A stretch of DNA of 64,000 nucleotides from Pseudobdellovibrionaceae bacterium. Lineage in GTDB: Bacteria; Bdellovibrionota; Bdellovibrionia; Bdellovibrionales; UBA1609. The translations under genes and the position numbers were made by a program. The notes under the pieces are model-generated. The model was given only the letters and a program-made list of their open reading frames with translations, ran no database searches and was not told the DNA's origin. Below are positions 1-64,000 of this stretch, one piece after another (position 1 is the first letter of the stretch; each line of letters starts with the position of its first letter). The stretch covers positions 62,001 to 126,000 of the forward strand of contig CANEZP010000010.1 in the NCBI GenBank assembly GCA_947444305.1. Reading direction: 5' to 3'.

Positions 1-538
1 GCACGCGGGGAACATCGCGGCGCAAACGTGAGAGCGCCTTCAATAGCGGCGGCGGAAACAACCCGCTTTCGGCCGAGACGTCGGCGCCGGTGGCGACGGC
101 TTGTAATAAAAATTGATCTTGTTTATCGGCTTCGAGTTGCATCTGCGCCAGCCGTAAGAACGAATGCAGAAAAATTTGGCGGTCGGCCCGGGCCCAATCC
201 TCGGCCGTAAACATGACGACAACTTCTTGGAAGCGGAGCTGCGCTTGCTCCTTAGAGTTTTCTAGAAATGATTTTTGTGCCGCCGCGAAGGCGGAGAGCA
301 AGGCTTCGCGCTGTGCCGCCGCCGGCCTTTGCCGCAGCAAAAACTGGGAAGGCGCGAGCAGATCGGGATCGGCTTTGAGCGCCGCCCGGTATTCAAGCGC
401 GGGCGTGTCGGGACCCTGGATGAGTACGGTGGCCAAGGCCATTTGGGGGTTGATCGAAAAAGAGGCCGGGCCTAAAGCCAACATACCCAACATTTTGCGT
501 ACCGATAAACCGACGGGCCAACAAGGTAAACGCCGCAT
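1..538 (-). CDS. Tad-locus exported protein, unknown function (C-terminus cut by window edge)
   Basis: Reading the minus strand from an ATG at 538 gives 179 codons without a stop up to the window edge, so the gene is 3'-truncated here. The N-terminus has basic residues, then a hydrophobic stretch and an A-L-A site near residue 39, which resembles a signal peptide. The rest is rich in Ala, Gln, Leu and Phe and looks alpha-helical. It starts 3 bases after the stop of the CpaB-like gene, so it is very likely the next gene of the Tad pilus operon. I recognise no family; a helical repeat or periplasmic pilus-assembly protein is possible. The open reading frame and its position are clear, the function is not. 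Confidence 0.6.
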   Translation of the reverse strand, partial: MRRLPCWPVGLSVRKMLGMLALGPASFSINPQMALATVLIQGPDTPALEYRAALKADPDLLAPSQFLLRQRPAAAQREALLSAFAAAQKSFLENSKEQAQLRFQEVVVMFTAEDWARADRQIFLHSFLRLAQMQLEADKQDQFLLQAVATGADVSAESGLFPPPLLKALSRLRRDVPRV

Positions 539-540
539 TT

Positions 541-1038
541 CTAACTTCCTCCGTAAACGATTTTTTTGCGCTTCAGATTCGGGTTCTTTACAAACTCCGT
601 TCCAACTTGATCGGGGCGCTTGACGATCACGGTAAATAAACCTCCGGACTTGAGTACGCGGGGCACTTCGTCCTCGGCGATCAAGATGGCGAAATGAGTG
701 GGATTTTGCGGCGCCCGCAGGATCCGTACGTTTCGCGCGACCAAGCGCTGGCCCGGGCCGTTGTCCGCTCCCGCTTGAAAAAGATCAACCAAGCCGAAGC
801 GTCCGAGAATGGAGTCCAGCGCTTCGTAATTCTGCACCTCGATCGGGACCAGAACGAAACCTTTCGGGATCAAGGTATCGACGTCCCGCGGCTGGTGCCG
901 CGTCGCCGGCGGGGGCGGCGGGGTGGAGTTAACGGCGTAGGCGAGCAGCGGGAACAACGCCAGCACGCCCGCGTAGAGCATCACTTTTTTCTCCCAATCA
1001 AGGGTGGCGAGCCAGGCCTTCGCTCGAGCGAGAATCAT
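541..1038 (-). CDS. Tad pilus assembly protein, CpaB/RcpC-like (tentative)
   Basis: A 165-residue protein with a cytoplasmic start, one membrane segment at about residues 18-36, a poly-proline patch (about 40-45) and a periplasmic part of about 120 residues. The conserved-looking core reads LIPKGFVLVPIEVQNYEALD and is followed by a region ending in a basic tail. Size and topology fit inner-membrane SAF-type proteins of Tad systems (CpaB/RcpC), but the family match is from memory of the fold, not a search. The ATG at 1038 overlaps the stop of the preceding 49-residue prepilin-like gene (ATGA), which fixes the start. A longer frame reaching 1158 exists but would overlap that gene. Confidence 0.55.
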   Translation of the reverse strand: MILARAKAWLATLDWEKKVMLYAGVLALFPLLAYAVNSTPPPPPATRHQPRDVDTLIPKGFVLVPIEVQNYEALDSILGRFGLVDLFQAGADNGPGQRLVARNVRILRAPQNPTHFAILIAEDEVPRVLKSGGLFTVIVKRPDQVGTEFVKNPNLKRKKIVYGGS

Positions 1039-1184
1039 CGTGCCTCCTCGGACAGAACGGCGTTGCGGAAGAACCCTTTCGTTTGCGCCGCGAACTGCTG
1101 GACCAGAAGTACGAACGAGGTGAGCACGATCAAAACCATGACCACCTCGACGGTGCATTGGCCGCGACGATTTGAACTTTCCAT
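1035..1184 (-). CDS. Small prepilin-like protein (49 aa) of the Tad locus
   Basis: This short frame begins with M-E-S-S-N-R-R-G and then the type IVb prepilin pattern: G, then Q-C-T-V-E with Glu at position +5, followed by a 17-residue hydrophobic helix. It is therefore a small pilin or TadE-like minor pilin that a TadV/CpaA-type peptidase would cleave after Gly8. It overlaps the upstream 262-residue frame by 55 bases and its TGA overlaps the ATG of the CpaB-like gene, so it sits inside the operon by translational coupling. Without overlap-aware gene calling it is easily missed because of its size. Confidence 0.6.
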   Translation of the reverse strand: MESSNRRGQCTVEVVMVLIVLTSFVLLVQQFAAQTKGFFRNAVLSEEAR

Positions 1185-1900
1185 TGTTTCTGTTTACCTT
1201 TGAGGGTGACCGAACATTCGGTGGTTTGTTTTAAAGCGATATCCTTATTTAGGGTGTTGACGCCGGCGAACGGTGGCCGGAGGTCGGATTGAAAGCGAAA
1301 TCGATGCTGCTGCAGCAATTGGAAGAACGGCAGCGTTTCGTAATCGGGAGTCAGTGAAGCCGGAGGCCGGGCCTCGACCGCGAGCGCCCGCCAGTAGTAA
1401 CGGCGCGAATCCAGCGAGGCGACACGTAGTGTTCGCAATCGCTCACGTAAACGCCGGTGACCGAAATGCCTTTGGCGGTCGGCTTGCGCCAGCAACGCCT
1501 GTTGCTGCGTACGAAGTGCGATTTGCTGAAGCACGACCGCCGCCCAATAAGCCTTCGCCGCGGCTAACGCGTAAGGGTTGCCGGAAGCGAGCGCCACTTT
1601 GACCGCCCGGTCCGCGGCCGCGCGCTGAGTACGCAAGATTTTGGCGCGGGGATTCAAACGCAAAAGCTGATCAAGCGTGCCGGCCAGTTCCTGCTGGAGT
1701 TGCGAGGCTTGCTGCACGCAATGGGATTGCGCCAGCGACTTGCGCTTCAGAATATAAAACGAACAGCAGAGCGCGATGAACAACGCCGCCGCAAACGGCG
1801 CGAGGCAGAGTAAACTCACCAATGCAAAGCCCTGCTCCGAACCAAGTGGCGTGCATCCAGACGCTTGCGAACCTGTAGTTGATATTTGTTTATCTTCCAT
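1130..1900 (-). CDS. Tad-locus membrane protein with prepilin-like N-terminus (TadE/TadG-like)
   Basis: The probable start M-E-D-K-Q gives 256 residues; a start 18 bases upstream is also possible. After a 25-residue leader comes E-Q-G followed by F-A-L-V-S and a long hydrophobic helix (about residues 26-50), the layout of a class III prepilin, except that the usual Glu at +5 is Ser. The remaining 200 residues are helical and very rich in Ala, Gln, Leu and Arg, ending in a small beta-rich C-terminus with one Cys. The gene overlaps both neighbours (85 bases with the upstream prepilin-like gene, 55 bases with the 49-residue one). The role as a minor pilin or pilus anchor is inferred from context. 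Confidence 0.55.
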   Translation of the reverse strand: MEDKQISTTGSQASGCTPLGSEQGFALVSLLCLAPFAAALFIALCCSFYILKRKSLAQSHCVQQASQLQQELAGTLDQLLRLNPRAKILRTQRAAADRAVKVALASGNPYALAAAKAYWAAVVLQQIALRTQQQALLAQADRQRHFGHRRLRERLRTLRVASLDSRRYYWRALAVEARPPASLTPDYETLPFFQLLQQHRFRFQSDLRPPFAGVNTLNKDIALKQTTECSVTLKGKQKQWKVQIVAANAPSRWSWF

Positions 1901-2187
1901 CTTACGTCGGCCTCCCAAAATTCATGTTTGCCGCGCACGCCGGATCTTAGGCGAGCTTCGTCCAAACGGCCCCAAGCGAGCGCGGCGCTTAGTTTTTGAT
2001 TTAGATTACGGCGGCAGAAAAATGCGGGGCGCGCTTCGCTCATGCAGTAAAGCGCCTGCTCGGTTTGGTATTGCATCCACGCCCGCGCGAAAATGAGGTA
2101 GGTGCCGAGCATGATTCCGCCGACGAAAACAGAAAGCGCGAGCGTCGCCGGCAAGGCTTCGGCCAACGCTCCGCCGCGGTTATTCAT
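1816..2187 (-). CDS. TadE/F-like minor pilin
   Basis: A 123-residue protein that starts M-N-N-R-G and continues G-A-L-A-E, matching a type IVb prepilin cleavage site with Glu at +5, then a hydrophobic helix to about residue 32. The C-terminal part has two Cys (near residues 48 and 58) that could form a disulfide, as in many TadE/TadF proteins. It overlaps the end of the Flp pilin gene by 8 bases and the start of the next gene by 85 bases, so the operon is translated as a coupled unit. The assignment to the pseudopilin class is good; the exact subunit name is not certain. Confidence 0.6.
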   Translation of the reverse strand: MNNRGGALAEALPATLALSVFVGGIMLGTYLIFARAWMQYQTEQALYCMSEARPAFFCRRNLNQKLSAALAWGRLDEARLRSGVRGKHEFWEADVRWKINKYQLQVRKRLDARHLVRSRALHW

Positions 2188-2437
2188 GGCTTTTGCGCCC
2201 GGCCGCTCCGTTCATAAAATCACTGAAGTCTTTTTTGCGGAGATCATCGCCGTCGATGCGCTCAAAAGATTCTTTGCGTTTGCCGTCGCTTTGCAAAGCG
2301 TGCACGACGTTTGCTAGGTTCACGTTGATCGAGCTTTGCAGCAGCCGAACCATTCCCATCGTGGCCACGCCGACCAGCGCCACCAGAATTACGTATTCGA
2401 TTAAGCCTTGCCCGCGGGAATTCCGAATCAATTGCAT
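2180..2437 (-). CDS. Flp/Fap-type major pilin
   Basis: The 85-residue product begins M-Q-L-I-R-N-S-R-G and then Q-G-L-I-E-Y, the canonical Flp prepilin processing motif (cut after Gly, Glu +5, Tyr +6), followed by the hydrophobic helix of Flp pilins. It would be cleaved by a TadV/CpaA peptidase and assembled into Tad pili for surface attachment. The start at 2437 is chosen because GGAGG lies 6 bases upstream; an ATG 24 bases further out has no such site. Compared with the usual 55-70 residues it has an extended, charged C-terminal tail of about 35 residues (DGKRKE... region), which may be surface exposed. First gene of the visible operon. Confidence 0.85.
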   Translation of the reverse strand: MQLIRNSRGQGLIEYVILVALVGVATMGMVRLLQSSINVNLANVVHALQSDGKRKESFERIDGDDLRKKDFSDFMNGAAGRKSHE

Positions 2438-2539
2438 GCGCAACCTCCGGGGCCACGCCAATGCAGGGAGACGGCCACGGCCAACGAGGACGTAAAGCGG
2501 AACGACGCGGACGCCGTCCGGTAACCGGATAACCGGCGC

Positions 2540-3412
2540 TTATCTATTTTTAAAGTTGCAAGTGTGCGGGACGGGATCGCAATTGAGCTCGTAGTTCATC
2601 GCGTGAACTTCGTCACCGAGACCGGTAATCATCTTACGATCCATCAGCGCGTCGAGCGCCGGTTTAACGAAGAGGTCGCGCCAATTCCAGAGGCTTCCGC
2701 GCATGGCGTAGACACCGGACGGCCGGACGCGGACCGTGTCCAAGGCATCGAATGATTTCGTGGCGCAGTTGTTTCCAAGAATGCGGTAGGGCTTGGTGTA
2801 GCCTTCATCCGCGGACATTTTAACTAACGTGTAGAATAAACGATTGGCTTCGTCCTCGGTGATTTTGATCCGGAACTGCCGGACGATGCTTTTGTCGACC
2901 AGGATTTCTTCGCGGGCGCGGTCCAGCGTGCCGAGCAAGCGTGTGACCAAGCCGTAGCTGCCGCTAAAACTTTTGAGCGCTTCGTACTTTTCGCCGGGCG
3001 GTGCCGTGAACGTGCTCGAGATAATCACGTCATCCAGGCTGGCCACGACCGGGTCACCCGATTGGGCGGTCAGCTGCAGCGGGCGTTTTAACTGAAAACG
3101 AAATTGCGTATGCGCGGCGGTGACCAGCGGGATGCCGCTTTCGAACGGAACGATCTGGTAATAAACTTGCCGGACCAAATTCTTGGCGATCTCGGCTTTC
3201 CACCAACGGCGATAGTAGTAAACGTTCACGACGCTCATGGAATCGGGCCGGTCATCAAGGATCTTAAGCGGGCGAACGGTCGAGGTGTCTAGGCATTTGC
3301 CTTCGAAGGATCCGCGGCCGGTTTCGTGCGGCTCGAACGGATCGTTCGCGTCGCTGATGCAAGCGGACTGGGCGAGCGCAGTCTGAAGTAAAAATAAGAG
3401 GGAAAGAAGCAC
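2540..3412 (-). CDS. Exported DUF4105-like protein
   Basis: A 290-residue protein starting at a GTG that directly follows the stop of the upstream small gene, so the two are coupled. It has a signal peptide (L-rich, ending A-L-A-Q near residue 15). Residues around 205-220 read YRILGNNCATKSFDALD, which matches the N-C-[TA]-T core seen in DUF4105 (Lnb N-terminal periplasmic) proteins, thought to be papain-like. The W-W and V-V-N-V-Y-Y-Y-R-R segment near residue 65 is also typical of such exported domains. Cysteines at both ends could pair. Catalytic activity is not shown; a periplasmic or outer-membrane-associated hydrolase is the likeliest reading. Confidence 0.6.
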   Translation of the reverse strand: MLLSLLFLLQTALAQSACISDANDPFEPHETGRGSFEGKCLDTSTVRPLKILDDRPDSMSVVNVYYYRRWWKAEIAKNLVRQVYYQIVPFESGIPLVTAAHTQFRFQLKRPLQLTAQSGDPVVASLDDVIISSTFTAPPGEKYEALKSFSGSYGLVTRLLGTLDRAREEILVDKSIVRQFRIKITEDEANRLFYTLVKMSADEGYTKPYRILGNNCATKSFDALDTVRVRPSGVYAMRGSLWNWRDLFVKPALDALMDRKMITGLGDEVHAMNYELNCDPVPHTCNFKNR

Positions 3413-3646
3413 TTACTTCTTAGCGGCTTTAGCCGGCTTCGATTTTACGCGCAAAGCTTTGCGTCGCTGGATAATGCCGTCGAGGATCCCGTAGGCTTCG
3501 TGCTGAAGGTCATTTTCGTAAACGAAGCGGTAAAAACCTTCGATCTCGGGACTTTGGCGGAATTTTTTGGTCGAAGTGGGCAGGGAGTCGCTGGCGACGA
3601 AATCGATCGATGAACCGTCTTCGGATAGCTTTACTTTTTCAGCCAT
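3413..3646 (-). CDS. Small conserved-looking cytosolic protein (77 aa), unknown
   Basis: A 77-residue charged protein with no signal peptide or membrane segment and a Lys/Ala-rich tail that could bind nucleic acid or be disordered. The central part (EGFYRFVYENDLQHEAYGIL) looks like a short folded helix pair. The stop codon abuts the GTG of the DUF4105-like gene, so the pair is one transcription unit, divergent from folD. No family recognised. Confidence 0.55.
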   Translation of the reverse strand: MAEKVKLSEDGSSIDFVASDSLPTSTKKFRQSPEIEGFYRFVYENDLQHEAYGILDGIIQRRKALRVKSKPAKAAKK

Positions 3647-3764
3647 GGAAACTCCCTACGAGATATATAGAGTTCCGAACCTACGGTACTTCGCGCGCCC
3701 GGTCAATCGGCTACACGGGCGGCCGGAAATGGATTACATTCCGGTCACAATCAAAGGATGTTCC

Positions 3765-4622
3765 GTGCAAATACTTGAAGGCAAAGCCGTCTCCGTAGCC
3801 CGTCGGGCCAAAATCGCGGCCCTGAGCGCCGAATTCAAAGTGAAAGCGGGCCGGCCGCCCGGTTTGGCCGTAATTTTGGTGGGCGATGACCCGGCTAGCC
3901 ATGTGTACGTAGCAAATAAAATCAAAGCCTGCCACGAGACCGGAATTCGCTCGACGGAACAAAAATTACCCACCGGGACGACCGCCCAGCATTTGCGGGA
4001 AGTCATCGAGGAATTAAATGCCGACCCGCTGGTCGACGGGATCCTGCTGCAATTGCCGTTACCCAAACATCTTAAGGGTGACGAAGCCATCACGTGGATT
4101 TCGCCGGGGAAAGACGCCGACTGTTTAACGCCGCAAAATCTTGGACGCTTGTGGAGCGGGCGCGCGCTGACGACACCGTGCACACCGTGGGGCGTGATGG
4201 TCATTCTTGAACACTACAATATCGACGTCGCCGGCAAGAATGCGGTCGTCATCGGCCGCAGCAATATCGTGGGTAAACCGATGGCGCATTTGCTCAGCCA
4301 AGCGAACGCGACCGTCACGGTTTGCCACTCGAAGACCAAGGATTTACGTGAGCACACGCTGCGCGCCGATATCGTCGTGGTGGCGGCGGGGCAACCTGAG
4401 TTTTTGGGCAAGGGCGATTTCAAAAAAGACGGCGTGGTCGTCGACGTCGGAATTCATCGCAAGACGCTTCCGAACGGTAAGAGTAAATTGTGCGGGGACG
4501 TACGATTAAAAGAGCTCGAAGGCATTATCCGGGCGGGAACGCCGGTGCCGGGAGGGGTCGGGCCGATGACCATCACCATGCTGATGGAAAATACGGTTAA
4601 GCTCGCGAACGGGCATCTTTAG
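3765..4622 (+). CDS. folD: Bifunctional methylenetetrahydrofolate dehydrogenase/cyclohydrolase
   Basis: FolD interconverts 5,10-methylene-THF and 10-formyl-THF in the cytosol with NADP. Seen here: the catalytic-lysine region YVANKIKACHETGI, the LLQLPLP motif, the PGKDADCLTPQNLGRL loop, the nucleotide-binding GRSNIVGKPM and the C-terminal GTPVPGGVGPMT. The frame is open from 3567, but I prefer the GTG at 3765 because AAAGGA lies 6 bases upstream and the resulting 285 residues match the usual 280-290; an ATG at 3729 is the alternative. The stop overlaps that of the convergent protease by two bases. Functionally it fits with gcvT/gcvH 3 kb away, both feeding one-carbon folate metabolism. Confidence 0.95.
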   Translation: MQILEGKAVSVARRAKIAALSAEFKVKAGRPPGLAVILVGDDPASHVYVANKIKACHETGIRSTEQKLPTGTTAQHLREVIEELNADPLVDGILLQLPLPKHLKGDEAITWISPGKDADCLTPQNLGRLWSGRALTTPCTPWGVMVILEHYNIDVAGKNAVVIGRSNIVGKPMAHLLSQANATVTVCHSKTKDLREHTLRADIVVVAAGQPEFLGKGDFKKDGVVVDVGIHRKTLPNGKSKLCGDVRLKELEGIIRAGTPVPGGVGPMTITMLMENTVKLANGHL

Positions 4623-5635
4623 TTTGCGCCGGCCGCTTGCTCGCCGATGATCGATTGAATCCAGTCGGCGTGGGCACGGAGAATGATCGCGTGACTGAGG
4701 TTTCCGCGGAAGTTGCAACCCGTGGTGCCTGCATTTACTGCGGCTAAAATCATCTTCCCGAATTTTAAGTAAGAGGTCGGGCCGCCCGAGTCGCCCGGGC
4801 AGATCACGGCCGAACCGGAGATTTCCATAAGGTCATCCGACACCATCCCCCCGAAACCCGTCATGCCGAAGCTCATCGGATTGACCGGCTGATAAAACTT
4901 CTTCTCGGACGTCACGAGTCCGAGCCCACTGATAAAAGCGAGACGCGTGTCCATGGCCGACGGCGTAAAGTCATAATCGATCGTCATGGGTTGGTGAAAG
5001 CCATCCCGAACCGGCTCGCTGAGTTCAGCCACCGCGAGATCGCCGGCGCGGGTTTCTTTTAAGAAGCCTTCACCCGTCTGTAAATAAATTTTATTCTTGA
5101 AAGCAATGGTTCGGATTTTTGCGAAGGCGGCTGCGCACGCGGGGGTTTCAAATTTGTGGCCGTTGTACATGGCCACATTTTCAATGAGCTTCTTTGCGGG
5201 GAATTGCGTGTGGTTCAATGGGCAGTCATCCCCCGAGGACATGATGACCCGCAACACCTGGGCTTCGATTTTATTCAGGCGCGCATTGGCATCTTCGATA
5301 CTGCGGCGGCCCATGAGCCAAAGGGGATGCACGTTCACGTTTTTAATCGCGATGGTCTGCGTGACTTCGGAACGATTGTTGAGAAGCAATATCTGAAAAG
5401 TCGCGGCCGGTTCGCCGGGTTGTTGGTCGAAGCAATGCGCCGAAGTCAAAACCATCGTCGGGGAGACGAGCGTGCCCGTGCAACGTTTGTGGTTCGATGC
5501 GTGAACCGCGACGACCGAACGCACGGCCTGGTCAAAATATTTAGCGCGCTCGATCGCGCTCATCCCAAAACTAGGATCGGCGCTGACGGCGAAAGCTTGC
5601 GAAAGGCTTAAGAAGAACGCGATCAAGTTAATCAT
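4619..5635 (-). CDS. Secreted trypsin-like serine protease (S1 family)
   Basis: A 338-residue protein with a signal peptide (cut near Ala16-18). The chymotrypsin-fold triad is visible: His67 in VLTSAHC, probable Asp199 in AGDLAVAEL, and Ser283 in CPGDSGGP. Insertions between His and Asp make it longer than a bare S1 domain. The start at 5635 follows GGGAG by 4 bases and overlaps the stop of the upstream transglycosylase gene (ATGA), so the two are translationally coupled. Its stop overlaps the folD stop. The role is probably periplasmic or extracellular proteolysis together with peptidoglycan cleavage by its operon partner. Confidence 0.85.
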   Translation of the reverse strand: MINLIAFFLSLSQAFAVSADPSFGMSAIERAKYFDQAVRSVVAVHASNHKRCTGTLVSPTMVLTSAHCFDQQPGEPAATFQILLLNNRSEVTQTIAIKNVNVHPLWLMGRRSIEDANARLNKIEAQVLRVIMSSGDDCPLNHTQFPAKKLIENVAMYNGHKFETPACAAAFAKIRTIAFKNKIYLQTGEGFLKETRAGDLAVAELSEPVRDGFHQPMTIDYDFTPSAMDTRLAFISGLGLVTSEKKFYQPVNPMSFGMTGFGGMVSDDLMEISGSAVICPGDSGGPTSYLKFGKMILAAVNAGTTGCNFRGNLSHAIILRAHADWIQSIIGEQAAGAN

Positions 5636-7647
5636 AAAACTCCCGCTACGGCCGATTGGCAAAGACGGTCTTTCAACGCGCGCTTGGGCATGACGGAATC
5701 GTTCTCCGGCAAAGCGGTCGGGGCGCCCGCGGTCGAAAAATTATATTTGGTCATGTCGTTGGATATAAAATAAACCGCTAACTTTTTATTTACGTACTCG
5801 CGCATTTCTTTCGGGATCGCGGCCTTAAGATCCATCTCGGCGTAGGAATAGTCGTAGTTCTTCGCAAGTTTAAGGAAGCGTTTATAGTCTTTGCCCGTGT
5901 AGCCCTTATTGATTCGTTGCGCGCAAGCTTGGCGGTTGCCCGCGTTTGGATCGAACGAACAGTAGATCGCCGCGGCCGCGCCGCCGTCGCCTTGGAAATA
6001 CGCGAGAATCAGAACGGTCGCGTCCGAATCGTCGAAGATGTCGGCGAGTTTCGCGACGTAGCGGGCGGCGCCGCACGCCGAAGGCACGAAGTAGCGGCGT
6101 TCGTCGTGTTCACCGCCAACCATCATGCCGAGGCCCTGCGCCGTTTTGAATAGGAGCTGGAAGGGCCCCAGCGCGCTGGATTGAGAGTTGCCTTGAACTT
6201 TGTAATTACCGCCCGTGAAATACGCCGATTCAATAACCGTGAGGTAAGCGAAGGCGGGCGATACGTCCATCGCCTGGCCGATCTTTTCGATCACGCGGCG
6301 AAAAGGATTCGCGTAGAAATAAAAGTTTTCGAGCGAACCGCGCCAGCTTGTTTCGTAGGTGCGGATCCAAGTTTTCACGCCGGGCAAATTACGATTGCGA
6401 TTGAAATCTTTGGTCATACGCGCCGTGCGGGTCAACGTGTTGCTGATGCGTAAGTACGAGTGACCCGTGCGCACGGGCTCCGCGGGAGCGGCCGGGGCCG
6501 CGGGCTTGGCGGGGCTTTGCGTTTGCGGCGGCGCCGGCTTCGGCTTCGGCGCGGTGACCGGCGGCACGCCCGGCGTCGGAGTTTGAGTAGGTGCAGCGGG
6601 CTGCGCGGGCGGCTGAACGGGAGCGGCGGGCGCTACGGCCGGTGTTTCGTTTTCAACTTCGGGCTCTTCGAGCTCACCGTCGGGAATTTCGGGCGTTTGA
6701 TTTTCGCTTTTCGGAGCGGCGGCTTTGGTTTGCGGATCGAGCTCGACGTCGAGCATGAACTCGCTATTCTGCTTCGTTTGCGCATCTTGCATCGTCACCT
6801 GGAAAATACGGCCGGCCGACTCTTCACCGTTACCGACGAGCTGGACTTTGCCGGGCGCACCGGCCACTTCGTCGAGATCATGAACCGCTTCGCCGGTGCG
6901 GAGCGAAGGACCTTTGAAACTAAACAGCGAAGTTTTCGAAAGCGGCGTATTTTGCGGCGTGATCTTCACGATGTCGACCAAGAAAAAAGAGATGCCGCGT
7001 ACGACGTTGAAGTTGTGCACCCAACCGAAAGTGTTGTCGCGCAGCTCGGCGATTTGTTTTTCGACTCCGCTGCCCGCTACCGTCGGCTTGGCGCGGTTTT
7101 CACGCACGCGAGTTTTCGCTTTGTAAACCCAGTATAGAATTTGGGCGCTATCTTTAGTCGACGCTTCGGTGAGCGTAAATTCGCCGAGGGTTTGGTGCTC
7201 GCTGTCGTTCAATTCACCGGTCAAAGCGTAACCCGCATTTTCGGCGCTGAACGTGAATTTTGGTTTGGCACCCTTGAGATCCGCTTTGAACTGAAGACTC
7301 TTTTCGCCGTTTGCGAAGATGACTTTGAACGTGACGTGGTGCTCACCGAAGCGTGACGCCTCATCTTTTTTCCCGTTGAAACGCGCAAATTCAAATTCTT
7401 TGAGGCGTTCGCGGAGCGCTTGTTTTCCGTTCACCGGGCTGACCGGCGTGGGTGAAGGCGTGTTGGGCTTGGCGCGTAAGGCTTTTTCGACCCGCGAATC
7501 GCCGTTGGCCACGTAATCGAAGCCTTCGGGATTGGTGTAACCCGTTGTGCCCGCCATGTTGGCGCTCGACGGACGGCTCCCGACGGGGGCGCAGTTCGCG
7601 AGGGCCAGGGCCCAAACCAACAAAATGATGCGGCTTATGCGATTCAC
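5632..7647 (-). CDS. Lytic murein transglycosylase lipoprotein with long proline-rich linker
   Basis: Product of 671 residues. Residues 1-19 form a lipoprotein signal with L-A-N-C. An N-terminal domain of unknown type (about 60-310) is followed by a Pro/Ala-rich linker (about 315-395) and then an SLT-like domain. The catalytic Glu is probably in TVIESAYFTGG, followed by SSALGPFQL in the place of the usual S-x-A-x-G-x-x-Q. It would cleave peptidoglycan between MurNAc and GlcNAc from the outer-membrane side. The start at 7647 gives the lipobox directly. It is the first gene of a two-gene unit with the S1 protease. Confidence 0.8.
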   Translation of the reverse strand: MNRISRIILLVWALALANCAPVGSRPSSANMAGTTGYTNPEGFDYVANGDSRVEKALRAKPNTPSPTPVSPVNGKQALRERLKEFEFARFNGKKDEASRFGEHHVTFKVIFANGEKSLQFKADLKGAKPKFTFSAENAGYALTGELNDSEHQTLGEFTLTEASTKDSAQILYWVYKAKTRVRENRAKPTVAGSGVEKQIAELRDNTFGWVHNFNVVRGISFFLVDIVKITPQNTPLSKTSLFSFKGPSLRTGEAVHDLDEVAGAPGKVQLVGNGEESAGRIFQVTMQDAQTKQNSEFMLDVELDPQTKAAAPKSENQTPEIPDGELEEPEVENETPAVAPAAPVQPPAQPAAPTQTPTPGVPPVTAPKPKPAPPQTQSPAKPAAPAAPAEPVRTGHSYLRISNTLTRTARMTKDFNRNRNLPGVKTWIRTYETSWRGSLENFYFYANPFRRVIEKIGQAMDVSPAFAYLTVIESAYFTGGNYKVQGNSQSSALGPFQLLFKTAQGLGMMVGGEHDERRYFVPSACGAARYVAKLADIFDDSDATVLILAYFQGDGGAAAAIYCSFDPNAGNRQACAQRINKGYTGKDYKRFLKLAKNYDYSYAEMDLKAAIPKEMREYVNKKLAVYFISNDMTKYNFSTAGAPTALPENDSVMPKRALKDRLCQSAVAGVL

Positions 7648-7725
7648 GGTTAGGCCTCCTCCGGCCCGATGTTCTAGAAGAGCAAGGCCAAGGCCACTTG
7701 AACGCCCTATGTCTTTGATTTAAGC

Positions 7726-7748
7726 CCGAAAAAAGTTGCCATTTTCGG
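7726..7748. repeat. Short inverted repeat ahead of gcvT
   Basis: CCGAAAA (7726-7732) pairs with TTTTCGG (7742-7748) across a 9-base spacer. There is no T-run after it, so it is not a clear terminator; it may be an operator or leader hairpin, or chance. It lies 24 bases before the gcvT start. Confidence 0.3.
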
Positions 7749-7771
7749 CAGAAGAGACGAATTTGGGCGCC

Positions 7772-8878
7772 ATGACTTCGCAATCCGAACCGCAACGTAC
7801 GCCGCTCTGTGAAGAGCACATCGCCCTCGGCGCCAAAATGGTCGATTTCGCCGGCTGGTACATGCCCGTGTCTTACCAAGGTTTGCGCGAGGAGCATTTA
7901 GCCTGCCGCGCGGCCGTCGGGCTTTTCGACGTTTCGCACATGGGTGAAGTGCGTATCAAAGGCCCGAACGCTTTAGCCACGGTCGAATGGCTCACCACAA
8001 ACTACGCCGGCAAATTGAATAACGGCCAAGCGCAGTACTCGCTTTTGCCGAATGACCAAGGTGGTTTGGTCGACGACTTGATCGTCTACTGCGTCGAAAA
8101 AGATGCGGACTATTTGCTGTGCGTGAACGCTTCGAACACCGAAAAAGATTTTAAATGGATGCTCGAAAATAATCGCGGCGCCGACATCACGAACGAAAGT
8201 TCGAGTTGGGGTCAGATCGCGGTTCAGGGACCAAAGGCGATGATCTTGGCCGAGCGCGTTTGCGGTGAAGCCGTGCTGAATATTCCTTCTTTCGAATTCC
8301 GCACGATCGCCTACGGCGGTGATCACTTGCTCGTCGCGCGTACCGGATACACGGGGGAAGACGGCGTCGAAATATTTGTTCCTTCTTCGCGAACGGCTGA
8401 CCTGTGGCGGGATCTCTTAGCGCAGGGCAAAGATCTCGGTGTGACACCGGTCGGTCTCGGCGCGCGCGATACTTTGCGCACCGAGATGAAATACCCGCTC
8501 TACGGTCACGAGATCGATGATCATTCGAACCCTTACTCCGCGGGCCTCGGCTGGGTCGTAAAGCCCGACAAAAAAGATTTCGTGGGCCGCGCAAAAATTT
8601 TGGCCGGCAAAGAAGCGGGCCTGCCGCGCAAACTCGTAGGTCTAAAAATGCTGGAGCGCGGAATCGCCCGCCAAGGTTACAAATTGTTCTCCACCGAAGG
8701 TACCGAGATCGGTGTAGTGACGAGCGGTACTCCGTCGCCGTCGTTGAACGAAAATATCGGCGTCGCCTACGTCGAAAAACAGTGGGCGGCGGACGGAAAA
8801 CAGATTAACGTGGACATCCGCGGGCGCATGGTAAAAGCCGAGATCGTCCCGACCCCTTTCGTGAATAAAAAATCTTGA
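7772..8878 (+). CDS. gcvT: Glycine cleavage system T protein (aminomethyltransferase)
   Basis: GcvT transfers the methylene carbon from the lipoyl arm of H protein to THF, releasing ammonia. The 368-residue product has the N-terminal LGAKMVDFAGWYMPVSY segment, FDVSHMGE, and the C-terminal LGARDTLRTEMKYPLYGHE motif of the family. The ATG at 7772 is used; a TTG 36 bases upstream is unlikely. gcvH follows after 22 bases, so they form an operon. No gcvP is in this part of the window, so the P protein must be encoded elsewhere. No glycine riboswitch was recognisable in the 124-base leader. Confidence 0.95.
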   Translation: MTSQSEPQRTPLCEEHIALGAKMVDFAGWYMPVSYQGLREEHLACRAAVGLFDVSHMGEVRIKGPNALATVEWLTTNYAGKLNNGQAQYSLLPNDQGGLVDDLIVYCVEKDADYLLCVNASNTEKDFKWMLENNRGADITNESSSWGQIAVQGPKAMILAERVCGEAVLNIPSFEFRTIAYGGDHLLVARTGYTGEDGVEIFVPSSRTADLWRDLLAQGKDLGVTPVGLGARDTLRTEMKYPLYGHEIDDHSNPYSAGLGWVVKPDKKDFVGRAKILAGKEAGLPRKLVGLKMLERGIARQGYKLFSTEGTEIGVVTSGTPSPSLNENIGVAYVEKQWAADGKQINVDIRGRMVKAEIVPTPFVNKKS

Positions 8879-8900
8879 ATCTCTTATAAGGAGCACCGGC

Positions 8901-9290
8901 ATGTCGAACTTCAACGTCCCCGAGGAATACTACTACACTAAAGATCACGAGTGGGCTCAGGTCGACGAGAACGTCGTCACCGTCGGCATCACCGAATTCG
9001 CGCAAGACAATCTTGGCGAAGTGGTTTACGTCGAACTTCCTGAAGAAGGTCAAAAAGTCACCCAGGGTGAACCCTTCGGCGTGGTTGAGTCCGTCAAAGC
9101 GGTTTCGGATTTGATCGCTCCCGTTTCGGGCACTGTGATCGAAGTGAATTTGTCGATGTCGGAAAATCCCGGCACGTTGAACGACGACCCGATGAACGAC
9201 GGCTGGCTCATCCGCATCGAGATGGACACCGAAAAAGAATTGGCCGTGCTCATGCGCGCGCCCGATTACAAGAAGCTGATCAAAGTCTAA
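8901..9290 (+). CDS. gcvH: Glycine cleavage system H protein
   Basis: A 129-residue lipoyl carrier shuttling the aminomethyl group between P and T proteins. The lipoylated lysine is Lys66 in GVVESVKAVSDL, and the N-terminal YYTKDHEWA and C-terminal DGWLIRIE are characteristic. AAGGAG stands 7 bases before the ATG. The TAA shares its last base with the ATG of the next gene (TAATG), so an AgmX-like lipoprotein is translationally coupled to it, which is an odd partner. Confidence 0.96.
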   Translation: MSNFNVPEEYYYTKDHEWAQVDENVVTVGITEFAQDNLGEVVYVELPEEGQKVTQGEPFGVVESVKAVSDLIAPVSGTVIEVNLSMSENPGTLNDDPMNDGWLIRIEMDTEKELAVLMRAPDYKKLIKV

Positions 9291-9709
9291 TGAGCTTCGC
9301 GCGGTTTGTTTTCAGCGTGATGATTTTGTGGATCGCCGGGTGCGCAACGCCGGCCTCCCAAAATTCGACCGAGACGGAAGTCACAAGCCCCGCCGAAGTG
9401 ACGGGCGCGACCATGGACCGCGAAAAAGTCCGGCTCGCGATTCGTGAGCACCTCGTGCCGATTCGCCACTGTTACGAAAAAGAGCTGAAGACAAATCCAA
9501 AGCTCGAGGGCAAATTGATCCTCGAGTGGGACGTCGAAGGTTTGGGCAAAGTGACGAAGGTCACCGTGATCAAGTCGGTGAAGCCCAGCGTCGACGAGTG
9601 CATTTCGGAAGTGATCAAAGGAACCCTGTTCCCCTCGCTGCCGAAAGGTCAAATTGGCCGAATCCGTTATCCTTTTGTTTTTTCATCGACGCCGGTTAAA
9701 GGCGCCTAG
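9290..9709 (+). CDS. AgmX/PglI C-terminal-domain-like lipoprotein
   Basis: A 139-residue protein with a lipoprotein signal (W-I-A-G-C, Cys18). The mature part resembles the AgmX/PglI C-terminal or TonB-like domain common in deltaproteobacterial and Bdellovibrio proteins: I-R-x-H-L-x-x-I-R-H-C-Y-E, then L-E-G-K, then a Cys in V-D-E-C and a late FPSLPKG. The two Cys may form the usual disulfide. The function of such domains is poorly known; roles in gliding or envelope complexes have been suggested. It is coupled to gcvH by TAATG and followed by tRNA-Leu. Confidence 0.7.
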   Translation: MSFARFVFSVMILWIAGCATPASQNSTETEVTSPAEVTGATMDREKVRLAIREHLVPIRHCYEKELKTNPKLEGKLILEWDVEGLGKVTKVTVIKSVKPSVDECISEVIKGTLFPSLPKGQIGRIRYPFVFSSTPVKGA

Positions 9710-9730
9710 TACAATCTAATAATCATCCGG

Positions 9731-9814
9731 GCCCGGGTGGTGGAATGGCAGACACGCTGGTCTTAGAAGCCAGTGCCGTAAGGTGTGCAGGTTCAAGTCC
9801 TGTCCCGGGTACCA
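9731..9814 (+). tRNA. tRNA-Leu (anticodon UAG)
   Basis: An 84-base tRNA including encoded CCA. The acceptor GCCCGGG pairs with CCCGGGT, the anticodon arm CTGGT/GCCAG encloses loop CTTAGAA (anticodon TAG), there is a long variable arm as expected of class II tRNAs, and the T arm reads GGTTCAAGTCC. Sequence downstream (9867-9909) is shared with the other tRNA-Leu locus at 39.2 kb. Confidence 0.95.
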
Positions 9815-9866
9815 AATCTTCTCAACTTCTATGTTCGGCTGCGCCTCACCATTCTCAGCTTGGCTG

Positions 9867-9909
9867 TTGTGTTGTTCGTCTTCGGCTCACTGTTCGCGCA
9901 AACGCTCAC
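9867..9909 (+). repeat. 43-bp repeat in the 3' flank of tRNA-Leu (copy 1)
   Basis: Forty of 43 bases match 39319-39361, which lies at the same place downstream of tRNA-Leu(CAG); a shorter part recurs at 39750-39785. It contains CTTCGGCTCACTGTTCGCG. Possible meanings are a processed tRNA trailer, a repeat that targets tRNA genes, or the remnant of a common ancestral insertion. Confidence 0.75.
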
Positions 9910-9910
9910 C

Positions 9911-10034
9911 AACTCTCACATTTCTATTTGCCGGCGCGGGCTCCTGCCCTCGAACTTTTGGCTCGCGCATCGTGCGCGAGGTCCGCTGTGCGGACTGCCC
10001 AAAAGTGAGGCCGGCAAATAGAAATGCGAGAGTT
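9911..10034. repeat. T-shaped (A-B-B'-C-C'-A') palindromic element
   Basis: The outer arms 9911-9934 and 10011-10034 are inverted 24-mers with a single mismatch (a G-U pair in RNA). Inside, ACTTTTGG (9954-9961) pairs with CCAAAAGT (9999-10006) and CCTC (9948-9951) with GAGG (10007-10010). At the tip are two separate perfect hairpins: CTCGCGCA/TGCGCGAG with loop TCG (9962-9980) and GTCCGC/GCGGAC with loop TGT (9981-9995). The unit has no convincing coding frame. It could be a structured RNA, a non-autonomous mobile repeat of REP or MITE type, or a cruciform-forming DNA site. Confidence 0.8.
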
Positions 10035-10105
10035 GTCCCTTTGGATTTGTGGCGCGCGCACTGGTGCATTCGGACGGAGGCTTCGGCGTGTGTGTCGTTG
10101 TTCGT

Positions 10106-10218
10106 GGTGTATTTTTACAAGGCGTCGAGATGAACAAATTTGGGGTGTGCGGGGTTTGGGTTGGTTTTGAAAACGGCGAGGTTGTTTCTCGAGGTTGATT
10201 TGTTCATTTCGACGCCTT
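10106..10218. repeat. 113-bp palindromic repeat, copy 1
   Basis: It differs from copy 2 (10382-10494) at only three positions. Its ends, 10119-10139 and 10198-10218, are inverted 21-mers with one mismatch that stays paired as G-U in RNA. The loop side is G/T-rich and contains GTTTTGAAAAC and two CGAGGTTG blocks. Sequence before it (about 10030-10060) also has a diverged match before copy 2, so the whole duplication is about 190 bp. Non-coding; the nature is unknown. Confidence 0.8.
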
Positions 10219-10381
10219 TGGAAAATGTGGCGTCTCCGAATTCGGGTTTCGGGCCTTGCGCTTTGGGCTTTGGGAGTTACCCAAATTGAATACGTAAAAA
10301 TATGAGTGTTGCCTCTTTGGATTTGTTGGTGCGCGCAATCGCAAGGAATGAGTTAAGGCGTCTGCGTGAAGGAAGTCTTCC

Positions 10382-10494
10382 GGTGTATTTTTACAAGGCG
10401 TCGAAATGAACAAATTTGGGGTGTGTGGGGTTTTGGTTGGTTTTGAAAACGGCGAGGTTGTTTCTCGAGGTTGATTTGTTCATTTCGACGCCTT
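10382..10494. repeat. 113-bp palindromic repeat, copy 2
   Basis: This copy has perfect 21-base inverted ends (10395-10415 and 10474-10494). It is in the same orientation as copy 1, 276 bases downstream. The preserved pairing with few changes between copies suggests recent duplication or selection on the hairpin. Confidence 0.8.
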
Positions 10495-10524
10495 TTGTTT
10501 TTATGGCATGGACCTGTCTTAGGT

Positions 10525-10584
10525 AATCGTGTCTTTGGCGATCGTGTGTTTGGTGATCGTGTGTTTGGTGATCGTGTGTTTGGG
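10525..10584 (+). repeat. Four tandem 15-bp repeats before a lipoprotein gene
   Basis: The unit GATCGTGTGTTTGGT is present four times in a row (first and last copies slightly changed) and ends 26 bases before the ATG at 10611. Its position in the upstream region means copy-number change could alter expression; this is inference. Confidence 0.8.
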
Positions 10585-10610
10585 ATCGGGGCTTGTGATA
10601 GGGTAAGTTC

Positions 10611-11720
10611 ATGCAAAAGAAATTTAGATTTTATTTTTTGATTGGTGTTACCGGTTGCGTTCTCGCTTTGAGTTCTTGTGGGCATGCGCCGTTTCCGGAG
10701 AGTGATCATTATCAAAACGGTCGGTTTGAGAATCTTGGGCACGTTGGTGGTGGGAAAAGTTTTTGGGCCGTGCTTCGTTGGAAGCTCGCGTTTTCGGGTG
10801 AAGAGTGGCCCGAGATGGTGCTCGATAATGTGACGCCGGACTTTACGCAAAAACCCGGGCTGGGCCGCGCTTACGTGACGCTGATCAATCACGCGACCGA
10901 GTTGCTTCAGTTCGAAGGGTTGACCGTTCTTACGGATCCGGTTTTTTCCGAGCGGGTGAGTCCGTTTTCGTGGATCGGGCCCAAGCGCCATCGTTTGCCC
11001 GGCGCGACGATTGCCGAGTTGCCGAAGGTGGACGTCGTCGTCGTTAGTCACAATCACTATGACCACATGGACTTGGCTTCGTTGCTCGAGCTTGAGCGCA
11101 AAGATCATCCGAAATTTATCGTGCCTTTGGGCAACAAAAAAGTTTTGACCGAGGCAGGGCTGACCGACGTCGTGGAGCTGGATTGGTGGCAAGAGGTGAA
11201 GCTTGGGAGTAGAGGTGGAGATGAAAGTGGAAGCGGAAATGAGAGTGGGACTATCGCCGGGGAAGGAACTAGGAAACGGCCCGCGACTATTTCGCTCGTG
11301 CCGATGCAGCATTGGTCGCGGCGTGGGCTCGGGGATACGAACGAAGCGCTTTGGGGTGGTTACGTCATTCAGGCTTCGGGACTCAAGGTTCTTTTCGCGG
11401 GGGATACCGGTTACGGCGAGCAGTTCAAATTGATCGAACAAAAATTCGGGAGCATGGATTTGAGCCTACTGCCGATCGGGGCTTACGAGCCGCGTTGGTT
11501 TATGAAAGCGCAGCACATGAATCCGGAAGATTCGGTGCGGGCGCATTTAGATTTGAAATCAAGGCGAAGCATCGGCATGCACTTCGGGACTTTTCAACTG
11601 ACCGATGAGCGGATCGAAGAGCCGGTGACGGCGTTAAGGGAAAACTTGGTGAAGGCGAAGATCCCGGAAAATCTTTTCGCTGCCCCAAAGAACGGGCAGA
11701 CCGTAAGTTTCGGACTATGA
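10611..11720 (+). CDS. Metallo-beta-lactamase-fold lipoprotein (NAPE-PLD/UlaG-like)
   Basis: A 369-residue protein with a lipoprotein signal (L-S-S-C, Cys23). It carries the metal-binding H-x-H-x-D-H in VSHNHYDHMD, a later LVPMQHWSRRG, AGDTGY, and a final HFGTF histidine, the layout of NAPE-phospholipase-D or UlaG-like hydrolases. The substrate may be a phospholipid or lactone at the outer membrane. A Gly/Ser/Glu-rich insert at about residues 200-220 is encoded by unusually purine-rich DNA (around 11205-11270) and looks like a later insertion between the strands. The stop abuts the stop of the convergent gene. Confidence 0.8.
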   Translation: MQKKFRFYFLIGVTGCVLALSSCGHAPFPESDHYQNGRFENLGHVGGGKSFWAVLRWKLAFSGEEWPEMVLDNVTPDFTQKPGLGRAYVTLINHATELLQFEGLTVLTDPVFSERVSPFSWIGPKRHRLPGATIAELPKVDVVVVSHNHYDHMDLASLLELERKDHPKFIVPLGNKKVLTEAGLTDVVELDWWQEVKLGSRGGDESGSGNESGTIAGEGTRKRPATISLVPMQHWSRRGLGDTNEALWGGYVIQASGLKVLFAGDTGYGEQFKLIEQKFGSMDLSLLPIGAYEPRWFMKAQHMNPEDSVRAHLDLKSRRSIGMHFGTFQLTDERIEEPVTALRENLVKAKIPENLFAAPKNGQTVSFGL

Positions 11721-12239
11721 TTCTTCGTCGGGGTAGTTATCGAATTTTTCTTGCAGATACGAAAGGCAATTTTCGCGGAGAGCCGATTGGTTGGCGGAAT
11801 CCAACATCGAAGTATCCGTGGATGCGTCAATAACGAAGGAATATCTTTCGAAGTCTGGATTGTCGATTAACCCTTGGATGACGTGTGATTCTAAGGTCGA
11901 AGCTTGCGTGGCAAGATCTTGCATTCGGACCACCGCTTGATCGGCGAAAAACGTAACGCCGGCGACGGGAATGCGGCCCGCGAGAGCTAGCGTCAAACGC
12001 TCGCGCAATTTCGCTTTCATCGGCGGATCTAATTCGGTGAAACGCAACCAAAGTGTCCCGTGCACGTGGATGACTTGTTGATCGGGATCGATTTGGATTT
12101 GGTCCAAAGGAATTTTACGCAGAAAATAAACGAGATAATTATCAACCGAATAGCGCGGGTTATTCGGAAAGGTGATCGTCGCGGCGTGTGTGGAATTTAC
12201 AGCGGACCATGCAAGAAGAAGCGCGATAATCTTGATCAA
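11715..12239 (-). CDS. Exported protein of unknown function
   Basis: I place the start at a TTG (12239) because GGAGAG lies 6 bases upstream and the product then begins directly with a signal peptide (LIKIIALLLAW...THA). A longer frame from an ATG at 12305 would overlap the divergent gene and lacks such a site. The mature part of about 150 residues is beta-rich then helical, with a single Cys near the end. No family recognised. It is divergent from the beta-propeller gene at 12304, with about 64 bases between them. Confidence 0.6.
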   Translation of the reverse strand: MIKIIALLLAWSAVNSTHAATITFPNNPRYSVDNYLVYFLRKIPLDQIQIDPDQQVIHVHGTLWLRFTELDPPMKAKLRERLTLALAGRIPVAGVTFFADQAVVRMQDLATQASTLESHVIQGLIDNPDFERYSFVIDASTDTSMLDSANQSALRENCLSYLQEKFDNYPDEES

Positions 12240-12303
12240 AAAGAACTCTCCTAGTTTTGCGATTTGCCTTTGCAATTCAAGCGTCTTTTTGTGATGGTCG
12301 GCC

Positions 12304-13668
12304 ATGAATTACAACCGAATACTTCTGGGCCGGGTGCTTTTGGTCATTCTTGGCGTCGCCATCGGTTTCGTCACCGGTACCGGCACGGCTCACGCGCGGG
12401 GCGCGGATGCTCGGGATCATCACGGACGTAGAGAAATGACCAGCGCGCCGGTTTCCGTAACGTTAAACCGCTTCGGGCGGATTTCGCCGGGTGGCGGCTC
12501 GGGTTTGAAGTTCAACATCCGCGACGCCGAAATCAATTCGCCTAAGTCCGTGCGCTTCTCGGCTAACGGCATGAAGATGTACATAAATTCGCTTGAGGGT
12601 GCGCAAACGCTCGTTTATTCGTGGCCCGATCTGGTTAAACAAAAAACAATTACGCACAATTTTGGTGCCGGCGATGCGGCTTTGTTCGGGGGCGAAACGA
12701 CCGTTTTTAACTATCCCTATTATCAAGGACGCAAAGAGCCCAATATTTTTCGCGGCAAACCGGTCGAGAGCGAGTTGTCGCACGGAGGCCGCTACCTCTG
12801 GGTGCCGTACTATCGCCGCGATTTTGATCCTTCGGGACAATCGCCCTCGGCCGTCGCGATTGTCGATACGACCGTCGATGAAATCGTGCGCGTGATGCCG
12901 ACCGGGCCGATTCCTAAATACGTCGCGGTTTCTCCCGACGATCGCTACGTCGCCGTGACCCACTGGGGTGACAACACGATCGGTTTGATCGACACGTCCT
13001 CCGATGATCCCTGGGCTTGGCGTTACGTCGCGCATCTCACCGTGGAGTCGCGATTGTCACAAGCTGGTAAAGGTGGGACCGACCGCGATTCGACCTGCGG
13101 TTTTTGTTTGCGCGGATCGGTATTCACGCCCGATGGCCGGTATCTATTGGTTGCGCGCATGGGCGGCGGCGGCATCGCGGGGTTTGATGTTTCGTCCGGT
13201 GAATATTTAGGATCGGTGATGAACGTGGCCGCGACGCCGAGGCACTTGGTCATAAGTAAAGACGGGCAAACTCTTTATGCAAGTTCGAATAGCGCGGGTG
13301 CGGTGTCGGCGGTGCCGCTCGGTCATTTGTTGAACGAGCTTGAGCGAGCAAACGGGAAACGTATAGCCGGTCCGGCTTGGCGTTCGGTCCACGTCGGTCA
13401 CGGAGCGCGAACTCTAGACATCTCCGAAGACGGCCAATTTCTCTTCGTCGCCGTTAATCATTCAAGCGAAGTGGCCGTCGTTTTTGCGCCCGCGATGAAA
13501 GTCATAGCGCGCCATAAAGTCGATGCGTATGCCGTAGGGCTTGCGTTAGCGCCCGACGGCACCGCCGTTGTGTTAACCGCTCAGGGACGTTCGGGCCGCG
13601 GCGGCGGGAACTCCGTGAATCTCATTTCGATCGATGCGCGGTGGGCGCCGATTTTAACCCAGCGCTAA
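12304..13668 (+). CDS. Exported YVTN-type beta-propeller protein
   Basis: A 454-residue protein with an N-terminal membrane or signal segment (about residues 8-30) followed by repeated propeller blades. Recognisable blade motifs include SPDDRYVAVTHWGDNTIGLID, TPDGRYLLVARMGGGGIAGFD, SKDGQTLYASSNSAGAVSAV and APDGTAVVLTAQ. This is the lactonase/YncE-like seven-blade class, often periplasmic and binding ligands or DNA. Two Cys in CGFC may bind metal or form a disulfide. The substrate is not predictable. The downstream alpha-2-macroglobulin starts 79 bases later. Confidence 0.75.
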   Translation: MNYNRILLGRVLLVILGVAIGFVTGTGTAHARGADARDHHGRREMTSAPVSVTLNRFGRISPGGGSGLKFNIRDAEINSPKSVRFSANGMKMYINSLEGAQTLVYSWPDLVKQKTITHNFGAGDAALFGGETTVFNYPYYQGRKEPNIFRGKPVESELSHGGRYLWVPYYRRDFDPSGQSPSAVAIVDTTVDEIVRVMPTGPIPKYVAVSPDDRYVAVTHWGDNTIGLIDTSSDDPWAWRYVAHLTVESRLSQAGKGGTDRDSTCGFCLRGSVFTPDGRYLLVARMGGGGIAGFDVSSGEYLGSVMNVAATPRHLVISKDGQTLYASSNSAGAVSAVPLGHLLNELERANGKRIAGPAWRSVHVGHGARTLDISEDGQFLFVAVNHSSEVAVVFAPAMKVIARHKVDAYAVGLALAPDGTAVVLTAQGRSGRGGGNSVNLISIDARWAPILTQR

Positions 13669-13747
13669 GAATTGCTTCCCAAAGTCTAAGCTTGGTCTTC
13701 TAATTAATAGCCGACCATAATTTTCCGGCTTTTCATCGGGGGACCTC

Positions 13748-16700
13748 ATGCGTTTTCTTTCGCTCGCCTTAATTTTATTCTCTACGTTGGCCGTGCACGC
13801 GGGAGATTTGGAATTTCGCAATCTCACGGCCGAGGAAGGTGGCGAAAACTTCACCCTCCAGGTCGGTGTATCGGCGCCTAACGCGAGTGACGTTGACGGA
13901 TCTTATTACAACCGGGCTTCGACCACCTACGATTCGGTCGACCTCTACAATTACGTTCGCGTGACGCCTTCAACTAAATTTTCGGTCAGCACCAAGGGCG
14001 ACGGTTTTTTATTGGTGGGCGATTTCAAACCCGAAACGAAATACAAGGTGACGCTCAAGTCCGGGATGCATTCGAAAGAAGGCAATGTCTTAGACAAAGA
14101 AGTGACCAAGGAAGTCCGCACCGGCTCGTTTCGCCCGCGATTAATCTTTAAATCTAAAGCGCGTTACTTGCCCGGTTCGCTCCAGGGCGCGATCGCGTGG
14201 GAAGCGGTGAACGTCGAAGGGGTTGAGTTCGAAGTTAAACAAGTGTTCCCGCAGAACCTTCACCAATGGGTCAACAATAACGAAGCGGCTTCCGACTCCG
14301 TTTCGGAAACGGTCAAGACCATCACGCAGACCGTGAAGGGCCGCAAAAATAAAATCTCTAAAGGTAATTTCTCGCTCAACGGTCTGGACACGCTCGGTAA
14401 AGGTGTGTTCGTGGTCGTCGCGAAGCCGCCGCCCAAAAAAGCGGAAGCGCCGGCGGCCGTAAGCGCGCCGGGCGGCGAAGAGGGAGAAGGCGACGACGGC
14501 GCACCGATTCCCGATTACTTTCGCGGTGAATACGACCGCGCGACTTTGATCGTCACCGATTTGACCGTGGTCGCGAAGCGCGGCAAGCAGGACGTTCGCG
14601 TTTGGGTGATGAATACGCGTGATCTCCAGCCCGTGAAGGGCGCAACGGTCGAAGCCGTGGCGTACAGCAATCGCAAACTTGATCACTGCGTGACCGAGGG
14701 CGCCGGTGCCGAATGCGTATTGAAGTGGAAAGCTAACGGTGAGGTTCAACCTTACGCGCTGGTGGTTAAGACCGGCAAAGATATGACTTACGTTCGCTTC
14801 GAAGATCTCACGCTGCCCAACGACGCGTTCCACGCAGGTAAGCGCGAATTCAACGCGTCGGCCGGTGAGCTTGATGCCTACGTCTACGGTGAACGCAATC
14901 TGTACCGGCCCGGCGAAACTTTGAAGCTAGCCGCGATGGTCCGTAACAACAAGTTCGAAGCCGTACCTAAACTCCCGCTGCGCTGGACGATCACGAATCC
15001 GCGCGGCAAGGTCGTGCGCGAAAGCGTCAGCGAAACTTCCGACTTCGGGATCGCGCTCGCCGAATACCCTTCGAGCGCGGCAAGCGAGACCGGGAAATAT
15101 TCCGTCTCCGTCCACTCGGGCAAAAACTTACTGCACGAAACACCCGTGATGGTCGAAGAGTTCGTGCCGGAGCGGATCGGCTTAAAAGTCACGCCCGCGC
15201 AGGAAGTGGTCGTCGGTAAAGCGAGCGCACCGTTCAATATCTCGGCGCTTTATTTATTCGGACCGCCCGTCGCCGGCGGAGGTTATAAGATTTCTTGTTC
15301 GATGGCGCCCGCGTTTCGTGAAATACCTAATCGGCCCGGCTTTGCCACGGGTGTTTACACGAAAGAGCCGGCGCAAGCGGTGACCCTCGAAAGTAAAGAA
15401 GGCACGCTCGACGCGAAGGGCGGCATTCAAGAAGCCTGCGCGTACGATACGAAAACGGTCAAGCTAGCCGAAGCTTACCAGCTCCGCGCGAAAGTTGAGG
15501 TCAACGAATCCGGCTCGGGCCGCGCGACGATCAAAACGGGTTCGGCCTATTTCGCCGCGACCGATACGCTGGTCGGTCTAAAACTCGCCGGCACGAAAAA
15601 CCGCACGATCAACGTGACGGGCGGAATGTTTGATTTCAAAGGTTTGCCCAAAAACGCGAAGACGACCTTAAAATTGAAACTCTTCAATATTCGCGAGCAC
15701 TGGTTTTACACCTACGGCGGATACGATTCTTGGAAGGTGGAGGAAATCGTGACGCCCACCGCGGTCGAAAAGACGATCGAGGTGGACGGCAATAGTTTCG
15801 CGGCATCGCTCGAAGCGCCGGAGGGCTGGGGCCAATGGATGGTGCGCGCGGTAGATACCAAGTCCGGTTACACGGCCGATCTCCAAGCGGGACACATCGG
15901 TTGGTACTACTCGGAGCATTCGACCAAGCCGGGACTGCGCGCCGGCGAACCCAGCAATCTAAAGATTGAGTTGTCGAAGAACGAAGCTTCTCCCGGTGAC
16001 AAAATCGAGATCATGGCCGACGCGCCGTTTGCGGGCCGGTTGTTGTTCGCGTTCGAAACCGATTCGGTGGTCGAGAGCAAGTGGGTGGAGGTGAAGAAGC
16101 CGGGGCCCGTGAAATTGGAATGGAAAGTTCCGAACGTGCTGCCTAACGTTTACGTTACCGCCTTGCTGATGAAGGATCCGGTCGAATCCGGCGGCAAGCG
16201 CTTCATGCCCGCGCGCGCGTGGGGCGCGGCGAGCGTCCAAATCGTGCCTTCGGCCCAGCGTATGGACGTGACGATCAAACATCCCGAGATCAGCGAGAGC
16301 CGCAAGACGGTGACGATTGATCTCGGTAACTCCGCGAAGGTGGCGACCGAATACGAAGTCGCCGTCGTGGACGAAGGAATCTTGCAGATGACGGATTACA
16401 AATCTCCGGATCCGTTGAAACGCTTTTTCGAGGCGCGTGCGCTCGGCGTGAACAGTATCGAAACGATGGGGTGGACGGTCGCGATCGAGAATGCTTCCGG
16501 CAAAACTCCCGGTGGTGATATGTCGGGTGCGGCCGGTAATAAGAACATGCCGGTCAAATTGGTGTCGTTCTGGTTTCCGGCGGTGAAGTCGGACGGCTCG
16601 GGGCAAGCGCAGGTGCAAGTACCCTTACCGGCATTTCAAGGTAAAGTGCGTGTCATGGCGGTGGCCGGGGGCAAAAATAAAATGGGCTCCCATTCGAGCT

Positions 16701-18625
16701 TCATGACCGTACGCGATCCGCTGGTGCTGCAATCAACGTTGCCCCGGTTTCTCACGCAAGGGGATAAATTCCAATTTCCCGTAAGCGTAACGAATCTTTC
16801 GGGCAAGGATCAAACGGTGACCATCGAAGTCGCGCCCGGCCCGTTGGTCGGCATGACGACGGTCAAGCAACAGATCAACGTACCCAAGGGACAAGCGAAG
16901 GTTGTGCAATTCGGTGCCGATGTGAAAGGCGTGAACGGGCTGGCCTCTATATCGGTCAAGGCCTACGCCGACAAATTGAACTCGTTCGAAAGCTTCGACT
17001 TACCGGTGAAGCCGGCGGGCGTCGAGCAAACCATCCGGCTTTCGCTGGATACGAAGCAAGACATCGCGTTGGCTTCGTACATCCCGAAGGATTGGCGCAA
17101 CGATTACGCGCGCGTCGAAGCTTCGGTATCGACGATGCCGTACTTGAATCAATTAGGTCATCTCGAACAGCTCGTGCATTATCCGTACGGTTGCATTGAA
17201 CAAACGACCTCGGCGACGATGCCGCTGCTCGTGATGGGTGATTTGCTCCAGTGGGTTGCGCCGCAAAAAGCGGGTCAAGGCAAAGCGAACCTTAAAGATA
17301 TGGTGAATCGCGGGATCGCGCGGGTGCTCTCGATGCAGACGGCTTCGGGCGGGTTCGGTTACTGGCCGGGCGACGGAACGCCGAATCCTTGGGGTACGGC
17401 TTACGCCACGCACATGCTGCTCGACGCGAAAAAGCTCGGTTACGAAGTTTCGCCGAGCGCACTGAAGAGCGCGCTAGATTATCTCGAAAGTTACACCCGT
17501 GAAAGTTCGTACAGTTTAGCTTCGAGCGCGCGCCGTTACGACCACGAGGCCGAACCTTTCGCAATCTACGTTTTAGCCAAAGCGGGACGGGCCGTTTCGC
17601 AAGAATTACGAGACGTCGTAAGAACGCTCAAGCCCGTGTCGACGAAGTGGACCGGTCTCCGGGGCGAGAACTATTTTCTGCTCGCGGCGGCGGCTAAATT
17701 GCTGGGCGATAAGGATTCCTTAAAGGCGCTTAACGACGAGACTATATATTCGGCGCAGTTGGCCGGTGACCGCGAAGATGATTACACGTATTGGTCGCCC
17801 ATGCGTACCGACGGTCTGCGCTTATCGGTGCTCGAAGACATCAATCCGAAGCACGCGGCGGTCGACACTTTGGCCGCGCGGGTCGCGGGTTCTTTGGCCG
17901 CGAACGATCACTACTATTCCACGCAAGATGTATCTTGGTCGGTGTTGGCGCTCGGCAAACGTTTGATCGGGATGAAAAAACCGGATGCCGCGGCCTTGGC
18001 GCAAATAAAGATGATGTTAAACAGTAAAAACTTGGCGAAGACTTCCGACATATCGGGCGTGCCGGTTTTCAGTTTCGAAGGACCTTCGCTAAGTACCGCG
18101 AAGCTTCAGGTCAGCGGCGCGCCGACGGAAAGTGGGGCTTTTCTTTACGTCAAAGCGACCGGCTACACGAAGACGCCGCCCGAATCGCGCTCGGCGCTCA
18201 GCGTGCAACGAACGTTTTATAACCGGGACGGGTCGGCCGCCGACGCAAAGAACCTGAAGCAGGGCGATACGGTATTCGTTGAAGTGATGATCCAAAACAC
18301 GGGCAAGCGCGAAGTGAAGAACGTCGCGATCGTCGACCGCGTGCCGGCGGGTATCGAAATCGAAAATCCGCGTCTGGGTAAAAGCGAAGATTTGCAGTGG
18401 ATGAAGGACGTTTACAAAGCCGAATACCAAGATTTACGCGACGACCGCATCCAGGTCTTCGGCGATCTTAAACCCGATTCTATTCAATATATTTATTATA
18501 GCGCCCGGGCGGTGACCAAAGGTTCGTTCACCGCGCCGGCCGCGTTCGTGGAAGCGATGTATGATCCGGCGAATTTTGACTACGATAAGGACACGGCCGT
18601 ACAAATCGTTGAAGCGAAGAAGTAA
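13748..18625 (+). CDS. Bacterial alpha-2-macroglobulin (thioester type)
   Basis: A 1625-residue periplasmic protease trap. It has a signal peptide (ends near A-V-H-A, residue 18), MG-like beta domains, a MG segment near residues 370-470 (NLYRPGETLKL), the A2M core around residues 900-1000 and the thioester motif C-I-E-Q at Cys1149 in YPYGCIEQTTS, followed by the alpha/alpha thioester domain and a receptor-binding-like C-terminus. Length is close to the E. coli YfhM form. Unlike YfhM, no lipobox is seen at the N-terminus, so it may be soluble. It is followed by pbpC with a 65-base overlap, the conserved arrangement linking protease trapping to cell-wall repair. Confidence 0.93.
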   Translation: MRFLSLALILFSTLAVHAGDLEFRNLTAEEGGENFTLQVGVSAPNASDVDGSYYNRASTTYDSVDLYNYVRVTPSTKFSVSTKGDGFLLVGDFKPETKYKVTLKSGMHSKEGNVLDKEVTKEVRTGSFRPRLIFKSKARYLPGSLQGAIAWEAVNVEGVEFEVKQVFPQNLHQWVNNNEAASDSVSETVKTITQTVKGRKNKISKGNFSLNGLDTLGKGVFVVVAKPPPKKAEAPAAVSAPGGEEGEGDDGAPIPDYFRGEYDRATLIVTDLTVVAKRGKQDVRVWVMNTRDLQPVKGATVEAVAYSNRKLDHCVTEGAGAECVLKWKANGEVQPYALVVKTGKDMTYVRFEDLTLPNDAFHAGKREFNASAGELDAYVYGERNLYRPGETLKLAAMVRNNKFEAVPKLPLRWTITNPRGKVVRESVSETSDFGIALAEYPSSAASETGKYSVSVHSGKNLLHETPVMVEEFVPERIGLKVTPAQEVVVGKASAPFNISALYLFGPPVAGGGYKISCSMAPAFREIPNRPGFATGVYTKEPAQAVTLESKEGTLDAKGGIQEACAYDTKTVKLAEAYQLRAKVEVNESGSGRATIKTGSAYFAATDTLVGLKLAGTKNRTINVTGGMFDFKGLPKNAKTTLKLKLFNIREHWFYTYGGYDSWKVEEIVTPTAVEKTIEVDGNSFAASLEAPEGWGQWMVRAVDTKSGYTADLQAGHIGWYYSEHSTKPGLRAGEPSNLKIELSKNEASPGDKIEIMADAPFAGRLLFAFETDSVVESKWVEVKKPGPVKLEWKVPNVLPNVYVTALLMKDPVESGGKRFMPARAWGAASVQIVPSAQRMDVTIKHPEISESRKTVTIDLGNSAKVATEYEVAVVDEGILQMTDYKSPDPLKRFFEARALGVNSIETMGWTVAIENASGKTPGGDMSGAAGNKNMPVKLVSFWFPAVKSDGSGQAQVQVPLPAFQGKVRVMAVAGGKNKMGSHSSFMTVRDPLVLQSTLPRFLTQGDKFQFPVSVTNLSGKDQTVTIEVAPGPLVGMTTVKQQINVPKGQAKVVQFGADVKGVNGLASISVKAYADKLNSFESFDLPVKPAGVEQTIRLSLDTKQDIALASYIPKDWRNDYARVEASVSTMPYLNQLGHLEQLVHYPYGCIEQTTSATMPLLVMGDLLQWVAPQKAGQGKANLKDMVNRGIARVLSMQTASGGFGYWPGDGTPNPWGTAYATHMLLDAKKLGYEVSPSALKSALDYLESYTRESSYSLASSARRYDHEAEPFAIYVLAKAGRAVSQELRDVVRTLKPVSTKWTGLRGENYFLLAAAAKLLGDKDSLKALNDETIYSAQLAGDREDDYTYWSPMRTDGLRLSVLEDINPKHAAVDTLAARVAGSLAANDHYYSTQDVSWSVLALGKRLIGMKKPDAAALAQIKMMLNSKNLAKTSDISGVPVFSFEGPSLSTAKLQVSGAPTESGAFLYVKATGYTKTPPESRSALSVQRTFYNRDGSAADAKNLKQGDTVFVEVMIQNTGKREVKNVAIVDRVPAGIEIENPRLGKSEDLQWMKDVYKAEYQDLRDDRIQVFGDLKPDSIQYIYYSARAVTKGSFTAPAAFVEAMYDPANFDYDKDTAVQIVEAKK

Positions 18626-20903
18626 ACTCTCGCTTCTCGGTCTTGCGGCGGGGACGGCGGTTTTCTTATACTGGCCCTTATCTAAAAATGCGGTGAGCCC
18701 CGAGTTTTCGCGCGTCGTTCTTGCGCGGGATGGGGCACTGCTGCGCGCTTACCTCAGTGCCGATCACAAGTGGCGCTTTCGCACCGACCCCGCCGTGTTG
18801 CCGCCGCACGTGCGTGAGGGATTACTGTGTTTGGAAGACAAGTATTTTCGTTTCCACCCCGGCATTAACCCCGTCGCGGTGATTCGTGCGCTCGCGCAGA
18901 ATAAGGCGGCGGGCCACACCGTGAGCGGAGCTTCGACCCTCTCGATGCAAGTGGCGCGTCTGCTTGACCCGGCCCCCAGGCGCTGGTCGAGCAAGCTGCG
19001 GGAAGCGGGGCGCGCGCTTCGTTTAGAAGCGCAACTCAGCAAGTCCGAGATTTTAAATCTTTATCTAACCTACGCTCCCTTCGGCGGAAATCTCGAAGGT
19101 ATCGAAGCGGGCGCCGAGCGCTACTTCGGTAAACAAGCACGCGAGTTGTCGGCGGCCGACGCCGCTTTTTTGTTCTTGTTGCCCCAGGCACCTCGGCGCT
19201 GGGATGAACGCGCGGCGATTAACCTTAAAAAATTGCGCGACCGCCATTTATCCCGCTTCCACGACTGCGGTGTCATCAGTGCGGAAGAGTTCAAAGCGGC
19301 GCTAAACGAGAAGATTCCCGCATGGCGGGGGGCGTTCGAGATTCACGCGGGGCACGCGGCCGACTGGGCTTTACGCTCGGCTAAAGGTGACCGCATCGTA
19401 ACGACCATCGACTTTAATATGCAGAAGTCGTTAGAGGACTTAGCCACTTCGCACGAAGCCGAGTTGCGGTCGAACGGGATTCTGAACGGCGCGATCCTCG
19501 CGACGGAAAACTCGAGCGGCGAGATCCGGGCGGCCGTCGGCAATTTCGATATTCGCCGCGAAAACGATGCGCAACAGTACAATAGCTTTTTGGTTCCGCG
19601 TTCGACCGGCAGCCTGCTCAAAACATTTTTGTACGCGCGCCTGCTCGAGTCCGGCGACGTCCTGCCCGAATCACTGCTCGAAGACGTTCCGATTGAACTG
19701 AACGGTTACCGGCCCCAGAATTACACGCATGAGTTCCAAGGTTTGGCCGAAGCTCGCATGGCCTTAGCGCATTCGCTTAACGTGCCTTGGATCAAAGCGC
19801 TTAAGGATTTCGGGGTTGATCCTTTCTACTCGTTCTTAAAATCTTCGGGACTGCAAACGCCGCAGCGGGCGGGCGACGTCGGCGTATCGATGGTCGTCGG
19901 CGGTTTGCAGGCGAATTTAAAAGACATGGTTATGCTTTACCGCGCGGTCGCCGCCGACGGGCAGATGCGTCCGCTAACTTTCCTCGACGGCGAGAGCGCT
20001 AAACAAAAGTCATGGAGCTGGCTCAATCCGGGCGTGGCGCACCTCGTTCGCGAGGCGCTGAAGATCCGCGGCCGGCCCGATTTCGCGATTGATCCCCGTT
20101 ACCTTACGCACACGAGCGTGCGCTGGAAAACGGGCACGAGTCAGGGCAACCGGGACGCGTGGGCGATCGGTCTCGATCCCGCATTTACGGTTGGAGTATG
20201 GCTCGGCAACCTCGACGCGGACGCGGCCCCGGCGCTGGTCGGTCCCGAAGTCGCGGCGCCGCTGATGTTTGATGCTTTCTCACGCTTGCGCCGCCAATCC
20301 GCGGGGATGGCCGACGAGTGGCATGCGTCGGGAACGGATATGGTCGAAGTTTGCGCATTTTCAGGCTTACCGGCGGGCCCCTCGTGTCCGCACCGGAAAA
20401 TGGTGCTTGGGATAAAAGGTTTGGCGATGCGTTCGCGCTGCCCGTATCACCAGGATGTCTTGATCGACCGAAAGAGCGGCTTTCGTATCACGCGGGAATG
20501 CGAACGTGCGGGCATGATCGCGGAGTCGCGCCAAGTTCTGGATCTCAGCCCCGACGTCGCGGCTTGGACCCGCGCGCACTTGCCGGGCCTTGAGCTCGCG
20601 CCGCGCTTTCATCCCGAATGCACGGAACGGCCGTTGGCGAAGGGCGGTTTACAAATTCTTTCGCCGCAACCGACGAGCTACGTCATCCATAAAGCCGAAG
20701 GCGGTAAATTGTTGAACGTGCCGCTGCGACTGAAGACGTCGCAAGCGGCCGGGCATTGGCGATGTTTCTTAAACGGCAGGACGCTCGCGACCGAAGAGGG
20801 CGGAGCCGAAAGTTTGCTGAAGGTGGCGCCGGGCGACCACTCCGTCCTTTGTTCGGACGAGCAGGGCCGCTCAGATCAAGTTGATTTTTCGGTCGAGCTT
20901 TAA
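18561..20903 (+). CDS. pbpC: Penicillin-binding protein 1C (bifunctional transglycosylase/transpeptidase)
   Basis: A 780-residue class A PBP. It has an N-terminal membrane anchor (about 22-41), a GT51 domain with catalytic Glu92 in LEDKYFRFHPG and GASTLSMQ, a transpeptidase domain with Ser351-x-x-Lys354, SLN near 405-407 and KTG at 523-525, and then a C-terminal PBP1C-specific beta domain. It polymerises and cross-links peptidoglycan at the inner membrane. The start ATG at 18561 overlaps the end of the alpha-2-macroglobulin gene; a later TTG (18609) is possible. The gene pair suggests co-translation. Confidence 0.92.
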   Translation: MIRRILTTIRTRPYKSLKRRSKLSLLGLAAGTAVFLYWPLSKNAVSPEFSRVVLARDGALLRAYLSADHKWRFRTDPAVLPPHVREGLLCLEDKYFRFHPGINPVAVIRALAQNKAAGHTVSGASTLSMQVARLLDPAPRRWSSKLREAGRALRLEAQLSKSEILNLYLTYAPFGGNLEGIEAGAERYFGKQARELSAADAAFLFLLPQAPRRWDERAAINLKKLRDRHLSRFHDCGVISAEEFKAALNEKIPAWRGAFEIHAGHAADWALRSAKGDRIVTTIDFNMQKSLEDLATSHEAELRSNGILNGAILATENSSGEIRAAVGNFDIRRENDAQQYNSFLVPRSTGSLLKTFLYARLLESGDVLPESLLEDVPIELNGYRPQNYTHEFQGLAEARMALAHSLNVPWIKALKDFGVDPFYSFLKSSGLQTPQRAGDVGVSMVVGGLQANLKDMVMLYRAVAADGQMRPLTFLDGESAKQKSWSWLNPGVAHLVREALKIRGRPDFAIDPRYLTHTSVRWKTGTSQGNRDAWAIGLDPAFTVGVWLGNLDADAAPALVGPEVAAPLMFDAFSRLRRQSAGMADEWHASGTDMVEVCAFSGLPAGPSCPHRKMVLGIKGLAMRSRCPYHQDVLIDRKSGFRITRECERAGMIAESRQVLDLSPDVAAWTRAHLPGLELAPRFHPECTERPLAKGGLQILSPQPTSYVIHKAEGGKLLNVPLRLKTSQAAGHWRCFLNGRTLATEEGGAESLLKVAPGDHSVLCSDEQGRSDQVDFSVEL

Positions 20904-20909
20904 AGAGTC

Positions 20910-21914
20910 TTAGAAGCAGGTCTTTGCGGCGTAGCCTTTGCGACCGTCTTCCAATTTAAATGAAATCCAAGTTTTGCCTTCGTCGTTTTTGGAAACCTGC
21001 GCGCCGGCTTTTTGCACGAGTAGAACACCCGCACCTTTCGTCGGTTGCTCGAAAACTTTGCAGCTTCGTTTGAAGACGTAAGCGCCCGTGGGCTTCGCTT
21101 CCGCGACGGCGGGTGCGCCGGCGCTCGGGCCGCGTGAGAGTTGCGCTTCGGCCGCGATAACTTCGGTCTCGGCAACCTTCGACGTGGATTCTAATTTTTG
21201 ACCGGCCATTTTCATGGTCGTGCCTTCGGCTTCTAACGTGGTGATGCGTTGCTGGGCTTGGTGATAACGCTCGCGAAGACCCGCGATGTAGGCTTCGAGT
21301 TTCACCTTTTTTGCCGCTTCTTCAACTTTGATCTTCGCTAAACTTTCGGTCGCGGCTTTTTCTTGTTCCTTGGATTTGATCAAGTCGTTTTCGAGTTCGA
21401 ACTTCTCTTCTTCCATCTTTTTAATTTCGACGGCGATCTTATCGTGTTGGGTCGTTAACTCGATGAAGCTTTTAGCTTTCTCGCCGCGAAGCGCTTTGAG
21501 CGTCTCGATGTCGGCCTTGAGTTTCTCAACTTGGGTGCGGCTGTCCGAGGCGGCTTTATCCGAGAGCGTGGCCTCTTTCGACAAACGCTCCACTTCAGAT
21601 TTCAATTGCGTTTGCTGAGCGTTCAACGCGCTGACTTCTTCGTCATTCTGTTTCAATTGATCGGCGGAAGCTTGGCGTTTGGCGGCGACGGCTTGGTTCT
21701 TTTGTTGGGCGGCGCGCAGGGCTTTTTCGGCGCGGGCTTTGTCTTTGGCCATGCGGGTTTTTACTTCCGCGTTGTCGGCGGCGGCGGCGTCCGAATCGGC
21801 GTTGAGTTCGTCGACTTCGGAGCTCATGTCATCGGCGTCGGCGGCCAAGGCCGGAGCGGTGAAATTAAGCGTGAGCAACGAGACTAATGCGAGCAGCGCG
21901 AGACGAAAAGACAT
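20910..21914 (-). CDS. Exported coiled-coil protein with C-terminal SH3-like domain
   Basis: A 334-residue protein with a signal peptide (cut near A-L-A, residue 24). Residues about 30-265 are a long heptad-rich coiled coil dense in Ala, Glu, Lys and Gln. The last 55 residues (AYVFKRSCKVFEQP...) form an SH3b-like domain with Cys pairs (S-C-K and T-C-F) typical of periplasmic cell-wall-binding modules. The coiled coil plus SH3 layout resembles periplasmic adaptor proteins of TolA or YgiM type. It converges on pbpC with a 6-base gap. Confidence 0.7.
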   Translation of the reverse strand: MSFRLALLALVSLLTLNFTAPALAADADDMSSEVDELNADSDAAAADNAEVKTRMAKDKARAEKALRAAQQKNQAVAAKRQASADQLKQNDEEVSALNAQQTQLKSEVERLSKEATLSDKAASDSRTQVEKLKADIETLKALRGEKAKSFIELTTQHDKIAVEIKKMEEEKFELENDLIKSKEQEKAATESLAKIKVEEAAKKVKLEAYIAGLRERYHQAQQRITTLEAEGTTMKMAGQKLESTSKVAETEVIAAEAQLSRGPSAGAPAVAEAKPTGAYVFKRSCKVFEQPTKGAGVLLVQKAGAQVSKNDEGKTWISFKLEDGRKGYAAKTCF

Positions 21915-21992
21915 GAATCCCCCAATTGAAACCCTAGTTTAGATATCGGATGGAACGTCCATGAACCTAACTGGACCCCCCGTGTCTCTCAC

Positions 21993-23177
21993 TTAGAGAC
22001 AGTTTTCGAGGGCGGGCGTCATGCCGTTCATCGTGTAGTACATGCCCGGGCCGCAGCCCATCGCCCGGTGCGCCGCGCAGGTTGCGCGCGGAACCGATTT
22101 ACAGTGCGGTAAAGGGAAAGATTTAAGCGCCCGCAAATTTGCCGCCATGCTTTGGACATTCTTATCGATCGCGTATCGGAAACACGAATAACCGGCGCTG
22201 ACGTTGGCGCTACAGAAATTCAAAGCCGCGGTCTCGGCGGTTGCGGCCACCGTGTTGTAGGCAAATCCTCCGGCACCGTCGGCGGCGAGGTAGATGACAC
22301 CGCGGGCGGCGACGCCGTTCACCGCGGCGAGGTACGGAGTTACGATCGAAGCGAAATGTGAATCCTTAACGCCGGGAAGACTGGTCATGATTTGCGTTTT
22401 CGCGTAATCGATCACGGGCGTGCGGTTGATGTTCGCGGGATTAAACGGCACGGCCGAATTCTCGGCGAATACGGTACAAGGGGTGACGACCGCCGAAAGC
22501 TCGCAACGTTCAAGCGCCACGCGTCTCGCTTCGTCCAGCGTCGTCGCCGGGGTCGCGTCACTGCCGGTCACGATGCTGAAGGCACCGTCCACGCTGATGG
22601 CCAAAACTTTGGGTGCCGCGGCCTGATTGAAGGCGGTTGCGAGTGCCGTGCGGAAGCCCGGGATGACGAAAGGGATCGTCGTTTCCGAAACGCTTAACGG
22701 CGCGGTGATCGTAAACGTGTAAGCGGCGGGAAGATCTGCGCTCGAGATCGCAAACTTATCGCCGGACGCCAAGAGCGCGCAGGGCGAAGACGTTAAGGCG
22801 TAACAACCTTCGAGCGCGAGACGGTCGGTGACCGTCTGCGAAGCGTCGGTTCTTCGGGAAACAAAACCCAAGCCTTGGGCATTTATCGCGATCGCTTTTG
22901 GCGAAGTGAAGTTTGCGTAACCCATCGCTTCAATCTGCGTTTGCACCATCGGCGATTTATTCGGGACCGAAGCGTAGCTAAAGGCTTCGTCTTTCGCGAA
23001 CGAAGTCGCGCCGGGTAAACCGGGCAAACCCGGAAGCGGTTCGGTGGGTAGCGGTGTTCCGCCTAATCCGGAATTTGAGCCCGCGATGGAGGCGGCGCTC
23101 ATCTTCTTGCCGCAGTTTTGAAACATCAAAAGACAAGCGAAGACCGAAAGGCTGAGCACGGCGACGGTTTTTTTCAT
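21993..23177 (-). CDS. FQNC-type lipoprotein with three DUF4189-like repeats
   Basis: A 394-residue protein whose signal ends F-Q-N-C (Cys22), an unusual lipobox shared with two other proteins of this window. Three modules share a pattern of a short beta strand with A-I, then Gly-rich turns, then A-x-x-x-A-L-x-x-C about 20-25 residues later and a second Cys, spanning about residues 95-155, 195-255 and 290-340. This resembles DUF4189-type Cys-containing domains. A Cys-rich tail follows with seven Cys. The modules are visible in the sequence; the family label is inferred. Confidence 0.6.
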   Translation of the reverse strand: MKKTVAVLSLSVFACLLMFQNCGKKMSAASIAGSNSGLGGTPLPTEPLPGLPGLPGATSFAKDEAFSYASVPNKSPMVQTQIEAMGYANFTSPKAIAINAQGLGFVSRRTDASQTVTDRLALEGCYALTSSPCALLASGDKFAISSADLPAAYTFTITAPLSVSETTIPFVIPGFRTALATAFNQAAAPKVLAISVDGAFSIVTGSDATPATTLDEARRVALERCELSAVVTPCTVFAENSAVPFNPANINRTPVIDYAKTQIMTSLPGVKDSHFASIVTPYLAAVNGVAARGVIYLAADGAGGFAYNTVAATAETAALNFCSANVSAGYSCFRYAIDKNVQSMAANLRALKSFPLPHCKSVPRATCAAHRAMGCGPGMYYTMNGMTPALENCL

Positions 23178-23254
23178 GGATCCTCCGGGGACAAGCGTAA
23201 GTTTAGCATATATCGGCTTGTCAGCGTCGGAGCGCCGTTGGTAGTTGTTCTAGA

Positions 23255-24064
23255 ATGATACAGTGGAATCCCGAACCTGATATTTTTTCTTACGGGCCGG
23301 TGCACGTTCGTTGGTACGGGCTAATGTTCCTGCTGGGATTTTCGATCGGCTACGCCATCATCCGCTGGATGTGCCGGATCGAGAATAAAAGTTTCGAGCG
23401 TTTAGAAGGTTTGCTCGTTTACGTCATGGCGGGAACGATGATCGGCGCCCGGCTCGGGCACGTTCTTTTTTACGCTCCGGAGTACTATCTCAGTCACCCG
23501 GTCGAAATACTCAAAATTTGGGAAGGCGGTTTGGCCAGCCACGGCGGCACGCTCGGCGTGATGATCGGCATTTGGCTTTACAGCCGGCGGTATCCCGAAT
23601 TCAGTACGATTTGGATGCTCGATCGCCTCAGCATCCCGACCGCGCTGGTTGCCGCGTTCATTCGGATCGGTAACCTGATGAATTCCGAAATTCTGGGCCG
23701 GCCTAGCGATTTGCCGTGGGCCTTCGTCTTTTTGCGCCAAGACAATATTCCCCGGCATCCCGGGCAGCTTTACGAAAGCCTTGCGTACTTTGCGCTATTT
23801 CTTTTTACGATGACTTTGTACCGGCGCAATCCCTTCAGGCCCGACGGATTTTTCTTCGGCATCATGTTGATCTGGATTTTTCTGGCACGCATCTTTCTTG
23901 AGTACTTCAAAGAAAATCAAGAGGCCTTCGAGCAAGGCATGTGGATGAACATGGGCCAAATCTTGAGCGTGCCCTTCGTTTTGTTCGGCGTGTATTTATT
24001 GGTCAGAGCATTGCGCGCTAAAAATAAAAACGTGAATTCGCTACCAAACACGGCGGCGAACTAG
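23255..24064 (+). CDS. lgt: Phosphatidylglycerol-prolipoprotein diacylglyceryl transferase
   Basis: Lgt attaches diacylglycerol to the lipobox Cys of prolipoproteins in the inner membrane, the first step of lipoprotein maturation. The 269-residue polytopic protein has the GLASHGGTLG segment (catalytic His), RIGNLMNSEILGRPSD (essential Asn/Gly/Arg region) and HPGQLYE. It lies divergent from an FQNC lipoprotein gene and ahead of an exported protein. It must process both standard and FQNC-type signals in this organism. Confidence 0.95.
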   Translation: MIQWNPEPDIFSYGPVHVRWYGLMFLLGFSIGYAIIRWMCRIENKSFERLEGLLVYVMAGTMIGARLGHVLFYAPEYYLSHPVEILKIWEGGLASHGGTLGVMIGIWLYSRRYPEFSTIWMLDRLSIPTALVAAFIRIGNLMNSEILGRPSDLPWAFVFLRQDNIPRHPGQLYESLAYFALFLFTMTLYRRNPFRPDGFFFGIMLIWIFLARIFLEYFKENQEAFEQGMWMNMGQILSVPFVLFGVYLLVRALRAKNKNVNSLPNTAAN

Positions 24065-24096
24065 GCGGCGGTGAGGGACCGGGTTATCCGTGAAGG

Positions 24097-25026
24097 GTGA
24101 ACCCGTACATCATCCTCTCCGCTTTGGTTTTGGTCTTTGGCCATCCCTTTTATGCCGCCGCCACCGAAGTGGATGACGTCACCTCGTACTACCAACCGTT
24201 AGCCGATTCGGAAGAACTCCTTAACGGCCGAGTGCAGTCGTTGATCACGGCGGCCAGGAAGTTCGAGCGTGGCTGCGACCGCCGGGCGCTTACCCAACTC
24301 GCGTCGACCCAGCTGATCGGCAATTTCTTTTACGGCGCGGTCGAATCTTTCGCCAATACTTCACCGCTGGTGGAGCGCGCCTACACGCCGGCCCATTTTT
24401 CGATTTACCGGGGGACAACGTATCAAGGCTCGATCGTCGATACCTTCGTCAACCTGGGTCCGTCCGTGAACGTCGCCGGCTTTCGCGTCGGCACCGATAA
24501 ACTGGGACACTTCATGGACATGGGTTTCGATCTCTATTCGCGGGAGATCCGGGGCGCATCGGTTGTCCAGTTGCTCGCGCAGAGCCGCCGCGAAGAGAGC
24601 GGTTGGTGGGGCCTGTACATGACCGGCGTCAAATCGTACGGCGACATCGCTTCGAACTTCGACGGGTACCGCTTCTGGAAAGAGTTTAGCGAAGCGGGCC
24701 CGCGCCAATATTTCGAATGTGACCGGGGCCGCCTAAAACAGGTTCGCAGATTCAAATGGTCGGATTACATCAGCGCGGCGTGGTCCGAAGCGATCAATTG
24801 CAGTGAATATTCAGACGCACCCTTTGCCGCGACGGTCGCCGCCAATATCGGGGCTTTAGAAAATGCGAACGCCGGCTTCCGTTACGCATGCCCCATCGCG
24901 CCTGAACAATGTGATATCTTAAAAAAGTATTACGAACGCTGGATCCCGCGCCGGCACATCGCGCAGATTATCTCTCCGCTTTGTTTAAGCTCGGGCCGAG
25001 AGCGGAAGCAAAACTTCGAATACTGA
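24097..25026 (+). CDS. Exported protein with DKLGHF motif, unknown function
   Basis: A 309-residue protein starting at GTG 24097, 32 bases after lgt. It has a signal peptide (ends near Y-A-A-A, residue 22). The motif GTDKLGHFMDMGFDLYSR resembles the D-K-x-x-H-F core of small exported DUF2279-like proteins and may be membrane-peripheral. Further Cys at six places suggest disulfides. I do not recognise a full-length family. Its last 42 bases overlap the convergent sensor-kinase gene. Confidence 0.6.
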   Translation: MNPYIILSALVLVFGHPFYAAATEVDDVTSYYQPLADSEELLNGRVQSLITAARKFERGCDRRALTQLASTQLIGNFFYGAVESFANTSPLVERAYTPAHFSIYRGTTYQGSIVDTFVNLGPSVNVAGFRVGTDKLGHFMDMGFDLYSREIRGASVVQLLAQSRREESGWWGLYMTGVKSYGDIASNFDGYRFWKEFSEAGPRQYFECDRGRLKQVRRFKWSDYISAAWSEAINCSEYSDAPFAATVAANIGALENANAGFRYACPIAPEQCDILKKYYERWIPRRHIAQIISPLCLSSGRERKQNFEY

Positions 25027-26520
25027 ACCTTGCCCGGCGACCGAACTGACCCGGATTTGTCCGTGGTGCGCGTGCACGATCTTGCGGCTAATGTAAAGCC
25101 CTAGCCCTAAACCACTGACCGTCGACGGCGAAACCGCCCGCTCAAAGCGGTCGAAGATGCGTTGCAAGTTCTCCTGCGCGATCCCGATGCCTTGGTCTTC
25201 CACGGCGACAACGGCAAAACCGTTTTCCTTACCGACGCTGAGGCGAACCGGTTTGCGATCACCGTATTTGATCGCGTTGGTGAGTAGGTTAGACAATACC
25301 TGCTCAAGCCGGTGCCGGTCACAGGTGACGTGCAGTTCTTCATCGGCGTCGATGTTCAATTCAACGCCCGCGCTGCGGAATTGGTCTTCGAACGAAAGTG
25401 CCACTTCGCGGACCACGCGTGAGATCTGTGCTTCTTCCATATCGAAGTTTAATTGGCCGGTTGAGATGCGTGAAACGTCGAGCATGTCGTCGATCAGAGT
25501 CACGAGCTGATTGATTTGGCGGTTACCGACGTCGGCTAAATTTTTAAGATAATCTGCTTTGGGAACGTGGTCGGGACCTTTTTGTAATTGGCGGCTTAGC
25601 ATTTGTAACTGGAGCTTCAACGAAGTTACCGGCGTTTTCAATTCGTGCGAGGCGATGGACAAAAACTCATCGCGTGAGCGCACGGCTTGCTTTTGCTCTT
25701 CGATGTCGATGCACACGCCTAAATAACCGCGGAAAATTCCGGCGTTGTCGTAGTAGGGGGTGCCGTTGTCCAAAACCCAGCGGTACGCACCCGAGCGGTG
25801 AAGCAACCGGAAGTCCGAAGAGAAAGGGCGGCGCGCGGCCAATGCTTCGCGGTAGGTACGTGCGGAATCCTCACGGTCATCGGGATGAACGCAACTGTCC
25901 CAGCCCACCGCGAGCTGTTCCTCACCGGTCCGGCCGAAGAAATCAAGGCAGGCTTTATTAAACCACGACGAGTGGCCACCGCGATCGGCGATCCAAATCA
26001 TCGCGGGGGCGGCCTCGGCCATCAGGTGAAAGCGTGCTTCGCTTTCGAGCGCGGCGACCCGCTTGCGGCTCAGGTAGCTCTCGGCGAAAAAATCAATTTT
26101 CGGGCGCAGGATTTTTGGGTTAATCGGTTTCACGATATAATCGACCGCGCCGACTTCGTAACCGCGCTCGGCATAACCGTTGTCGTGATCGATCGCGGTG
26201 ACGAACACGATCGGGGTTCTGTAGTCGGTCTCGAGCGCGCGGATACGGCGCGCGGTTTCGAAGCCGTCGATTTCGGGCATCTGGACATCGAGCAAGATCA
26301 CGGCGAACTCGTGCAGCCGCGCGAATTCAATCGCTTCTAAGCCCGAGCGCGCTTTTACCAAATGATAATCCGGCGAATCTAAGATGGCTTCGAGCGCCGT
26401 AAGATTGGGTTCGTGGTCGTCGACCATCAGAATATTTACGGTGTGCGGAAACGCGCGCGGATTTATCTCGCGGTGGGAATTTTCCGTTAGTGAGGCGTCG
26501 AAATCATTCTGGCTTTGCAC
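24985..26520 (-). CDS. Hybrid sensor kinase REC-PAS-HisKA-HATPase (paralogue 1)
   Basis: A 511-residue cytosolic protein. The receiver domain lies at about residues 27-145 (phospho-Asp in VILLDVQMPEIDG), the PAS domain at about 160-280, HisKA with H-E-L-K-T-P at about 295-350 and HATPase_c with N-x-x-x-N-A-I-K-Y-G and G-L-G-L-G to the end. The N-terminal receiver means it is probably switched by phosphotransfer from another kinase and then signals through its own transmitter. It follows a paralogue by 15 bases, and both come after a stand-alone receiver. Confidence 0.88.
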   Translation of the reverse strand: MQSQNDFDASLTENSHREINPRAFPHTVNILMVDDHEPNLTALEAILDSPDYHLVKARSGLEAIEFARLHEFAVILLDVQMPEIDGFETARRIRALETDYRTPIVFVTAIDHDNGYAERGYEVGAVDYIVKPINPKILRPKIDFFAESYLSRKRVAALESEARFHLMAEAAPAMIWIADRGGHSSWFNKACLDFFGRTGEEQLAVGWDSCVHPDDREDSARTYREALAARRPFSSDFRLLHRSGAYRWVLDNGTPYYDNAGIFRGYLGVCIDIEEQKQAVRSRDEFLSIASHELKTPVTSLKLQLQMLSRQLQKGPDHVPKADYLKNLADVGNRQINQLVTLIDDMLDVSRISTGQLNFDMEEAQISRVVREVALSFEDQFRSAGVELNIDADEELHVTCDRHRLEQVLSNLLTNAIKYGDRKPVRLSVGKENGFAVVAVEDQGIGIAQENLQRIFDRFERAVSPSTVSGLGLGLYISRKIVHAHHGQIRVSSVAGQGSVFEVLLPLSARA

Positions 26521-26535
26521 CCGTAAAAAATACCG

Positions 26536-28059
26536 TCAACGTTGGACTCCCGCAACATTTTCGAGGTCCAGGGGTAAGCTCAATTTAAAAGCGGAACCTT
26601 CGTTTGGCCGGCTTTCGACCGAGATGATGCCTTCGTGCAGATCCGCGATTTGGCGCGAGATGAAGAGGCCTAAGCCCATCCCGCTATAATTGCTCGGAGA
26701 AACGGCACGTTCAAAACGTTTAAAAATACGTTGCTGGTCTTCGGCGGGAATCCCGATGCCGCGGTCGACGACCGTCACCTCGGCGTGACCGGCGTTTTCG
26801 CGCAGTGTAATTTCAATTGGTTTACCTAACCCATACTTAATTGCGTTATCGATCAAGTTCACGAGAACTTGTTCAATGCGGTCCGGGTCAACGTGCCCTT
26901 TAACTTCTTCGGCTAAGTTCAGTTTCCAGTCTTCGCGTTTGATCGTCGGGTTAGCCTCGAACAAGTCGACGGCCTTACGGACGAGCGCGGCCAAATCGAC
27001 TTCACGCGCCTCGATCGTGACCTTGCCGGCCTTGATCGACGAAATCTCGAGGAGCTGATTGACCCGGCGATTGAGTAAGTCCACTTGCGCGGCCGAGACG
27101 CCGAGCATGCGGTTGACCGTTTCGGGCGGCATGCGGTGCAGCTCGCCACGTTTTGCTAATCGCTGGAAGCCTTCGATCTGGAGTTGAAGGGGAGTGAGCG
27201 GGGTTTTGAGTTCGTGCGACGCAATCGAGATGAACTCGTCACGGATCACGATCGTTTCCCTTAACGATTGCTCGGTTTTCTTGAGCGAAGTGATGTCGAA
27301 GGATAAACCCCTGTGTTCGAGGTCGCCGCGATGTTCACCCGTGCGGATGGTGGTGTGCATCCACATTTCCGTACCGTCGGCCCTAATTACCCGGTGTTCG
27401 AAATCGACGTGGCCCGCGCCCGCGAGCAGGCTACCGATCGCGGTGCCTACCGTTTCCACGTCGTCGGGGTGACTAATCATTATCAGGAAATACCTGCGCG
27501 CCGACCAGTCCCGCGCGGGGTATCCCGAAATTTTTTGGGCGGAGGAGCTGACGAAGTTGAATACGCCGTTATCCGCGATCGAAGTCCAAACGATGCCGTT
27601 CGGGATGCCTTCGACGAGATCGCGGTAGCGTCGCTCGGCGCTTTCGACGTTCCTGACGGCCTTGATCTCGACTTCGCGTTTGCGCTGAAATAGTTCGACC
27701 AGCACGGAGATTTTCGCGCGCAGAATATTGAGGTTTAAAGGTTTGAAAAGAAAGTCGACGGCGCCGGCTTCGTAGCCGCGCATGGCATACGATTGGCCTT
27801 GCTTAATGGCGGTGATAAAAATGATGGGCGTGTGAATGCCGCGCGCCCGCACCCAAAGAGCGGTTTCGAAGCCGTCCATGTCGGGCATATGCACGTCGAG
27901 TAAAATCGCGGCGCACTCTCGCTCGCAGAGCACCTCAATGCCTTCTTTGCCCGAACCCGCGGTGATGAGGTCGAAGTTGCAATCCTCTAAAGCGGCCTTA
28001 AGCATGAAGAGATTTTGCGGTTCATCGTCTATGGCGAGGACAACCGGGCGCGTGTTCAC
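26536..28059 (-). CDS. Hybrid sensor kinase REC-PAS-HisKA-HATPase (paralogue 2)
   Basis: A 507-residue protein with the same order of domains as its downstream neighbour: receiver (about 5-125; AILLDVHMPDMDG), PAS (about 150-270), HisKA (SHELKTPLTPL, about 285), HATPase (NLIDNAIKYG; GMGLGLFISRQ). The two kinases look like a tandem duplication. The first 4 bases overlap the stop of the upstream receiver gene, so the three genes form an operon. Confidence 0.88.
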   Translation of the reverse strand: MNTRPVVLAIDDEPQNLFMLKAALEDCNFDLITAGSGKEGIEVLCERECAAILLDVHMPDMDGFETALWVRARGIHTPIIFITAIKQGQSYAMRGYEAGAVDFLFKPLNLNILRAKISVLVELFQRKREVEIKAVRNVESAERRYRDLVEGIPNGIVWTSIADNGVFNFVSSSAQKISGYPARDWSARRYFLIMISHPDDVETVGTAIGSLLAGAGHVDFEHRVIRADGTEMWMHTTIRTGEHRGDLEHRGLSFDITSLKKTEQSLRETIVIRDEFISIASHELKTPLTPLQLQIEGFQRLAKRGELHRMPPETVNRMLGVSAAQVDLLNRRVNQLLEISSIKAGKVTIEAREVDLAALVRKAVDLFEANPTIKREDWKLNLAEEVKGHVDPDRIEQVLVNLIDNAIKYGLGKPIEITLRENAGHAEVTVVDRGIGIPAEDQQRIFKRFERAVSPSNYSGMGLGLFISRQIADLHEGIISVESRPNEGSAFKLSLPLDLENVAGVQR

Positions 28060-28427
28060 GCCGAAAGCTTCTGGATCGTTTCGAGGAGCAGCTCAAGCTT
28101 GAGCGGTTTGGGCAGGTAAGCGTCGGGGCGGACCGAGCGGGCAATTTCACCGAAGGCGGAGATGACGATCACCGGGATTTTCGCGAAACGCGATTCGGCC
28201 TTTTGGTAATCGAGAAAATGCCAACCGTTCATTCCGGGCATCATCATGTCGAGCACGATGACGTCGGGCGGTTCGCGGCGGAGGGCTTCGATACCCTCAC
28301 GGCCTTCGCGCGCGACGATGACGCGGTAACCCTCAAGCTCCAACAAGGTTTTCAAAACCCCGTTGATCGCGGAGTTGTCTTCGACAATGAGTACGGTTCG
28401 CTGTGCCGTAGTGCTTTGGTTTTTCAA
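28056..28427 (-). CDS. Single-domain response regulator
   Basis: A 123-residue receiver-only protein: acidic pair E-D near residue 17, phospho-Asp in VIVLDMMMPGMNGW (about Asp57), Ser in VIVISAF and Lys in YLPKPLKL. It is likely the phosphate donor/acceptor partner of the two hybrid kinases downstream (overlapping the first by 4 bases). No output domain, so it works as a shuttle or CheY-like effector. Confidence 0.9.
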   Translation of the reverse strand: MKNQSTTAQRTVLIVEDNSAINGVLKTLLELEGYRVIVAREGREGIEALRREPPDVIVLDMMMPGMNGWHFLDYQKAESRFAKIPVIVISAFGEIARSVRPDAYLPKPLKLELLLETIQKLSA

Positions 28428-28605
28428 TGTGCGCGACTATAGGGCGGTCCTCGAGTTCTGTAAATACGGAAGCGCGGCCGCCGGTTAAAAAAGTAATACC
28501 GGTGCAGGAATTCACCATGAAAAGTGTTCTTCGCGCGAAGTCGGCGGCATTTGTACTGCAACAAATCGGGAAGTACTTAAACCTACGTGAATTCCTTGGA
28601 GGGAA

Positions 28606-29199
28606 ATGAAGATGAAAAGAATCGTTCTGCTTTTGTCCTTAACGTTGAGCGCCGCGGCGCATGCCGATCAAGCTCCCGCGTGGCAGCAAAAACTCGAAGC
28701 TTACAAAGTGAGCTTGGATCAATCGACGAACGCCGGTTTACAGGTGCGTCAAGGTTACTACATCGGCGCGGCCGTTACGACTTGCGCGTTGAGCACGGTC
28801 GTCACCGGTGCAACCTTCGTCGCCGACACCGTTCCGTTGACCAGCATCCTCGGTGAAGGATTGGCGAACGTCGCGAATCCCGATTACATGACTTACAAAC
28901 AGATTATGGAGTGGGAAACGTTGGCGGGCATGGGCCGGGGGACCGTCGGCGGCGCGGGCGTGGCCGTGATCGAATCTTTAGAATTCGTAGTGCTCTGGCT
29001 CGCCGGTAACGAAACGCAAGCTTTCGAAGGTTTGAAAAAGAACTACGCGTCGTCTTTCGCGACGATGGAATCGCTGTTCGCTCAGCAAGGCCAATGCATG
29101 ATGAATATTTCGAAGGTATTGATCACGCGCGCCGAAATCGCACGCCGCGGTCAATTGCCCAGCCCGATGCGCGTGCCGGTCGAAGTCAATCGCCCCTAG
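28606..29199 (+). CDS. Exported protein of unknown function (197 aa)
   Basis: It has a signal peptide (ends A-H-A near residue 20). There are two in-frame ATGs at 28606 and 28612; GGAGGGAA precedes, and spacing suits the second slightly better. The mature protein has Gly/Val-rich hydrophobic helices (about residues 55-85 and 105-135), one with a TTCALSTVVTG segment, so membrane association is possible. Two Cys. I do not recognise a family. Its TAG overlaps that of the convergent histone gene (CTAG). Confidence 0.55.
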   Translation: MKMKRIVLLLSLTLSAAAHADQAPAWQQKLEAYKVSLDQSTNAGLQVRQGYYIGAAVTTCALSTVVTGATFVADTVPLTSILGEGLANVANPDYMTYKQIMEWETLAGMGRGTVGGAGVAVIESLEFVVLWLAGNETQAFEGLKKNYASSFATMESLFAQQGQCMMNISKVLITRAEIARRGQLPSPMRVPVEVNRP

Positions 29200-29723
29200 T
29201 TTTTCTTAAGGAAAGCAAAGTCGCGGTCCATGACGGTCTTACGGCCGTCGGCCCGCGCGTTCTCGATCGCTCGGTCGCAAATCACCCGCACTTGATCACT
29301 AAGAACTTCGGCGACGTTGCCGGAAGTGTTCATCTCACCGCGGGCTTGGATATACTCTTTCAATCTTGAAGCGATGATTAAAACTTCGCGTGGAATTCCC
29401 GCGGCCGTCGCCGGTCTATTGATCACGGCCGCTCCCGCGGGCGGAGCCGAGTTTGCGTTTATGATTTTGCGGGTAGGATCGCGGTGGGCTTCGCTTTGCG
29501 TAGCGGGCTCGGCTCGCATGGGCGCTTTCATCTCGATCGCGGCGGCGTCTTTGTGGCGCGCGGCCGGTAGATGCACCTCGAAACAGCCGACGCTATCGAA
29601 TACGTAACCCGTGCGCTGTCCGTTGCAGGTCGAAACGCTGCACACGTAATACTTCGCGCCGAGCGCGATCGGTTTCTTGCAAGAGCTGCATTTCTTCCAG
29701 AAATTCTGCGGCGTCGCTTCCAT
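29196..29723 (-). CDS. Zinc-finger histone-fold protein (ZZ-histone-like)
   Basis: A 175-residue cytosolic protein. N-terminal part: C12-x-x-C15, C28, C33, C47, H51 and H57, a layout able to bind one or two zinc ions. Then a disordered Pro/Ala linker (about 60-108) and a C-terminal histone fold (about 112-175): helix IPREVLIIASRLKEYI, loop, long helix SGNVAEVLSDQVRVICDRAI, and the L2/alpha3 hallmark G160-R-K-T-V-M-D-R-D-F, as in archaeal histones. Bdellovibrio histones of another type are known; prokaryotic histones with a zinc-binding head have been described as a separate class. It would bind DNA as a dimer. GAGG lies 6 bases before the ATG. A DUF4112 gene precedes it by 20 bases. Confidence 0.82.
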   Translation of the reverse strand: MEATPQNFWKKCSSCKKPIALGAKYYVCSVSTCNGQRTGYVFDSVGCFEVHLPAARHKDAAAIEMKAPMRAEPATQSEAHRDPTRKIINANSAPPAGAAVINRPATAAGIPREVLIIASRLKEYIQARGEMNTSGNVAEVLSDQVRVICDRAIENARADGRKTVMDRDFAFLKKN

Positions 29724-29743
29724 GGTTTACCTCGTCCTTTACT

Positions 29744-30232
29744 CTATGGCGCCCAGCCGCCGTTTTCAAGCGAGAGGATGATCCAGCGGATCACGAAGAA
29801 CGAGACGACGATGCTGCCCACGACCATCGCTAAGATCAGCGCGACCGCGAAGGCTAAGACGAACTTCGAATTACGCCGTACCCGGTTAGGCTCCTGCAGA
29901 TAACGCTCGACCAAAATCATGTTTTTGCTGTTGGCCTTCCACACGAAGTCGAACAGGTTGCCGACGATCGGGATGATGTCGACGAGATTTTCGATCGCCA
30001 GGTTAAGACCCATGCGCACGATCACGCTAGGGGGGCAGCCGACCTGCGCCGCCCGCAAGATGACATAAACAGAAATACTATTTGTGACCACGTCGCCGAG
30101 CACCGGCACTAGCCCAAGCACGCCGTCCCAGCCGAAACGCCAGCCGAACGGGCCCTTGAAATGGCGGTCCATTACGTCGGCGATTTTTTTTAAGTCGTTA
30201 ACATTTGCAACGGGAGCGTTCGACATCGTCAT
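29744..30232 (-). CDS. DUF4112 membrane protein
   Basis: A 162-residue protein with the DUF4112 signature: an early D-x-x-F-x-x-P-F-G-W-R-F-G-W-D followed by GLVPVLGD, a hydrophobic region with ENLVDIIPIVGNLFD, and one strong C-terminal membrane helix (about 125-152). The biochemical role of the family is unknown. It lies upstream of the histone gene by 20 bases on the same strand, so they are probably co-transcribed. Confidence 0.85.
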   Translation of the reverse strand: MTMSNAPVANVNDLKKIADVMDRHFKGPFGWRFGWDGVLGLVPVLGDVVTNSISVYVILRAAQVGCPPSVIVRMGLNLAIENLVDIIPIVGNLFDFVWKANSKNMILVERYLQEPNRVRRNSKFVLAFAVALILAMVVGSIVVSFFVIRWIILSLENGGWAP

Positions 30233-30386
30233 TTGGCGGAGATCCTAATCTGGTAATAAACAAAGAATCATAATAATCATTTTCCTGGCGTGAATTTAAC
30301 TCTCCCGACTGGAATTGGCCAGACCTTAGTATTTAAAAGGGCGAGCCGAGGATGGATGGGCAAATCCATCGTGTAAGCTTTTTCGT

Positions 30387-31163
30387 ATGACAAAATTTAA
30401 AATCTTCGGACTCGCGGCCGCGTTGGTATTTTTGAACGCGTGCGGTGAGGCTTCGCAGCCCGTCGCGCTCGAAATCGTTAACCAGAATGAAGTCGCCGGC
30501 GGTTTAGCCGAGCCATTGACCTTGCTCGAATCCGTGATTCAACAGGGCGTACCCGAATACTTGGCGACGGTCGCGTTGCAAAAATACGATGAGTTCGCGC
30601 CTAAAGTTCGCAATCCGAATTACATCACGATGATCGACTTCAGCCGCCATTCCGGGGCCAAGCGATTTTTTCTTGTCGAACGTGCGACCGGTAAAGTTGA
30701 AGCGACGATGACCGCGCACGGTGTGAATAGCGATCCCGATAGAGACGGTTACGCGCAATATTTTTCGAACACGCCGAACTCGAGAAAATCTTCGCTCGGC
30801 TCCTACATCGTCGAAGAACGTTACGTCGGCAAGCATGGTGCTTCACTGCGCATGGACGGTCTCGAAGCGACAAATTCGAACGCACGTGCACGCGCCGTGG
30901 TTCTGCATTCGGCCAAATACGTCGCCGATGAAAAAAACAAGCAAGGCATGAGCTGGGGTTGCCCGGCCGTAGCCCGGGTTTGGATCGACCGCGTGATTGA
31001 ACGTTTGCGTGACGGCAGCTTTTTGTACGCTTACGGCATCAACAAAGAGACCGCTTCGATGCAGAACACTTTGTTAGACCAAATGGTCAACTGGCCCGGT
31101 TACAAGTGGGTGGACGAAGCCGAAGAAGCTCCGCTTAACGGCGAGGGTGAAGAGGGCGATTAA
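30387..31163 (+). CDS. L,D-transpeptidase-like (YkuD_2) lipoprotein
   Basis: A 258-residue protein with lipoprotein signal L-N-A-C (Cys19). The catalytic core matches the murein L,D-transpeptidase family: FSNTPNSRKSSLGSY, YVGKHGASLRMDGLE, His174 in VVLHSAKYV, and the nucleophile Cys192 in SWGCPAV. It would cross-link or trim peptidoglycan stems in the periplasm. Single gene with a 17-base gap to the convergent ABC permease. Confidence 0.85.
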   Translation: MTKFKIFGLAAALVFLNACGEASQPVALEIVNQNEVAGGLAEPLTLLESVIQQGVPEYLATVALQKYDEFAPKVRNPNYITMIDFSRHSGAKRFFLVERATGKVEATMTAHGVNSDPDRDGYAQYFSNTPNSRKSSLGSYIVEERYVGKHGASLRMDGLEATNSNARARAVVLHSAKYVADEKNKQGMSWGCPAVARVWIDRVIERLRDGSFLYAYGINKETASMQNTLLDQMVNWPGYKWVDEAEEAPLNGEGEEGD

Positions 31164-31180
31164 TCCTTCACTTGCGGCCT

Positions 31181-31957
31181 TTACGCCTGCAGCTTAGAGA
31201 GAACTTTGTAGTAAGCCCAGAGCAAGAGCGCGGCCGAATAGGCCAGCAATACCGGCACGTGCACCAGCCAGACCGCCGCGATGTTTTCGTTCCAGTAAAG
31301 CGACTGGCATAAAACCACGCCGTGGTATAGCGGTAGCACCTTAGCGAAAAGCTGCACCACCTCCGGCATCTGCGTCAGCGGAAAAAATATGCCCGAGAAA
31401 AAATAAAGCGGCGAGATGATGAACGAGTACACCGTTTGGAATTGATTGATGTTACGGACGTAACAAGTTGCGATCAATCCGACGGCGCCGATCGGGACGC
31501 CGACTAAAATTCCCACTACCGGCGTAAGCAGTAGGTTAAGTGGATTTTGAAATTGACCGAACAACAAAAACACGACGCTTACGCCGAAAACCATAAGCGC
31601 CGACTTTAAAGCCACCCAGATAAACTCGCCCAGAATCACTTCGCGCACGCCGATCGGTGTGGCAAGCATCGCTTTAAAAACGCTTTCGTAAGTCATGCGG
31701 ATGTAAAAGCCGTAAGAAGTTTCGAAGAACGCCGTGAACATCGCAGTCCCCACCGCTAAACCCGGCGCCAAAAATTGCAAGTAGGTTCGGTCGTGCATCT
31801 CACTCACGTACGAACCGAGACCAAGCCCCAACGAGCAAATCATAAACGCGGGATCGGTGACCGTCGGTGAAATATTGGCTAAGAAGTCTTTGCGGTAAAC
31901 CCACCAATTGCGGCGGACAATATGCCAGCTTAGCTTTAAGGTTTCGTTAAGCATCAA
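31181..31957 (-). CDS. ABC-2-type exporter permease (NodJ-like)
   Basis: A 258-residue protein with six predicted membrane segments and the ABC-2 signature region (GLIATCYVRNINQFQTVYSFIISPLYFFSGIFFPL). It begins at TTG 31957 or, more likely, ATG 31954, overlapping the stop of the ATPase gene, so the two are coupled. The pair resembles NodI/NodJ or Wzm/Wzt-type exporters; the substrate (polysaccharide, lipid or small molecule) cannot be told. Confidence 0.85.
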   Translation of the reverse strand: MMLNETLKLSWHIVRRNWWVYRKDFLANISPTVTDPAFMICSLGLGLGSYVSEMHDRTYLQFLAPGLAVGTAMFTAFFETSYGFYIRMTYESVFKAMLATPIGVREVILGEFIWVALKSALMVFGVSVVFLLFGQFQNPLNLLLTPVVGILVGVPIGAVGLIATCYVRNINQFQTVYSFIISPLYFFSGIFFPLTQMPEVVQLFAKVLPLYHGVVLCQSLYWNENIAAVWLVHVPVLLAYSAALLLWAYYKVLSKLQA

Positions 31958-32873
31958 CGTTTAACTCCGGTCCGGTCAGTTTCAAAAAGACATCTTCGAG
32001 ATTCGAGGGCCGAAGTTGCAGGGCCTGGCGCCCGTGCTCCTTCTGCAAGTCTAAAAGATCTTCGAGTCGCGGCGCGCGCACGTAAAGGCCGGAAGAATCT
32101 TCGAGCACTTGGTACGATCTTGAACCGGCACCGGTGCGGAGGGCGGCGAAATCTTCGCCGGTTTCGAACACGGCGACGTACCCGGAGGCGTGGGCCTCTC
32201 GCAGATCCTTCGGCGTACCCGAAGCGATCACTTCGCCTTTGTTCATGATGACCAGTCGGTCGCACAGCACTTCGGCTTCGTGCATGTAGTGAGTGGTGAG
32301 CAAGATGGTTTTGCCCTCGGCTTTCAACTGATTCACTTTTCCCCAGAGCAAGTGGCGAACGGCGGGGTCTAGGCCCGTCGTCGGCTCGTCTAAAATCACG
32401 AGTTCGGGTTTGCCGAGAAGCGCGCGCACGAAAACCAAGCGCCGTTGCATGCCTCCGGATAGAGTTTGTATGGGTTCATTCTCTTTGTGGGCGAGGTTCA
32501 TGAACCCGAGCAAATCACGGACGCGCTGTTTACGTTCACGCGCCGGTACGCCGACGAAGGCCGCGTACAATTCCATATTCTCGCGCACCGTGAGTCCCTC
32601 GTCCAAGGCGTTCTCTTGCGTGACGACGCCGAGACGGGCTTTGATCGCGCGGGAGGAGACGTTCGGGTCCATGCCGAAGACCTCGAGCTTGCCCGAAGTC
32701 CTGCGACTAGCGCCGTAAATCATGTTGATTAAAGTCGACTTGCCGGCGCCGTTCGGACCCAGCAGCCCGAAACATTCGCCGGCTTCGATTCGGCAACTGA
32801 CGCCGCGAACGGCTTCGAATAACCCGAAGGATTTGCGTATTTGCTCAATGGAAACGACCGGGGAGGAGTGCAT
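31947..32873 (-). CDS. ABC exporter ATPase (NodI-like)
   Basis: A 308-residue ABC protein with Walker A GLLGPNGAGKST, signature LSGGMQRR, Walker B LVILDEPTTGLDP and the H-loop TTHYM. The C-terminal 80 residues form the extra regulatory domain seen in drug or NodI-type ATPases. The frame is open to 32993, but the ATG at 32873 matches the family's usual beginning. Confidence 0.9.
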   Translation of the reverse strand: MHSSPVVSIEQIRKSFGLFEAVRGVSCRIEAGECFGLLGPNGAGKSTLINMIYGASRRTSGKLEVFGMDPNVSSRAIKARLGVVTQENALDEGLTVRENMELYAAFVGVPARERKQRVRDLLGFMNLAHKENEPIQTLSGGMQRRLVFVRALLGKPELVILDEPTTGLDPAVRHLLWGKVNQLKAEGKTILLTTHYMHEAEVLCDRLVIMNKGEVIASGTPKDLREAHASGYVAVFETGEDFAALRTGAGSRSYQVLEDSSGLYVRAPRLEDLLDLQKEHGRQALQLRPSNLEDVFLKLTGPELNVDA

Positions 32874-33076
32874 CCCGTAAATTAAACAAAGCCCGAGTTC
32901 GATGTCCAGGACTGCCTCGGAATAAGACAACTGCTCAACAATTTGCCGGAAGGAGCGAAGGGGCGGTGCATGCGCCCGGCGTGAACCCTGCAAAATCAGA
33001 CGTTGGTCCCATGGTCGGGAGGTACTCTACTCTCGTACAATATAAAGATAGCTAAAATGTCTGAGGAGGCTTCGAG

Positions 33077-34921
33077 ATGCGGTTGTTGATCACGATTCTT
33101 ACGTTGGCGATGTTGTCATCGCCCACGCACGCGAAGCCAAAATCGAAAACCGCCGCGAAACATAAAACCGCCGCCCACGCTAAGCCCTCGGTCTTCACCG
33201 GTAAACTCCTAAGCTACCAAGCACTCGTGCGATTACCCAAAGCTAAGCGTATGCGCTACCTCCGTGACACGATCGAATTGCTCGCCACGATGGAATCTTT
33301 CAACAACAAATACACCGTGGCCGAACGTTCGCAGCTCCGTGAGTTGCAAGAGCAAGTGGCTCAGTTGATGAACATGGTTCAGATTCTGCCCGAGGCCAAA
33401 GCGGATGAATACGACGACGACGGCGCGCCCGCGGTCGACATCGCGGCGATCGTTCCTTTTCATAAAAATAACCGTTGGACCTGCGGTGAAGGCGCGAAGT
33501 TCGATTCCGTCTTCCGCACTTGCGTGGTCATGAACAACGCGGGTCTAACCGCATTTTCGCCCGCAAGCTCGAGCGAAGAAGGCGCGATCAAATGTCCCGC
33601 CGGCTCGAAAGAAGTTCCGCATTACCGAGGTGAATCGGTGGCGTGCGTACCGAACGCCGCGTGGGCTCGTCTTTCTTCCACGCGAAAGGCGGCGCTTGAA
33701 GCGAAGAACTTTGAATTGCCGAGATCATTTCACGCGCAAACCTTTGAGCAACAACGCCTAGCCGTCTTGGGCGGCCCGAACGGCTCGGCCCCTCCGGTCG
33801 CGCCGACCGCGCCCGCTTCCCAAGCACCGGTTGCGCCGGCGACGCCCCAGCCGGTCGACGCCGGCGATGCGACGACGATCGGCGCCGGTGATGTCCCGAC
33901 GATTACTCCTTCGGGCCGAATGGCCGAAACACTTACGCCCCAAGATGTGCCCGTAATCGGTGCCGACGGTGAGCCGGCCCCGGCGCAGCCCTCCGCGCCG
34001 AATGCCTCGGCCCCCGCGAACGAAACGGCGGCTCCGGCCGATCCGCCCACGCCGCCGACCGAGCGTGCGGCGACGCCACCCGCTGCGGCACCGGCGCCCG
34101 CTGCCGAGACCTGCGAGCCCGCCGTCCATGCTTGTAAAAAATTAACCGCGGCTGAACGTGAAACGGCCATCAACCGCTTCCGTACTTCCGAACCTTATCA
34201 AGGCGTGGATGCGAATATCTGCGTCGCCGGCGGTTTTGCTTCGAAGTACAGGGGCAATAAAAAAGAAGCCGGAAATTGCGAGGTTCAGTCTTCTATTCTA
34301 CTCGGTAACGGCAGAATGACCGCACCTTGTGCCGCCGACGAAGCGCTATGTAACCCCGTCTTGTTTTGCGTCGGCGCAAAAAATCCTGAGCAAAAATTTG
34401 AGAACGTCACCTTCTGCGTGAAAAAGAAGGGCAATCGTATGAACCGTGAAATCACCGACGCTTGCGCAAGTAAATACGCGAAGATGGTAGGCGGGCCTCT
34501 GTTCGAGTGCGCAAAGGTTGATCCGAAGGCGACGGCCGCGCAAAAACGCAAGGCAAAGGCGGCCTGCGATGCTTCGAAGAAAATAAAAGGCGAAGCCTGC
34601 GATCCCGCCTACATGCCGGGCGACATCAACTTCAAGAAAGTATGGGAAGAATTAACGGCGGCCACCGTAAAATTGCGTGACGTATGGTGCGGTAAATTAG
34701 ATTTCGCCGCGCTCTTTTGCCGCGAGTGCGAAATCGTAAACGATCAGATCTACGCGATGAACAAAAACGCCATTAATAAAGGTTGCGAGGATGTTGCTCC
34801 CGGCCGTTCACGCAGCCTGACCGAGACGGCGCCGCCGGTCACGCCGCAGGCCCCGGCCTCGTCAGCCCCGAATGCCGTACGTGACGGCGCAACCGAGGAA
34901 GAGCGTCCCGACGGTCGCTAA
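33077..34921 (+). CDS. Large exported Cys- and Pro-rich protein of unknown function
   Basis: A 614-residue protein with a signal peptide (cut near T-H-A, residue 19), a Lys/Ala-rich stretch, a helical region (about 55-110), a Cys-pair domain (CGEGAKFDSVFRTC), a long Pro/Ala linker (about 230-350) and a C-terminal Cys-rich domain with more than a dozen Cys. It may be a surface or periplasmic structural protein with disulfides. The RBS GAGGAGG lies 9 bases before the ATG. No family recognised. Confidence 0.65.
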   Translation: MRLLITILTLAMLSSPTHAKPKSKTAAKHKTAAHAKPSVFTGKLLSYQALVRLPKAKRMRYLRDTIELLATMESFNNKYTVAERSQLRELQEQVAQLMNMVQILPEAKADEYDDDGAPAVDIAAIVPFHKNNRWTCGEGAKFDSVFRTCVVMNNAGLTAFSPASSSEEGAIKCPAGSKEVPHYRGESVACVPNAAWARLSSTRKAALEAKNFELPRSFHAQTFEQQRLAVLGGPNGSAPPVAPTAPASQAPVAPATPQPVDAGDATTIGAGDVPTITPSGRMAETLTPQDVPVIGADGEPAPAQPSAPNASAPANETAAPADPPTPPTERAATPPAAAPAPAAETCEPAVHACKKLTAAERETAINRFRTSEPYQGVDANICVAGGFASKYRGNKKEAGNCEVQSSILLGNGRMTAPCAADEALCNPVLFCVGAKNPEQKFENVTFCVKKKGNRMNREITDACASKYAKMVGGPLFECAKVDPKATAAQKRKAKAACDASKKIKGEACDPAYMPGDINFKKVWEELTAATVKLRDVWCGKLDFAALFCRECEIVNDQIYAMNKNAINKGCEDVAPGRSRSLTETAPPVTPQAPASSAPNAVRDGATEEERPDGR

Positions 34922-35952
34922 TTCTTCAGGGCGTTTTTGAAATCTTGAATAACGGTTTCGTCTTCTTTTGAATAACCGGGCGGCTCGAAAATCTCGCAGG
35001 CCAGCCCGGCCTTTTCCAGCTTCGCTTGCAGATCACCGGCGTGCAAACCACCGATGACGATCGCCGCGGTCGTGAACGGCCGGCTTTGAACGGCGCGTAC
35101 GAAAGCGGCGTTGCGATCGTCGAGCGCTTGCTGGAACAACGACAGCTCTTCTAGGCTGCGTTGATTGATCAGCTTCTTCAATTCCTCCACCGGCGTTTCT
35201 TTGGAGACTTTCAACAAGTCGGCCGCGGCGTCGGCGTACTGCTTCGCTTTTTCGTCGCCGCCGCTCGCGCCCGATCCTGCCACCGCTCCTAGCCGTGAAT
35301 AAAAGCCCATCCAGCCACGCAAATTGCTTAAGTGCATTTGGCTTTCTTTAATTAATTTCTCGTCGTCGCCGCACAAGGTGACGACTTTATCGCCCCAGCG
35401 CGCTTCGACTTTCATCGGCACGAGCGTGATGATCTTGTCGAAGTTTTTGGTCTGCGCTTGTTTTTCAAGCTCGGACATCGTCCAGCCGTTGAAAGGCGTT
35501 TCGAAGGTTCCGTCAATCTCGCCTTCGCAACCTTCGGCCACGACGATCTCGAGTTGTTTCTTCTTCACCATTTCGCTCAAGGTTTTGTAAATGGCGGTTT
35601 GATTTTTTTCCTGACCGTATTTTTCTTTGAAACCTTTGGTCACGGTCGTGGGCGCGAGGTGCCACTGTTTGAACACCAAGACCGTTTTGTTTAGCGGCGG
35701 CGGCGCAACGACGGGAACAATCCCGGGCACCGTACCGGGCGCGCTTGCCGCAACGGCGCCGCTGACGTCGGCATCGGTCGCGGCGGTCGTAGCGGGTGCG
35801 GGCGTCGACTTGAACGCGGGAAGTTCAGGTTTGCACGTCGCGACCTTCGTCATCTTAACGGCGACGGGTTGCGCTTTTGTTTTTGCCTTCGCTTTGCGGT
35901 GGGTGCCTTTTGCCAATGCGAAACTCATGAGGATGCTGATGAACCAAATCAA
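34918..35952 (-). CDS. Exported protein, possibly TraB/GumN-like
   Basis: A 344-residue protein with an N-terminal signal, then Pro/Ala-rich sequence (about 40-80) and a folded domain. Features that suggest the TraB/GumN (TIKI) fold are the early VFKQWHLAP (in place of the G-x-x-H motif), a DDRNAAFVRAV helix and the late IVIGGLHAGDL, with a conserved-type His. The assignment is tentative; such proteins are putative metalloproteases or regulators. It overlaps the convergent gene's stop by 3 bases. Confidence 0.5.
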   Translation of the reverse strand: MIWFISILMSFALAKGTHRKAKAKTKAQPVAVKMTKVATCKPELPAFKSTPAPATTAATDADVSGAVAASAPGTVPGIVPVVAPPPLNKTVLVFKQWHLAPTTVTKGFKEKYGQEKNQTAIYKTLSEMVKKKQLEIVVAEGCEGEIDGTFETPFNGWTMSELEKQAQTKNFDKIITLVPMKVEARWGDKVVTLCGDDEKLIKESQMHLSNLRGWMGFYSRLGAVAGSGASGGDEKAKQYADAAADLLKVSKETPVEELKKLINQRSLEELSLFQQALDDRNAAFVRAVQSRPFTTAAIVIGGLHAGDLQAKLEKAGLACEIFEPPGYSKEDETVIQDFKNALKN

Positions 35953-36021
35953 GATGGACTCCTTGCCTAACGATTAGAGAATCTTCTGCGTAGGCAGTCA
36001 AGGAGGGGAACGAAAGGGGGG

Positions 36022-36050
36022 CGGGGAGAAGCCTTTGCAGCTCCTCCCCG
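36022..36050. repeat. Hairpin in the leader of the two-component operon
   Basis: CGGGGAG (36022-36028) pairs with CTCCCCG (36044-36050) across 15 bases. There is no U-run, so it is not a canonical terminator. It lies just upstream of a possible leader peptide (36073-36114) and could be part of a leader control or chance in GC-rich DNA. Confidence 0.35.
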
Positions 36051-36072
36051 AGACTTAAGGAGAAATAAAAAA

Positions 36073-36114
36073 ATGAATTGTGCTCTCACAAACAGTTGTA
36101 GCGAAAACCCGTAA
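36073..36114 (+). CDS. Possible 13-residue leader peptide before the response regulator
   Basis: ATG-AAT-TGT ... CCG-TAA encodes M-N-C-A-L-T-N-S-C-S-E-N-P after AAGGAG 10 bases upstream, a better ribosome site than many genes here have. It contains two Cys. The 13 codons end 73 bases before the response-regulator ATG. Real translation is not shown; the good Shine-Dalgarno sequence is the only support. Confidence 0.25.
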   Translation: MNCALTNSCSENP

Positions 36115-36187
36115 AACCCCAATGAAAGCAATATTAAAAGAACTTAATTCCATTGCGGTGGTTTAGCGAAAAATGTAGTTTGGTTTC

Positions 36188-36862
36188 ATGCGTGTACTAA
36201 TCATTGAAGACGAGAAGAAGACTTTAGGTTTCATTCGCAAAGGCCTGCAAGAGGCCGGATACGTGGTTGAAGCCGCGGAATCGGCGAGTGCCGGATTAAC
36301 CATGTCGGCGAACTCCGAGTTCGACCTCATCGTCCTGGACGTTATGCTCCCCGACGGTAACGGAATGGATGTTTCCCGACAACTGCGCAACGAAGGCTTC
36401 AAGGGTTTTATCTTGATGCTCACCGCGCTCGATTCGACCCGCGATAAAGTACGCGGCCTCGACTCCGGGGCCGACGACTATCTGTCGAAGCCGTTCGAAT
36501 TCGATGAGTTGCTCGCGCGCATTCGCGCTCTTCTTCGCCGTAAAGAAGGCGGACGCACGCGCTTGAGTTTCGAAGATTTGCAAATGGATCTGATCCAGCG
36601 ACGCGTGCAACGCAACGGCACCGACATCACGCTCACGCAAAAAGAATTTTCGCTGCTCGAATATTTCCTGCGCAATGCTTCGCGCCCGCTCACTCGCACC
36701 GAGATCGGCGAAAATGTTTGGGATGTTCACTTCGATAACGAATCGAACGTCATCGATGTTTACGTTCGTCACCTGCGTAAAAAGATCGACGAGCCCTTTC
36801 CCTCACGCCTTCTCCACACGGTCACCGGTTACGGTTACGTCTTGAAACGCGGAGAGCTGTGA
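36188..36862 (+). CDS. OmpR-family response regulator (CusR/CopR/QseB-like)
   Basis: A 224-residue protein with receiver domain (acidic D8 and E7, phospho-Asp51 in IVLDVMLPDGNG, Lys in LSKPFEF) and a C-terminal winged helix (RNGTDITLTQKEFSLLEYFL ... VDVYVRHLRKKID region, TVTGYGYVL). It is probably phosphorylated by the kinase encoded immediately downstream, whose GTG overlaps its TGA (GTGA). Confidence 0.93.
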   Translation: MRVLIIEDEKKTLGFIRKGLQEAGYVVEAAESASAGLTMSANSEFDLIVLDVMLPDGNGMDVSRQLRNEGFKGFILMLTALDSTRDKVRGLDSGADDYLSKPFEFDELLARIRALLRRKEGGRTRLSFEDLQMDLIQRRVQRNGTDITLTQKEFSLLEYFLRNASRPLTRTEIGENVWDVHFDNESNVIDVYVRHLRKKIDEPFPSRLLHTVTGYGYVLKRGEL

Positions 36863-38325
36863 TCGCTTTCCGTCAGCAGGGCATCCGCCGGCGGCTGGCG
36901 CTTCTGTACCTCAGCATCTTCGCGGCGGGGCTAAGCGTGTTTTGCGCTTTGCTCTTCCAGTATTTTCAGCGCATCCAAATTCAGGCTTTCGATACCACGC
37001 TTTATAACTTCGCCGTCGATATCTCGACCAACCTCGAAATGGATTTCGTCGGGCGTTTGTTCGTCGTCAATTCTTCGATCGCCGAGGCCGGCAAACTTTT
37101 TCCGTTTCATCTCGGCGGCTCTTTTCTTGAAATCCGCGATTCCCGCGGCAAGGTTTTGCTGCACTCACGCTCACTCAAAGAAAAAAACTTACCGCTCGAC
37201 GAGCAAACTCTTCAGCGGGTCGAAAAAGAAAAGGCGATGTTTCAGACGATCAGCGCTTCGCGCTTAGGGATCGAATCACGCTCGCCCGATTTTCGGCTAT
37301 TGACCTACTACACGCACCATAAGGATTGGCGTGAACCGCTGATCTTGCTCGTCGCCGTGCCGCTGGATTTACCGCACCAAGAGCGGCGCGATTTACTGTT
37401 GTTTTTCTTGCTGGGCATCCCGACCTTTTTGCTCATCGCGGGCGGGGCGGGCATGTGGATGTCGAAGCGCGCGCTGTTGCCGGTGCACCAGATGACGCAA
37501 AAAGCTTTGAGCATCACCGGCGTCGAAAAACTGCAACTGCGCATCCCGGTGCCCGAAGCCGACGACGAAATCCGCGAACTTGCCGAAACCTTCAACGGTT
37601 TGCTCGACCGGCTCGACCGCGCCTTCGCCTCGCAAGACCGCTTCGTCTCAAACGCCAGTCACCAGTTAAAAACGCCGCTCACGATTTTGAAAGGTGAGCT
37701 CGAACTGCTGCGCAAAGGCCAGCCCTCGACCGAAGAGTTAACCGAAGGCCTCGACTCCGCCGCGGGTGAGATCAACCGGTTGATCTTGCTCGTGCAAGAT
37801 TTGCTGTTGCTCGCGCGGCTCGAAGCGGGCCGCGACACGATTCAGCTCACGCCCGCGCGGCTCGACGAGGTGCTGTTGCAGTCGGTCGCCCGCGTGCAAA
37901 AATTAGCGCGCAAAAAGCGGGTCCAGATCACGACGCAATTTACCGCCGAAACGCCCGGCCAGGAGCTCGAAGCGCAAATTTTAGCCGACGAAGAACTGCT
38001 CGATTCCATGATCGAAAATTTCATCGAGAACGCGGTCAAGTACGCGCCGGCCGATTCGACGGTCGAAGTCGTGATGAAGACCGGCTCGGCCCAAGCACAA
38101 GTTTTCGTGCGCGATCAAGGCCCGGGCGTGCCGCTTGAACTACGCTCTACCGTCTTCGAACGCTTCACGCGCGGTGAACCGTCCAACATCATTCCCGGTT
38201 CGGGCCTCGGCCTTTCGATCGCCAGCGAAATCGCGCGCCTCCACAATGTCCGCATCGAGATGAGCGCGGGCGAAAACGACAAAGGCACCGTGATCACTTT
38301 GACCTTTCCGCTCATTGTTACGTAA
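36859..38325 (+). CDS. Membrane sensor histidine kinase (partner of the OmpR-type regulator)
   Basis: A 488-residue kinase: membrane helix 1 (about 12-32), periplasmic sensor (about 35-170), helix 2 (about 175-200), HAMP, HisKA with F-V-S-N-A-S-H-Q-L-K-T-P-L, HATPase with N-F-I-E-N-A-V-K-Y and D-Q-G-P-G and G-S-G-L-G-L. GTG start coupled to the regulator gene. A CusS/QseC-like layout; the signal is not obvious from the sensor sequence. Confidence 0.93.
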   Translation: MIAFRQQGIRRRLALLYLSIFAAGLSVFCALLFQYFQRIQIQAFDTTLYNFAVDISTNLEMDFVGRLFVVNSSIAEAGKLFPFHLGGSFLEIRDSRGKVLLHSRSLKEKNLPLDEQTLQRVEKEKAMFQTISASRLGIESRSPDFRLLTYYTHHKDWREPLILLVAVPLDLPHQERRDLLLFFLLGIPTFLLIAGGAGMWMSKRALLPVHQMTQKALSITGVEKLQLRIPVPEADDEIRELAETFNGLLDRLDRAFASQDRFVSNASHQLKTPLTILKGELELLRKGQPSTEELTEGLDSAAGEINRLILLVQDLLLLARLEAGRDTIQLTPARLDEVLLQSVARVQKLARKKRVQITTQFTAETPGQELEAQILADEELLDSMIENFIENAVKYAPADSTVEVVMKTGSAQAQVFVRDQGPGVPLELRSTVFERFTRGEPSNIIPGSGLGLSIASEIARLHNVRIEMSAGENDKGTVITLTFPLIVT

Positions 38326-38334
38326 GATTCGCGG

Positions 38335-39117
38335 ATGTTATTGATCGCGATTGGTTTTAGCGTGGCCGCCCTCGGCACCCTCATCGGGGTCGGCGGTGGA
38401 TTTATTTTGGTGCCGCTGCTCTTGGTGCTTTATCCCGAGCAATCTCACGTGTGGATCGTGTCGGTCAGCATGTGGCTAGTGGCGGCGAACGCCTCGTCGG
38501 GTTCGGTTACTTACTATCTGAAACGCAAAGTCCATTTGCGCGCGGCCGTGATTTTTATCCTGGCGGCTTTTCCGGGAAGCTTAACGGGCATCTGGGTTGA
38601 ACAATTTCTGAGCCGGCAAGTCTTCGAAATCATCTTCGGTGTCGTGCTCATCTTTTATTCCGTCTTTTTGTTTTTCAAGAAAACGAAGAAGCAAAACGAA
38701 TCGACATTTACTCCCGACGCCAAACTCGACAATTCGCTTTACGTAAAAGGCGCGCTCATTAGTTTCGGCGTCGGCTTCGTCGGCAGCTTGCTCGGCATCG
38801 GCGGCGGTGTCATCCACGTGCCGCTTTTGATTCACGTACTTGAATTCCCGGTCCACATGGCCACCGGCACTTCGCACTTTATCCTGGCGGCCACGGCGCT
38901 TTTTACGACCGCCGCGCACATTTGGAACGGCGATCTTGATTTGCGCTCACCGGTGTTATGGCAGCTCGGGCTTTCGGCCATCGTCGGCGCCCAGGTCGGC
39001 GCGGCCTTGAGCCCGAAAGTTTCGGGGGCCGCCATCCTCCGTTTTCTCGCCGTGGCGCTATTTTTAGTGGGCTTACGCTTGCTCTTCACCAGCGCCCGGC
39101 AGCAGGGTTGGATTTAA
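38335..39117 (+). CDS. TauE/SafE-family membrane permease
   Basis: A 260-residue polytopic protein with the duplicated TauE/SafE motif: GTLIGVGGGFILVPLLLVL near the N-terminus and GSLLGIGGGVIHVPLLIHVL in the middle. Sulfite, sulfoacetate or other organic-anion export is typical of the family. It starts 9 bases after the kinase stop, so it may belong to the two-component operon and be its target. Confidence 0.88.
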   Translation: MLLIAIGFSVAALGTLIGVGGGFILVPLLLVLYPEQSHVWIVSVSMWLVAANASSGSVTYYLKRKVHLRAAVIFILAAFPGSLTGIWVEQFLSRQVFEIIFGVVLIFYSVFLFFKKTKKQNESTFTPDAKLDNSLYVKGALISFGVGFVGSLLGIGGGVIHVPLLIHVLEFPVHMATGTSHFILAATALFTTAAHIWNGDLDLRSPVLWQLGLSAIVGAQVGAALSPKVSGAAILRFLAVALFLVGLRLLFTSARQQGWI

Positions 39118-39176
39118 GGCGTTGAAGGCGCTTGACGGGCGGGGCCCGGGCCTTTAATTTCCATGTTCACTTCCGT

Positions 39177-39263
39177 GCCCGGATGGTGGAATTGGTAGAC
39201 ACGCAGGTCTCAGAAGCCTGTGGCCGTAAGGCCGTGGAGGTTCAAGTCCTCTTTCGGGCACCA
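39177..39263 (+). tRNA. tRNA-Leu (anticodon CAG)
   Basis: An 87-base class II tRNA with encoded CCA. The acceptor GCCCGGA pairs with TTTCGGGC's last seven bases, the anticodon stem CAGGT/GCCTG encloses CTCAGAA (anticodon CAG), and the variable arm and T arm GGTTCAAGTCC are normal. Its 3' end lies inside the 99-bp direct repeat described below. Confidence 0.95.
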
Positions 39264-39354
39264 AAACTTCGGCCGACTCTTGGTCGGACTTCGTCGCTCC
39301 CCAGATTCAGTTTTGCTATTGTGTTGTTCGCCTTCGGCTCACTGTTCGCGTGAA
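39256..39354 (+). repeat. 99-bp direct repeat, left copy (tRNA-Leu 3' end plus flank)
   Basis: This block begins with the last bases of tRNA-Leu (GGGCACCA) and includes a CCGAC/GTCGG hairpin and CTTCGGCTCACTGTTCGCGTGAA. It is identical over all 99 bases to 39687-39785. Such duplication of a tRNA 3' end is what site-specific integration or tandem tRNA-locus duplication leaves behind. Confidence 0.9.
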
Positions 39355-39361
39355 CGCTCAC
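39319..39361 (+). repeat. 43-bp repeat in the 3' flank of tRNA-Leu (copy 2)
   Basis: It matches 9867-9909 downstream of tRNA-Leu(UAG) at 40 of 43 positions, partly overlapping the 99-bp repeat. See the copy at 9867. Confidence 0.75.
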
Positions 39362-39686
39362 GATTGTTGGCTCGCCACCGGCTCGCTGTTCGCGCGAACG
39401 CGAACTTTGGGTGCCCGAAAGAGGACTTGAAGCGAGGGAGCGGCCATGTTGAACGCGCGAGCGTTCGGCATGGTACGGCAGGCAGGAAGCCTGACGTAGC
39501 GACCGAGGTGGGGCCGCGCAGGAAGGACGCAGGATGCGTCCGCCCGTAGTGGCCAAGCCGAGCGCACCACACTTCCTATCGAATTCATTGCCTTCGTTGC
39601 TCGTCGCCCGGCTTGTGCGGCTTGCTGATCAGCAAGCCTCCGCGCCGAGCTCCTCGCGCCTCGACACTGAATCCGCTAGAAAGTGT
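39355..39686. other. Non-coding, hairpin-rich insert between the 99-bp repeats
   Basis: This stretch of 332 bases has no credible gene. It holds the palindrome GTTCGCGCGAAC (39388-39399), a 22-base inverted copy of the tRNA-Leu T-arm/acceptor end (39410-39431 against 39241-39262), a hairpin GAACGC-GCGA-GCGTTC with a GNRA-type loop (39451-39466, extended by CCATG/CATGG), GGACGCA-GGA-TGCGTCC (about 39524-39540), and a perfect 20-base palindrome (39619-39638). It may be a structured RNA or the remains of a small element. Short frames here are back-translations of tRNA and repeats. Confidence 0.7.
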
Positions 39687-39785
39687 GGGCACCAAAACTT
39701 CGGCCGACTCTTGGTCGGACTTCGTCGCTCCCCAGATTCAGTTTTGCTATTGTGTTGTTCGCCTTCGGCTCACTGTTCGCGTGAA
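39687..39785 (+). repeat. 99-bp direct repeat, right copy
   Basis: It is identical to 39256-39354 but preceded by AAGTGT instead of tRNA sequence, so only the last bases of the tRNA are repeated here. It marks the right boundary of the insert. Confidence 0.9.
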
Positions 39786-39856
39786 TCCTTTCGTAGTGGC
39801 CCGAGGCGCGAAGGATTTGATTTTTGCGGATAAAACTAACAAGCTTAAATGACGAC

Positions 39857-40225
39857 ATGACAAAATTCAGAGTTTTCCTAGTTATCAATGCGATTGTTCT
39901 CGGCTCCATGGTGCTCTTCATTTTTAATGATATTGGAGTGAGCCAAAATTTTGAGGACGAAGGAGAGATTACACTGCCGGTAATCTCGCTCTCCCTCTCA
40001 GGATTGGTTCAATCTAGAGAAACCGTTATTCTTGAAGACGCTTCGAAAGGACTGCGTTTGCAGTTCAGCGTGCCGTATACGCAAACCAATTTTTTCCGGG
40101 AGTTCTGTAACTCTACTGGAAAACCTGCCGTATTTCGAATCGCTTATCAAAAAAATCTGTTCGGTTCCGCAGTTAACCCGGCATTACGCCTTATCACCCC
40201 GGGGTCTATCTCTTGCCCAAAGTAG
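39857..40225 (+). CDS. Small membrane-anchored or exported protein, unknown
   Basis: A 122-residue protein with an N-terminal membrane helix or uncleaved signal (about residues 6-27) and a beta-rich remainder with two Cys (about 89 and 119). Base composition is visibly more AT-rich than in the neighbours. The ATG at 39857 is chosen over a start 33 bases upstream; no strong ribosome site is seen. It lies just outside the tRNA-Leu repeat cassette and may be cargo. Family not recognised. Confidence 0.45.
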   Translation: MTKFRVFLVINAIVLGSMVLFIFNDIGVSQNFEDEGEITLPVISLSLSGLVQSRETVILEDASKGLRLQFSVPYTQTNFFREFCNSTGKPAVFRIAYQKNLFGSAVNPALRLITPGSISCPK

Positions 40226-40432
40226 AAATCACTTAATTCTGTAGCTGGCGGACGAAACGCATCGGTACGACCGCCGATTGAACAAGATCGATTTGGTTGT
40301 TCTGGCTCATGGAAATGCACGGGGGATGCCGATCGCCGGTCCCTCAGCGTACCGTCTTGTTAAATCGATACGATACGGCTAGTGAGGGATGGGGCGTTCG
40401 ATCCGCGTTCGGCCAGAGACGCGGTCCTTCGC

Positions 40433-40463
40433 TTGCAATAGCTTATCGCAAATGTTTTAAATT
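40433..40463 (+). promoter_or_regulatory. Possible sigma-70 promoter before the MutS-like gene
   Basis: TTGCAA (40433-40438) is followed after 17-19 bases by TTTAAATT (40456-40463), a near -35/-10 pair, 20 bases before the ATG at 40482. The rest of the 256-base gap (40226-40481) shows nothing else recognisable. A weak call. Confidence 0.3.
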
Positions 40464-40481
40464 ATTGAGATAGGCCTGACG

Positions 40482-42194
40482 ATGCGATCGAAGCTCCTTT
40501 TTACTCTGTTGTTCACAGTCTGTTCACCGTTTCTCGCGATCAATGCCTACGCGGCGAAAAAAGTGGTCCCCTCGCCCGAATTGAGCGAATGCGAGGCACT
40601 CCTCGGCACCTTAAGCGAAGACGCTTTGGCGCGCGCACTAGGCGGCGAGCGGTTGTACAGTGAAGACGCGAAGAACTTTGCGTTGGACGGCGTCTCCCTC
40701 GCCAATTTGGAAATGACCGAGCTGATGATCAAACCCATCATGGACTTAGCGCCCACGGAGCTCGGCCGCGCCCGGATTAAGTACATGTTTCAGCATCCCT
40801 ACTTGGATATCGAGCACATTCGTGAGCGCCAGCTAGCCGTGACCGAACTCATGCAACATCCGCAATTTCTGCAAGACGGACACGCCGAACTTAAAAACCT
40901 CGGGGGCGGTCGAGAGAAGTGTCTGGGTGAAATGAGCAAAAAGCTCGGCGGGCCGATTCACCAAGCGAGCAAAAGCTATCTCGCCACTGCATACGGTCTG
41001 TCCGCCTGCGTGCTCGGGATGGGTGGAGGAATCGGGGCCGTGGCAATGTACGGCGGGTCGGTGAAGATCGGGATGGTCCTCGCTCTAAAATTTTACGCCA
41101 TGATGCCCCTCGCGATTATGCAGGTGGGACCGAACGAAACGGCCGTCGCCGCCCGCAATCTTTTTAGCGTGGGTAAAAACCTGCACGATAAATTTCCGAT
41201 TGTGAAATCGCGAGAGCTCTTGCAACTTAAAGAAATCTTAAGCTGGCCCAATCGCTCCGACGATCCGCTCGAATTAAAAAGCGTCCGCAATGCCATCGAA
41301 CGACTGGGGCCCACGAGGGTCGGCCTAGGCGCGCAAGCTTTTTCGTACACAAGCGGCCTCATTCAATATCTGGGCTGGCGAAAACTGCAGCGCTTGCAGA
41401 AAAATCTCGCGATCTATCTTTCCGCGGTAGCGGAATTCGAAAGCTATCTCGCGGCCGCGAAATTTTTGAGCGACGCGCCCGAGGGCACCCTCCGCTTGCC
41501 GACGTTGTTGGATTCTCCGATCGCAAAACTTTCGATTAGCGAAGGTAACCATCCTTATCAGGCGTTGACCTCAGGACAAGTTTCGGTGGCGAACGATTAC
41601 GAATCGACCGCTTCGGGCGGCACAAAAACTCACGTGCTGACCGGACCGAACGCCGGCGGCAAAACGACTTACTTGCGCATGGTCGGGCAGTTGATCGCGA
41701 TGGCGCAGATGGGCTTCCCGGTGCCCGCGCGCGCGATGGAGCTGACGCCGATGCGGATCATCACCAACTTCCAAGTCATTGACTCGACCGCGAGGGGCGA
41801 CAGCACCTTCCGCTCGCAGTCGAAACGCATCAAGGAAATCATGACGGCGGTCGGACCTACCGGCGGCCCGGTGTTCGCGGCGTTGGACGAAATCCTCACG
41901 GGAACTTCTAAGAGTGAGCACCGCGCGGCCGAGCAGGCGGTCGTGGAAGCTCTGCATGAGGATGCGCCGAATTTGATTTCGATCGTCGCGACGCACGACC
42001 GGCGTTTGGCCGATCTTGAGGCGCTACCCGGGCTCGCCAATATCCACGTCTCCCTCGAAGGCTTTAAGATTCTGCCCGGTGCCTCGAAGGACTATAACGC
42101 TTTCGACGTCATGGAAGCGGCGGAAGTCCCGGCCAAGATCGTCAACCGCGCGCGCCGGCTACACGAGCTCCAGAACCCGAAACCGGCCCAATAA
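40482..42194 (+). CDS. MutS-family ATPase with N-terminal export-like segment
   Basis: A 570-residue protein. Its C-terminal third is a MutS-type ATPase: Walker A LTGPNAGGKTTYLRMVGQ, a DSTARGDSTFRSQSKRIKEI region, Walker B-like VFAALDEILTGTSKSE, and the H-switch SIVATHD. N-terminal mismatch-recognition domains are absent. Instead residues 1-24 look like a signal peptide or signal anchor (LLFTLLFTVCSPFLAINAYA), and a hydrophobic region (about 165-215) may cross the membrane once or twice. Membrane-bound MutS-related proteins occur in Bacteroidota. If cleaved and exported, the ATPase would lack ATP, so the topology deserves checking. Confidence 0.75.
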   Translation: MRSKLLFTLLFTVCSPFLAINAYAAKKVVPSPELSECEALLGTLSEDALARALGGERLYSEDAKNFALDGVSLANLEMTELMIKPIMDLAPTELGRARIKYMFQHPYLDIEHIRERQLAVTELMQHPQFLQDGHAELKNLGGGREKCLGEMSKKLGGPIHQASKSYLATAYGLSACVLGMGGGIGAVAMYGGSVKIGMVLALKFYAMMPLAIMQVGPNETAVAARNLFSVGKNLHDKFPIVKSRELLQLKEILSWPNRSDDPLELKSVRNAIERLGPTRVGLGAQAFSYTSGLIQYLGWRKLQRLQKNLAIYLSAVAEFESYLAAAKFLSDAPEGTLRLPTLLDSPIAKLSISEGNHPYQALTSGQVSVANDYESTASGGTKTHVLTGPNAGGKTTYLRMVGQLIAMAQMGFPVPARAMELTPMRIITNFQVIDSTARGDSTFRSQSKRIKEIMTAVGPTGGPVFAALDEILTGTSKSEHRAAEQAVVEALHEDAPNLISIVATHDRRLADLEALPGLANIHVSLEGFKILPGASKDYNAFDVMEAAEVPAKIVNRARRLHELQNPKPAQ

Positions 42195-42278
42195 TTTCAA
42201 AAGCTGAGATAAAAATTCACCGTATTCTTTCGCTTAAACGGTGGTATGGTCCCCGCTCCAAACAAAGCGGAGACCTTC

Positions 42279-42695
42279 ATGAAAGACCAAACTCAAAATT
42301 CGTTTTGGGCCGTTGCGCTCGGTATTCTTTTGTTCACCGCGCAGGCGGGGGCCGACACCGAAGTTCGCGTGGATATTCTGCCCACCACGATCAAAGTTGT
42401 GTCTAGCATGGTGGGTTCAGGCTTTGCGGTGCACGGAACCGACGGGTCCGCGGTGCAAATCATTTGCACGCAACAGTATTTTCCGATGACAGGAAAGTTG
42501 TCGGTCCTGCTTCAACAAAAAGAAGAAAACGGCGGCGAAGATTCTAAAATTCGCCTCGTTCAATCTTTGCCGAGCTACGACGACTGCCGCATCGAACTCA
42601 CCAAAGTATTCGAGCGGGTAAAAAACGGCGCGCAAGTTTTGATCGTAAAAAGCTCCGCGAACGCGTTAACGTTCGCGGAGGTGGATCCTAAATAA
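42279..42695 (+). CDS. Exported protein of unknown function (138 aa)
   Basis: The ATG at 42279 follows CGGAG by 6 bases. It has a signal peptide (about residues 1-24, A-Q-A-G-A). The mature part is beta-rich with Cys in the middle and late region (I-I-C-T and D-D-C-R-I), perhaps one disulfide. No family recognised. It ends immediately before the stop of the convergent polysaccharide lyase gene. Confidence 0.6.
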   Translation: MKDQTQNSFWAVALGILLFTAQAGADTEVRVDILPTTIKVVSSMVGSGFAVHGTDGSAVQIICTQQYFPMTGKLSVLLQQKEENGGEDSKIRLVQSLPSYDDCRIELTKVFERVKNGAQVLIVKSSANALTFAEVDPK

Positions 42696-44429
<1,734 letters not shown>

Positions 44430-44498
44430 TGGAAGTGTTTTGGACCACCTTCAGTTTGTGCTGGGAGCGAACCGATCTCGAGTTACACTTTCTGACGA

Positions 44499-44518
44499 GA
44501 GGCGTTTCAAAATGCCTC
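44499..44518. promoter_or_regulatory. Imperfect 20-bp palindrome between lyase and regulator genes
   Basis: GAGGCGTTTCAAAATGCCTC has nine-base arms with one mismatch. It lies in the 153-base divergent space (44430-44582) and could be the operator for the TPR winged-helix regulator or the lyase promoter. Binding is not shown. Confidence 0.4.
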
Positions 44519-44582
44519 AGGGTCTAGACGCGAACTTCCGATACTCTCGTATAAACATTTTATGAAGATTGGGGAGAAAGCC

Positions 44583-46088
44583 GTGTCCCGCAATGAGACC
44601 GAGTGGCAAAATTTCGCCGAAGATTGCGATGCCCTTATCAAAGCGGGTAATTTGAATTCGGTGGTCGCGAAGATTAAAGACCTGACCCTCGCGGCCATTC
44701 CGAGACACGTGCGTGCGCCAATCGCGAAGCTGTGTCGACGCGTAGGGCTCATCAACGAAGGCTTGAAGCTTCTGTATCCCGCGATTCGCGGCGAGGCCGC
44801 TTTTGAAATTCAGCCGACGGCGGAAGAAACCTGTGAATACGCGGTTCTCCTTTCGCGCAATGGATCTACCGAAGAAGCTCTCGCTTTGCTGAATGGGATT
44901 GACGGAGCCGCGCATCCCGAAGCCTATCTCTACGCGGCGATTTGCGAAATGGCGCTTTGGAACTACGCGACCGCGGTGACCAAGCTCGAGGTTTATTTAA
45001 GTTCCGGCCCCAATCAATACGGACGCTTAATTGCCGGAATAAATTTAGGAGCGTCGTACCTCGGCGTAGGCCGTCTCGAAGAGGCTTACCGCTTACTCAC
45101 GACGATGATTGAGCTTGCCCGCGCGCAGGGAGCAAAGCGTTTGACGGGCAACGGCTTAGAACTTCGCGGGCAGTATTTCTACCGTACCGGTGATGTCGCA
45201 CGGGCGAAGCAGGATCTAGAAGACGCCGCCATCGTGTTTGGAAACTCGAGCGGCTATGACCAGTTGCTCACTTTAAAGTGGGGGGCGATTTTGGATTCCA
45301 CCGTTAGTCTCGATCCATCGCCGTTGATTCAGGTGAGACAGATCGCGGTGGAGCGGCGGCACTGGGAAACCGTGCGCGAAGCGGATCTTTTTGCCCTTAA
45401 AATTATATTTGATCAAAAAAAACTAGATCATCTTTATTATGGCTCGCCGATGGTGGGTTATCGCTCATGGTTGAGAGCGCAGTTACCCTTTGAACCGAGT
45501 GCGAATTTCATCCTCGGCGCCGCCAATGCACCACTGAAGATAGATCTTCGCTGGGGTGAGATCATCGAACAAGGTAAGGTGCGCACGATAGGCCGCAAGA
45601 ACCTCCGGTTGTTGCGCATACTATTTAGGGATCTCTATCTGCCACGCAACAACGGCGTTTTGTTCGCCTCGCTTTACCCCGAGGAATACTTTAATACGCA
45701 TAGTTCACCGTTGAAAATCCGGCAGACACTGCACCGTTTTCGAAAATGGATTACGGCGAATCATTTGCCGTTGCGGTTACAATTCGAACCCGCGGGCTAC
45801 CGACTCACGATTGAAGAAACGTGCGCCGTAATCTTTGAGCCTGACGGAGCAAACGATCACATGTTGACGCCCGAACTTACCGAAGTGGAAAAATATTTTT
45901 CATCTTGGAACGCGTTCGGCGCCGCCGATGTCGAGGCGGCCACCGGGCTTTCTCGCTCGAGTGTTCAACGCATTTTGAACAAGGCCGTAGACATTAACCT
46001 GGTAAAAAAACAGGGCAAGGGCCAAGCGACGGTTTACAAAATCGTGACCGGCGGGGCGCGTTCCTATTTGAGACGGATCGCGGGATAA
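44583..46088 (+). CDS. TPR plus winged-helix regulator (paralogue A)
   Basis: A 501-residue cytosolic protein. The N-terminal two-thirds (about 1-340) are helical repeats of TPR type (e.g. EEALALLNGID, ARAKQDLEDAAI). The end (about 425-500) is a winged-helix/HTH segment (AADVEAATGLSRSSVQRILNKAVDINLV). Start: GTG 44583 follows GGGAG by 6 bases; an ATG at 44562 without a ribosome site is the alternative. It is paralogous to the gene at 49653-51098, with the shared middle motif of SP-x-x-[IV]-x-Q and P-L-x-L near the C-terminal third. Divergent from the PL9-like lyase, so probably its regulator. Confidence 0.7.
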   Translation: MSRNETEWQNFAEDCDALIKAGNLNSVVAKIKDLTLAAIPRHVRAPIAKLCRRVGLINEGLKLLYPAIRGEAAFEIQPTAEETCEYAVLLSRNGSTEEALALLNGIDGAAHPEAYLYAAICEMALWNYATAVTKLEVYLSSGPNQYGRLIAGINLGASYLGVGRLEEAYRLLTTMIELARAQGAKRLTGNGLELRGQYFYRTGDVARAKQDLEDAAIVFGNSSGYDQLLTLKWGAILDSTVSLDPSPLIQVRQIAVERRHWETVREADLFALKIIFDQKKLDHLYYGSPMVGYRSWLRAQLPFEPSANFILGAANAPLKIDLRWGEIIEQGKVRTIGRKNLRLLRILFRDLYLPRNNGVLFASLYPEEYFNTHSSPLKIRQTLHRFRKWITANHLPLRLQFEPAGYRLTIEETCAVIFEPDGANDHMLTPELTEVEKYFSSWNAFGAADVEAATGLSRSSVQRILNKAVDINLVKKQGKGQATVYKIVTGGARSYLRRIAG

Positions 46089-46137
46089 ATTTTTTTGGTT
46101 CGGAGCCCGCGTGCCGCTGATGGTAAACTAAAAATAT

Positions 46138-47205
46138 ATGCAGGCCCACCATCAAAGAAGATTTCGTACCACCGCTTTTGTTTCGCTATTCGGCCTGATG
46201 CTCCTTGTATTTTTTCAAAACTGCAGCCGCGTCGGCTTCGAGAACCACGATGCGCCCACGGCTGCCGTCGCGCAGAGCGGTGGTCAAGGTTACGATGGGA
46301 AGCCGTTCGTTACTTACGGGCGTTGCGCCGACGAAACCCTGGTCGTATCAAGAATTATTCTAAACGACGCTACAAAGGGCACGCTCGTGCGAGAAAACTG
46401 CTCAAACGTAGAGCCACTCGAATTGCGCGTAGGTGATTTCTCGTTAGACTCTTCCGACGAAACGACGCTGACCTATAAAAATCAAACTTACACGCGAGAA
46501 ATAATTCCGTTTAGCAAAATGCCGGCGTTAACGGCCTATTACCAGTGGTCAAATTCACCAAGGGTGATCACGACTCCCGGTATTTTCATGATAGACGTAA
46601 ATGCGACCGCCGTGGACTTAGCTTCGCTCAAAAGCGCGGGTCATACCGTAATCTGCATGATCACCGCGGGCGTGACCGGCAGCCGCGATGCTGACTTTGC
46701 CGCTTACTCCGCCGGGGATATCGGGCGGGCCCAAGCCGGCGCGCCCACCGCTTATTGGCTCGACACGAGATCACCGAACGTTCGCGCCGTCATGTTGACT
46801 AAACTCCGCCACGCTTACGATAAGGGATGCGCCGGTGTCCTTTGGGATCAAACCGACGCGCACTTGAGTAATTCGGGCTTTCCGCTCACAGCGGCTACAT
46901 CGCTGGATTTCGCCAAGTTTTTAGCGCTAGCTTCGCATGACCGGCGCATGCCCGTCGTTCTATCGAATACCGGAGATTTATCTTCAAGGTTGGTCGATTA
47001 CTTCGATATGCAATACAGTGAGAACTGTAATCAGAGCGGCTCGTGCGGACGGTTTAAACGCTTTGCCGATCAAGGCAAGCCCGTTTTAATTTCGGATAGC
47101 GGAAATTTTTCGCAAGCCCTGTGCACCGCTAACCGTAGCCAGAACTTCACCCTGTGGTTTTCGACCCAAAATGGGGACGGAAGCCGCTACCAGCCGTGTC
47201 CGTGA
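46138..47205 (+). CDS. FQNC-type lipoprotein with GH114-like catalytic domain
   Basis: A 355-residue protein with signal F-F-Q-N-C (Cys29). The rest resembles the GH114/endo-alpha-1,4-polygalactosaminidase TIM barrel: TAYYQW near the start, MIDVNATA, TVICMITAGVTGSRDADF, AYWLDTRSPNVRAVML, GCAGVLWDQTDAH (acidic residue typical of the active site) and PVVLSNTGD. It is likely to hydrolyse amino-sugar polysaccharide (Pel-like exopolysaccharide) at the cell surface. It follows the TPR regulator gene by 49 bases. Confidence 0.7.
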   Translation: MQAHHQRRFRTTAFVSLFGLMLLVFFQNCSRVGFENHDAPTAAVAQSGGQGYDGKPFVTYGRCADETLVVSRIILNDATKGTLVRENCSNVEPLELRVGDFSLDSSDETTLTYKNQTYTREIIPFSKMPALTAYYQWSNSPRVITTPGIFMIDVNATAVDLASLKSAGHTVICMITAGVTGSRDADFAAYSAGDIGRAQAGAPTAYWLDTRSPNVRAVMLTKLRHAYDKGCAGVLWDQTDAHLSNSGFPLTAATSLDFAKFLALASHDRRMPVVLSNTGDLSSRLVDYFDMQYSENCNQSGSCGRFKRFADQGKPVLISDSGNFSQALCTANRSQNFTLWFSTQNGDGSRYQPCP

Positions 47206-47250
47206 AGACTCTTCCCGGCAAATTGACTTTAGATCACCGCTTCCCTAAAC

Positions 47251-48495
47251 ATGCGTCTTATGGAATTTACCGGAGATTTAGATCCCGCGGTCTCTGACGG
47301 CGTTAACTTATGCGACCGCCTGCTGACCGATCCCGCGCGACTCGAAGCGCTTAGGCAAACCGAGCTCATGGATACCGAAACCGAGCAGGCATTTGATCGC
47401 GTTGCGAGATCCGCCGCGCTTCTGCTCAAAGTTCCGCTTACGATCATTTCTCTGGTCGGTGATAAACGCCAGTTCTTCAAAGCGGGCCACGGCCTGCCGC
47501 CCCCTTACGATGTTGTGCGCGGCGTACCCATCGATCAATCCATCTGCCGCTACACGCTTCAGAACAAAGCGATCATCGCTTCGAACGCTAGAAATCATGA
47601 ACTGTTGAAATATCATCCCACGGTGAATACGTGGGACATCGTTGCGTTTCTAGCGATTCCGATGACGACCGACGAAGGGCACGTTCTCGGTGCGTTCTGC
47701 GCGGTCGACAACAAAGTGCGCGAATGGTCCGATGAAGATTTGATGATCATGCACGAGCTGACCGCATCGGTGATGTCGGAAATTAATTTGCGTCGTCAGA
47801 TCGGAGAGCTCCGCGCCGAGCGTGCGTTGCGTGAGAAATTCGTGATGACCCTCTCCCATGATTTGCGAAACCCGCTGAACGTCGCGAAGATGGCCGCGCA
47901 AATCATTGCCGACGGCGAACGCATCGATGGCGACACCGCCCGCTTCGTCAAGATGATCGGTGAAAACGTCGACCGGGCGGACGAGATGATTCAAGACCTG
48001 CTCAATGCTAGCCGGCTCAAGGCGGGTGAAAAAATTCTGGCCGATTCAAAGCAAGGTGATTTGTTTGAGATTCTCCGTTGTTCGGTCGAAGCATTAAGAA
48101 GCGTGTACGGCAAGAGATTTGAATTTTGCGGCGACGGCCGGTGTCCCGGTCATTGGGACGCCAAAAACGTGCGGAGGATCATCGATAATCTCGTCGGCAA
48201 CGCAGTTAAGTACGGTGATGTTCAAAAGCCGATCACCATCGCGTTGCACGTGAAGGAGGACGGCGCGGAAATCTCCGTGCACAATTGGGGACAACCAATT
48301 TCGCCCGGAAACCTGGAAACTATCTTCGATTTATTCCAGCGCTCGGAGGCCATCTTACACGGCCCGCAGCAGGGCTGGGGCATCGGCCTGACCGTCGTCC
48401 GTTCGCTTGCCGAGGACATGCGTGGGCGTTTGAGCGTCACCAGCAACGAAGAAGAGGGTACAACCTTCGCGATCCTTTTGCCCGTCTCAAAGTGA
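47251..48495 (+). CDS. GAF-domain histidine kinase
   Basis: A 414-residue cytosolic kinase: GAF domain (about 30-185; SICRYTLQNKAIIASNA, GAFCAVD), HisKA with FVMTLSHDLRNPLNV at about residue 206, HATPase with NLVGNAVKYG and GWGIGLTVVRSL. No membrane segment, so it senses an internal or diffusible signal. The partner regulator is not adjacent. Confidence 0.88.
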   Translation: MRLMEFTGDLDPAVSDGVNLCDRLLTDPARLEALRQTELMDTETEQAFDRVARSAALLLKVPLTIISLVGDKRQFFKAGHGLPPPYDVVRGVPIDQSICRYTLQNKAIIASNARNHELLKYHPTVNTWDIVAFLAIPMTTDEGHVLGAFCAVDNKVREWSDEDLMIMHELTASVMSEINLRRQIGELRAERALREKFVMTLSHDLRNPLNVAKMAAQIIADGERIDGDTARFVKMIGENVDRADEMIQDLLNASRLKAGEKILADSKQGDLFEILRCSVEALRSVYGKRFEFCGDGRCPGHWDAKNVRRIIDNLVGNAVKYGDVQKPITIALHVKEDGAEISVHNWGQPISPGNLETIFDLFQRSEAILHGPQQGWGIGLTVVRSLAEDMRGRLSVTSNEEEGTTFAILLPVSK

Positions 48496-48575
48496 AACGA
48501 AGCTTATAATTTTCGGTACCATTCCGACGCGGCCATCTATCCTTTGGGGACCCCCATTGTCTTCCAGGAGACTCT

Positions 48576-49019
48576 ATGAGCAAAGCCACGCTATTCACTT
48601 TTCTTATCCTATCTTCCCTTAGCGTAATATCAGAAGTCCACGCACAGGCCACCAGCATCGGTCAAAACGGCGAAGTCGAAAGGTTAGCCGGCATCAACAA
48701 TCGCGCGACCGAGTTCGGCAGCGAAGCGGAAGAGTGGAAGAAGAAATATCCCATCGAGAAGATTAAGCGGGATCCGAAAGGTGTAGCCAGTGAAGATGCG
48801 ATCACCTATTGCCTCGGTGGTAGTAACAGCGGGATGGAACTCGCAAAACGTGGCGAAGGTGTAGAAACGGAATACGGCGGCTACATGGTGGAATCAGCCG
48901 GTAACAGGAGTGCCGGGGTCGTCGAGGCCTACTCTAACCAAAGAATAAACCGGCTGAAATTCAATAACGAAATAAAAAAACGTAACGAAGCCGCCGGTTG
49001 CAATAGCGGCGGCCGCTAA
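48576..49019 (+). CDS. Exported protein of unknown function (147 aa)
   Basis: It has a signal peptide (ends V-H-A-Q near residue 24). The mature part is highly charged, with two Cys (YCLGG and AGCNSGG). CAGGAG lies 6 bases before the ATG. No family recognised. Its stop lies 4 bases before the stop of the convergent lipocalin. Confidence 0.6.
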   Translation: MSKATLFTFLILSSLSVISEVHAQATSIGQNGEVERLAGINNRATEFGSEAEEWKKKYPIEKIKRDPKGVASEDAITYCLGGSNSGMELAKRGEGVETEYGGYMVESAGNRSAGVVEAYSNQRINRLKFNNEIKKRNEAAGCNSGGR

Positions 49020-49023
49020 TATT

Positions 49024-49584
49024 CTAGTGCGTGTTTTGGCCTTTGGGCTGCTGGGGCACGCGTTCCAACTTACTCACGTCGTAACCAAACTTTTTCACTT
49101 TACCAACTAACTCATTGTAGCGCGCTTCGCTTAAGTGCGGTTCGCGCGCCATGATCCAAACGTGGCTGCGATCGGGCACGCCGATGATCGTATCCGAGTA
49201 GTCGGGCGCGAGATCAACGATCAAGTAAGCAAAAGCCAAAGGCCAAATCGGGCGCACGCGCCATTCGGCTTTGGTTTCCTGATTATGAATCCAGGCTTTT
49301 TGCGGGATAGATTTCTCTTTTCCGTCAAAACCATCTTTGTTGAATTTAAACTCAACATCGATCGTTTCTTTGTCGGCATTCCATGTGTAAGCTTCGGTCG
49401 CGTTGAAAGCGCCTTTTTCGGGGCTCGTGGGAATGTTGGCGATCACGTACCATTTGCCCATGAAGCGGGGTATTTCGACACGTTCGACGGTAGGCTGCGG
49501 CGGCAGATTTTTTTCCATAGAATTGCATCCTTGTAAGGTTAGGGCGGCTAGCGCCGCAATCAGCGTAAAATAGATCGTCTTCAT
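49024..49584 (-). CDS. blc: Outer-membrane lipocalin lipoprotein
   Basis: A 186-residue lipocalin with lipobox L-Q-G-C (Cys20) and the signature G-K-W-Y-V-I-A, then the conserved A-x-Y-I/L-V-D-L-A-P-D-Y and HVWIMAREPHLSEARYNELVGK regions of bacterial Blc proteins. It binds lipids or fatty acids in the outer membrane and is often stress-induced. Confidence 0.92.
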   Translation of the reverse strand: MKTIYFTLIAALAALTLQGCNSMEKNLPPQPTVERVEIPRFMGKWYVIANIPTSPEKGAFNATEAYTWNADKETIDVEFKFNKDGFDGKEKSIPQKAWIHNQETKAEWRVRPIWPLAFAYLIVDLAPDYSDTIIGVPDRSHVWIMAREPHLSEARYNELVGKVKKFGYDVSKLERVPQQPKGQNTH

Positions 49585-49652
49585 TGATCCTCCGGCACAA
49601 TTCGTTGCAGAAGTTGTGCCGGAAATTCAACAAGGCTTTGAGACGATTATTT

Positions 49653-51098
49653 TTACGAAGCCTTCACCTTAAAGCGATTATTTTTCGCCGGGCCGGGGAG
49701 GCTCACGACGGAGTTGTCTTTGATTAACGCGCGAACGGCGCGCGAGTTCTGCGTGGCCGTAAGCGGAGTAAGTCCGTCGAGGTCTTTCAATTTAAAGGCT
49801 TGATCCTTAAAACGGATTTTCAAAAGACTTAAGACCATCGCTTCGACAGATAAGAAACGCATCTCATCGAAAACGATCACGGCACCCTCATCCCGCGGCC
49901 GTAAACGAAAACCTTGCGGTGAGCTGCGCAACTCAAGCGGAATGCGGTGTTTCGAAATTTCTTTTTGAATGCGCGAACAGATTTGCTCCACGCGTTGCGG
50001 GGAGGCTGACGGATCAAAATTTTCTTCGGCGAATAGCCCGTCGAAAATACGGTACGTGGTCCAAGGTTGGTAGTTATCGGAAAGCATAAGCAGCGCCGTA
50101 CGATACGGTAGGCTGGCGAACTTCGAAGGCATATTTTGGCCGGTCAGGCCGTTGATCAACTTGGGTTTTTTGCCCGCCCAGCGCGCATCGGTGCGCAAGA
50201 CATGATCGGGCATATTCGCGCCGAAAACGCTGCCGAGAACCTGTTGGCGAAACGCGGGGAACGGCGTGCCGAAGTAGACTTTGGTCGCGAGTTCAACGTC
50301 GTTGGTTACGCGCGCCAATTCCCAATCGATACTCCGCAATGATTCCCAGTGGCCGGCGGCCCGAACTTGCTGTTTAAAATCGGCGAGGGCGCGGCGCGCT
50401 TCCTCACGAGGTCCTTGCGCGACGGCGATGATATGCTGCCACTTACGCAGCAGTAGTTTCGCCGGGCCTTCACTCGTGCCGATCGCCACGATCGAATCGT
50501 TCAGCGTCGCCTTCGCGCCCGAAAGATCGCCGCGCAAGATCTGAATGTGCGCGCGAATCTCCCGGCAATTCAAATAATGGTGGAAAGAATGCTGGCGGCA
50601 CTCGGGCTCAAGTTGCGCGAGCCACTTCGAAGCGGCATCGTACTCGCCGAGCACAACCAAACTCGCGGCAAGGTTCACACGGGCCGTGCGCGATTCGTTT
50701 TCGGTCGGGTGCGTTTCGAGCGTGAAAAGTAAGTGGCCGGCGGCGGCGCCGTGATCCCAGCGTTGAATATGGCAGAAAGCTTTTTGCAAAGCGGTCTTCG
50801 CGGAGGGCGGCATACGGCGGTCAAGCAAGCGCAAGGCTTCGTTGACGAGACCGACCCGGCGTAACACCGAGGAATACTCAAACAGATCCTCCTGCGTAGC
50901 TAGCTTGGTTTGGTAAACGACCTCGTACATGAACTCCAACGAGAGCCGGAACAAACCCGCACGGCGGCAGAGTTGCGCGTAAGCGGAGCGTTCTGCCGGC
51001 GGCACCGAAGCAATCTCGATCCCCGATAATAAGCGACGGGCGTCGTTCAGTTTGAAGTTAGTGATCAATGCATCGATCTGTTCTTTTGAGTGTTCCAT
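49653..51098 (-). CDS. TPR plus winged-helix regulator (paralogue B)
   Basis: A 481-residue cytosolic protein with the same plan as the gene at 44583: N-terminal TPR-type helical repeats (e.g. YAQLCRRAGLFRLSLEFMY, matching AKLCRRVGLINEGLKLLY), a middle region with F-D-P-S-A-S-P and a C-terminal winged-helix-like domain (FKLKDLDGLTPLTATQNSRAVR). It is divergent from a 126-residue gene whose upstream carries 11-bp-spaced direct repeats, a plausible operator. Confidence 0.7.
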   Translation of the reverse strand: MEHSKEQIDALITNFKLNDARRLLSGIEIASVPPAERSAYAQLCRRAGLFRLSLEFMYEVVYQTKLATQEDLFEYSSVLRRVGLVNEALRLLDRRMPPSAKTALQKAFCHIQRWDHGAAAGHLLFTLETHPTENESRTARVNLAASLVVLGEYDAASKWLAQLEPECRQHSFHHYLNCREIRAHIQILRGDLSGAKATLNDSIVAIGTSEGPAKLLLRKWQHIIAVAQGPREEARRALADFKQQVRAAGHWESLRSIDWELARVTNDVELATKVYFGTPFPAFRQQVLGSVFGANMPDHVLRTDARWAGKKPKLINGLTGQNMPSKFASLPYRTALLMLSDNYQPWTTYRIFDGLFAEENFDPSASPQRVEQICSRIQKEISKHRIPLELRSSPQGFRLRPRDEGAVIVFDEMRFLSVEAMVLSLLKIRFKDQAFKLKDLDGLTPLTATQNSRAVRALIKDNSVVSLPGPAKNNRFKVKAS

Positions 51099-51186
51099 TA
51101 TGAGCTTATCGGCGTCTCACCGGAATACTTTTCGGGACCTTGGTCCTGCTAAAAGGGATGGCCCATAAATAAGCGCTTGGCGGAAT

Positions 51187-51206
51187 GTGTAAGTTAAGTG
51201 TAAGTT
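51187..51206 (+). promoter_or_regulatory. Two GTGTAAGTT direct repeats, 11-bp period
   Basis: GTGTAAGTT at 51187-51195 and again at 51198-51206, one helical turn apart. TTGGCG (51177-51182) could be a -35, with the second repeat covering the -10. Direct repeats with 11-bp spacing are typical of winged-helix activators of OmpR/PhoB type. A binding site for regulator B is possible. Confidence 0.4.
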
Positions 51207-51233
51207 CGTCTCTCACACCAGGAGTGCAATATC

Positions 51234-51614
51234 ATGAATAATCTTATCCAACTCATCCAAGACGCCGACGTCGCGTCCGTGCAAATGGAACAAGCCCGTC
51301 AGGCCGTCGAGGCCGCTAAATCCGCTTTCGAAGCGGCTAAGGCCCAGGCCGATGAAGCCAAAACCAACTTCGATTCCGTAGTGGCGCGCGCCGACGAGCT
51401 CGGCGTTCCGCGTGCGAAGCTGCGCAAGTTGATCGAAGAACGTTCGGCCGCGCTCATGGCCTCGGGGCTCATGGGTTCCACCACTCCGTCCGCGCCCAAA
51501 GTGGCAAAGCCCGCACGCAAACGTCCCAAGACCGAAAAGTCGGAAGACGATAACAGCGTTATTCTAGAATCAATGGAAGACATGCCCGAGACCAGCCCCG
51601 AACAAATGATGTAG
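51234..51614 (+). CDS. Small coiled-coil protein with basic/acidic tail, unknown
   Basis: A 126-residue cytosolic protein. Residues 1-75 are an Ala/Gln/Glu-rich coiled coil; the rest is a Lys/Pro-rich linker (APKVAKPARKRPK) and an acidic, Met-rich end. CAGGAG lies 9 bases before the ATG. It may be a structural or DNA-associated partner. No family recognised. Confidence 0.55.
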   Translation: MNNLIQLIQDADVASVQMEQARQAVEAAKSAFEAAKAQADEAKTNFDSVVARADELGVPRAKLRKLIEERSAALMASGLMGSTTPSAPKVAKPARKRPKTEKSEDDNSVILESMEDMPETSPEQMM

Positions 51615-51723
51615 GGTCCGTGCGGCGTGGTCGCGTCTACATCTGATTTAAAACGGAAGCGCACCGTCTCTATGATGAGTCGTTTGATTGTCTGTCGTTT
51701 GGAAGCGGTGATGACGCATCTTA

Positions 51724-51739
51724 TCCTGTCTAGACAGGA
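51724..51739. promoter_or_regulatory. Perfect 16-bp palindrome
   Basis: TCCTGTCTAGACAGGA is a perfect inverted repeat in the 219-base gap between 51614 and 51834. Both flanking genes end here, so it is not placed as a promoter operator; it may be a hairpin at the end of either transcript. No T-run follows. Confidence 0.35.
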
Positions 51740-51833
51740 AACGTTGCGTTGGGTGCAGATAAACTAAATTTATATTTAGTCCCGGAATCTTTTTTCCGTG
51801 AAGGCCGCGACCCGCTCCCGGCAAAAAACTAAA

Positions 51834-52430
51834 CTACAGCTGAACTTCTACTTCTTCGAGCGAGAGTTCGTCGAAGTCGACGACGTTGTTTGAACCTTCG
51901 GAAGAGTTAAGCGTCAGGGATAGCTTCCAGTAGCTTCCGGCGAGCTGGCCGGGTTCGATCACGTACTCGTAACGTTCCCACGAGGAAGATTTAATTTTGA
52001 TTTTGTTTACGGTTTCGGGTGCGTAAGCGCCGGGATTCGTAAGGCTTACGAAGCCGGTATCGACTTGCGCGTAGGGATATCGTTCGGCCGCCGCGGCTTG
52101 ATCAAGGGTAACCGCGCGGGCCCAAAAGCTGAGTAAATATACTTTATTTGGGTTCATGGCGGGTAAGCTTTCGGGCTCGACCGATCCTTTAAAAATCCGA
52201 AGTCCCAGTGCTCCGGCGTGCGCAGCTTCGGGAATCGCTTCAACGGAACCGCTAGCCGGCGGTAAATTGTTGTAGCCGATCGTGCCGCGTTCGAAACCGG
52301 CGTTCGTGACGTAATTGGTTAGGCTGTTGAGCACGGTGTACGTCGTTTTAGGGCGGGCGCAGTTTTGATAGCCAACCAGAATAGCCGACGCGAGCACGAT
52401 TAGGGACAATCGCTTCTTCAATTGTGTCAT
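51834..52430 (-). CDS. FQNC-type lipoprotein with carbohydrate-binding-like domain
   Basis: A 198-residue protein whose signal ends Y-Q-N-C (Cys24). The mature domain (NAGFERGTIGYNN ... VDFDELSLEEVEV) resembles CBM4/9 or CenC-like jelly rolls, with the usual Asn-Gly-Phe-Glu start and final D-E-L-S strand, similar to the C-terminal domain of the PL9-like lyase at 42696. No catalytic domain. It may bind matrix polysaccharide at the surface. Confidence 0.6.
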   Translation of the reverse strand: MTQLKKRLSLIVLASAILVGYQNCARPKTTYTVLNSLTNYVTNAGFERGTIGYNNLPPASGSVEAIPEAAHAGALGLRIFKGSVEPESLPAMNPNKVYLLSFWARAVTLDQAAAAERYPYAQVDTGFVSLTNPGAYAPETVNKIKIKSSSWERYEYVIEPGQLAGSYWKLSLTLNSSEGSNNVVDFDELSLEEVEVQL

Positions 52431-52586
52431 GTACTTATCTTAGCGCTTCCGGGCGCTTGTCCCATACCGTTATTTAACACGTTGGCCTTTAATGCACCAA
52501 TCCGGGATGGTGTCTCAATTCGATCAAAGTCTGGGCCGCCCAGATTGCGCGTGAGTTGGCCGCGTCGCTGATGGTTCAATCTACTT

Positions 52587-54269
52587 ATGGGTTTATGGTT
52601 TCTGCTCAACGTGATCGTTTTTCTCGGCGCGGGTTCGGCCGCTTTGTACGCGCACTTCCAATCTACGGGATTGCCGAAGGCGCCGGCGGACTTTATAAAC
52701 TCCACGGTGCTGACGGCGGTCTTCTTGCTGTTCACGACCTTCGGATTGCTGTCGCGGCGAACGGGCGCGAGGGCCGCCGCCGTGGGTATCTGTTTTTGGA
52801 TCGCGTTCGCTCCGGCCGCGCTCTACCTTGGTCCTTTGTTGCCGGCCACGCAGGATTTTACGACGGGCCTGAATATATTCCGAGCGCTTGCGCCGACCAC
52901 GCCCGTTTTACTCGCGACCCTTTTTCAACAAACCATTTTAACGACGTTGCTGTGTTTACTGTTCGCGCTTAAATCTTTGCAGACCTTTTTGTCGGCAGGC
53001 ATGGACGAAGCCGTCGGTGCCGCGCGGCCCGCAGCCTGGAAGATGGGCGCCGCAACACTTGCGCTCGGATTATTTTTATTTACCGATCACTTGATGCCCG
53101 GGCATAAACCGCAAGCTCCCCTAAAGGCAAAGGTCCCGGCGGCCACGCCGGCGCGCGTGGATAAAATAAATCCGCGGGTTGCGGCACCGGCTCGCTATTC
53201 CGACGCCGAGGTGATGACGGCCGAAGCCGGTCTCAACGGACGTGGTGTACGGGCCTGCCGCATCTCACTTGATGAGTCGCGATTGCTGTTGGTGTCGAGC
53301 GACGGTCAGGCTCACGTCGTCGACCTGCGCTCGGGCCGGGTAGCGTCGTACCAAAGTAAAATTGCAACGCGCAATTGGCCCGCTTCGTTTGCCGACCCGC
53401 ACACCAGCCCGATCGGCCCCGACGCCGATATGTATTTCGATTCCGACCGCAACATGGTTTTGCGTTTTTCGGATCCCAAGTACCGCTATCCGATCGGGGG
53501 AGGCGCGAATGAGTTCATCTCTTTCACCTCATCGCCCCAACAAATTATAGTTTACAATCGCGACTCGCGTACGCTGCGCAGAATTGAGCTTCCGCTCGGC
53601 ACCGTGATCTGGACTCTTCGGTTGACCGCGCCGGCAAATATGCCCGCTTGGACCAGCGCCGACTTTACCCGAATGATTTTTACCGTGGGCGGTAAGCGCA
53701 TCACAATGGTGGGCATGCGTGACGGCCGGTCGATGGAAGTGCCGGGGTCGTTTGAATCCATTCGGCGCGTTCAATTCGGTAAAGATTGGGTACGTTTGAG
53801 TGGTCTTTCTCAGAACGGTGAAAGCAATCTCCTTTATCGCACCACCAACGGCAACATCGCGGCGGGCGCACCTCTCCCCGAGATTGAGCTTTCCGAAGTC
53901 AGCGCCGAGCGCGGGCTCTACATCAATCAAAAAGCGCCGGTAAAAATCCTTACGCTGGCGGGTGATTACGCCGGGCCGGAATTGAGCGGGGATTTATTGT
54001 TCTCGGCGGTGCTCGATCCCGACCGTTACGTCATCGCGGCGGAAGATCAGCAGCCCCAGTTGACGCTCGTTGATCTAGATACGAAGCTAAAATCGGGCGT
54101 AGGCAAGATGCATAACCTTCGTTTCACGAAGAACTCAACCTGCTTTACGGTCTCCTCGACAAAACGAATTTTCGCCGTGTCCGTCGGTGATCAAGTCGAA
54201 ATCTTTTGGTCCGCGTTTTTAGCGGCCGACCAATTTCGCTCGGTCGTTTTGACCTTGCCGATCAAATAA
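52587..54269 (+). CDS. Membrane protein with C-terminal beta-propeller-like domain
   Basis: A 560-residue protein with five likely membrane helices in the first 180 residues (starting LWFLLNVIVFLGAGSAALYA) and then about 360 residues of WD40/YVTN-like strands (SLDESRLLLVSSDGQAHVVDL, and later ADYAGPELSGDLLFSAVLDP-like turns). The propeller would sit on the periplasmic side. No enzymatic motif; the role is unknown. A terminator follows directly. Confidence 0.6.
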   Translation: MGLWFLLNVIVFLGAGSAALYAHFQSTGLPKAPADFINSTVLTAVFLLFTTFGLLSRRTGARAAAVGICFWIAFAPAALYLGPLLPATQDFTTGLNIFRALAPTTPVLLATLFQQTILTTLLCLLFALKSLQTFLSAGMDEAVGAARPAAWKMGAATLALGLFLFTDHLMPGHKPQAPLKAKVPAATPARVDKINPRVAAPARYSDAEVMTAEAGLNGRGVRACRISLDESRLLLVSSDGQAHVVDLRSGRVASYQSKIATRNWPASFADPHTSPIGPDADMYFDSDRNMVLRFSDPKYRYPIGGGANEFISFTSSPQQIIVYNRDSRTLRRIELPLGTVIWTLRLTAPANMPAWTSADFTRMIFTVGGKRITMVGMRDGRSMEVPGSFESIRRVQFGKDWVRLSGLSQNGESNLLYRTTNGNIAAGAPLPEIELSEVSAERGLYINQKAPVKILTLAGDYAGPELSGDLLFSAVLDPDRYVIAAEDQQPQLTLVDLDTKLKSGVGKMHNLRFTKNSTCFTVSSTKRIFAVSVGDQVEIFWSAFLAADQFRSVVLTLPIK

Positions 54270-54301
54270 AAAAAGGGACCCGTTGCCGGATCCCTTTTTT
54301 T
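54268..54301. terminator. Bidirectional intrinsic terminator
   Basis: AAAAAAAGGGA (54268-54278) and TCCCTTTTTTT (54291-54301) pair across a 12-base loop, with T-runs on both strands. It separates the convergent genes ending at 54269 and 54333 and would stop transcription from either side. The clearest terminator in the window. Confidence 0.88.
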
Positions 54302-54332
54302 ATCTTTAGTCTTACTTAAATTTCCGGTCGAA

Positions 54333-55055
54333 TTAGCGAGCGGTGTATTTTACGCCAGACAACGAAGCGGGAGCGGGGTTGCCGTTTTCCAAAGTCTCCG
54401 TGCCGAGAACCAAAACTTTACCGTCGAAAATGCGGTAAACGTTTTTGTTTTCACGGGGAACGGTGTCTTTCGAGCAGTTGATTTTTTTATCTTGTGCTTG
54501 AGCGGTAACGTCTTGTTTACCGTCTTTTTTCCAGTCTGCTTTGCCGCAGAGGCTGATGTTATTCAAAGTCGCAGCACCTTCTTCGCTAGCGGGAGTGACC
54601 GAGACAGACTTGTAGGAGATGTCCATCGGGCGTCCGCCGTCGTTGGTGGCTTGGTTCTTAGAAATGTTGAACGTACCTTGTTCGGTTAAGCGGTAAGCTT
54701 CACCATCACAGTTTGCGTTAGCGAAACGAACGGTCGTGCGAGTGATGTTTGAACCTTCGAAACGGAAAGCTACGCGCTGAGTTTTAACGGAATTAACGGT
54801 GGCGGCTTTTGCGCCCTCTTTGAGGCCTTCGATAATGCCTTCTTTTTTGGTCGTTTCAACGGCATGTTCAACGCCGTTTGCTACGCCGGTCTTCACTGCT
54901 TCTGCGGGAACGTTCATGCATTCCGATTCAAAGTTTTTACCTTGAAGTTCTTTATCTTGAAGCGCTTCTTTCGCGTTAGTGAAGGGGTTTTTGTCATCGC
55001 GGCCGCAAGCAACGGCGAGTAAGGACATAGTCGCAAGTACGAGAATCTTTTTCAC
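54333..55055 (-). CDS. Lipoprotein of unknown function
   Basis: A 240-residue protein with a standard lipobox (L-A-V-A-C-G, Cys17). The body is mixed charged/beta with four further Cys. No recognised family. A conventional GGAGG lies 6 bases before the start. The 235-base upstream gap to glgX shows nothing recognisable beyond a short palindrome at the ribosome site. Confidence 0.65.
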   Translation of the reverse strand: MKKILVLATMSLLAVACGRDDKNPFTNAKEALQDKELQGKNFESECMNVPAEAVKTGVANGVEHAVETTKKEGIIEGLKEGAKAATVNSVKTQRVAFRFEGSNITRTTVRFANANCDGEAYRLTEQGTFNISKNQATNDGGRPMDISYKSVSVTPASEEGAATLNNISLCGKADWKKDGKQDVTAQAQDKKINCSKDTVPRENKNVYRIFDGKVLVLGTETLENGNPAPASLSGVKYTAR

Positions 55056-55290
55056 GGGGGGACCTCCGAGGTCGTTAGGGTGTTGCTGAACAGTAGAGCA
55101 ACCGCAATGCCGCTGCTGGCGCGGGTTTAAACGGACGTAGCTTTATTGATGAGGAAATATATCCCGCCCGCGTGGAGACATGACGCGTGGTACGTTTTTG
55201 GAACTTAAATTCTCTTGTAAGGATTACTTGAGATTTCACTCTAAATCCGGCATCAAATGATCATTCTGAATTGGAAACATTGGGGGGCCG

Positions 55291-57510
55291 ATGATCACAA
55301 CAGTCGTCTCGGGATTGTGCCTTGCTTTAGGGGCGTGCTTTACCGGACAAAATTTGCAGTTTCGTTTGTTTTCTCAAAACGCCACGCGGATGGAAGTCTG
55401 CCTCTTCCGCGAAACGCAAAATCACGACGCCATAAAATGTTTTCTGATGGAACGCGAACCTGCCTCCAATATATGGAGCGCGAATATCGGCGAAGACGAG
55501 CTGCGGTCACTCCGCCTCAAAGACTCAACCATCTATTATGGATACCGAGCATGGGGGCCCAATTGGCCGTACGATCCGGCGTGGAAGCCCGGGAGCCAGG
55601 CAGGCTTCATCGCCGACGTGGACGGTGAGGGACATCGATTTAACCCGAATAAGCTAACCCTCGATCCCTACGCGCGTGAAATTAGTCACGGTCTCGATCA
55701 GGTCACCGACATGACGATTTTCGAAACAGGGCCGCTTCACCGCACGCGCGATAGCGCCCGCTCGGTGCCGAAGGGTGTGATCCTTACGCAGGCGGCGCAA
55801 GCCTTCGCGCATAAGAAACCGGCCGGCGCATTTAAAGACGACGTCGTCTACGAAGTGCACGTGAAAGGTTTTACGAAAAGTGATTTGTCCATCCCGCAAG
55901 CTTTGCGTGGCACCTACAAAGGCGCCGCGATGAAGGCCGCTTACTTAAAAGACCTCGGCGTGTCGGTGGTTGAATTTTTGCCGGTGCACCAGAAAGTTTC
56001 CGATCGTAATAATCCCAACTATTGGGGCTACATGACCTTGGGTTATTTCGCGCCCGAGCGCAGTTACGCGTTTGATCAGTCGCCCGGCGGCCCGACAAAA
56101 GAGTTTCGCGCGATGGTTGACGAGTTTCACCGGCACGGCATCAAAGTCATGATCGACGTCGTTTACAATCACACCGGCGAAGGCGGCGCCAATCGCGAAT
56201 CACCGGGAAATAGTTCGATCTTTTCTTTTCGCGGTATAGACAATGCCGTTTACTACGAACTGAACGCGGAAAAAAATCTCTACAACGACAACACCGGTTG
56301 CGGGCATAACATCGCGGCCCATCGCGAGCCGGTGCGCCAATTCGTGATGGATTCACTCAATTATTGGAAAGACGTCATGGGCGTGGACGGCTTCCGCTTT
56401 GACCTCGCACCGGTGCTCGGCAATGTTCCGCAAGACGGAAGGTTTAAGTTCACGCCGGAAGATCCACGCGGCATTCTTCAGCGGGCGGTGCATGAGTTGC
56501 CCGCGCGTTCCGCCCAAGGCGGCGAAGGCGTCGATCTCGTGGCCGAGCCCTGGGGCATCGGCGACGGCACCTACGTGCAAGGACGTTTCCCCGCGGGCTG
56601 GTCCGAGTGGAACGCCGAGGGGTTTCGTGATCCGATTCGCTCTTACTACAACAAACGCGGCGTAGAGCCGGTAAGTCTCGGGCGCGTCGCCAATGCGGTG
56701 TCGGGTTCGGCTTTGCTGTTTCAAGCGAGCGGGCGCAAACCCTTCAACGCCGTTAATATTTTGACCGCGCACGATGGATTCACCGCGCGCGATCTTTTTT
56801 CGTACAACGAAAAGAACAACAATCAACCGTGGCCGTACGGTCCTTCGGACGGCGGTGAAAATCACAATCGCTCCTGGGACCAAGGCGGCGATCCGGTCAT
56901 GCAGCGGCAACTAACCCGCACAGCGCTCATGACGTTACTCCTGTCGGCGGGGACGCCGCACCTTAACGGCGGCGACGAATTCTACCGGACCTTAAAGGGA
57001 AACAACAATCCTTGGAATCTCGATTCGGTCGCAAACTATCTGCCTTGGTCATCGTTGAAGGAGAATCAAAAGTTGCACGCGTTCGTGCGGGCGATCCTCC
57101 GGTTCCGCCGCGAGAATCCCGCGCTTCGTCCGCGCGAATATTATACGGGCACCGCCGCTAACGGAAACGGTCTTAAGGACATCACTTGGTTAAAAGAAGA
57201 CGGCGGAGAGTTGCGTACGCAAGAGTTCGATAGTGAGCACGGATTTCTGGCCTACCGGTTGGATACGAGCCAGGCCAACGGGGCCTCACCGGTGCGTTCG
57301 ATCTACGTAGCGCTCAATGCAGGATTCGAAAACAAAACGCTGCGCCTGCCCGAACCGGCAAAAGGCTTTTCGTGGTACCGCGTCGCCGACTCGGCCGCGT
57401 GGTTTGAAGCCGACGGTAATTTTCATGAACCGGGTACGGAGGCCGCCGTCGGGCGCGAATACAAAATGCACGGTCGCTGTGAGTTACTGTTGGTCGAAAA
57501 GCCTCTTTGA
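55291..57510 (+). CDS. glgX: GlgX-type isoamylase/glycogen debranching enzyme
   Basis: A 739-residue GH13 enzyme that hydrolyses alpha-1,6 branches of glycogen. The N-terminal CBM48-like region (QFRLFSQNATRMEVCLF), RFNPNKLTLDPYAR, the catalytic Asp371 in GVDGFRFDLAP, acid/base Glu419 in DLVAEPWG and Asp495 in LTAHDGFT are visible. The N-terminus is hydrophobic and ends LGACF, but this aligns with the normal G-A-T-W/F start of GlgX domains, so a true lipoprotein signal is unlikely. The end overlaps the convergent acyltransferase gene by 27 bases. Confidence 0.9.
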   Translation: MITTVVSGLCLALGACFTGQNLQFRLFSQNATRMEVCLFRETQNHDAIKCFLMEREPASNIWSANIGEDELRSLRLKDSTIYYGYRAWGPNWPYDPAWKPGSQAGFIADVDGEGHRFNPNKLTLDPYAREISHGLDQVTDMTIFETGPLHRTRDSARSVPKGVILTQAAQAFAHKKPAGAFKDDVVYEVHVKGFTKSDLSIPQALRGTYKGAAMKAAYLKDLGVSVVEFLPVHQKVSDRNNPNYWGYMTLGYFAPERSYAFDQSPGGPTKEFRAMVDEFHRHGIKVMIDVVYNHTGEGGANRESPGNSSIFSFRGIDNAVYYELNAEKNLYNDNTGCGHNIAAHREPVRQFVMDSLNYWKDVMGVDGFRFDLAPVLGNVPQDGRFKFTPEDPRGILQRAVHELPARSAQGGEGVDLVAEPWGIGDGTYVQGRFPAGWSEWNAEGFRDPIRSYYNKRGVEPVSLGRVANAVSGSALLFQASGRKPFNAVNILTAHDGFTARDLFSYNEKNNNQPWPYGPSDGGENHNRSWDQGGDPVMQRQLTRTALMTLLLSAGTPHLNGGDEFYRTLKGNNNPWNLDSVANYLPWSSLKENQKLHAFVRAILRFRRENPALRPREYYTGTAANGNGLKDITWLKEDGGELRTQEFDSEHGFLAYRLDTSQANGASPVRSIYVALNAGFENKTLRLPEPAKGFSWYRVADSAAWFEADGNFHEPGTEAAVGREYKMHGRCELLLVEKPL

Positions 57511-58545
57511 GCTTTTCGCAATCAGCGGGCGCTGATCGGGGCGGCCCATTGCGATGACGAAGGGATTTTCGGCTTGGCGTACGGTGAAATCTTGTTTGGT
57601 TTTTAAACCGTGCCAATCGTTTTCGATTAAAATTTGCCCGACCGAACCGCCGAGCGAACTGCCAGGTCCGAGGAGCACCAAATGATCAGGCGCGAAATCT
57701 TTTAACGCCACCGTGATCGCGCGCGTGAAATCATAAGGTTCAACGACTTGGTGGCCGAGGGTGTAGTGGTAAAGTTCTTCGAGATCGGTCGAATAAGGCT
57801 GCCACACGTAACCGCGCCCGTCGATTAAAGGCACGCTCGGTTTTTGAAAAAGGCTTTGCGGAATTTTTTGAAAAGCTTTTTCGGCAATGTCGCGCAGGAG
57901 CGGCGTGTGGAAGGCCGCGTGGTTGATCAATTGAAACGGGTAATTCTCGATTTGCGGCAACTCTTTCAGTAAAGCCTGGAGGCCGGGCTTGTTCGCGCCG
58001 ATCACGATGTAACCGCCGAGGTAGATCGAGGGATAAACTTCGCAAGCTTCCATCTGAGAGACCTTGTGTACCGCCTGCTCGGCCGCTTGCCAGCGCGTGG
58101 GTGAGAAACGCCATTGTTCATCGCAGACGGGATAGATGACTTGGCCGCCGATGATTTCCTGCTTCATCATCGAGCCCATCGTGTTGATGACTTTAAAGCC
58201 CGCTTCCCAGTCGAGGGCCCCGCCGTAGGCCAATGCCAAATACCAACCCATTGAGTTGCCGGTGACGGCGACGATTTCGTATTTCTCGCGATCGATCGCC
58301 ATGAAGTCGGTGTACGAGCAGGCGTAGATTAATGAAGAGGCGTGCTCGCCGCGCGTGTGCAGTTGCGGCTGAAAAGTTTCGGCGTTGTCGAGTTCGCTGA
58401 TCGTAGGCTCGCCTAGAGCTTGTCGCCGTTGATCGATGTCTTTAATGAAATCCTGTACGTACGCGCCGTGCTGGCGCAAGTACCCAAGGGTTTCTTTAGT
58501 GTAGGTGCCGCGCCCGGGGCAGATGACGACGATTCGTTTTTTCAT
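57484..58545 (-). CDS. FabD-like acyltransferase lacking the malonate-binding arginine
   Basis: A 353-residue protein with the acyltransferase fold: N-terminal C-P-G-R-G, nucleophile Ser98 in GNSMGWYLAL and a later His in NHAAFHTPLL. In E. coli FabD the nucleophile Ser92 is followed 25 residues on by Arg117, which holds the malonyl carboxylate; here the equivalent position (Met123 in NTMGSMM) is not basic. Acyltransferases with this change usually handle monocarboxylic acyl groups. It overlaps the stop of the E1 gene by 4 bases, so a branched-chain acyl substrate is a reasonable guess. It could still be a divergent malonyltransferase. Confidence 0.75.
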   Translation of the reverse strand: MKKRIVVICPGRGTYTKETLGYLRQHGAYVQDFIKDIDQRRQALGEPTISELDNAETFQPQLHTRGEHASSLIYACSYTDFMAIDREKYEIVAVTGNSMGWYLALAYGGALDWEAGFKVINTMGSMMKQEIIGGQVIYPVCDEQWRFSPTRWQAAEQAVHKVSQMEACEVYPSIYLGGYIVIGANKPGLQALLKELPQIENYPFQLINHAAFHTPLLRDIAEKAFQKIPQSLFQKPSVPLIDGRGYVWQPYSTDLEELYHYTLGHQVVEPYDFTRAITVALKDFAPDHLVLLGPGSSLGGSVGQILIENDWHGLKTKQDFTVRQAENPFVIAMGRPDQRPLIAKSSKRLFDQQ

Positions 58546-60740
58546 ACTTTGTTTAACAACCTCAAAGCTTCGGCGACGATTTCGTCACGCGAAGGCAGGC
58601 CGGCGGCCGAAGCTTTGCCGAGGGGGATAAAACAATCGTCGGCCGCGACCACTTTTACGCGTGGGACTTTGACGGATTTTTCAAGCAGGAGGCCGCACAT
58701 CCATTCGCTCCACGAGCCGGTCTTGCGGCACTCGTCGACGATCATGACGTTCGGGCAATTGCCGATCTCGGCGAGCAAGCCTTCTTGATCGATGTCGCTG
58801 AGCCAGCGCATATCGATAATTTTCGTGTGCACTCCGTGTTCGTCGTTCAGAATTTTGGCGGCTTGCCGGGAATAGAAAACGCCGTTGCCGTAGGTGACGA
58901 TGGTAAATTCATCGCTCGACCCGTGCACGCCGAATTCGCCGAGCTTAATTTCGCCGGTCTTCGGGAAAGTCGCGGTCATCGCTTTGTCGTTGGCTTCGTG
59001 CAAATCGCGGGTCATGTAAAGCGCGATCGGTTCAACGAAGACCACCACGCGGCCGCTTTCCCAGGCAAGCTTCGCGCAAGTCCTGAGCATTTGCACGGCG
59101 TCCTCGCCGGTCGCGGGGACGGCGACGACCACGCCCGGAATATCGCGGAAGACGGCGAGTGAGTTGTCGTTGTGAAAATGCCCGCCAAAACCTTTTTGGT
59201 AGGGTAGGCCCGCGATCCGTACGATCATGCCGTTCGTGAATTGCCCTTGGCTAAAGAACGCGAGCGTCGCGGCTTCACCGCGCAATTGGTCCTCGGCGTT
59301 GTGCACGTAGGCCAAGAACTGAATTTCGGGAATCGGCAAAAAGCCGTTGTGCGCGAAACCGATCGCCGTGCCTAAAATAGTTTGTTCATCGAGTGGCGAA
59401 TTAAAAACGCGGCGGGGCCCGAACTTTTTGAACAAACCTTCGGTCACGTTATAAACGCCGCCCTTTTGCGCGACGTCTTCGCCGAAGATAACGGCGCCGG
59501 CGTACTGCTTCATGATTTCTTGTAAGCCTAAGTTAATTAACTTCGCCATGTGCATCGGTTTGTCGAGATCGGCGCCTGCGACTTCGAGCAACTCTTCGTG
59601 GGTCGGCTGCGGCGGCGAAACTTTGGGAAACGCGCAGGCGAGGAGCGACGCGCGTACTTCTTCGCGCTTTAAATATTTGGGCCGCGTTTTCACGTATTCG
59701 CCGATCGCGGCCACGCGCGCTTCGATGTCTTTGTACATCTTCACGATTTCATCGGCGGTGGAAAGATCGTTCTCTAAAGCGAAGCGCGCGGAATGTAAGA
59801 GCGGATCGTTGAACTCCACTTCTTCAATCGTGGGCAGCGTGCGGTAGGACATTTCAATGTCGTTGCCCGCGTGACCGAGTAGGCGCACCGTCTTCGCGTG
59901 CAGGAACACCGGCTTGCGGCGGGTGCGCGCGACGTGTTCGGCTTCTTTGGCCGCGCGGTAAGTGTCGGTTAAACTTAAGCCGTCGCACAAGATATAGTGC
60001 AACCCGGGGCGGTTACCGAACTGCGATTCGAGCCACTGCGACGGTGTCGAGACCGAGATGCCGATGCCGTTGTCCTCGCAAATAAATACGATCGGCATGG
60101 CCACGTTTTGGTGCGCTACCCAAAGCGCGCTATTCACGCCACCGAGCGCGGTCGAATGATTGATCGAAGCGTCGCCGAAGGTGCACATAACGATCGCGTC
60201 GCCGGGCATGACGGCCGTGTCGAGTTTCAAATCTTTCGCGCGATTGATCGAGAGCGCCGCGCCCATGGCCTTCGGCAAGTGCGAAGCGATCGTGCTCGTT
60301 TGCGGCGGCACCATGAGCGGGTGCGAACCGAAGACCTTATGCCGCCCACCGGCGATCGGATCTTCGCTCGAAGCGACGTAGGAGAGCATGGTGTCGTAAA
60401 GCGGATTTGAACCCGGCAACTGTTTGGCCCGCTGGATCATGAACGCGCAGGAGCGGTAATGTACGAAAGCCATGTCGGTGCGGCGAAAAGCTTTGCCCCA
60501 AACGGCGTTGGCCTCGTGACCCGCGCTGCCGATCGTGTAGTAGCATTCGTTTTGGTTTTTTAGGATGCGTGCCCGCAAGTCGAGCTGGCGGCTCATGATT
60601 TGTGATTCAAACAGGTCCATGAATTCGGCGGCGGTGAGTCCGGCTTGTTCGAGACTCGTCGCGCTGCGGGCGGGCGGAAACTTTCCCTCGGGCACGAATT
60701 TTTGAAAGTTCTGATCAACGACTTCGGCTCGATTGTACAT
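58542..60740 (-). CDS. Fused 2-oxoisovalerate (branched-chain 2-oxoacid) dehydrogenase E1 alpha-beta
   Basis: A 732-residue TPP enzyme combining E1-alpha (residues about 1-370, with the TPP motif TFGDASINHS ... CEDN) and E1-beta (about 410-732; EDVAQKGGVYNVTEGLFKKFG, DECRKTGSW). It decarboxylates branched 2-oxoacids and passes the acyl group to lipoyl-E2. The fused form is known in some lineages. The start at 60740 is ATG with GGAG rather far (14 bases) upstream; an earlier start is possible. It is coupled to the FabD-like gene and divergent from an acyl-CoA dehydrogenase. Confidence 0.88.
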   Translation of the reverse strand: MYNRAEVVDQNFQKFVPEGKFPPARSATSLEQAGLTAAEFMDLFESQIMSRQLDLRARILKNQNECYYTIGSAGHEANAVWGKAFRRTDMAFVHYRSCAFMIQRAKQLPGSNPLYDTMLSYVASSEDPIAGGRHKVFGSHPLMVPPQTSTIASHLPKAMGAALSINRAKDLKLDTAVMPGDAIVMCTFGDASINHSTALGGVNSALWVAHQNVAMPIVFICEDNGIGISVSTPSQWLESQFGNRPGLHYILCDGLSLTDTYRAAKEAEHVARTRRKPVFLHAKTVRLLGHAGNDIEMSYRTLPTIEEVEFNDPLLHSARFALENDLSTADEIVKMYKDIEARVAAIGEYVKTRPKYLKREEVRASLLACAFPKVSPPQPTHEELLEVAGADLDKPMHMAKLINLGLQEIMKQYAGAVIFGEDVAQKGGVYNVTEGLFKKFGPRRVFNSPLDEQTILGTAIGFAHNGFLPIPEIQFLAYVHNAEDQLRGEAATLAFFSQGQFTNGMIVRIAGLPYQKGFGGHFHNDNSLAVFRDIPGVVVAVPATGEDAVQMLRTCAKLAWESGRVVVFVEPIALYMTRDLHEANDKAMTATFPKTGEIKLGEFGVHGSSDEFTIVTYGNGVFYSRQAAKILNDEHGVHTKIIDMRWLSDIDQEGLLAEIGNCPNVMIVDECRKTGSWSEWMCGLLLEKSVKVPRVKVVAADDCFIPLGKASAAGLPSRDEIVAEALRLLNKV

Positions 60741-60897
60741 AGAGGAATAACTTACTCCGCGGTGATTCACCCGATCAATCCAAACTTTGGCCGGGGCCTG
60801 AAAAGGTCCGGGGCATGCGCGCGAAAGCACGTCCTAATCTAGGTGGGGGTCACATTGTCCCGTGGACAAGGCTCGAAGGACTCTGTTAAAAATAAAC

Positions 60898-62067
60898 ATG
60901 CAAAATTACGAATCACTGAACTACATGGAAGAAGACGGGCTTTTCACCAGCGAAGAGTTAATGATTCGCGACTCGGTACGCGACTTCGTGTCCGAAGAGA
61001 TTATCCCGACCTTACAAGAAGCCAACCGCGACGAGAAATTCCCGATGCACCTCATCCCGCGTTTTGCCGAGATGGGTCTGCTTGGTTCGACTATTCAGGG
61101 TTACGGCGCGGCGGGCCTTGGTCACGTCGCTTACGGTTTAGTCATGGCCGAACTCGAACGCGGCGATTCGGGTATCCGCTCATTTTGCTCGGTTCAGGGC
61201 GCGCTCGTCATGTACCCGATTTACGCTTACGGATCTGAAGAACAAAAGAATAAATATTTACCTAAACTCGCCGCGGGCGAAATGGTCGGCTGCTTTGGCT
61301 TGACCGAACCCGACGCCGGTTCAAACCCCGGTTCGATGCGCACCAAGGCCGAAAAAGTCGCCGGGGGTTACAAACTCAACGGCAATAAGATGTGGATCAC
61401 GAACGGTTGCATCAGCGACGTCGCGATTGTCTGGGCGAAGTTAGACGGCGTCGTTCGCGGTTTCATCGTCGACAAAGGTACGCCGGGTTTCACGACTTCG
61501 ACCATGAAGGGCAAGTTCTCGCTTCGCGTGTCGGTCACTTCCGAATTGCATTTACAAAACTGCGTCGTCCCGGCCGAGAATTTGTTGCCTAAGGTTGAAG
61601 GCCTTAAGGGCCCGCTGGGTTGCTTAACCCAGGCCCGCTACGGGATCGGGTGGGGCGTGCTCGGCGCGGCCAACGCTTGCTACCACACGGCGCTGACCTA
61701 TTCAAAAGAGCGCGTGATCTTCGAAGGCAAATCGCTTTCCGATTACCAGTTGGCGCAAGCGAAGCTCGTCAAAATGGTTCAAGAAATCACCAAGGGTAAA
61801 TTGCTGGCGCTCCAGGCCGGACGCACGAAGGAAGCCGGCAAGTTGATGCCGCATCACGTGTCTTTACTGAAGATGAACAATTGCCGTATCGCGCTCGATA
61901 CCGCGCGCGAAGCTCGCGACATGCTCGGTGGTAACGGGATCATCGATGAATATCCCGTCATCCGTCACATGATGAATCTCGAGACGGTGAATACCTACGA
62001 AGGCACCGAAGACATTCATCGCTTGGTGATCGGCCAGCACATCACCGGCAAGGCCGCGTTCCGCTAA
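60898..62067 (+). CDS. Glutaryl-CoA dehydrogenase-like acyl-CoA dehydrogenase
   Basis: A 389-residue FAD enzyme with SVQGALVMYPIYAYGSEEQKNKYLP, CFGLTEPDAGSNPGSM, and the C-terminal catalytic Glu in NTYEGTEDIHRLVIGQHITG, closest to the glutaryl-CoA dehydrogenase group. It oxidises acyl-CoA with transfer of electrons to ETF. The start at 60898 is favoured; a GTG at 60862 would add 12 residues. Divergent from the E1 gene, sharing a 157-base control region. Confidence 0.88.
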   Translation: MQNYESLNYMEEDGLFTSEELMIRDSVRDFVSEEIIPTLQEANRDEKFPMHLIPRFAEMGLLGSTIQGYGAAGLGHVAYGLVMAELERGDSGIRSFCSVQGALVMYPIYAYGSEEQKNKYLPKLAAGEMVGCFGLTEPDAGSNPGSMRTKAEKVAGGYKLNGNKMWITNGCISDVAIVWAKLDGVVRGFIVDKGTPGFTTSTMKGKFSLRVSVTSELHLQNCVVPAENLLPKVEGLKGPLGCLTQARYGIGWGVLGAANACYHTALTYSKERVIFEGKSLSDYQLAQAKLVKMVQEITKGKLLALQAGRTKEAGKLMPHHVSLLKMNNCRIALDTAREARDMLGGNGIIDEYPVIRHMMNLETVNTYEGTEDIHRLVIGQHITGKAAFR

Positions 62068-62070
62068 AAC

Positions 62071-62088
62071 GCGCGGGCGCGCCCGCGC
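62071..62088. repeat. Perfect 18-bp GC palindrome after the acyl-CoA dehydrogenase
   Basis: GCGCGGGCGCGCCCGCGC is its own reverse complement, 3 bases after the stop codon. As RNA it can form a 7-8-bp hairpin with a tiny loop. There is no U-run, so it is not a clear intrinsic terminator, though it may protect the transcript end. Confidence 0.45.
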
Positions 62089-62176
62089 CCGTGACTCGTT
62101 GTTTAAATTCTGGAAAAGAGACGGTGCGTAAAGATGGACTTAGAAGAGTTCATCTTACTCTTTGAAAACGTCCGGC

Positions 62177-62815
62177 TTACAAAACCTTTAAAACATTCGA
62201 ATGGATTTTTTGTAATCGCGAGATTTCTTGGTGGCCATGGTCCACCAAGATAACGTCGATGCCCAAGGCTTTGCCGACTTCGAGATCGTGATCGGTGTCG
62301 CCGATCAAAACCGTTTTTGAGAGCGGCAGCTTCACGCGTTCGATCAATTCTTGGCCGCGCGCGACTTTCGAGCCCGCCATTTTGTCGGCGATGCCCATGA
62401 CGTGATGGAAGTACGGATCGACTTTGAATTGCGCGACCGAACCGAGCAACAAGTTGTGCTCACTCGCCGAAAGTAGCGACTGCGTCTTACCGGAGGCGTG
62501 GACGTGGGCAAGGGTCTCGATCGCACCCGGCCAGAGGCCGCAAGTGTGCAAGTCGTCGTGAAAATACTTGTTGAAGCGTTCGCATAATCCGGCGAAGTAG
62601 GCCGGTTCGGTATTAAATCCAAGTTGTTTATAGTAGTTTAAAACCGGGAAACCAAAAACCCGCTTGTACTCGGCGGCGTCAAGCGTCGGAAGACTCTCCT
62701 CACTGAGGAGCCGGTTAACCACTCTTACTGCGTGATCGACGTCGCTGAGGAGTGTTCCGTTCCAGTCCCAAATGACATGAACTTTATCTTCAATGTACGG
62801 ATGCAGCGCTTTCAT
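62177..62815 (-). CDS. HAD-family phosphatase (phosphoglycolate phosphatase-like)
   Basis: A 212-residue protein with HAD motif I WDWNGTLL, motif II S/T near SLLSASEHN, and motif III/IV VLIGDTDHDLEVGKALG. The first 9 residues are followed by a cap domain (about 25-95). GGAGG lies 3-4 bases before the ATG at 62815. It overlaps the end of the upstream gene by 26 bases. The substrate is unclear. Confidence 0.85.
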   Translation of the reverse strand: MKALHPYIEDKVHVIWDWNGTLLSDVDHAVRVVNRLLSEESLPTLDAAEYKRVFGFPVLNYYKQLGFNTEPAYFAGLCERFNKYFHDDLHTCGLWPGAIETLAHVHASGKTQSLLSASEHNLLLGSVAQFKVDPYFHHVMGIADKMAGSKVARGQELIERVKLPLSKTVLIGDTDHDLEVGKALGIDVILVDHGHQEISRLQKIHSNVLKVL

Positions 62816-63338
62816 TGACCTCCAATTCGTGCTGGCAGGGAATGGCTTTGAAGCCTCGTTGTAAAAGCTCATGAAACAATTTGTCCGGTGACAGACCGGG
62901 CTTGCCCAGGGGCTTGCGGTAATGGTCTTTCCAAATTGCGCTCGCAAACGACATGCGCTGCGGTGGAACGCCGAGGACTTGGGCCACGAGCCGAGAGCAA
63001 TAGTTTGAATGAGGACTGTCCCACGTGTAGCCGAAGTCGAAGGGCTTTCCGAGCCACTGCTTTACGAATTCATCGCTTGGCTCAGGGTAATCTTTGTTTT
63101 CGAGCACCAAGAAAACATCGCCGTAGGGCCGGATATCGTCGACGAGCGTGACTCCGCCCTGGCTGTGCGCCTGCAACCACATGCCTTTGTACCGAATTGC
63201 GACGTGAAAAAAGCTGCCCCGGGGTTCCAGCTCGACGGGCTTGCCGTCTTTGTGCAACTCAATGAAGACCACGCGCGCGGCGAGAGCCGGCACGCACAAA
63301 AACGTGAGCAGTATTAAGCAGATTATCCGATGCAGCAT
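62790..63338 (-). CDS. Exported YiiX/permuted NlpC-P60-like protein
   Basis: A 182-residue protein with a signal peptide (LICL... A-L-A near residue 20) and a permuted papain-like layout: His in FFHVAIRYKG and Cys in SNYCSRLVAQVLGV. Such proteins cleave amide bonds in peptidoglycan or lipids. The start at 63338 gives the signal peptide directly; longer frames run into the divergent regulator. Its tail overlaps the HAD phosphatase gene. Confidence 0.65.
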   Translation of the reverse strand: MLHRIICLILLTFLCVPALAARVVFIELHKDGKPVELEPRGSFFHVAIRYKGMWLQAHSQGGVTLVDDIRPYGDVFLVLENKDYPEPSDEFVKQWLGKPFDFGYTWDSPHSNYCSRLVAQVLGVPPQRMSFASAIWKDHYRKPLGKPGLSPDKLFHELLQRGFKAIPCQHELEVNESAASVH

Positions 63339-63405
63339 TGGAGAGCCTTTGTCTCCGAAGCCGCGGGTCCAGTCCAGCATTTTTCCGTTTAGAATGACCG
63401 GCTTC

Positions 63406-64000
63406 ATGTCGATAAATACGCATATGGAATCACGCGCGACCATTCTTGTAGTTGATGATGACAATGTTTCACTCAGCCTGCTGTGCAAGCTGGTCGAGAA
63501 GCTCGATTACAACGTGCTCCAGGCCCAGAACGGAATCCAGGCGCGCGCGATCTTGAATCAACACGCCGTCGACCTGGTCATCGCCGATTACGACATGCCC
63601 GATATGGACGGTCTTGAGTTGCTCCGCTTCGTGAAGGGTGCGTTCCCGCGCCTGCCTTATATTCTGGTCACCGCGTATTCCAACGTGAAGGTGATCCGGG
63701 AAGCTTGGGCCAACGGCGCTTTCGATTTTTTCCAGAAGCCGGTGTTCGTCGACCGTTTGAATCAAACCATCCGCCTGGCGGTTGAGTACGGGCATTTGTC
63801 CATCGCCCGCCGTAAGTTCCCCAAGATGGAAGAGCTGCAGCCCGATCCCGATATGTTAAACATCGGCGTCGTGCGTGAACTGGCCGTGGCCTTAGAGCGC
63901 GAAGATCTTCTTCGTATCGTTGAAGAATACGAAATTCACGCGCGCATCGAGCTCGAACAGATCTTTCGTTACAACATGGTCAAAAACCAAGATCAGGTAA
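63406..64000 (+). CDS. Response regulator, cut by the window edge (C-terminus missing)
   Basis: 198 codons from ATG 63406 stay open to the right edge; an ATG six codons later is also possible. The receiver has ILVVDDDN, phospho-Asp in VIADYDMPDMDG, a Thr in LVTAYS and Lys in FFQKPVF. The following part (about 155-198) is a helical segment that could be the start of an Hpt or dimerisation domain. Divergent from the NlpC/P60-like gene. Confidence 0.85.
   Translation, partial: MSINTHMESRATILVVDDDNVSLSLLCKLVEKLDYNVLQAQNGIQARAILNQHAVDLVIADYDMPDMDGLELLRFVKGAFPRLPYILVTAYSNVKVIREAWANGAFDFFQKPVFVDRLNQTIRLAVEYGHLSIARRKFPKMEELQPDPDMLNIGVVRELAVALEREDLLRIVEEYEIHARIELEQIFRYNMVKNQDQV

Follow-up and report, generated by a model that had tools for sequence, protein, structure and literature searches.

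A ZZ histone from a relative of Bdellovibrio with an aspartate at a zinc-ligand position and a recurrent linker motif

Bacterial histones in which a ZZ head is joined to a histone fold were defined as ZZ histones, within the alpha3 subgroup, by Schwab et al. 2024 (PMC11390915), and the 2025 paper on HLp counts them as one of five alpha3 subfamilies (PMC12701072). In Bdellovibrio bacteriovorus, low transcript and protein levels were reported for the ZZ histone, and the residues that form the peptide pocket of eukaryotic ZZ domains were described as not conserved in the class (PMC11390915). The B. bacteriovorus member, Bd3044, was listed in 37% of Bdellovibrionota genomes by Hocher et al. 2023, who inferred that it does not readily replace Bd0055/HBb (PMC10627809). 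HBb (PDB 8cmp, 8fvx, 9ezz, 9f0e) is, in contrast to these proteins, a single histone fold without a zinc head or linker, and it is both abundant and probably essential, while low abundance is reported for the ZZ histone. In the literature searched, no experiments on a purified ZZ histone were found.

The ZZ histone gene and its histone fold

The window, that is, the whole stretch of 64,000 nucleotides analysed here, belongs to a genome of 4.17 Mb in 29 contigs. The features relevant to this work are the following.

28606-29199, plus strand: ORF of 197 aa with a signal-peptide-like start and without a Pfam match, convergent to the ZZ histone gene
29196-29723, minus strand: ZZ histone gene (Bd3044-type), 175 aa, assigned from the ORF, phmmer to HBb, orthologue identity and the AlphaFold2 model
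29199-29393, minus strand: C-terminal histone fold, residues 111-175, with RKTVMDRD at 161-168 (phmmer, profile, AlphaFold2, Foldseek)
29394-29519, minus strand: disordered linker, residues 69-110 (pLDDT below 50 at 76-90 and 98-103)
29451-29480, minus strand: linker motif R-K-I-I in DPTRKIINAN, residues 82-91 (4-mer statistics)
29520-29723, minus strand: N-terminal ZZ-type domain, residues 1-68 (ligand columns in 91 sequences; top 19 Foldseek PDB matches)
29595-29597, minus strand: codon 43 (GAT, Asp) at the eighth ligand position, which holds Cys in 89 of 91 sequences
29744-30232, minus strand: DUF4112 membrane gene (Pfam E 3.2e-30), 20 bp upstream of the ZZ histone gene

The ZZ histone ORF, which an earlier sequence-only reading had placed at these coordinates, proved to be real. 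Its ATG start is preceded by the purine-rich AAAGGACGAGG and its stop codon lies at 29196-29198; the tetranucleotide CTAG at 29196-29199 forms the overlapping stops of this gene and the convergent 197-aa ORF. The encoded protein consists of an N-terminal domain of a two-zinc type, a disordered linker of about 42 residues and a C-terminal histone fold. Its best matches were a protein of B. bacteriovorus kdesi, an orthologue with 66% identity (L046), and proteins of uncultured Bdellovibrionales, which places the window genome near Bdellovibrio, and in the phylogenetic tree the protein was nested among Bdellovibrio-type sequences. The gene product is almost certainly a ZZ histone and an orthologue of Bd3044 from B. 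bacteriovorus. It shares with Bd3044 and the other published ZZ histones a ZZ-type domain at the N-terminus, in which seven of the eight C4 and C2H2 ligands are kept, a fold of the bacterial-dimer type and an occurrence in the same bacterial groups. The little-studied class to which it had been assigned beforehand can accordingly be given its name, ZZ histones, published in 2024.

Searched against the PDB with phmmer, residues 112-170 matched HBb of Bdellovibrio (8cmp) with an E-value of 4.8e-13 and the Leptospira histone HLp (9qt0) with 1.9e-5, and a profile built from 42 sequences matched HBb with an E-value of 5.6e-19. The AlphaFold2 model, predicted from a 42-sequence alignment, placed the helices of the histone fold at residues 118-129, 137-158 and 166-172, with block means of pLDDT from 81 to 95 and a short third helix. 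In Foldseek, the model superposed on HBb, including DNA-bound HBb, with an rmsd of 0.9-1.0 Å and 47% identity in the structural alignment. The sequence matches and this superposition together indicate a histone fold of the bacterial-dimer type, which has the RKTVM loop and the short third helix in common with HBb. The histone fold claimed for residues 112-175 was thus borne out by phmmer, the AlphaFold2 prediction and Foldseek. Its description as archaeal-type was imprecise, since among solved structures the bacterial dimer histone HBb comes closest. The Pfam model CBFD_NFYB_HMF (PF00808), searched with the single sequence, gave an E-value of 0.1 and 13.4 bits, below its cut-off of 21.4 bits, and the score against the NCBIfam model archaea_histone was also below the cut-off. 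With its short third helix, the fold corresponds to bacterial HBb and falls short of a full archaeal nucleosomal histone.

The RKTVMDRD loop and the basic helix-1 residues R120, K122 and R128 were retained in the window protein, and helix 1 was without some of the lysines found in HBb. The net charge of the histone domain was +2, with a family median of +1. On account of this low charge and the lost lysines, DNA binding may be weak. Both features would also suit an adaptor or peptide reader whose histone fold mediates dimerisation, in the manner of TAFs, and whose work lies away from DNA, and so would the low expression reported for ZZ histones (PMC11390915) and the nature of ZZ domains as protein-interaction modules, the closest structural matches of the head including N-degron readers. 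This explanation deserves weight but is unlikely, because the DNA-contacting RKT loop of HBb-type histones is kept in the window protein and in most relatives, including those found with the head profile only, and because HBb, the closest solved relative, binds DNA. The invariance of KTVMDRDF in the alignment is partly by construction, since the patterns with which the set of loci was fetched included KTVMDRDF; relatives found by other routes varied at this position (KTVMARDF, KTLMDRDF and KTVLDRDF).

The zinc-binding head and its eighth ligand position

All seven Cys and His residues previously pointed out in the head (C12, C15, C28, C33, C47, H51 and H57) were present, and they were invariant among 91 distinct sequences. 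When the published ZZ-histone model is followed (PMC11390915), C12, C15, D43 and C47 form the presumed site 1, and C28, C33, H51 and H57 form site 2. The window protein therefore keeps seven of the eight ligands of the C4 and C2H2 set, and the eighth position is Asp43, unlike the Cys of published ZZ histones. Asp was found at this position in two of the 91 sequences, namely the window protein and L011 (identical to L133). Two separate changes to Asp43 were reconstructed in 200 of 200 bootstrap trees. The branches with good support require only one of them by themselves, which leaves a single origin as the less likely case, and the Cys-to-Asp change has apparently arisen twice independently in this alignment. 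Asp serves as a zinc ligand in some cross-brace fingers. The retention of the seven other ligands together with the same replacement occurring twice would favour a metal site that is kept, with Asp43 as a possible substitute zinc ligand.

The head was predicted by AlphaFold2 as a compact domain (mean pLDDT 84). The first 19 PDB structures matched by Foldseek were all ZZ domains, with probabilities of up to 0.96, and several of them had been solved with bound peptides. These best structural matches came from the eukaryotic proteins p62/SQSTM1, HERC2, BIG, KCMF1 and PRT1, yet the head was only 13-24% identical to them and the best E-value was 0.09, none reaching 0.001, so the matches are suggestive only. 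The sequence profile of the head gave nothing significant against the PDB, and among the Pfam zinc-finger models only sub-threshold matches were obtained (zf-FLZ, zf-FCS, MYND and C1_2); as a consequence, the ZZ assignment rests on structure. The proposal of a ZZ-type zinc head thus agrees with the structural matches and the conserved ligands, whereas the sequence profiles stay below threshold. Compared by structure with viral proteins, the head gave no significant match. The order of the ligand pairs is the same in the head and in eukaryotic ZZ domains; C-x2-C is usual in ZZ domains, and C-x3-C is present in the ZZ-histone head. For the ZZ histone of Haliangium, the C4 ligands are listed as C20, C23, C51 and C53 in the legend of Fig. 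4 of PMC11390915. From the C-x3-C spacing of the last pair in the aligned sequences, C55 would be expected where this legend prints C53, which may be a misprint.

The linker and its motif

The linker varied in length from 23 to 80 residues across the family. In a count of 4-mers with a reduced alphabet, [RK][RK][IVLM][IVLM] occurred in 47 of 81 linkers, compared with 1.0 expected from shuffles that ignore the relatedness of the sequences. As an internal control, every other 4-mer was found in at most 9 of the 81 linkers, barring overlaps and extensions of the motif. The motif mostly took the form R-[RK]-[IV]-[IV] and was seen in loci of both Bdellovibrionota and Myxococcota, its conserved basic-hydrophobic character pointing to a putative binding role of the linker. 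It is present in the window protein and in many of its relatives, and mention was found neither of this motif nor of Asp at the eighth ligand position in the main text of the ZZ-histone paper (PMC11390915).

One clade of ZZ histones (L016, L018-L022 and L024) was without a motif of the RR[IV][IV] type. Its linkers were acidic, and S-E-R-[ED]-[KR]-F-[IV] was common to most of its members.

Gene neighbourhood, companion histones and proposed role

The DUF4112 gene next to the ZZ histone gene is genuine, lies on the same strand across a gap of 20 bp, and is probably co-transcribed with it in the window genome. On this adjacency the sequence-only reading had based a coupling of the two products, by which the histone and the membrane protein may anchor chromatin at the membrane or link it to a stress response. 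The pair was not conserved between genomes. An iterated HMM search of the ORFs of the 45 other ZZ-histone loci found DUF4112 in none of them, a few contigs ending so close to the ZZ histone gene that not every upstream side is visible. With the Pfam model, DUF4112 was found in 4 of 47 family genomes, the window genome included, and was missing from the other 43. None of three congeners carrying the ZZ histone had it. The three further family genomes with DUF4112 are not congeners of the window genome, and no histone was located near the gene in any of them; one genome (G003) carries both DUF4112 and a ZZ histone, on different contigs. In the congener G026, two ABC-transporter genes with 72% and 67% identity to those of the window are kept about 4 kb upstream of the ZZ histone, yet the gene immediately upstream encodes a SAM hydroxide adenosyltransferase and DUF4112 is absent. 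The neighbourhood in B. bacteriovorus differs from both. Given these absences across loci, family genomes and congeners, the partnership is unsupported, and so is the link from chromatin to membrane, which we regard as highly improbable. Judged by gene order, DUF4112 is a local neighbour by coincidence and not a conserved partner.

Across the 46 loci no other conserved neighbour was found, only groups confined to one clade. A downstream Nudix gene, apparent in several loci, failed as a candidate when the protein from L030 was searched in all loci. A phage or plasmid origin of the ZZ histone was also rejected, since searches of phages, plasmids and viral contigs gave no match. In the window, the minus strand at 24985-28427, downstream of the ZZ histone, carries a pair of neighbouring genes for response-regulator/histidine-kinase hybrids together with a single receiver-domain gene, and a large hybrid kinase precedes the ZZ histone in G026 (L166).

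Of 141 genomes in the order, 58 each yielded one ZZ histone with the head profile, and relatives occurred in Myxococcota MAGs as well. The window genome additionally encodes HBb and three genes of the HU/IHF family. The histone folds of its HBb and ZZ histone are 41% identical, a similarity that would be compatible with heterodimers through which the ZZ histone would bring a reader head into HBb chromatin. An HBb-like histone was present in all 14 family genomes with a ZZ histone and in 22 of the 33 without (Fisher p 0.02), a co-occurrence that agrees with such pairing but has genome size as a confounder, since most of the genomes lacking both are small. Across bacteria, only about half of the proteomes with a ZZ histone contain a second histone (PMC11390915), and heterodimerisation with HBb appears improbable.

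Around the domains, HBb homology, ligand conservation, linker motif and co-resident HBb and HU/IHF genes described above, the reading that we favour, with some confidence for the identity and mechanism taken jointly, is that of a minor architectural adaptor. The histone fold would pair into an HBb-like dimer that binds DNA and bends it locally. Such a dimer would carry two ZZ heads, each tethered by a flexible linker of about 40 residues and occupied by zinc with Asp43 as a substitute ligand, and the heads could capture a peptide on another protein. With a low abundance, as suggested by the published Bdellovibrio data, the ZZ histone would act beside the abundant HBb and the HU/IHF proteins and not as a bulk DNA packager. 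A more specific proposal, which is speculative and carries slightly less probability than the pairing with HBb, holds that ZZ histones read bacterial chromatin. Anchored to DNA via the histone fold of a homodimer or an HBb heterodimer, the head would recognise a peptide, R-[RK]-[IV]-[IV] would act as a docking or self-inhibitory element, and the repeated Cys-to-Asp change would tune the metal site.

Histones of bacteria that carry a reader-like domain form a described class whose function is so far putative. The DUF4112 partnership was a tempting but false lead and has now been removed. For work on the class, the conserved motif of the linker and the natural replacement of a Cys ligand by Asp, which has apparently arisen twice, provide two concrete handles. 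If it is true that ZZ histones read peptides on DNA, they would constitute a bacterial counterpart of the chromatin readers of eukaryotes.

Follow-up and report, generated by a model that had tools for sequence, protein, structure and literature searches.

The E. coli tyrT repeats were described decades ago, and rtT (RttR) RNA (RF00391) is a released transcript. In the E. coli sequence, tyrV is followed by three 178-bp units, which comprise a trailer, an inverted arm (GGGGAAGGATGAGAAG), hairpins, and a direct arm (AATCCTTCCCCCACCACCA). Genomic islands and prophages that tyrosine recombinases have integrated at tRNA 3′ ends bear, on their far side, a direct repeat of the tRNA end, with the crossover in the T-loop. 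REP/BIME elements, which are linked to RAYT transposases, are short, gene-free, and palindromic, and occur many times per genome. TRIM elements contain no genes; their terminal direct repeats are short, and next to these comes a stretch complementary to a tRNA 3′ end. tmRNA and other tRNA-like RNAs are larger molecules whose 5′ and 3′ ends come together to close an acceptor/T-stem helix ending in CCA.

Here, we analyzed a stretch of 64,000 nt (referred to as the window) from the genome of a Pseudobdellovibrionaceae bacterium (G000; contig CANEZP010000010.1, positions 62,001 to 126,000). At the tRNA-Leu(CAG) gene of the window, two direct repeats of 99 nt (39256–39354 and 39687–39785) enclose a gap of 332 nt. 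As stated in the initial annotation, the repeats are 100% identical, the left one opening inside the acceptor strand of the tRNA and the right one carrying only GGGCACCA of it. Their starts lie 431 nt apart, and the locus amounts to 1.23 copies of a 431-bp unit that opens with the tRNA end. Each 99-bp repeat is a direct copy of the tRNA end plus trailer, and the parts follow one another in the order tRNA, class A trailer, inverted copy of the tRNA end, module B, decayed direct copy split by class C, and class A trailer (Table 1).

Table 1. Features of the tRNA-Leu(CAG) locus, in positions of the window
Feature	Position	Strand	Evidence and remarks
tRNA-Leu(CAG)	39177..39263	+	ARAGORN; Rfam RF00005 52.7 bits; CCA encoded
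Class A trailer, copy 1	39264..39361	+	R1 match L099:462-563, 93.6 bits; covariation
Incomplete third copy (87%) of the final class A hairpins	39372..39401	+	Repeat comparison (family D2)
Inverted arm	39401..39431	+	31 nt, 94% complementary to 39241-39271 (inverted pair I1)
Module B, conserved structured RNA	39421..39564	+	R3 111.1 bits, E=1.8e-25 in genome
Degenerate direct arm CAAGCCGAGCGCACCA, copy of tRNA end	39554..39569	+	Sequence and fold; comparison with intact arms elsewhere
Class C, 117-nt imperfect palindrome	39570..39686	+	Self match; fold
Final tRNA bases GGGCACCA, opening the right 99-bp repeat	39687..39694	+	Repeat comparison
Class A trailer, copy 2	39695..39785	+	Same as copy 1 up to 39785; R1 L099:893-994, 73.1 bits

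Copy 1 of the class A trailer begins with a helix from the first base after CCA, continues with more hairpins, and ends in the GNRA-like hairpin GCG-TGAA-CGC; the GNRA-like hairpin reported earlier is this covarying GCG-TGAA-CGC/GCC-CGAA-GGC hairpin of the tRNA trailer. The inverted copy of the tRNA end was likewise found, although at 31 nt rather than the 22 bases first given. It lies 47 nt inward from the left repeat and is antisense to the T-loop, the T-stem, the 3′ strand of the acceptor, CCA, and the first trailer bases. In the family described below, the arm copies at tRNA-Leu(CAG) stem from its final 21 nt (39243–39263). The R3 match of module B takes in the inner portion of both arms, and the RNA fold of this region (39409–39569) has z=-5.5. 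The palindrome around GCTTGCTGATCAGCAAGC is real and forms the center of class C. Because class C is bordered by GCACCA (39564–39569) on one side and GGCACCA (39688–39694) on the other, it may be a secondary insertion into the direct arm, later than the entry of B. No second copy of class C was found in the genome at E≤0.01; partial matches occur in two other genomes (G054 and G037). The insert is gene-free: its ORFs are overlapping chance frames, and Rfam at the gathering score reports two tRNAs in the window and nothing else. No integrase was found among the three neighboring proteins tested (TauE, a MutS_V protein, and a beta-helix protein).

Class A is not confined to this tRNA gene. By Rfam, the genome has 38 tRNA genes, and we examined the surroundings of all of them. 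Model R1 of class A (23 pairs, of which 13 vary on both sides) matches 15 places at 11 of the 38 (two matches, with E 0.22 and 0.69, omitted); in the whole genome, it also matches C4:228153 and three places at C7:123282–123701. Since R1 contains CCA, the CCA before class A matches is partly built in. At 9731–9910 of the window, the trailer of tRNA-Leu(TAG) is likewise of class A (86.8 bits with R1), and a direct repeat of 207 bp (82%) lies 205–681 nt behind this gene. In alignment A1, class A shows the hairpin motif TG(G/T)TC-3 bp-loop-3 bp-TC(C/A)C twice, the first occurrence having a covarying K-M pair, and this motif is possibly a protein-binding site. The pair types of class A show no G-U excess (1 G-U versus 6 A-C). 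A class A pattern matched neither the wider collection of genome contigs nor viral contigs. In G001, a genome of the same genus, loci L112 and L114 have near-identical flanks and a common short coding-like stretch, ending exactly at CCA plus class A; ARAGORN found no tRNA in either. Another trailer family, with stretches 84–93% identical, is common to tRNA-Ser(TGA), tRNA-Ser(CGA), and tRNA-Arg(CCG) (L090, L092, and L087).

Two displaced groups of class A bear the tails of tRNA-Met and tRNA-Asp (pairing by eye). These two tRNA genes lie 36 and 57 kb upstream, respectively, on the same strand, and have no class A of their own. The copy at C4:228153 (L121) follows CGCAACCA, which is the end of the tRNA-Met at C4:191782. 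Behind tRNA-Asp, a tyrosine recombinase is encoded (PF00589, E=1.5e-7; L071:497-1843, contig C7), and a class A array with Asp tail and antitail (L126/L128) lies 57 kb downstream of this tRNA. An integrase island at tRNA-Asp probably pushed this array away, and a second island probably displaced L121. As to an integrase elsewhere in the genome, the tRNA-Asp island is probably integrase-bearing, but it is a phenomenon separate from the cassette of the window.

Between the 99-bp repeats lies module B, a structured RNA element of ~130 nt. Covariance model R2, built from five B elements of this genome with the arms left out except for the terminal CGAA, matched 16 of 57 relatives at E≤0.1. ARAGORN placed a tRNA in 14 of 23 R2 loci: on the same strand 55–154 nt upstream in 12, on the opposite strand in L202, and ~1.2 kb upstream in L220. 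The nine loci with no tRNA are mostly weak (L203–L206, L211, and L212), plus L197, L216, and L219. A second covariance model, R3, was built from 12 B elements of three families. In the genome of the window, R3 gave 11 matches (E<5e-8 for ten of them), located immediately after eight tRNA genes, those for Leu(CAG), Ala(GGC), Arg(TCG), Arg(TCT), Pro(GGG), Pro(TGG), Val(TAC), and Asn. At E≤0.01, R3 found B in at least 88 of 368 genomes and at least 55 of 181 genera of the phylum; these counts, from a scan with strict filters and at most eight candidates scored per genome, are lower bounds. In 39 genomes reached via other loci, R3 gave three weak matches (best E 0.0084).

We combined the 60 best-placed R3 regions with the earlier loci into a set of 99 loci with 111 matches at E≤1e-5 (the B set), within which most of the 12 building sequences of R3 lie. 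A tRNA or tmRNA stands upstream on the same strand in 91 of the 111 (within 250 nt in 83; median distance 66), and 31 kinds of tRNA, counting tmRNA, are represented among the 89 copies within 400 nt of one. Twenty copies had no tRNA by ARAGORN; one of these was rescued by Rfam (L293), at least three are at the ends of contigs, and several terminate in an apparent tRNA tail with CCA, as judged by eye. At the gathering score, Rfam reported nothing convincing over A or B in the window or in sets of 14 and 15 further loci, nor did it at E≤5 in six loci (L068, L072, L083, L091, L098, and L099). The sole oddity was a PsrR1 match in L107, overlapping a doubtful class A match. A known Rfam family was rejected as the identity of A or B, since no convincing match appeared in the loci searched. 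A phage or plasmid origin was likewise rejected, as a B pattern had no match in viral contigs, a B element none in phages, and positions 39401–39700 none in plasmids. Titles and abstract openings in the literature, in a coverage that leaves out most subscription journals, described no such family.

On both sides of every B stands a copy of the final ~21 nt of the tRNA that precedes it, inverted on one side and direct on the other, as scored on 89 copies. Against the end of its own tRNA, the inverted arm had a median score of 11, versus 5 against the ends of other kinds (median 5 and maximum 8 for the shuffled region), and it beat every other tRNA kind in 52 of 89 copies. For the direct arm, the scores were 19 versus 5.5, and every other kind was beaten in 67 of 89. 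Considering the first B behind each tRNA, 56 of 81 direct arms had at most 4 mismatches in 18 positions. Counted back from A76, identity of the direct arm runs for 21 nt in 30 of 55 cases, for 18–20 nt in 19, and for 22 nt in 6, which places the usual edge between T55 and C56. This direct copy from the T-loop on is present in the family and degenerate in the window, and the trailer copies that follow it vary in length among loci. In the window, the B family, and E. coli alike, the repeat unit starts from the 3′ terminus of the preceding tRNA and takes in its trailer. We also considered the inverted arm as a guide RNA, as in IscB-like systems. Because the same module stands behind 31 kinds of tRNA or tmRNA with matching arms, the initial reading of a small, gene-free cassette using tRNA ends is well supported. 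It is likely that tRNA-Leu is followed here by one copy of an RNA cassette that carries no gene and spreads from one tRNA gene to others, and the recurrence of the element suggests a small mobile element that customizes itself to the tRNA in front.

We then asked on which strand the fold of B is selected. The R3 structure has 34 pairs, 29 of which show changes on both sides, with a covariation of 0.614 versus 0.214 when shuffled (0 of 500 shuffles reach it) and 0.10–0.12 in slid controls. Module B thus has the conserved secondary structure, with covariation beyond controls, that is expected of a new RNA family. The inner helices contain 153 G-U versus 14 A-C pairs in 3041 cells of an alignment fitted to the model, which favors G-U; the MAFFT alignment A5 gives 27 versus 7. 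Per sequence, G-U is more frequent in 86 of the 111 B copies and A-C in 4. Since selection on the opposite strand would show as A-C, this excess indicates that the fold of B is selected as RNA of the tRNA-sense strand. The arm pairs show no clear RNA signature (24 G-U versus 17 A-C), and therefore look copied, not kept as RNA pairs. Intrinsic-terminator-like hairpins separate the tRNA from B in 34 of 81 loci (1.0 when shuffled), so transcription of B probably depends on read-through from the tRNA promoter.

To compare the copies with one another, a tree of B was built with the arms removed (111 rows, 121 columns). Genome labels required 69 changes on this tree, versus a shuffled mean of 95.8 and minimum of 90, whereas tRNA kinds required 64, versus a shuffled mean of 72.6 and minimum of 67 (500 shuffles). 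Measured against these shuffles, B sequences cluster by genome much more strongly than by tRNA kind, although kind has some signal. Gene conversion between fixed copies, rather than insertion, could account for part of this clustering by genome. The B elements at a tmRNA (G097) and a tRNA-Glu (G099) are 0.039 apart, and their arms differ, each being cognate. Similarly, in genus g82, closely similar B elements stand behind tmRNA and the tRNAs for Glu, Val, Thr, and His, with locus-specific arms. At tRNA-Leu(CAG), B is present in six genomes (G000, G044, G049, G237, G305, and G313) and absent from four (G001, G002, G047, and G055). In G001, the same gene, TauE, stands upstream of tRNA-Leu(CAG) (53% identical) and the element is absent; the flanks of this empty site have diverged from those of the filled site. 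An insert-free site therefore exists, and the state that would have refuted the cassette reading, with the repeat arrangement in all relatives, was not found.

The strongest alternative is a resident, vertically inherited small RNA gene of the rtT type that undergoes unequal crossing-over and gene conversion in place and spreads rarely, its arms staying matched to the tRNA through conversion or template switching. The three repeats of E. coli tyrV/tyrT, with an identical order of parts, would fit such a gene, as would the tandem arrays with identical copies at L263, L255, and L251, the selection on B at the RNA level, and the fact that tRNA kind takes fewer changes on the tree than in any of the 500 shuffles. 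We nevertheless consider it unlikely: the tree is far better explained by genome label, B is patchy at a single tRNA such as tRNA-Leu(CAG), and near-identical B elements occur at tmRNA and tRNA-Glu.

Considerably less probable is a remnant of tyrosine-recombinase integration at a tRNA, in which the att repeats were left and the element later shrank. The direct arm does run from the T-loop past CCA, like the identity blocks of att sites, and this genome has the tyrosine recombinase after tRNA-Asp with Asp-tailed class A copies 57 kb away. An inverted cognate copy, however, is not a feature of an att site; one integrase could hardly serve 31 targets, each such element having one target tRNA; B is conserved as RNA; and none of the three neighboring proteins tested is an integrase. 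The footprint of integration at a tRNA that was originally suggested is therefore weaker in its usual, integrase-based sense.

Two further alternatives appear very improbable, to the same degree. A hairpin DNA element moved in single-stranded form by a REP-associated Y1 transposase would account for a palindromic, gene-free, multi-copy element, and Y1_Tnp occurs in 229 of 368 genomes, including G000, but it is found in 47 of 88 B-positive versus 182 of 280 B-negative genomes, the one-strand G-U excess points to RNA, and direct target copies are unexpected in such elements. A retroelement-like origin, with the inverted arm as primer-binding site and tail plus trailer as terminal repeats, as in eukaryotic miniature LTR elements, would match the arm complementary to the tRNA 3′ end shortly past the left repeat, the terminal direct repeats, and the RNA-level selection; against it, no candidate RVT_1 protein was found in G000 despite its ten B copies at E<5e-8, and RVT_1 occurs in 30 of 88 B-positive versus 98 of 280 B-negative genomes. 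Since neither enzyme co-occurs with B, reverse transcriptase and Y1 transposase were both rejected as helpers. With the inner module and the arms found independently in many genomes, plain duplication by chance or assembly error appears untenable as the principal cause.

From the anatomy, RNA-level selection, and distribution of B, we infer how a cassette spreading among tRNA genes might move and act. B would spread within a lineage from one tRNA gene to another, entering in the T-loop between T55 and C56 of the copied tRNA end. When B reaches a new tRNA gene, the terminal ~21 nt of that tRNA would be duplicated on either side of it, with an antisense copy to the left and a sense copy to the right; these two copies lead us to propose fold-back copying of a nicked target strand as one way in which the arms could be made. 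Arrays would then arise by tandem duplication of tail, trailer, and B. Once transcribed by read-through from the tRNA promoter, the arms and B may adopt the shape of a tRNA-like acceptor/T stem with a terminal CCA, in which B replaces most of the T-loop. We tentatively propose, as a reading that may well prove too broad, that B represents a new class of mobile element: a protein-free RNA of ~130 nt that settles in tRNA and tmRNA ends at T55/C56 and rebuilds the last 21 nt of its target on both sides, antisense and sense, each copy being tRNA-like, with E. coli rtT as a distant or convergent example.

If this proposal is correct, B would be a phylum-wide structured RNA, missing from what Rfam 15 reported at the loci searched, and its niche would be the end common to all tRNA genes, to which it is tailored tRNA by tRNA. 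It would also provide a family context for the unexplained tyrT repeats of E. coli and a test case for inverted and direct target copies made with no encoded enzyme, and it might be a source of tRNA-like regulatory RNAs.

Among known systems, the layout of B is most like that of the E. coli tyrT/tyrV rtT repeats, which also consist of tRNA, trailer, inverted copy of the T-stem and acceptor, hairpins, direct copy of the tRNA end, and trailer. In the record examined, the E. coli repeats occupy one locus with one kind of tRNA, whereas B occurs at 31 kinds, and the stretch between the matched arms measures 85 nt in E. coli versus 127 nt in the R3 model. R2 gave no match to the tyrT/tyrV repeats, R3 matched the rtT repeats in the arms only (11 bits), and RF00391 matched neither the window and 15 B loci at the gathering score nor six loci at E≤5. 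Thus, the E. coli repeats resemble B in layout, but not detectably in RNA. The tyrT-tyrV spacer (L221:1374-1407, minus strand) scored 14 bits with R3, above the rtT repeats themselves, and is perhaps a remnant of the same kind. Unlike the islands and prophages integrated at tRNA genes, the B cassette is gene-free and ~130 nt long, carries an inverted cognate arm, adopts an RNA fold, and is found at many kinds of tRNA. Unlike REP/BIME elements, B is bound to tRNA genes and has cognate arms and an RNA-strand signature, with no link to Y1_Tnp. B also differs from TRIM in being bacterial and in standing behind the very tRNA that it matches, with no reverse transcriptase found in G000. Finally, unlike tmRNA, B has an acceptor that is a copy of the neighboring tRNA, and B itself can stand behind tmRNA.
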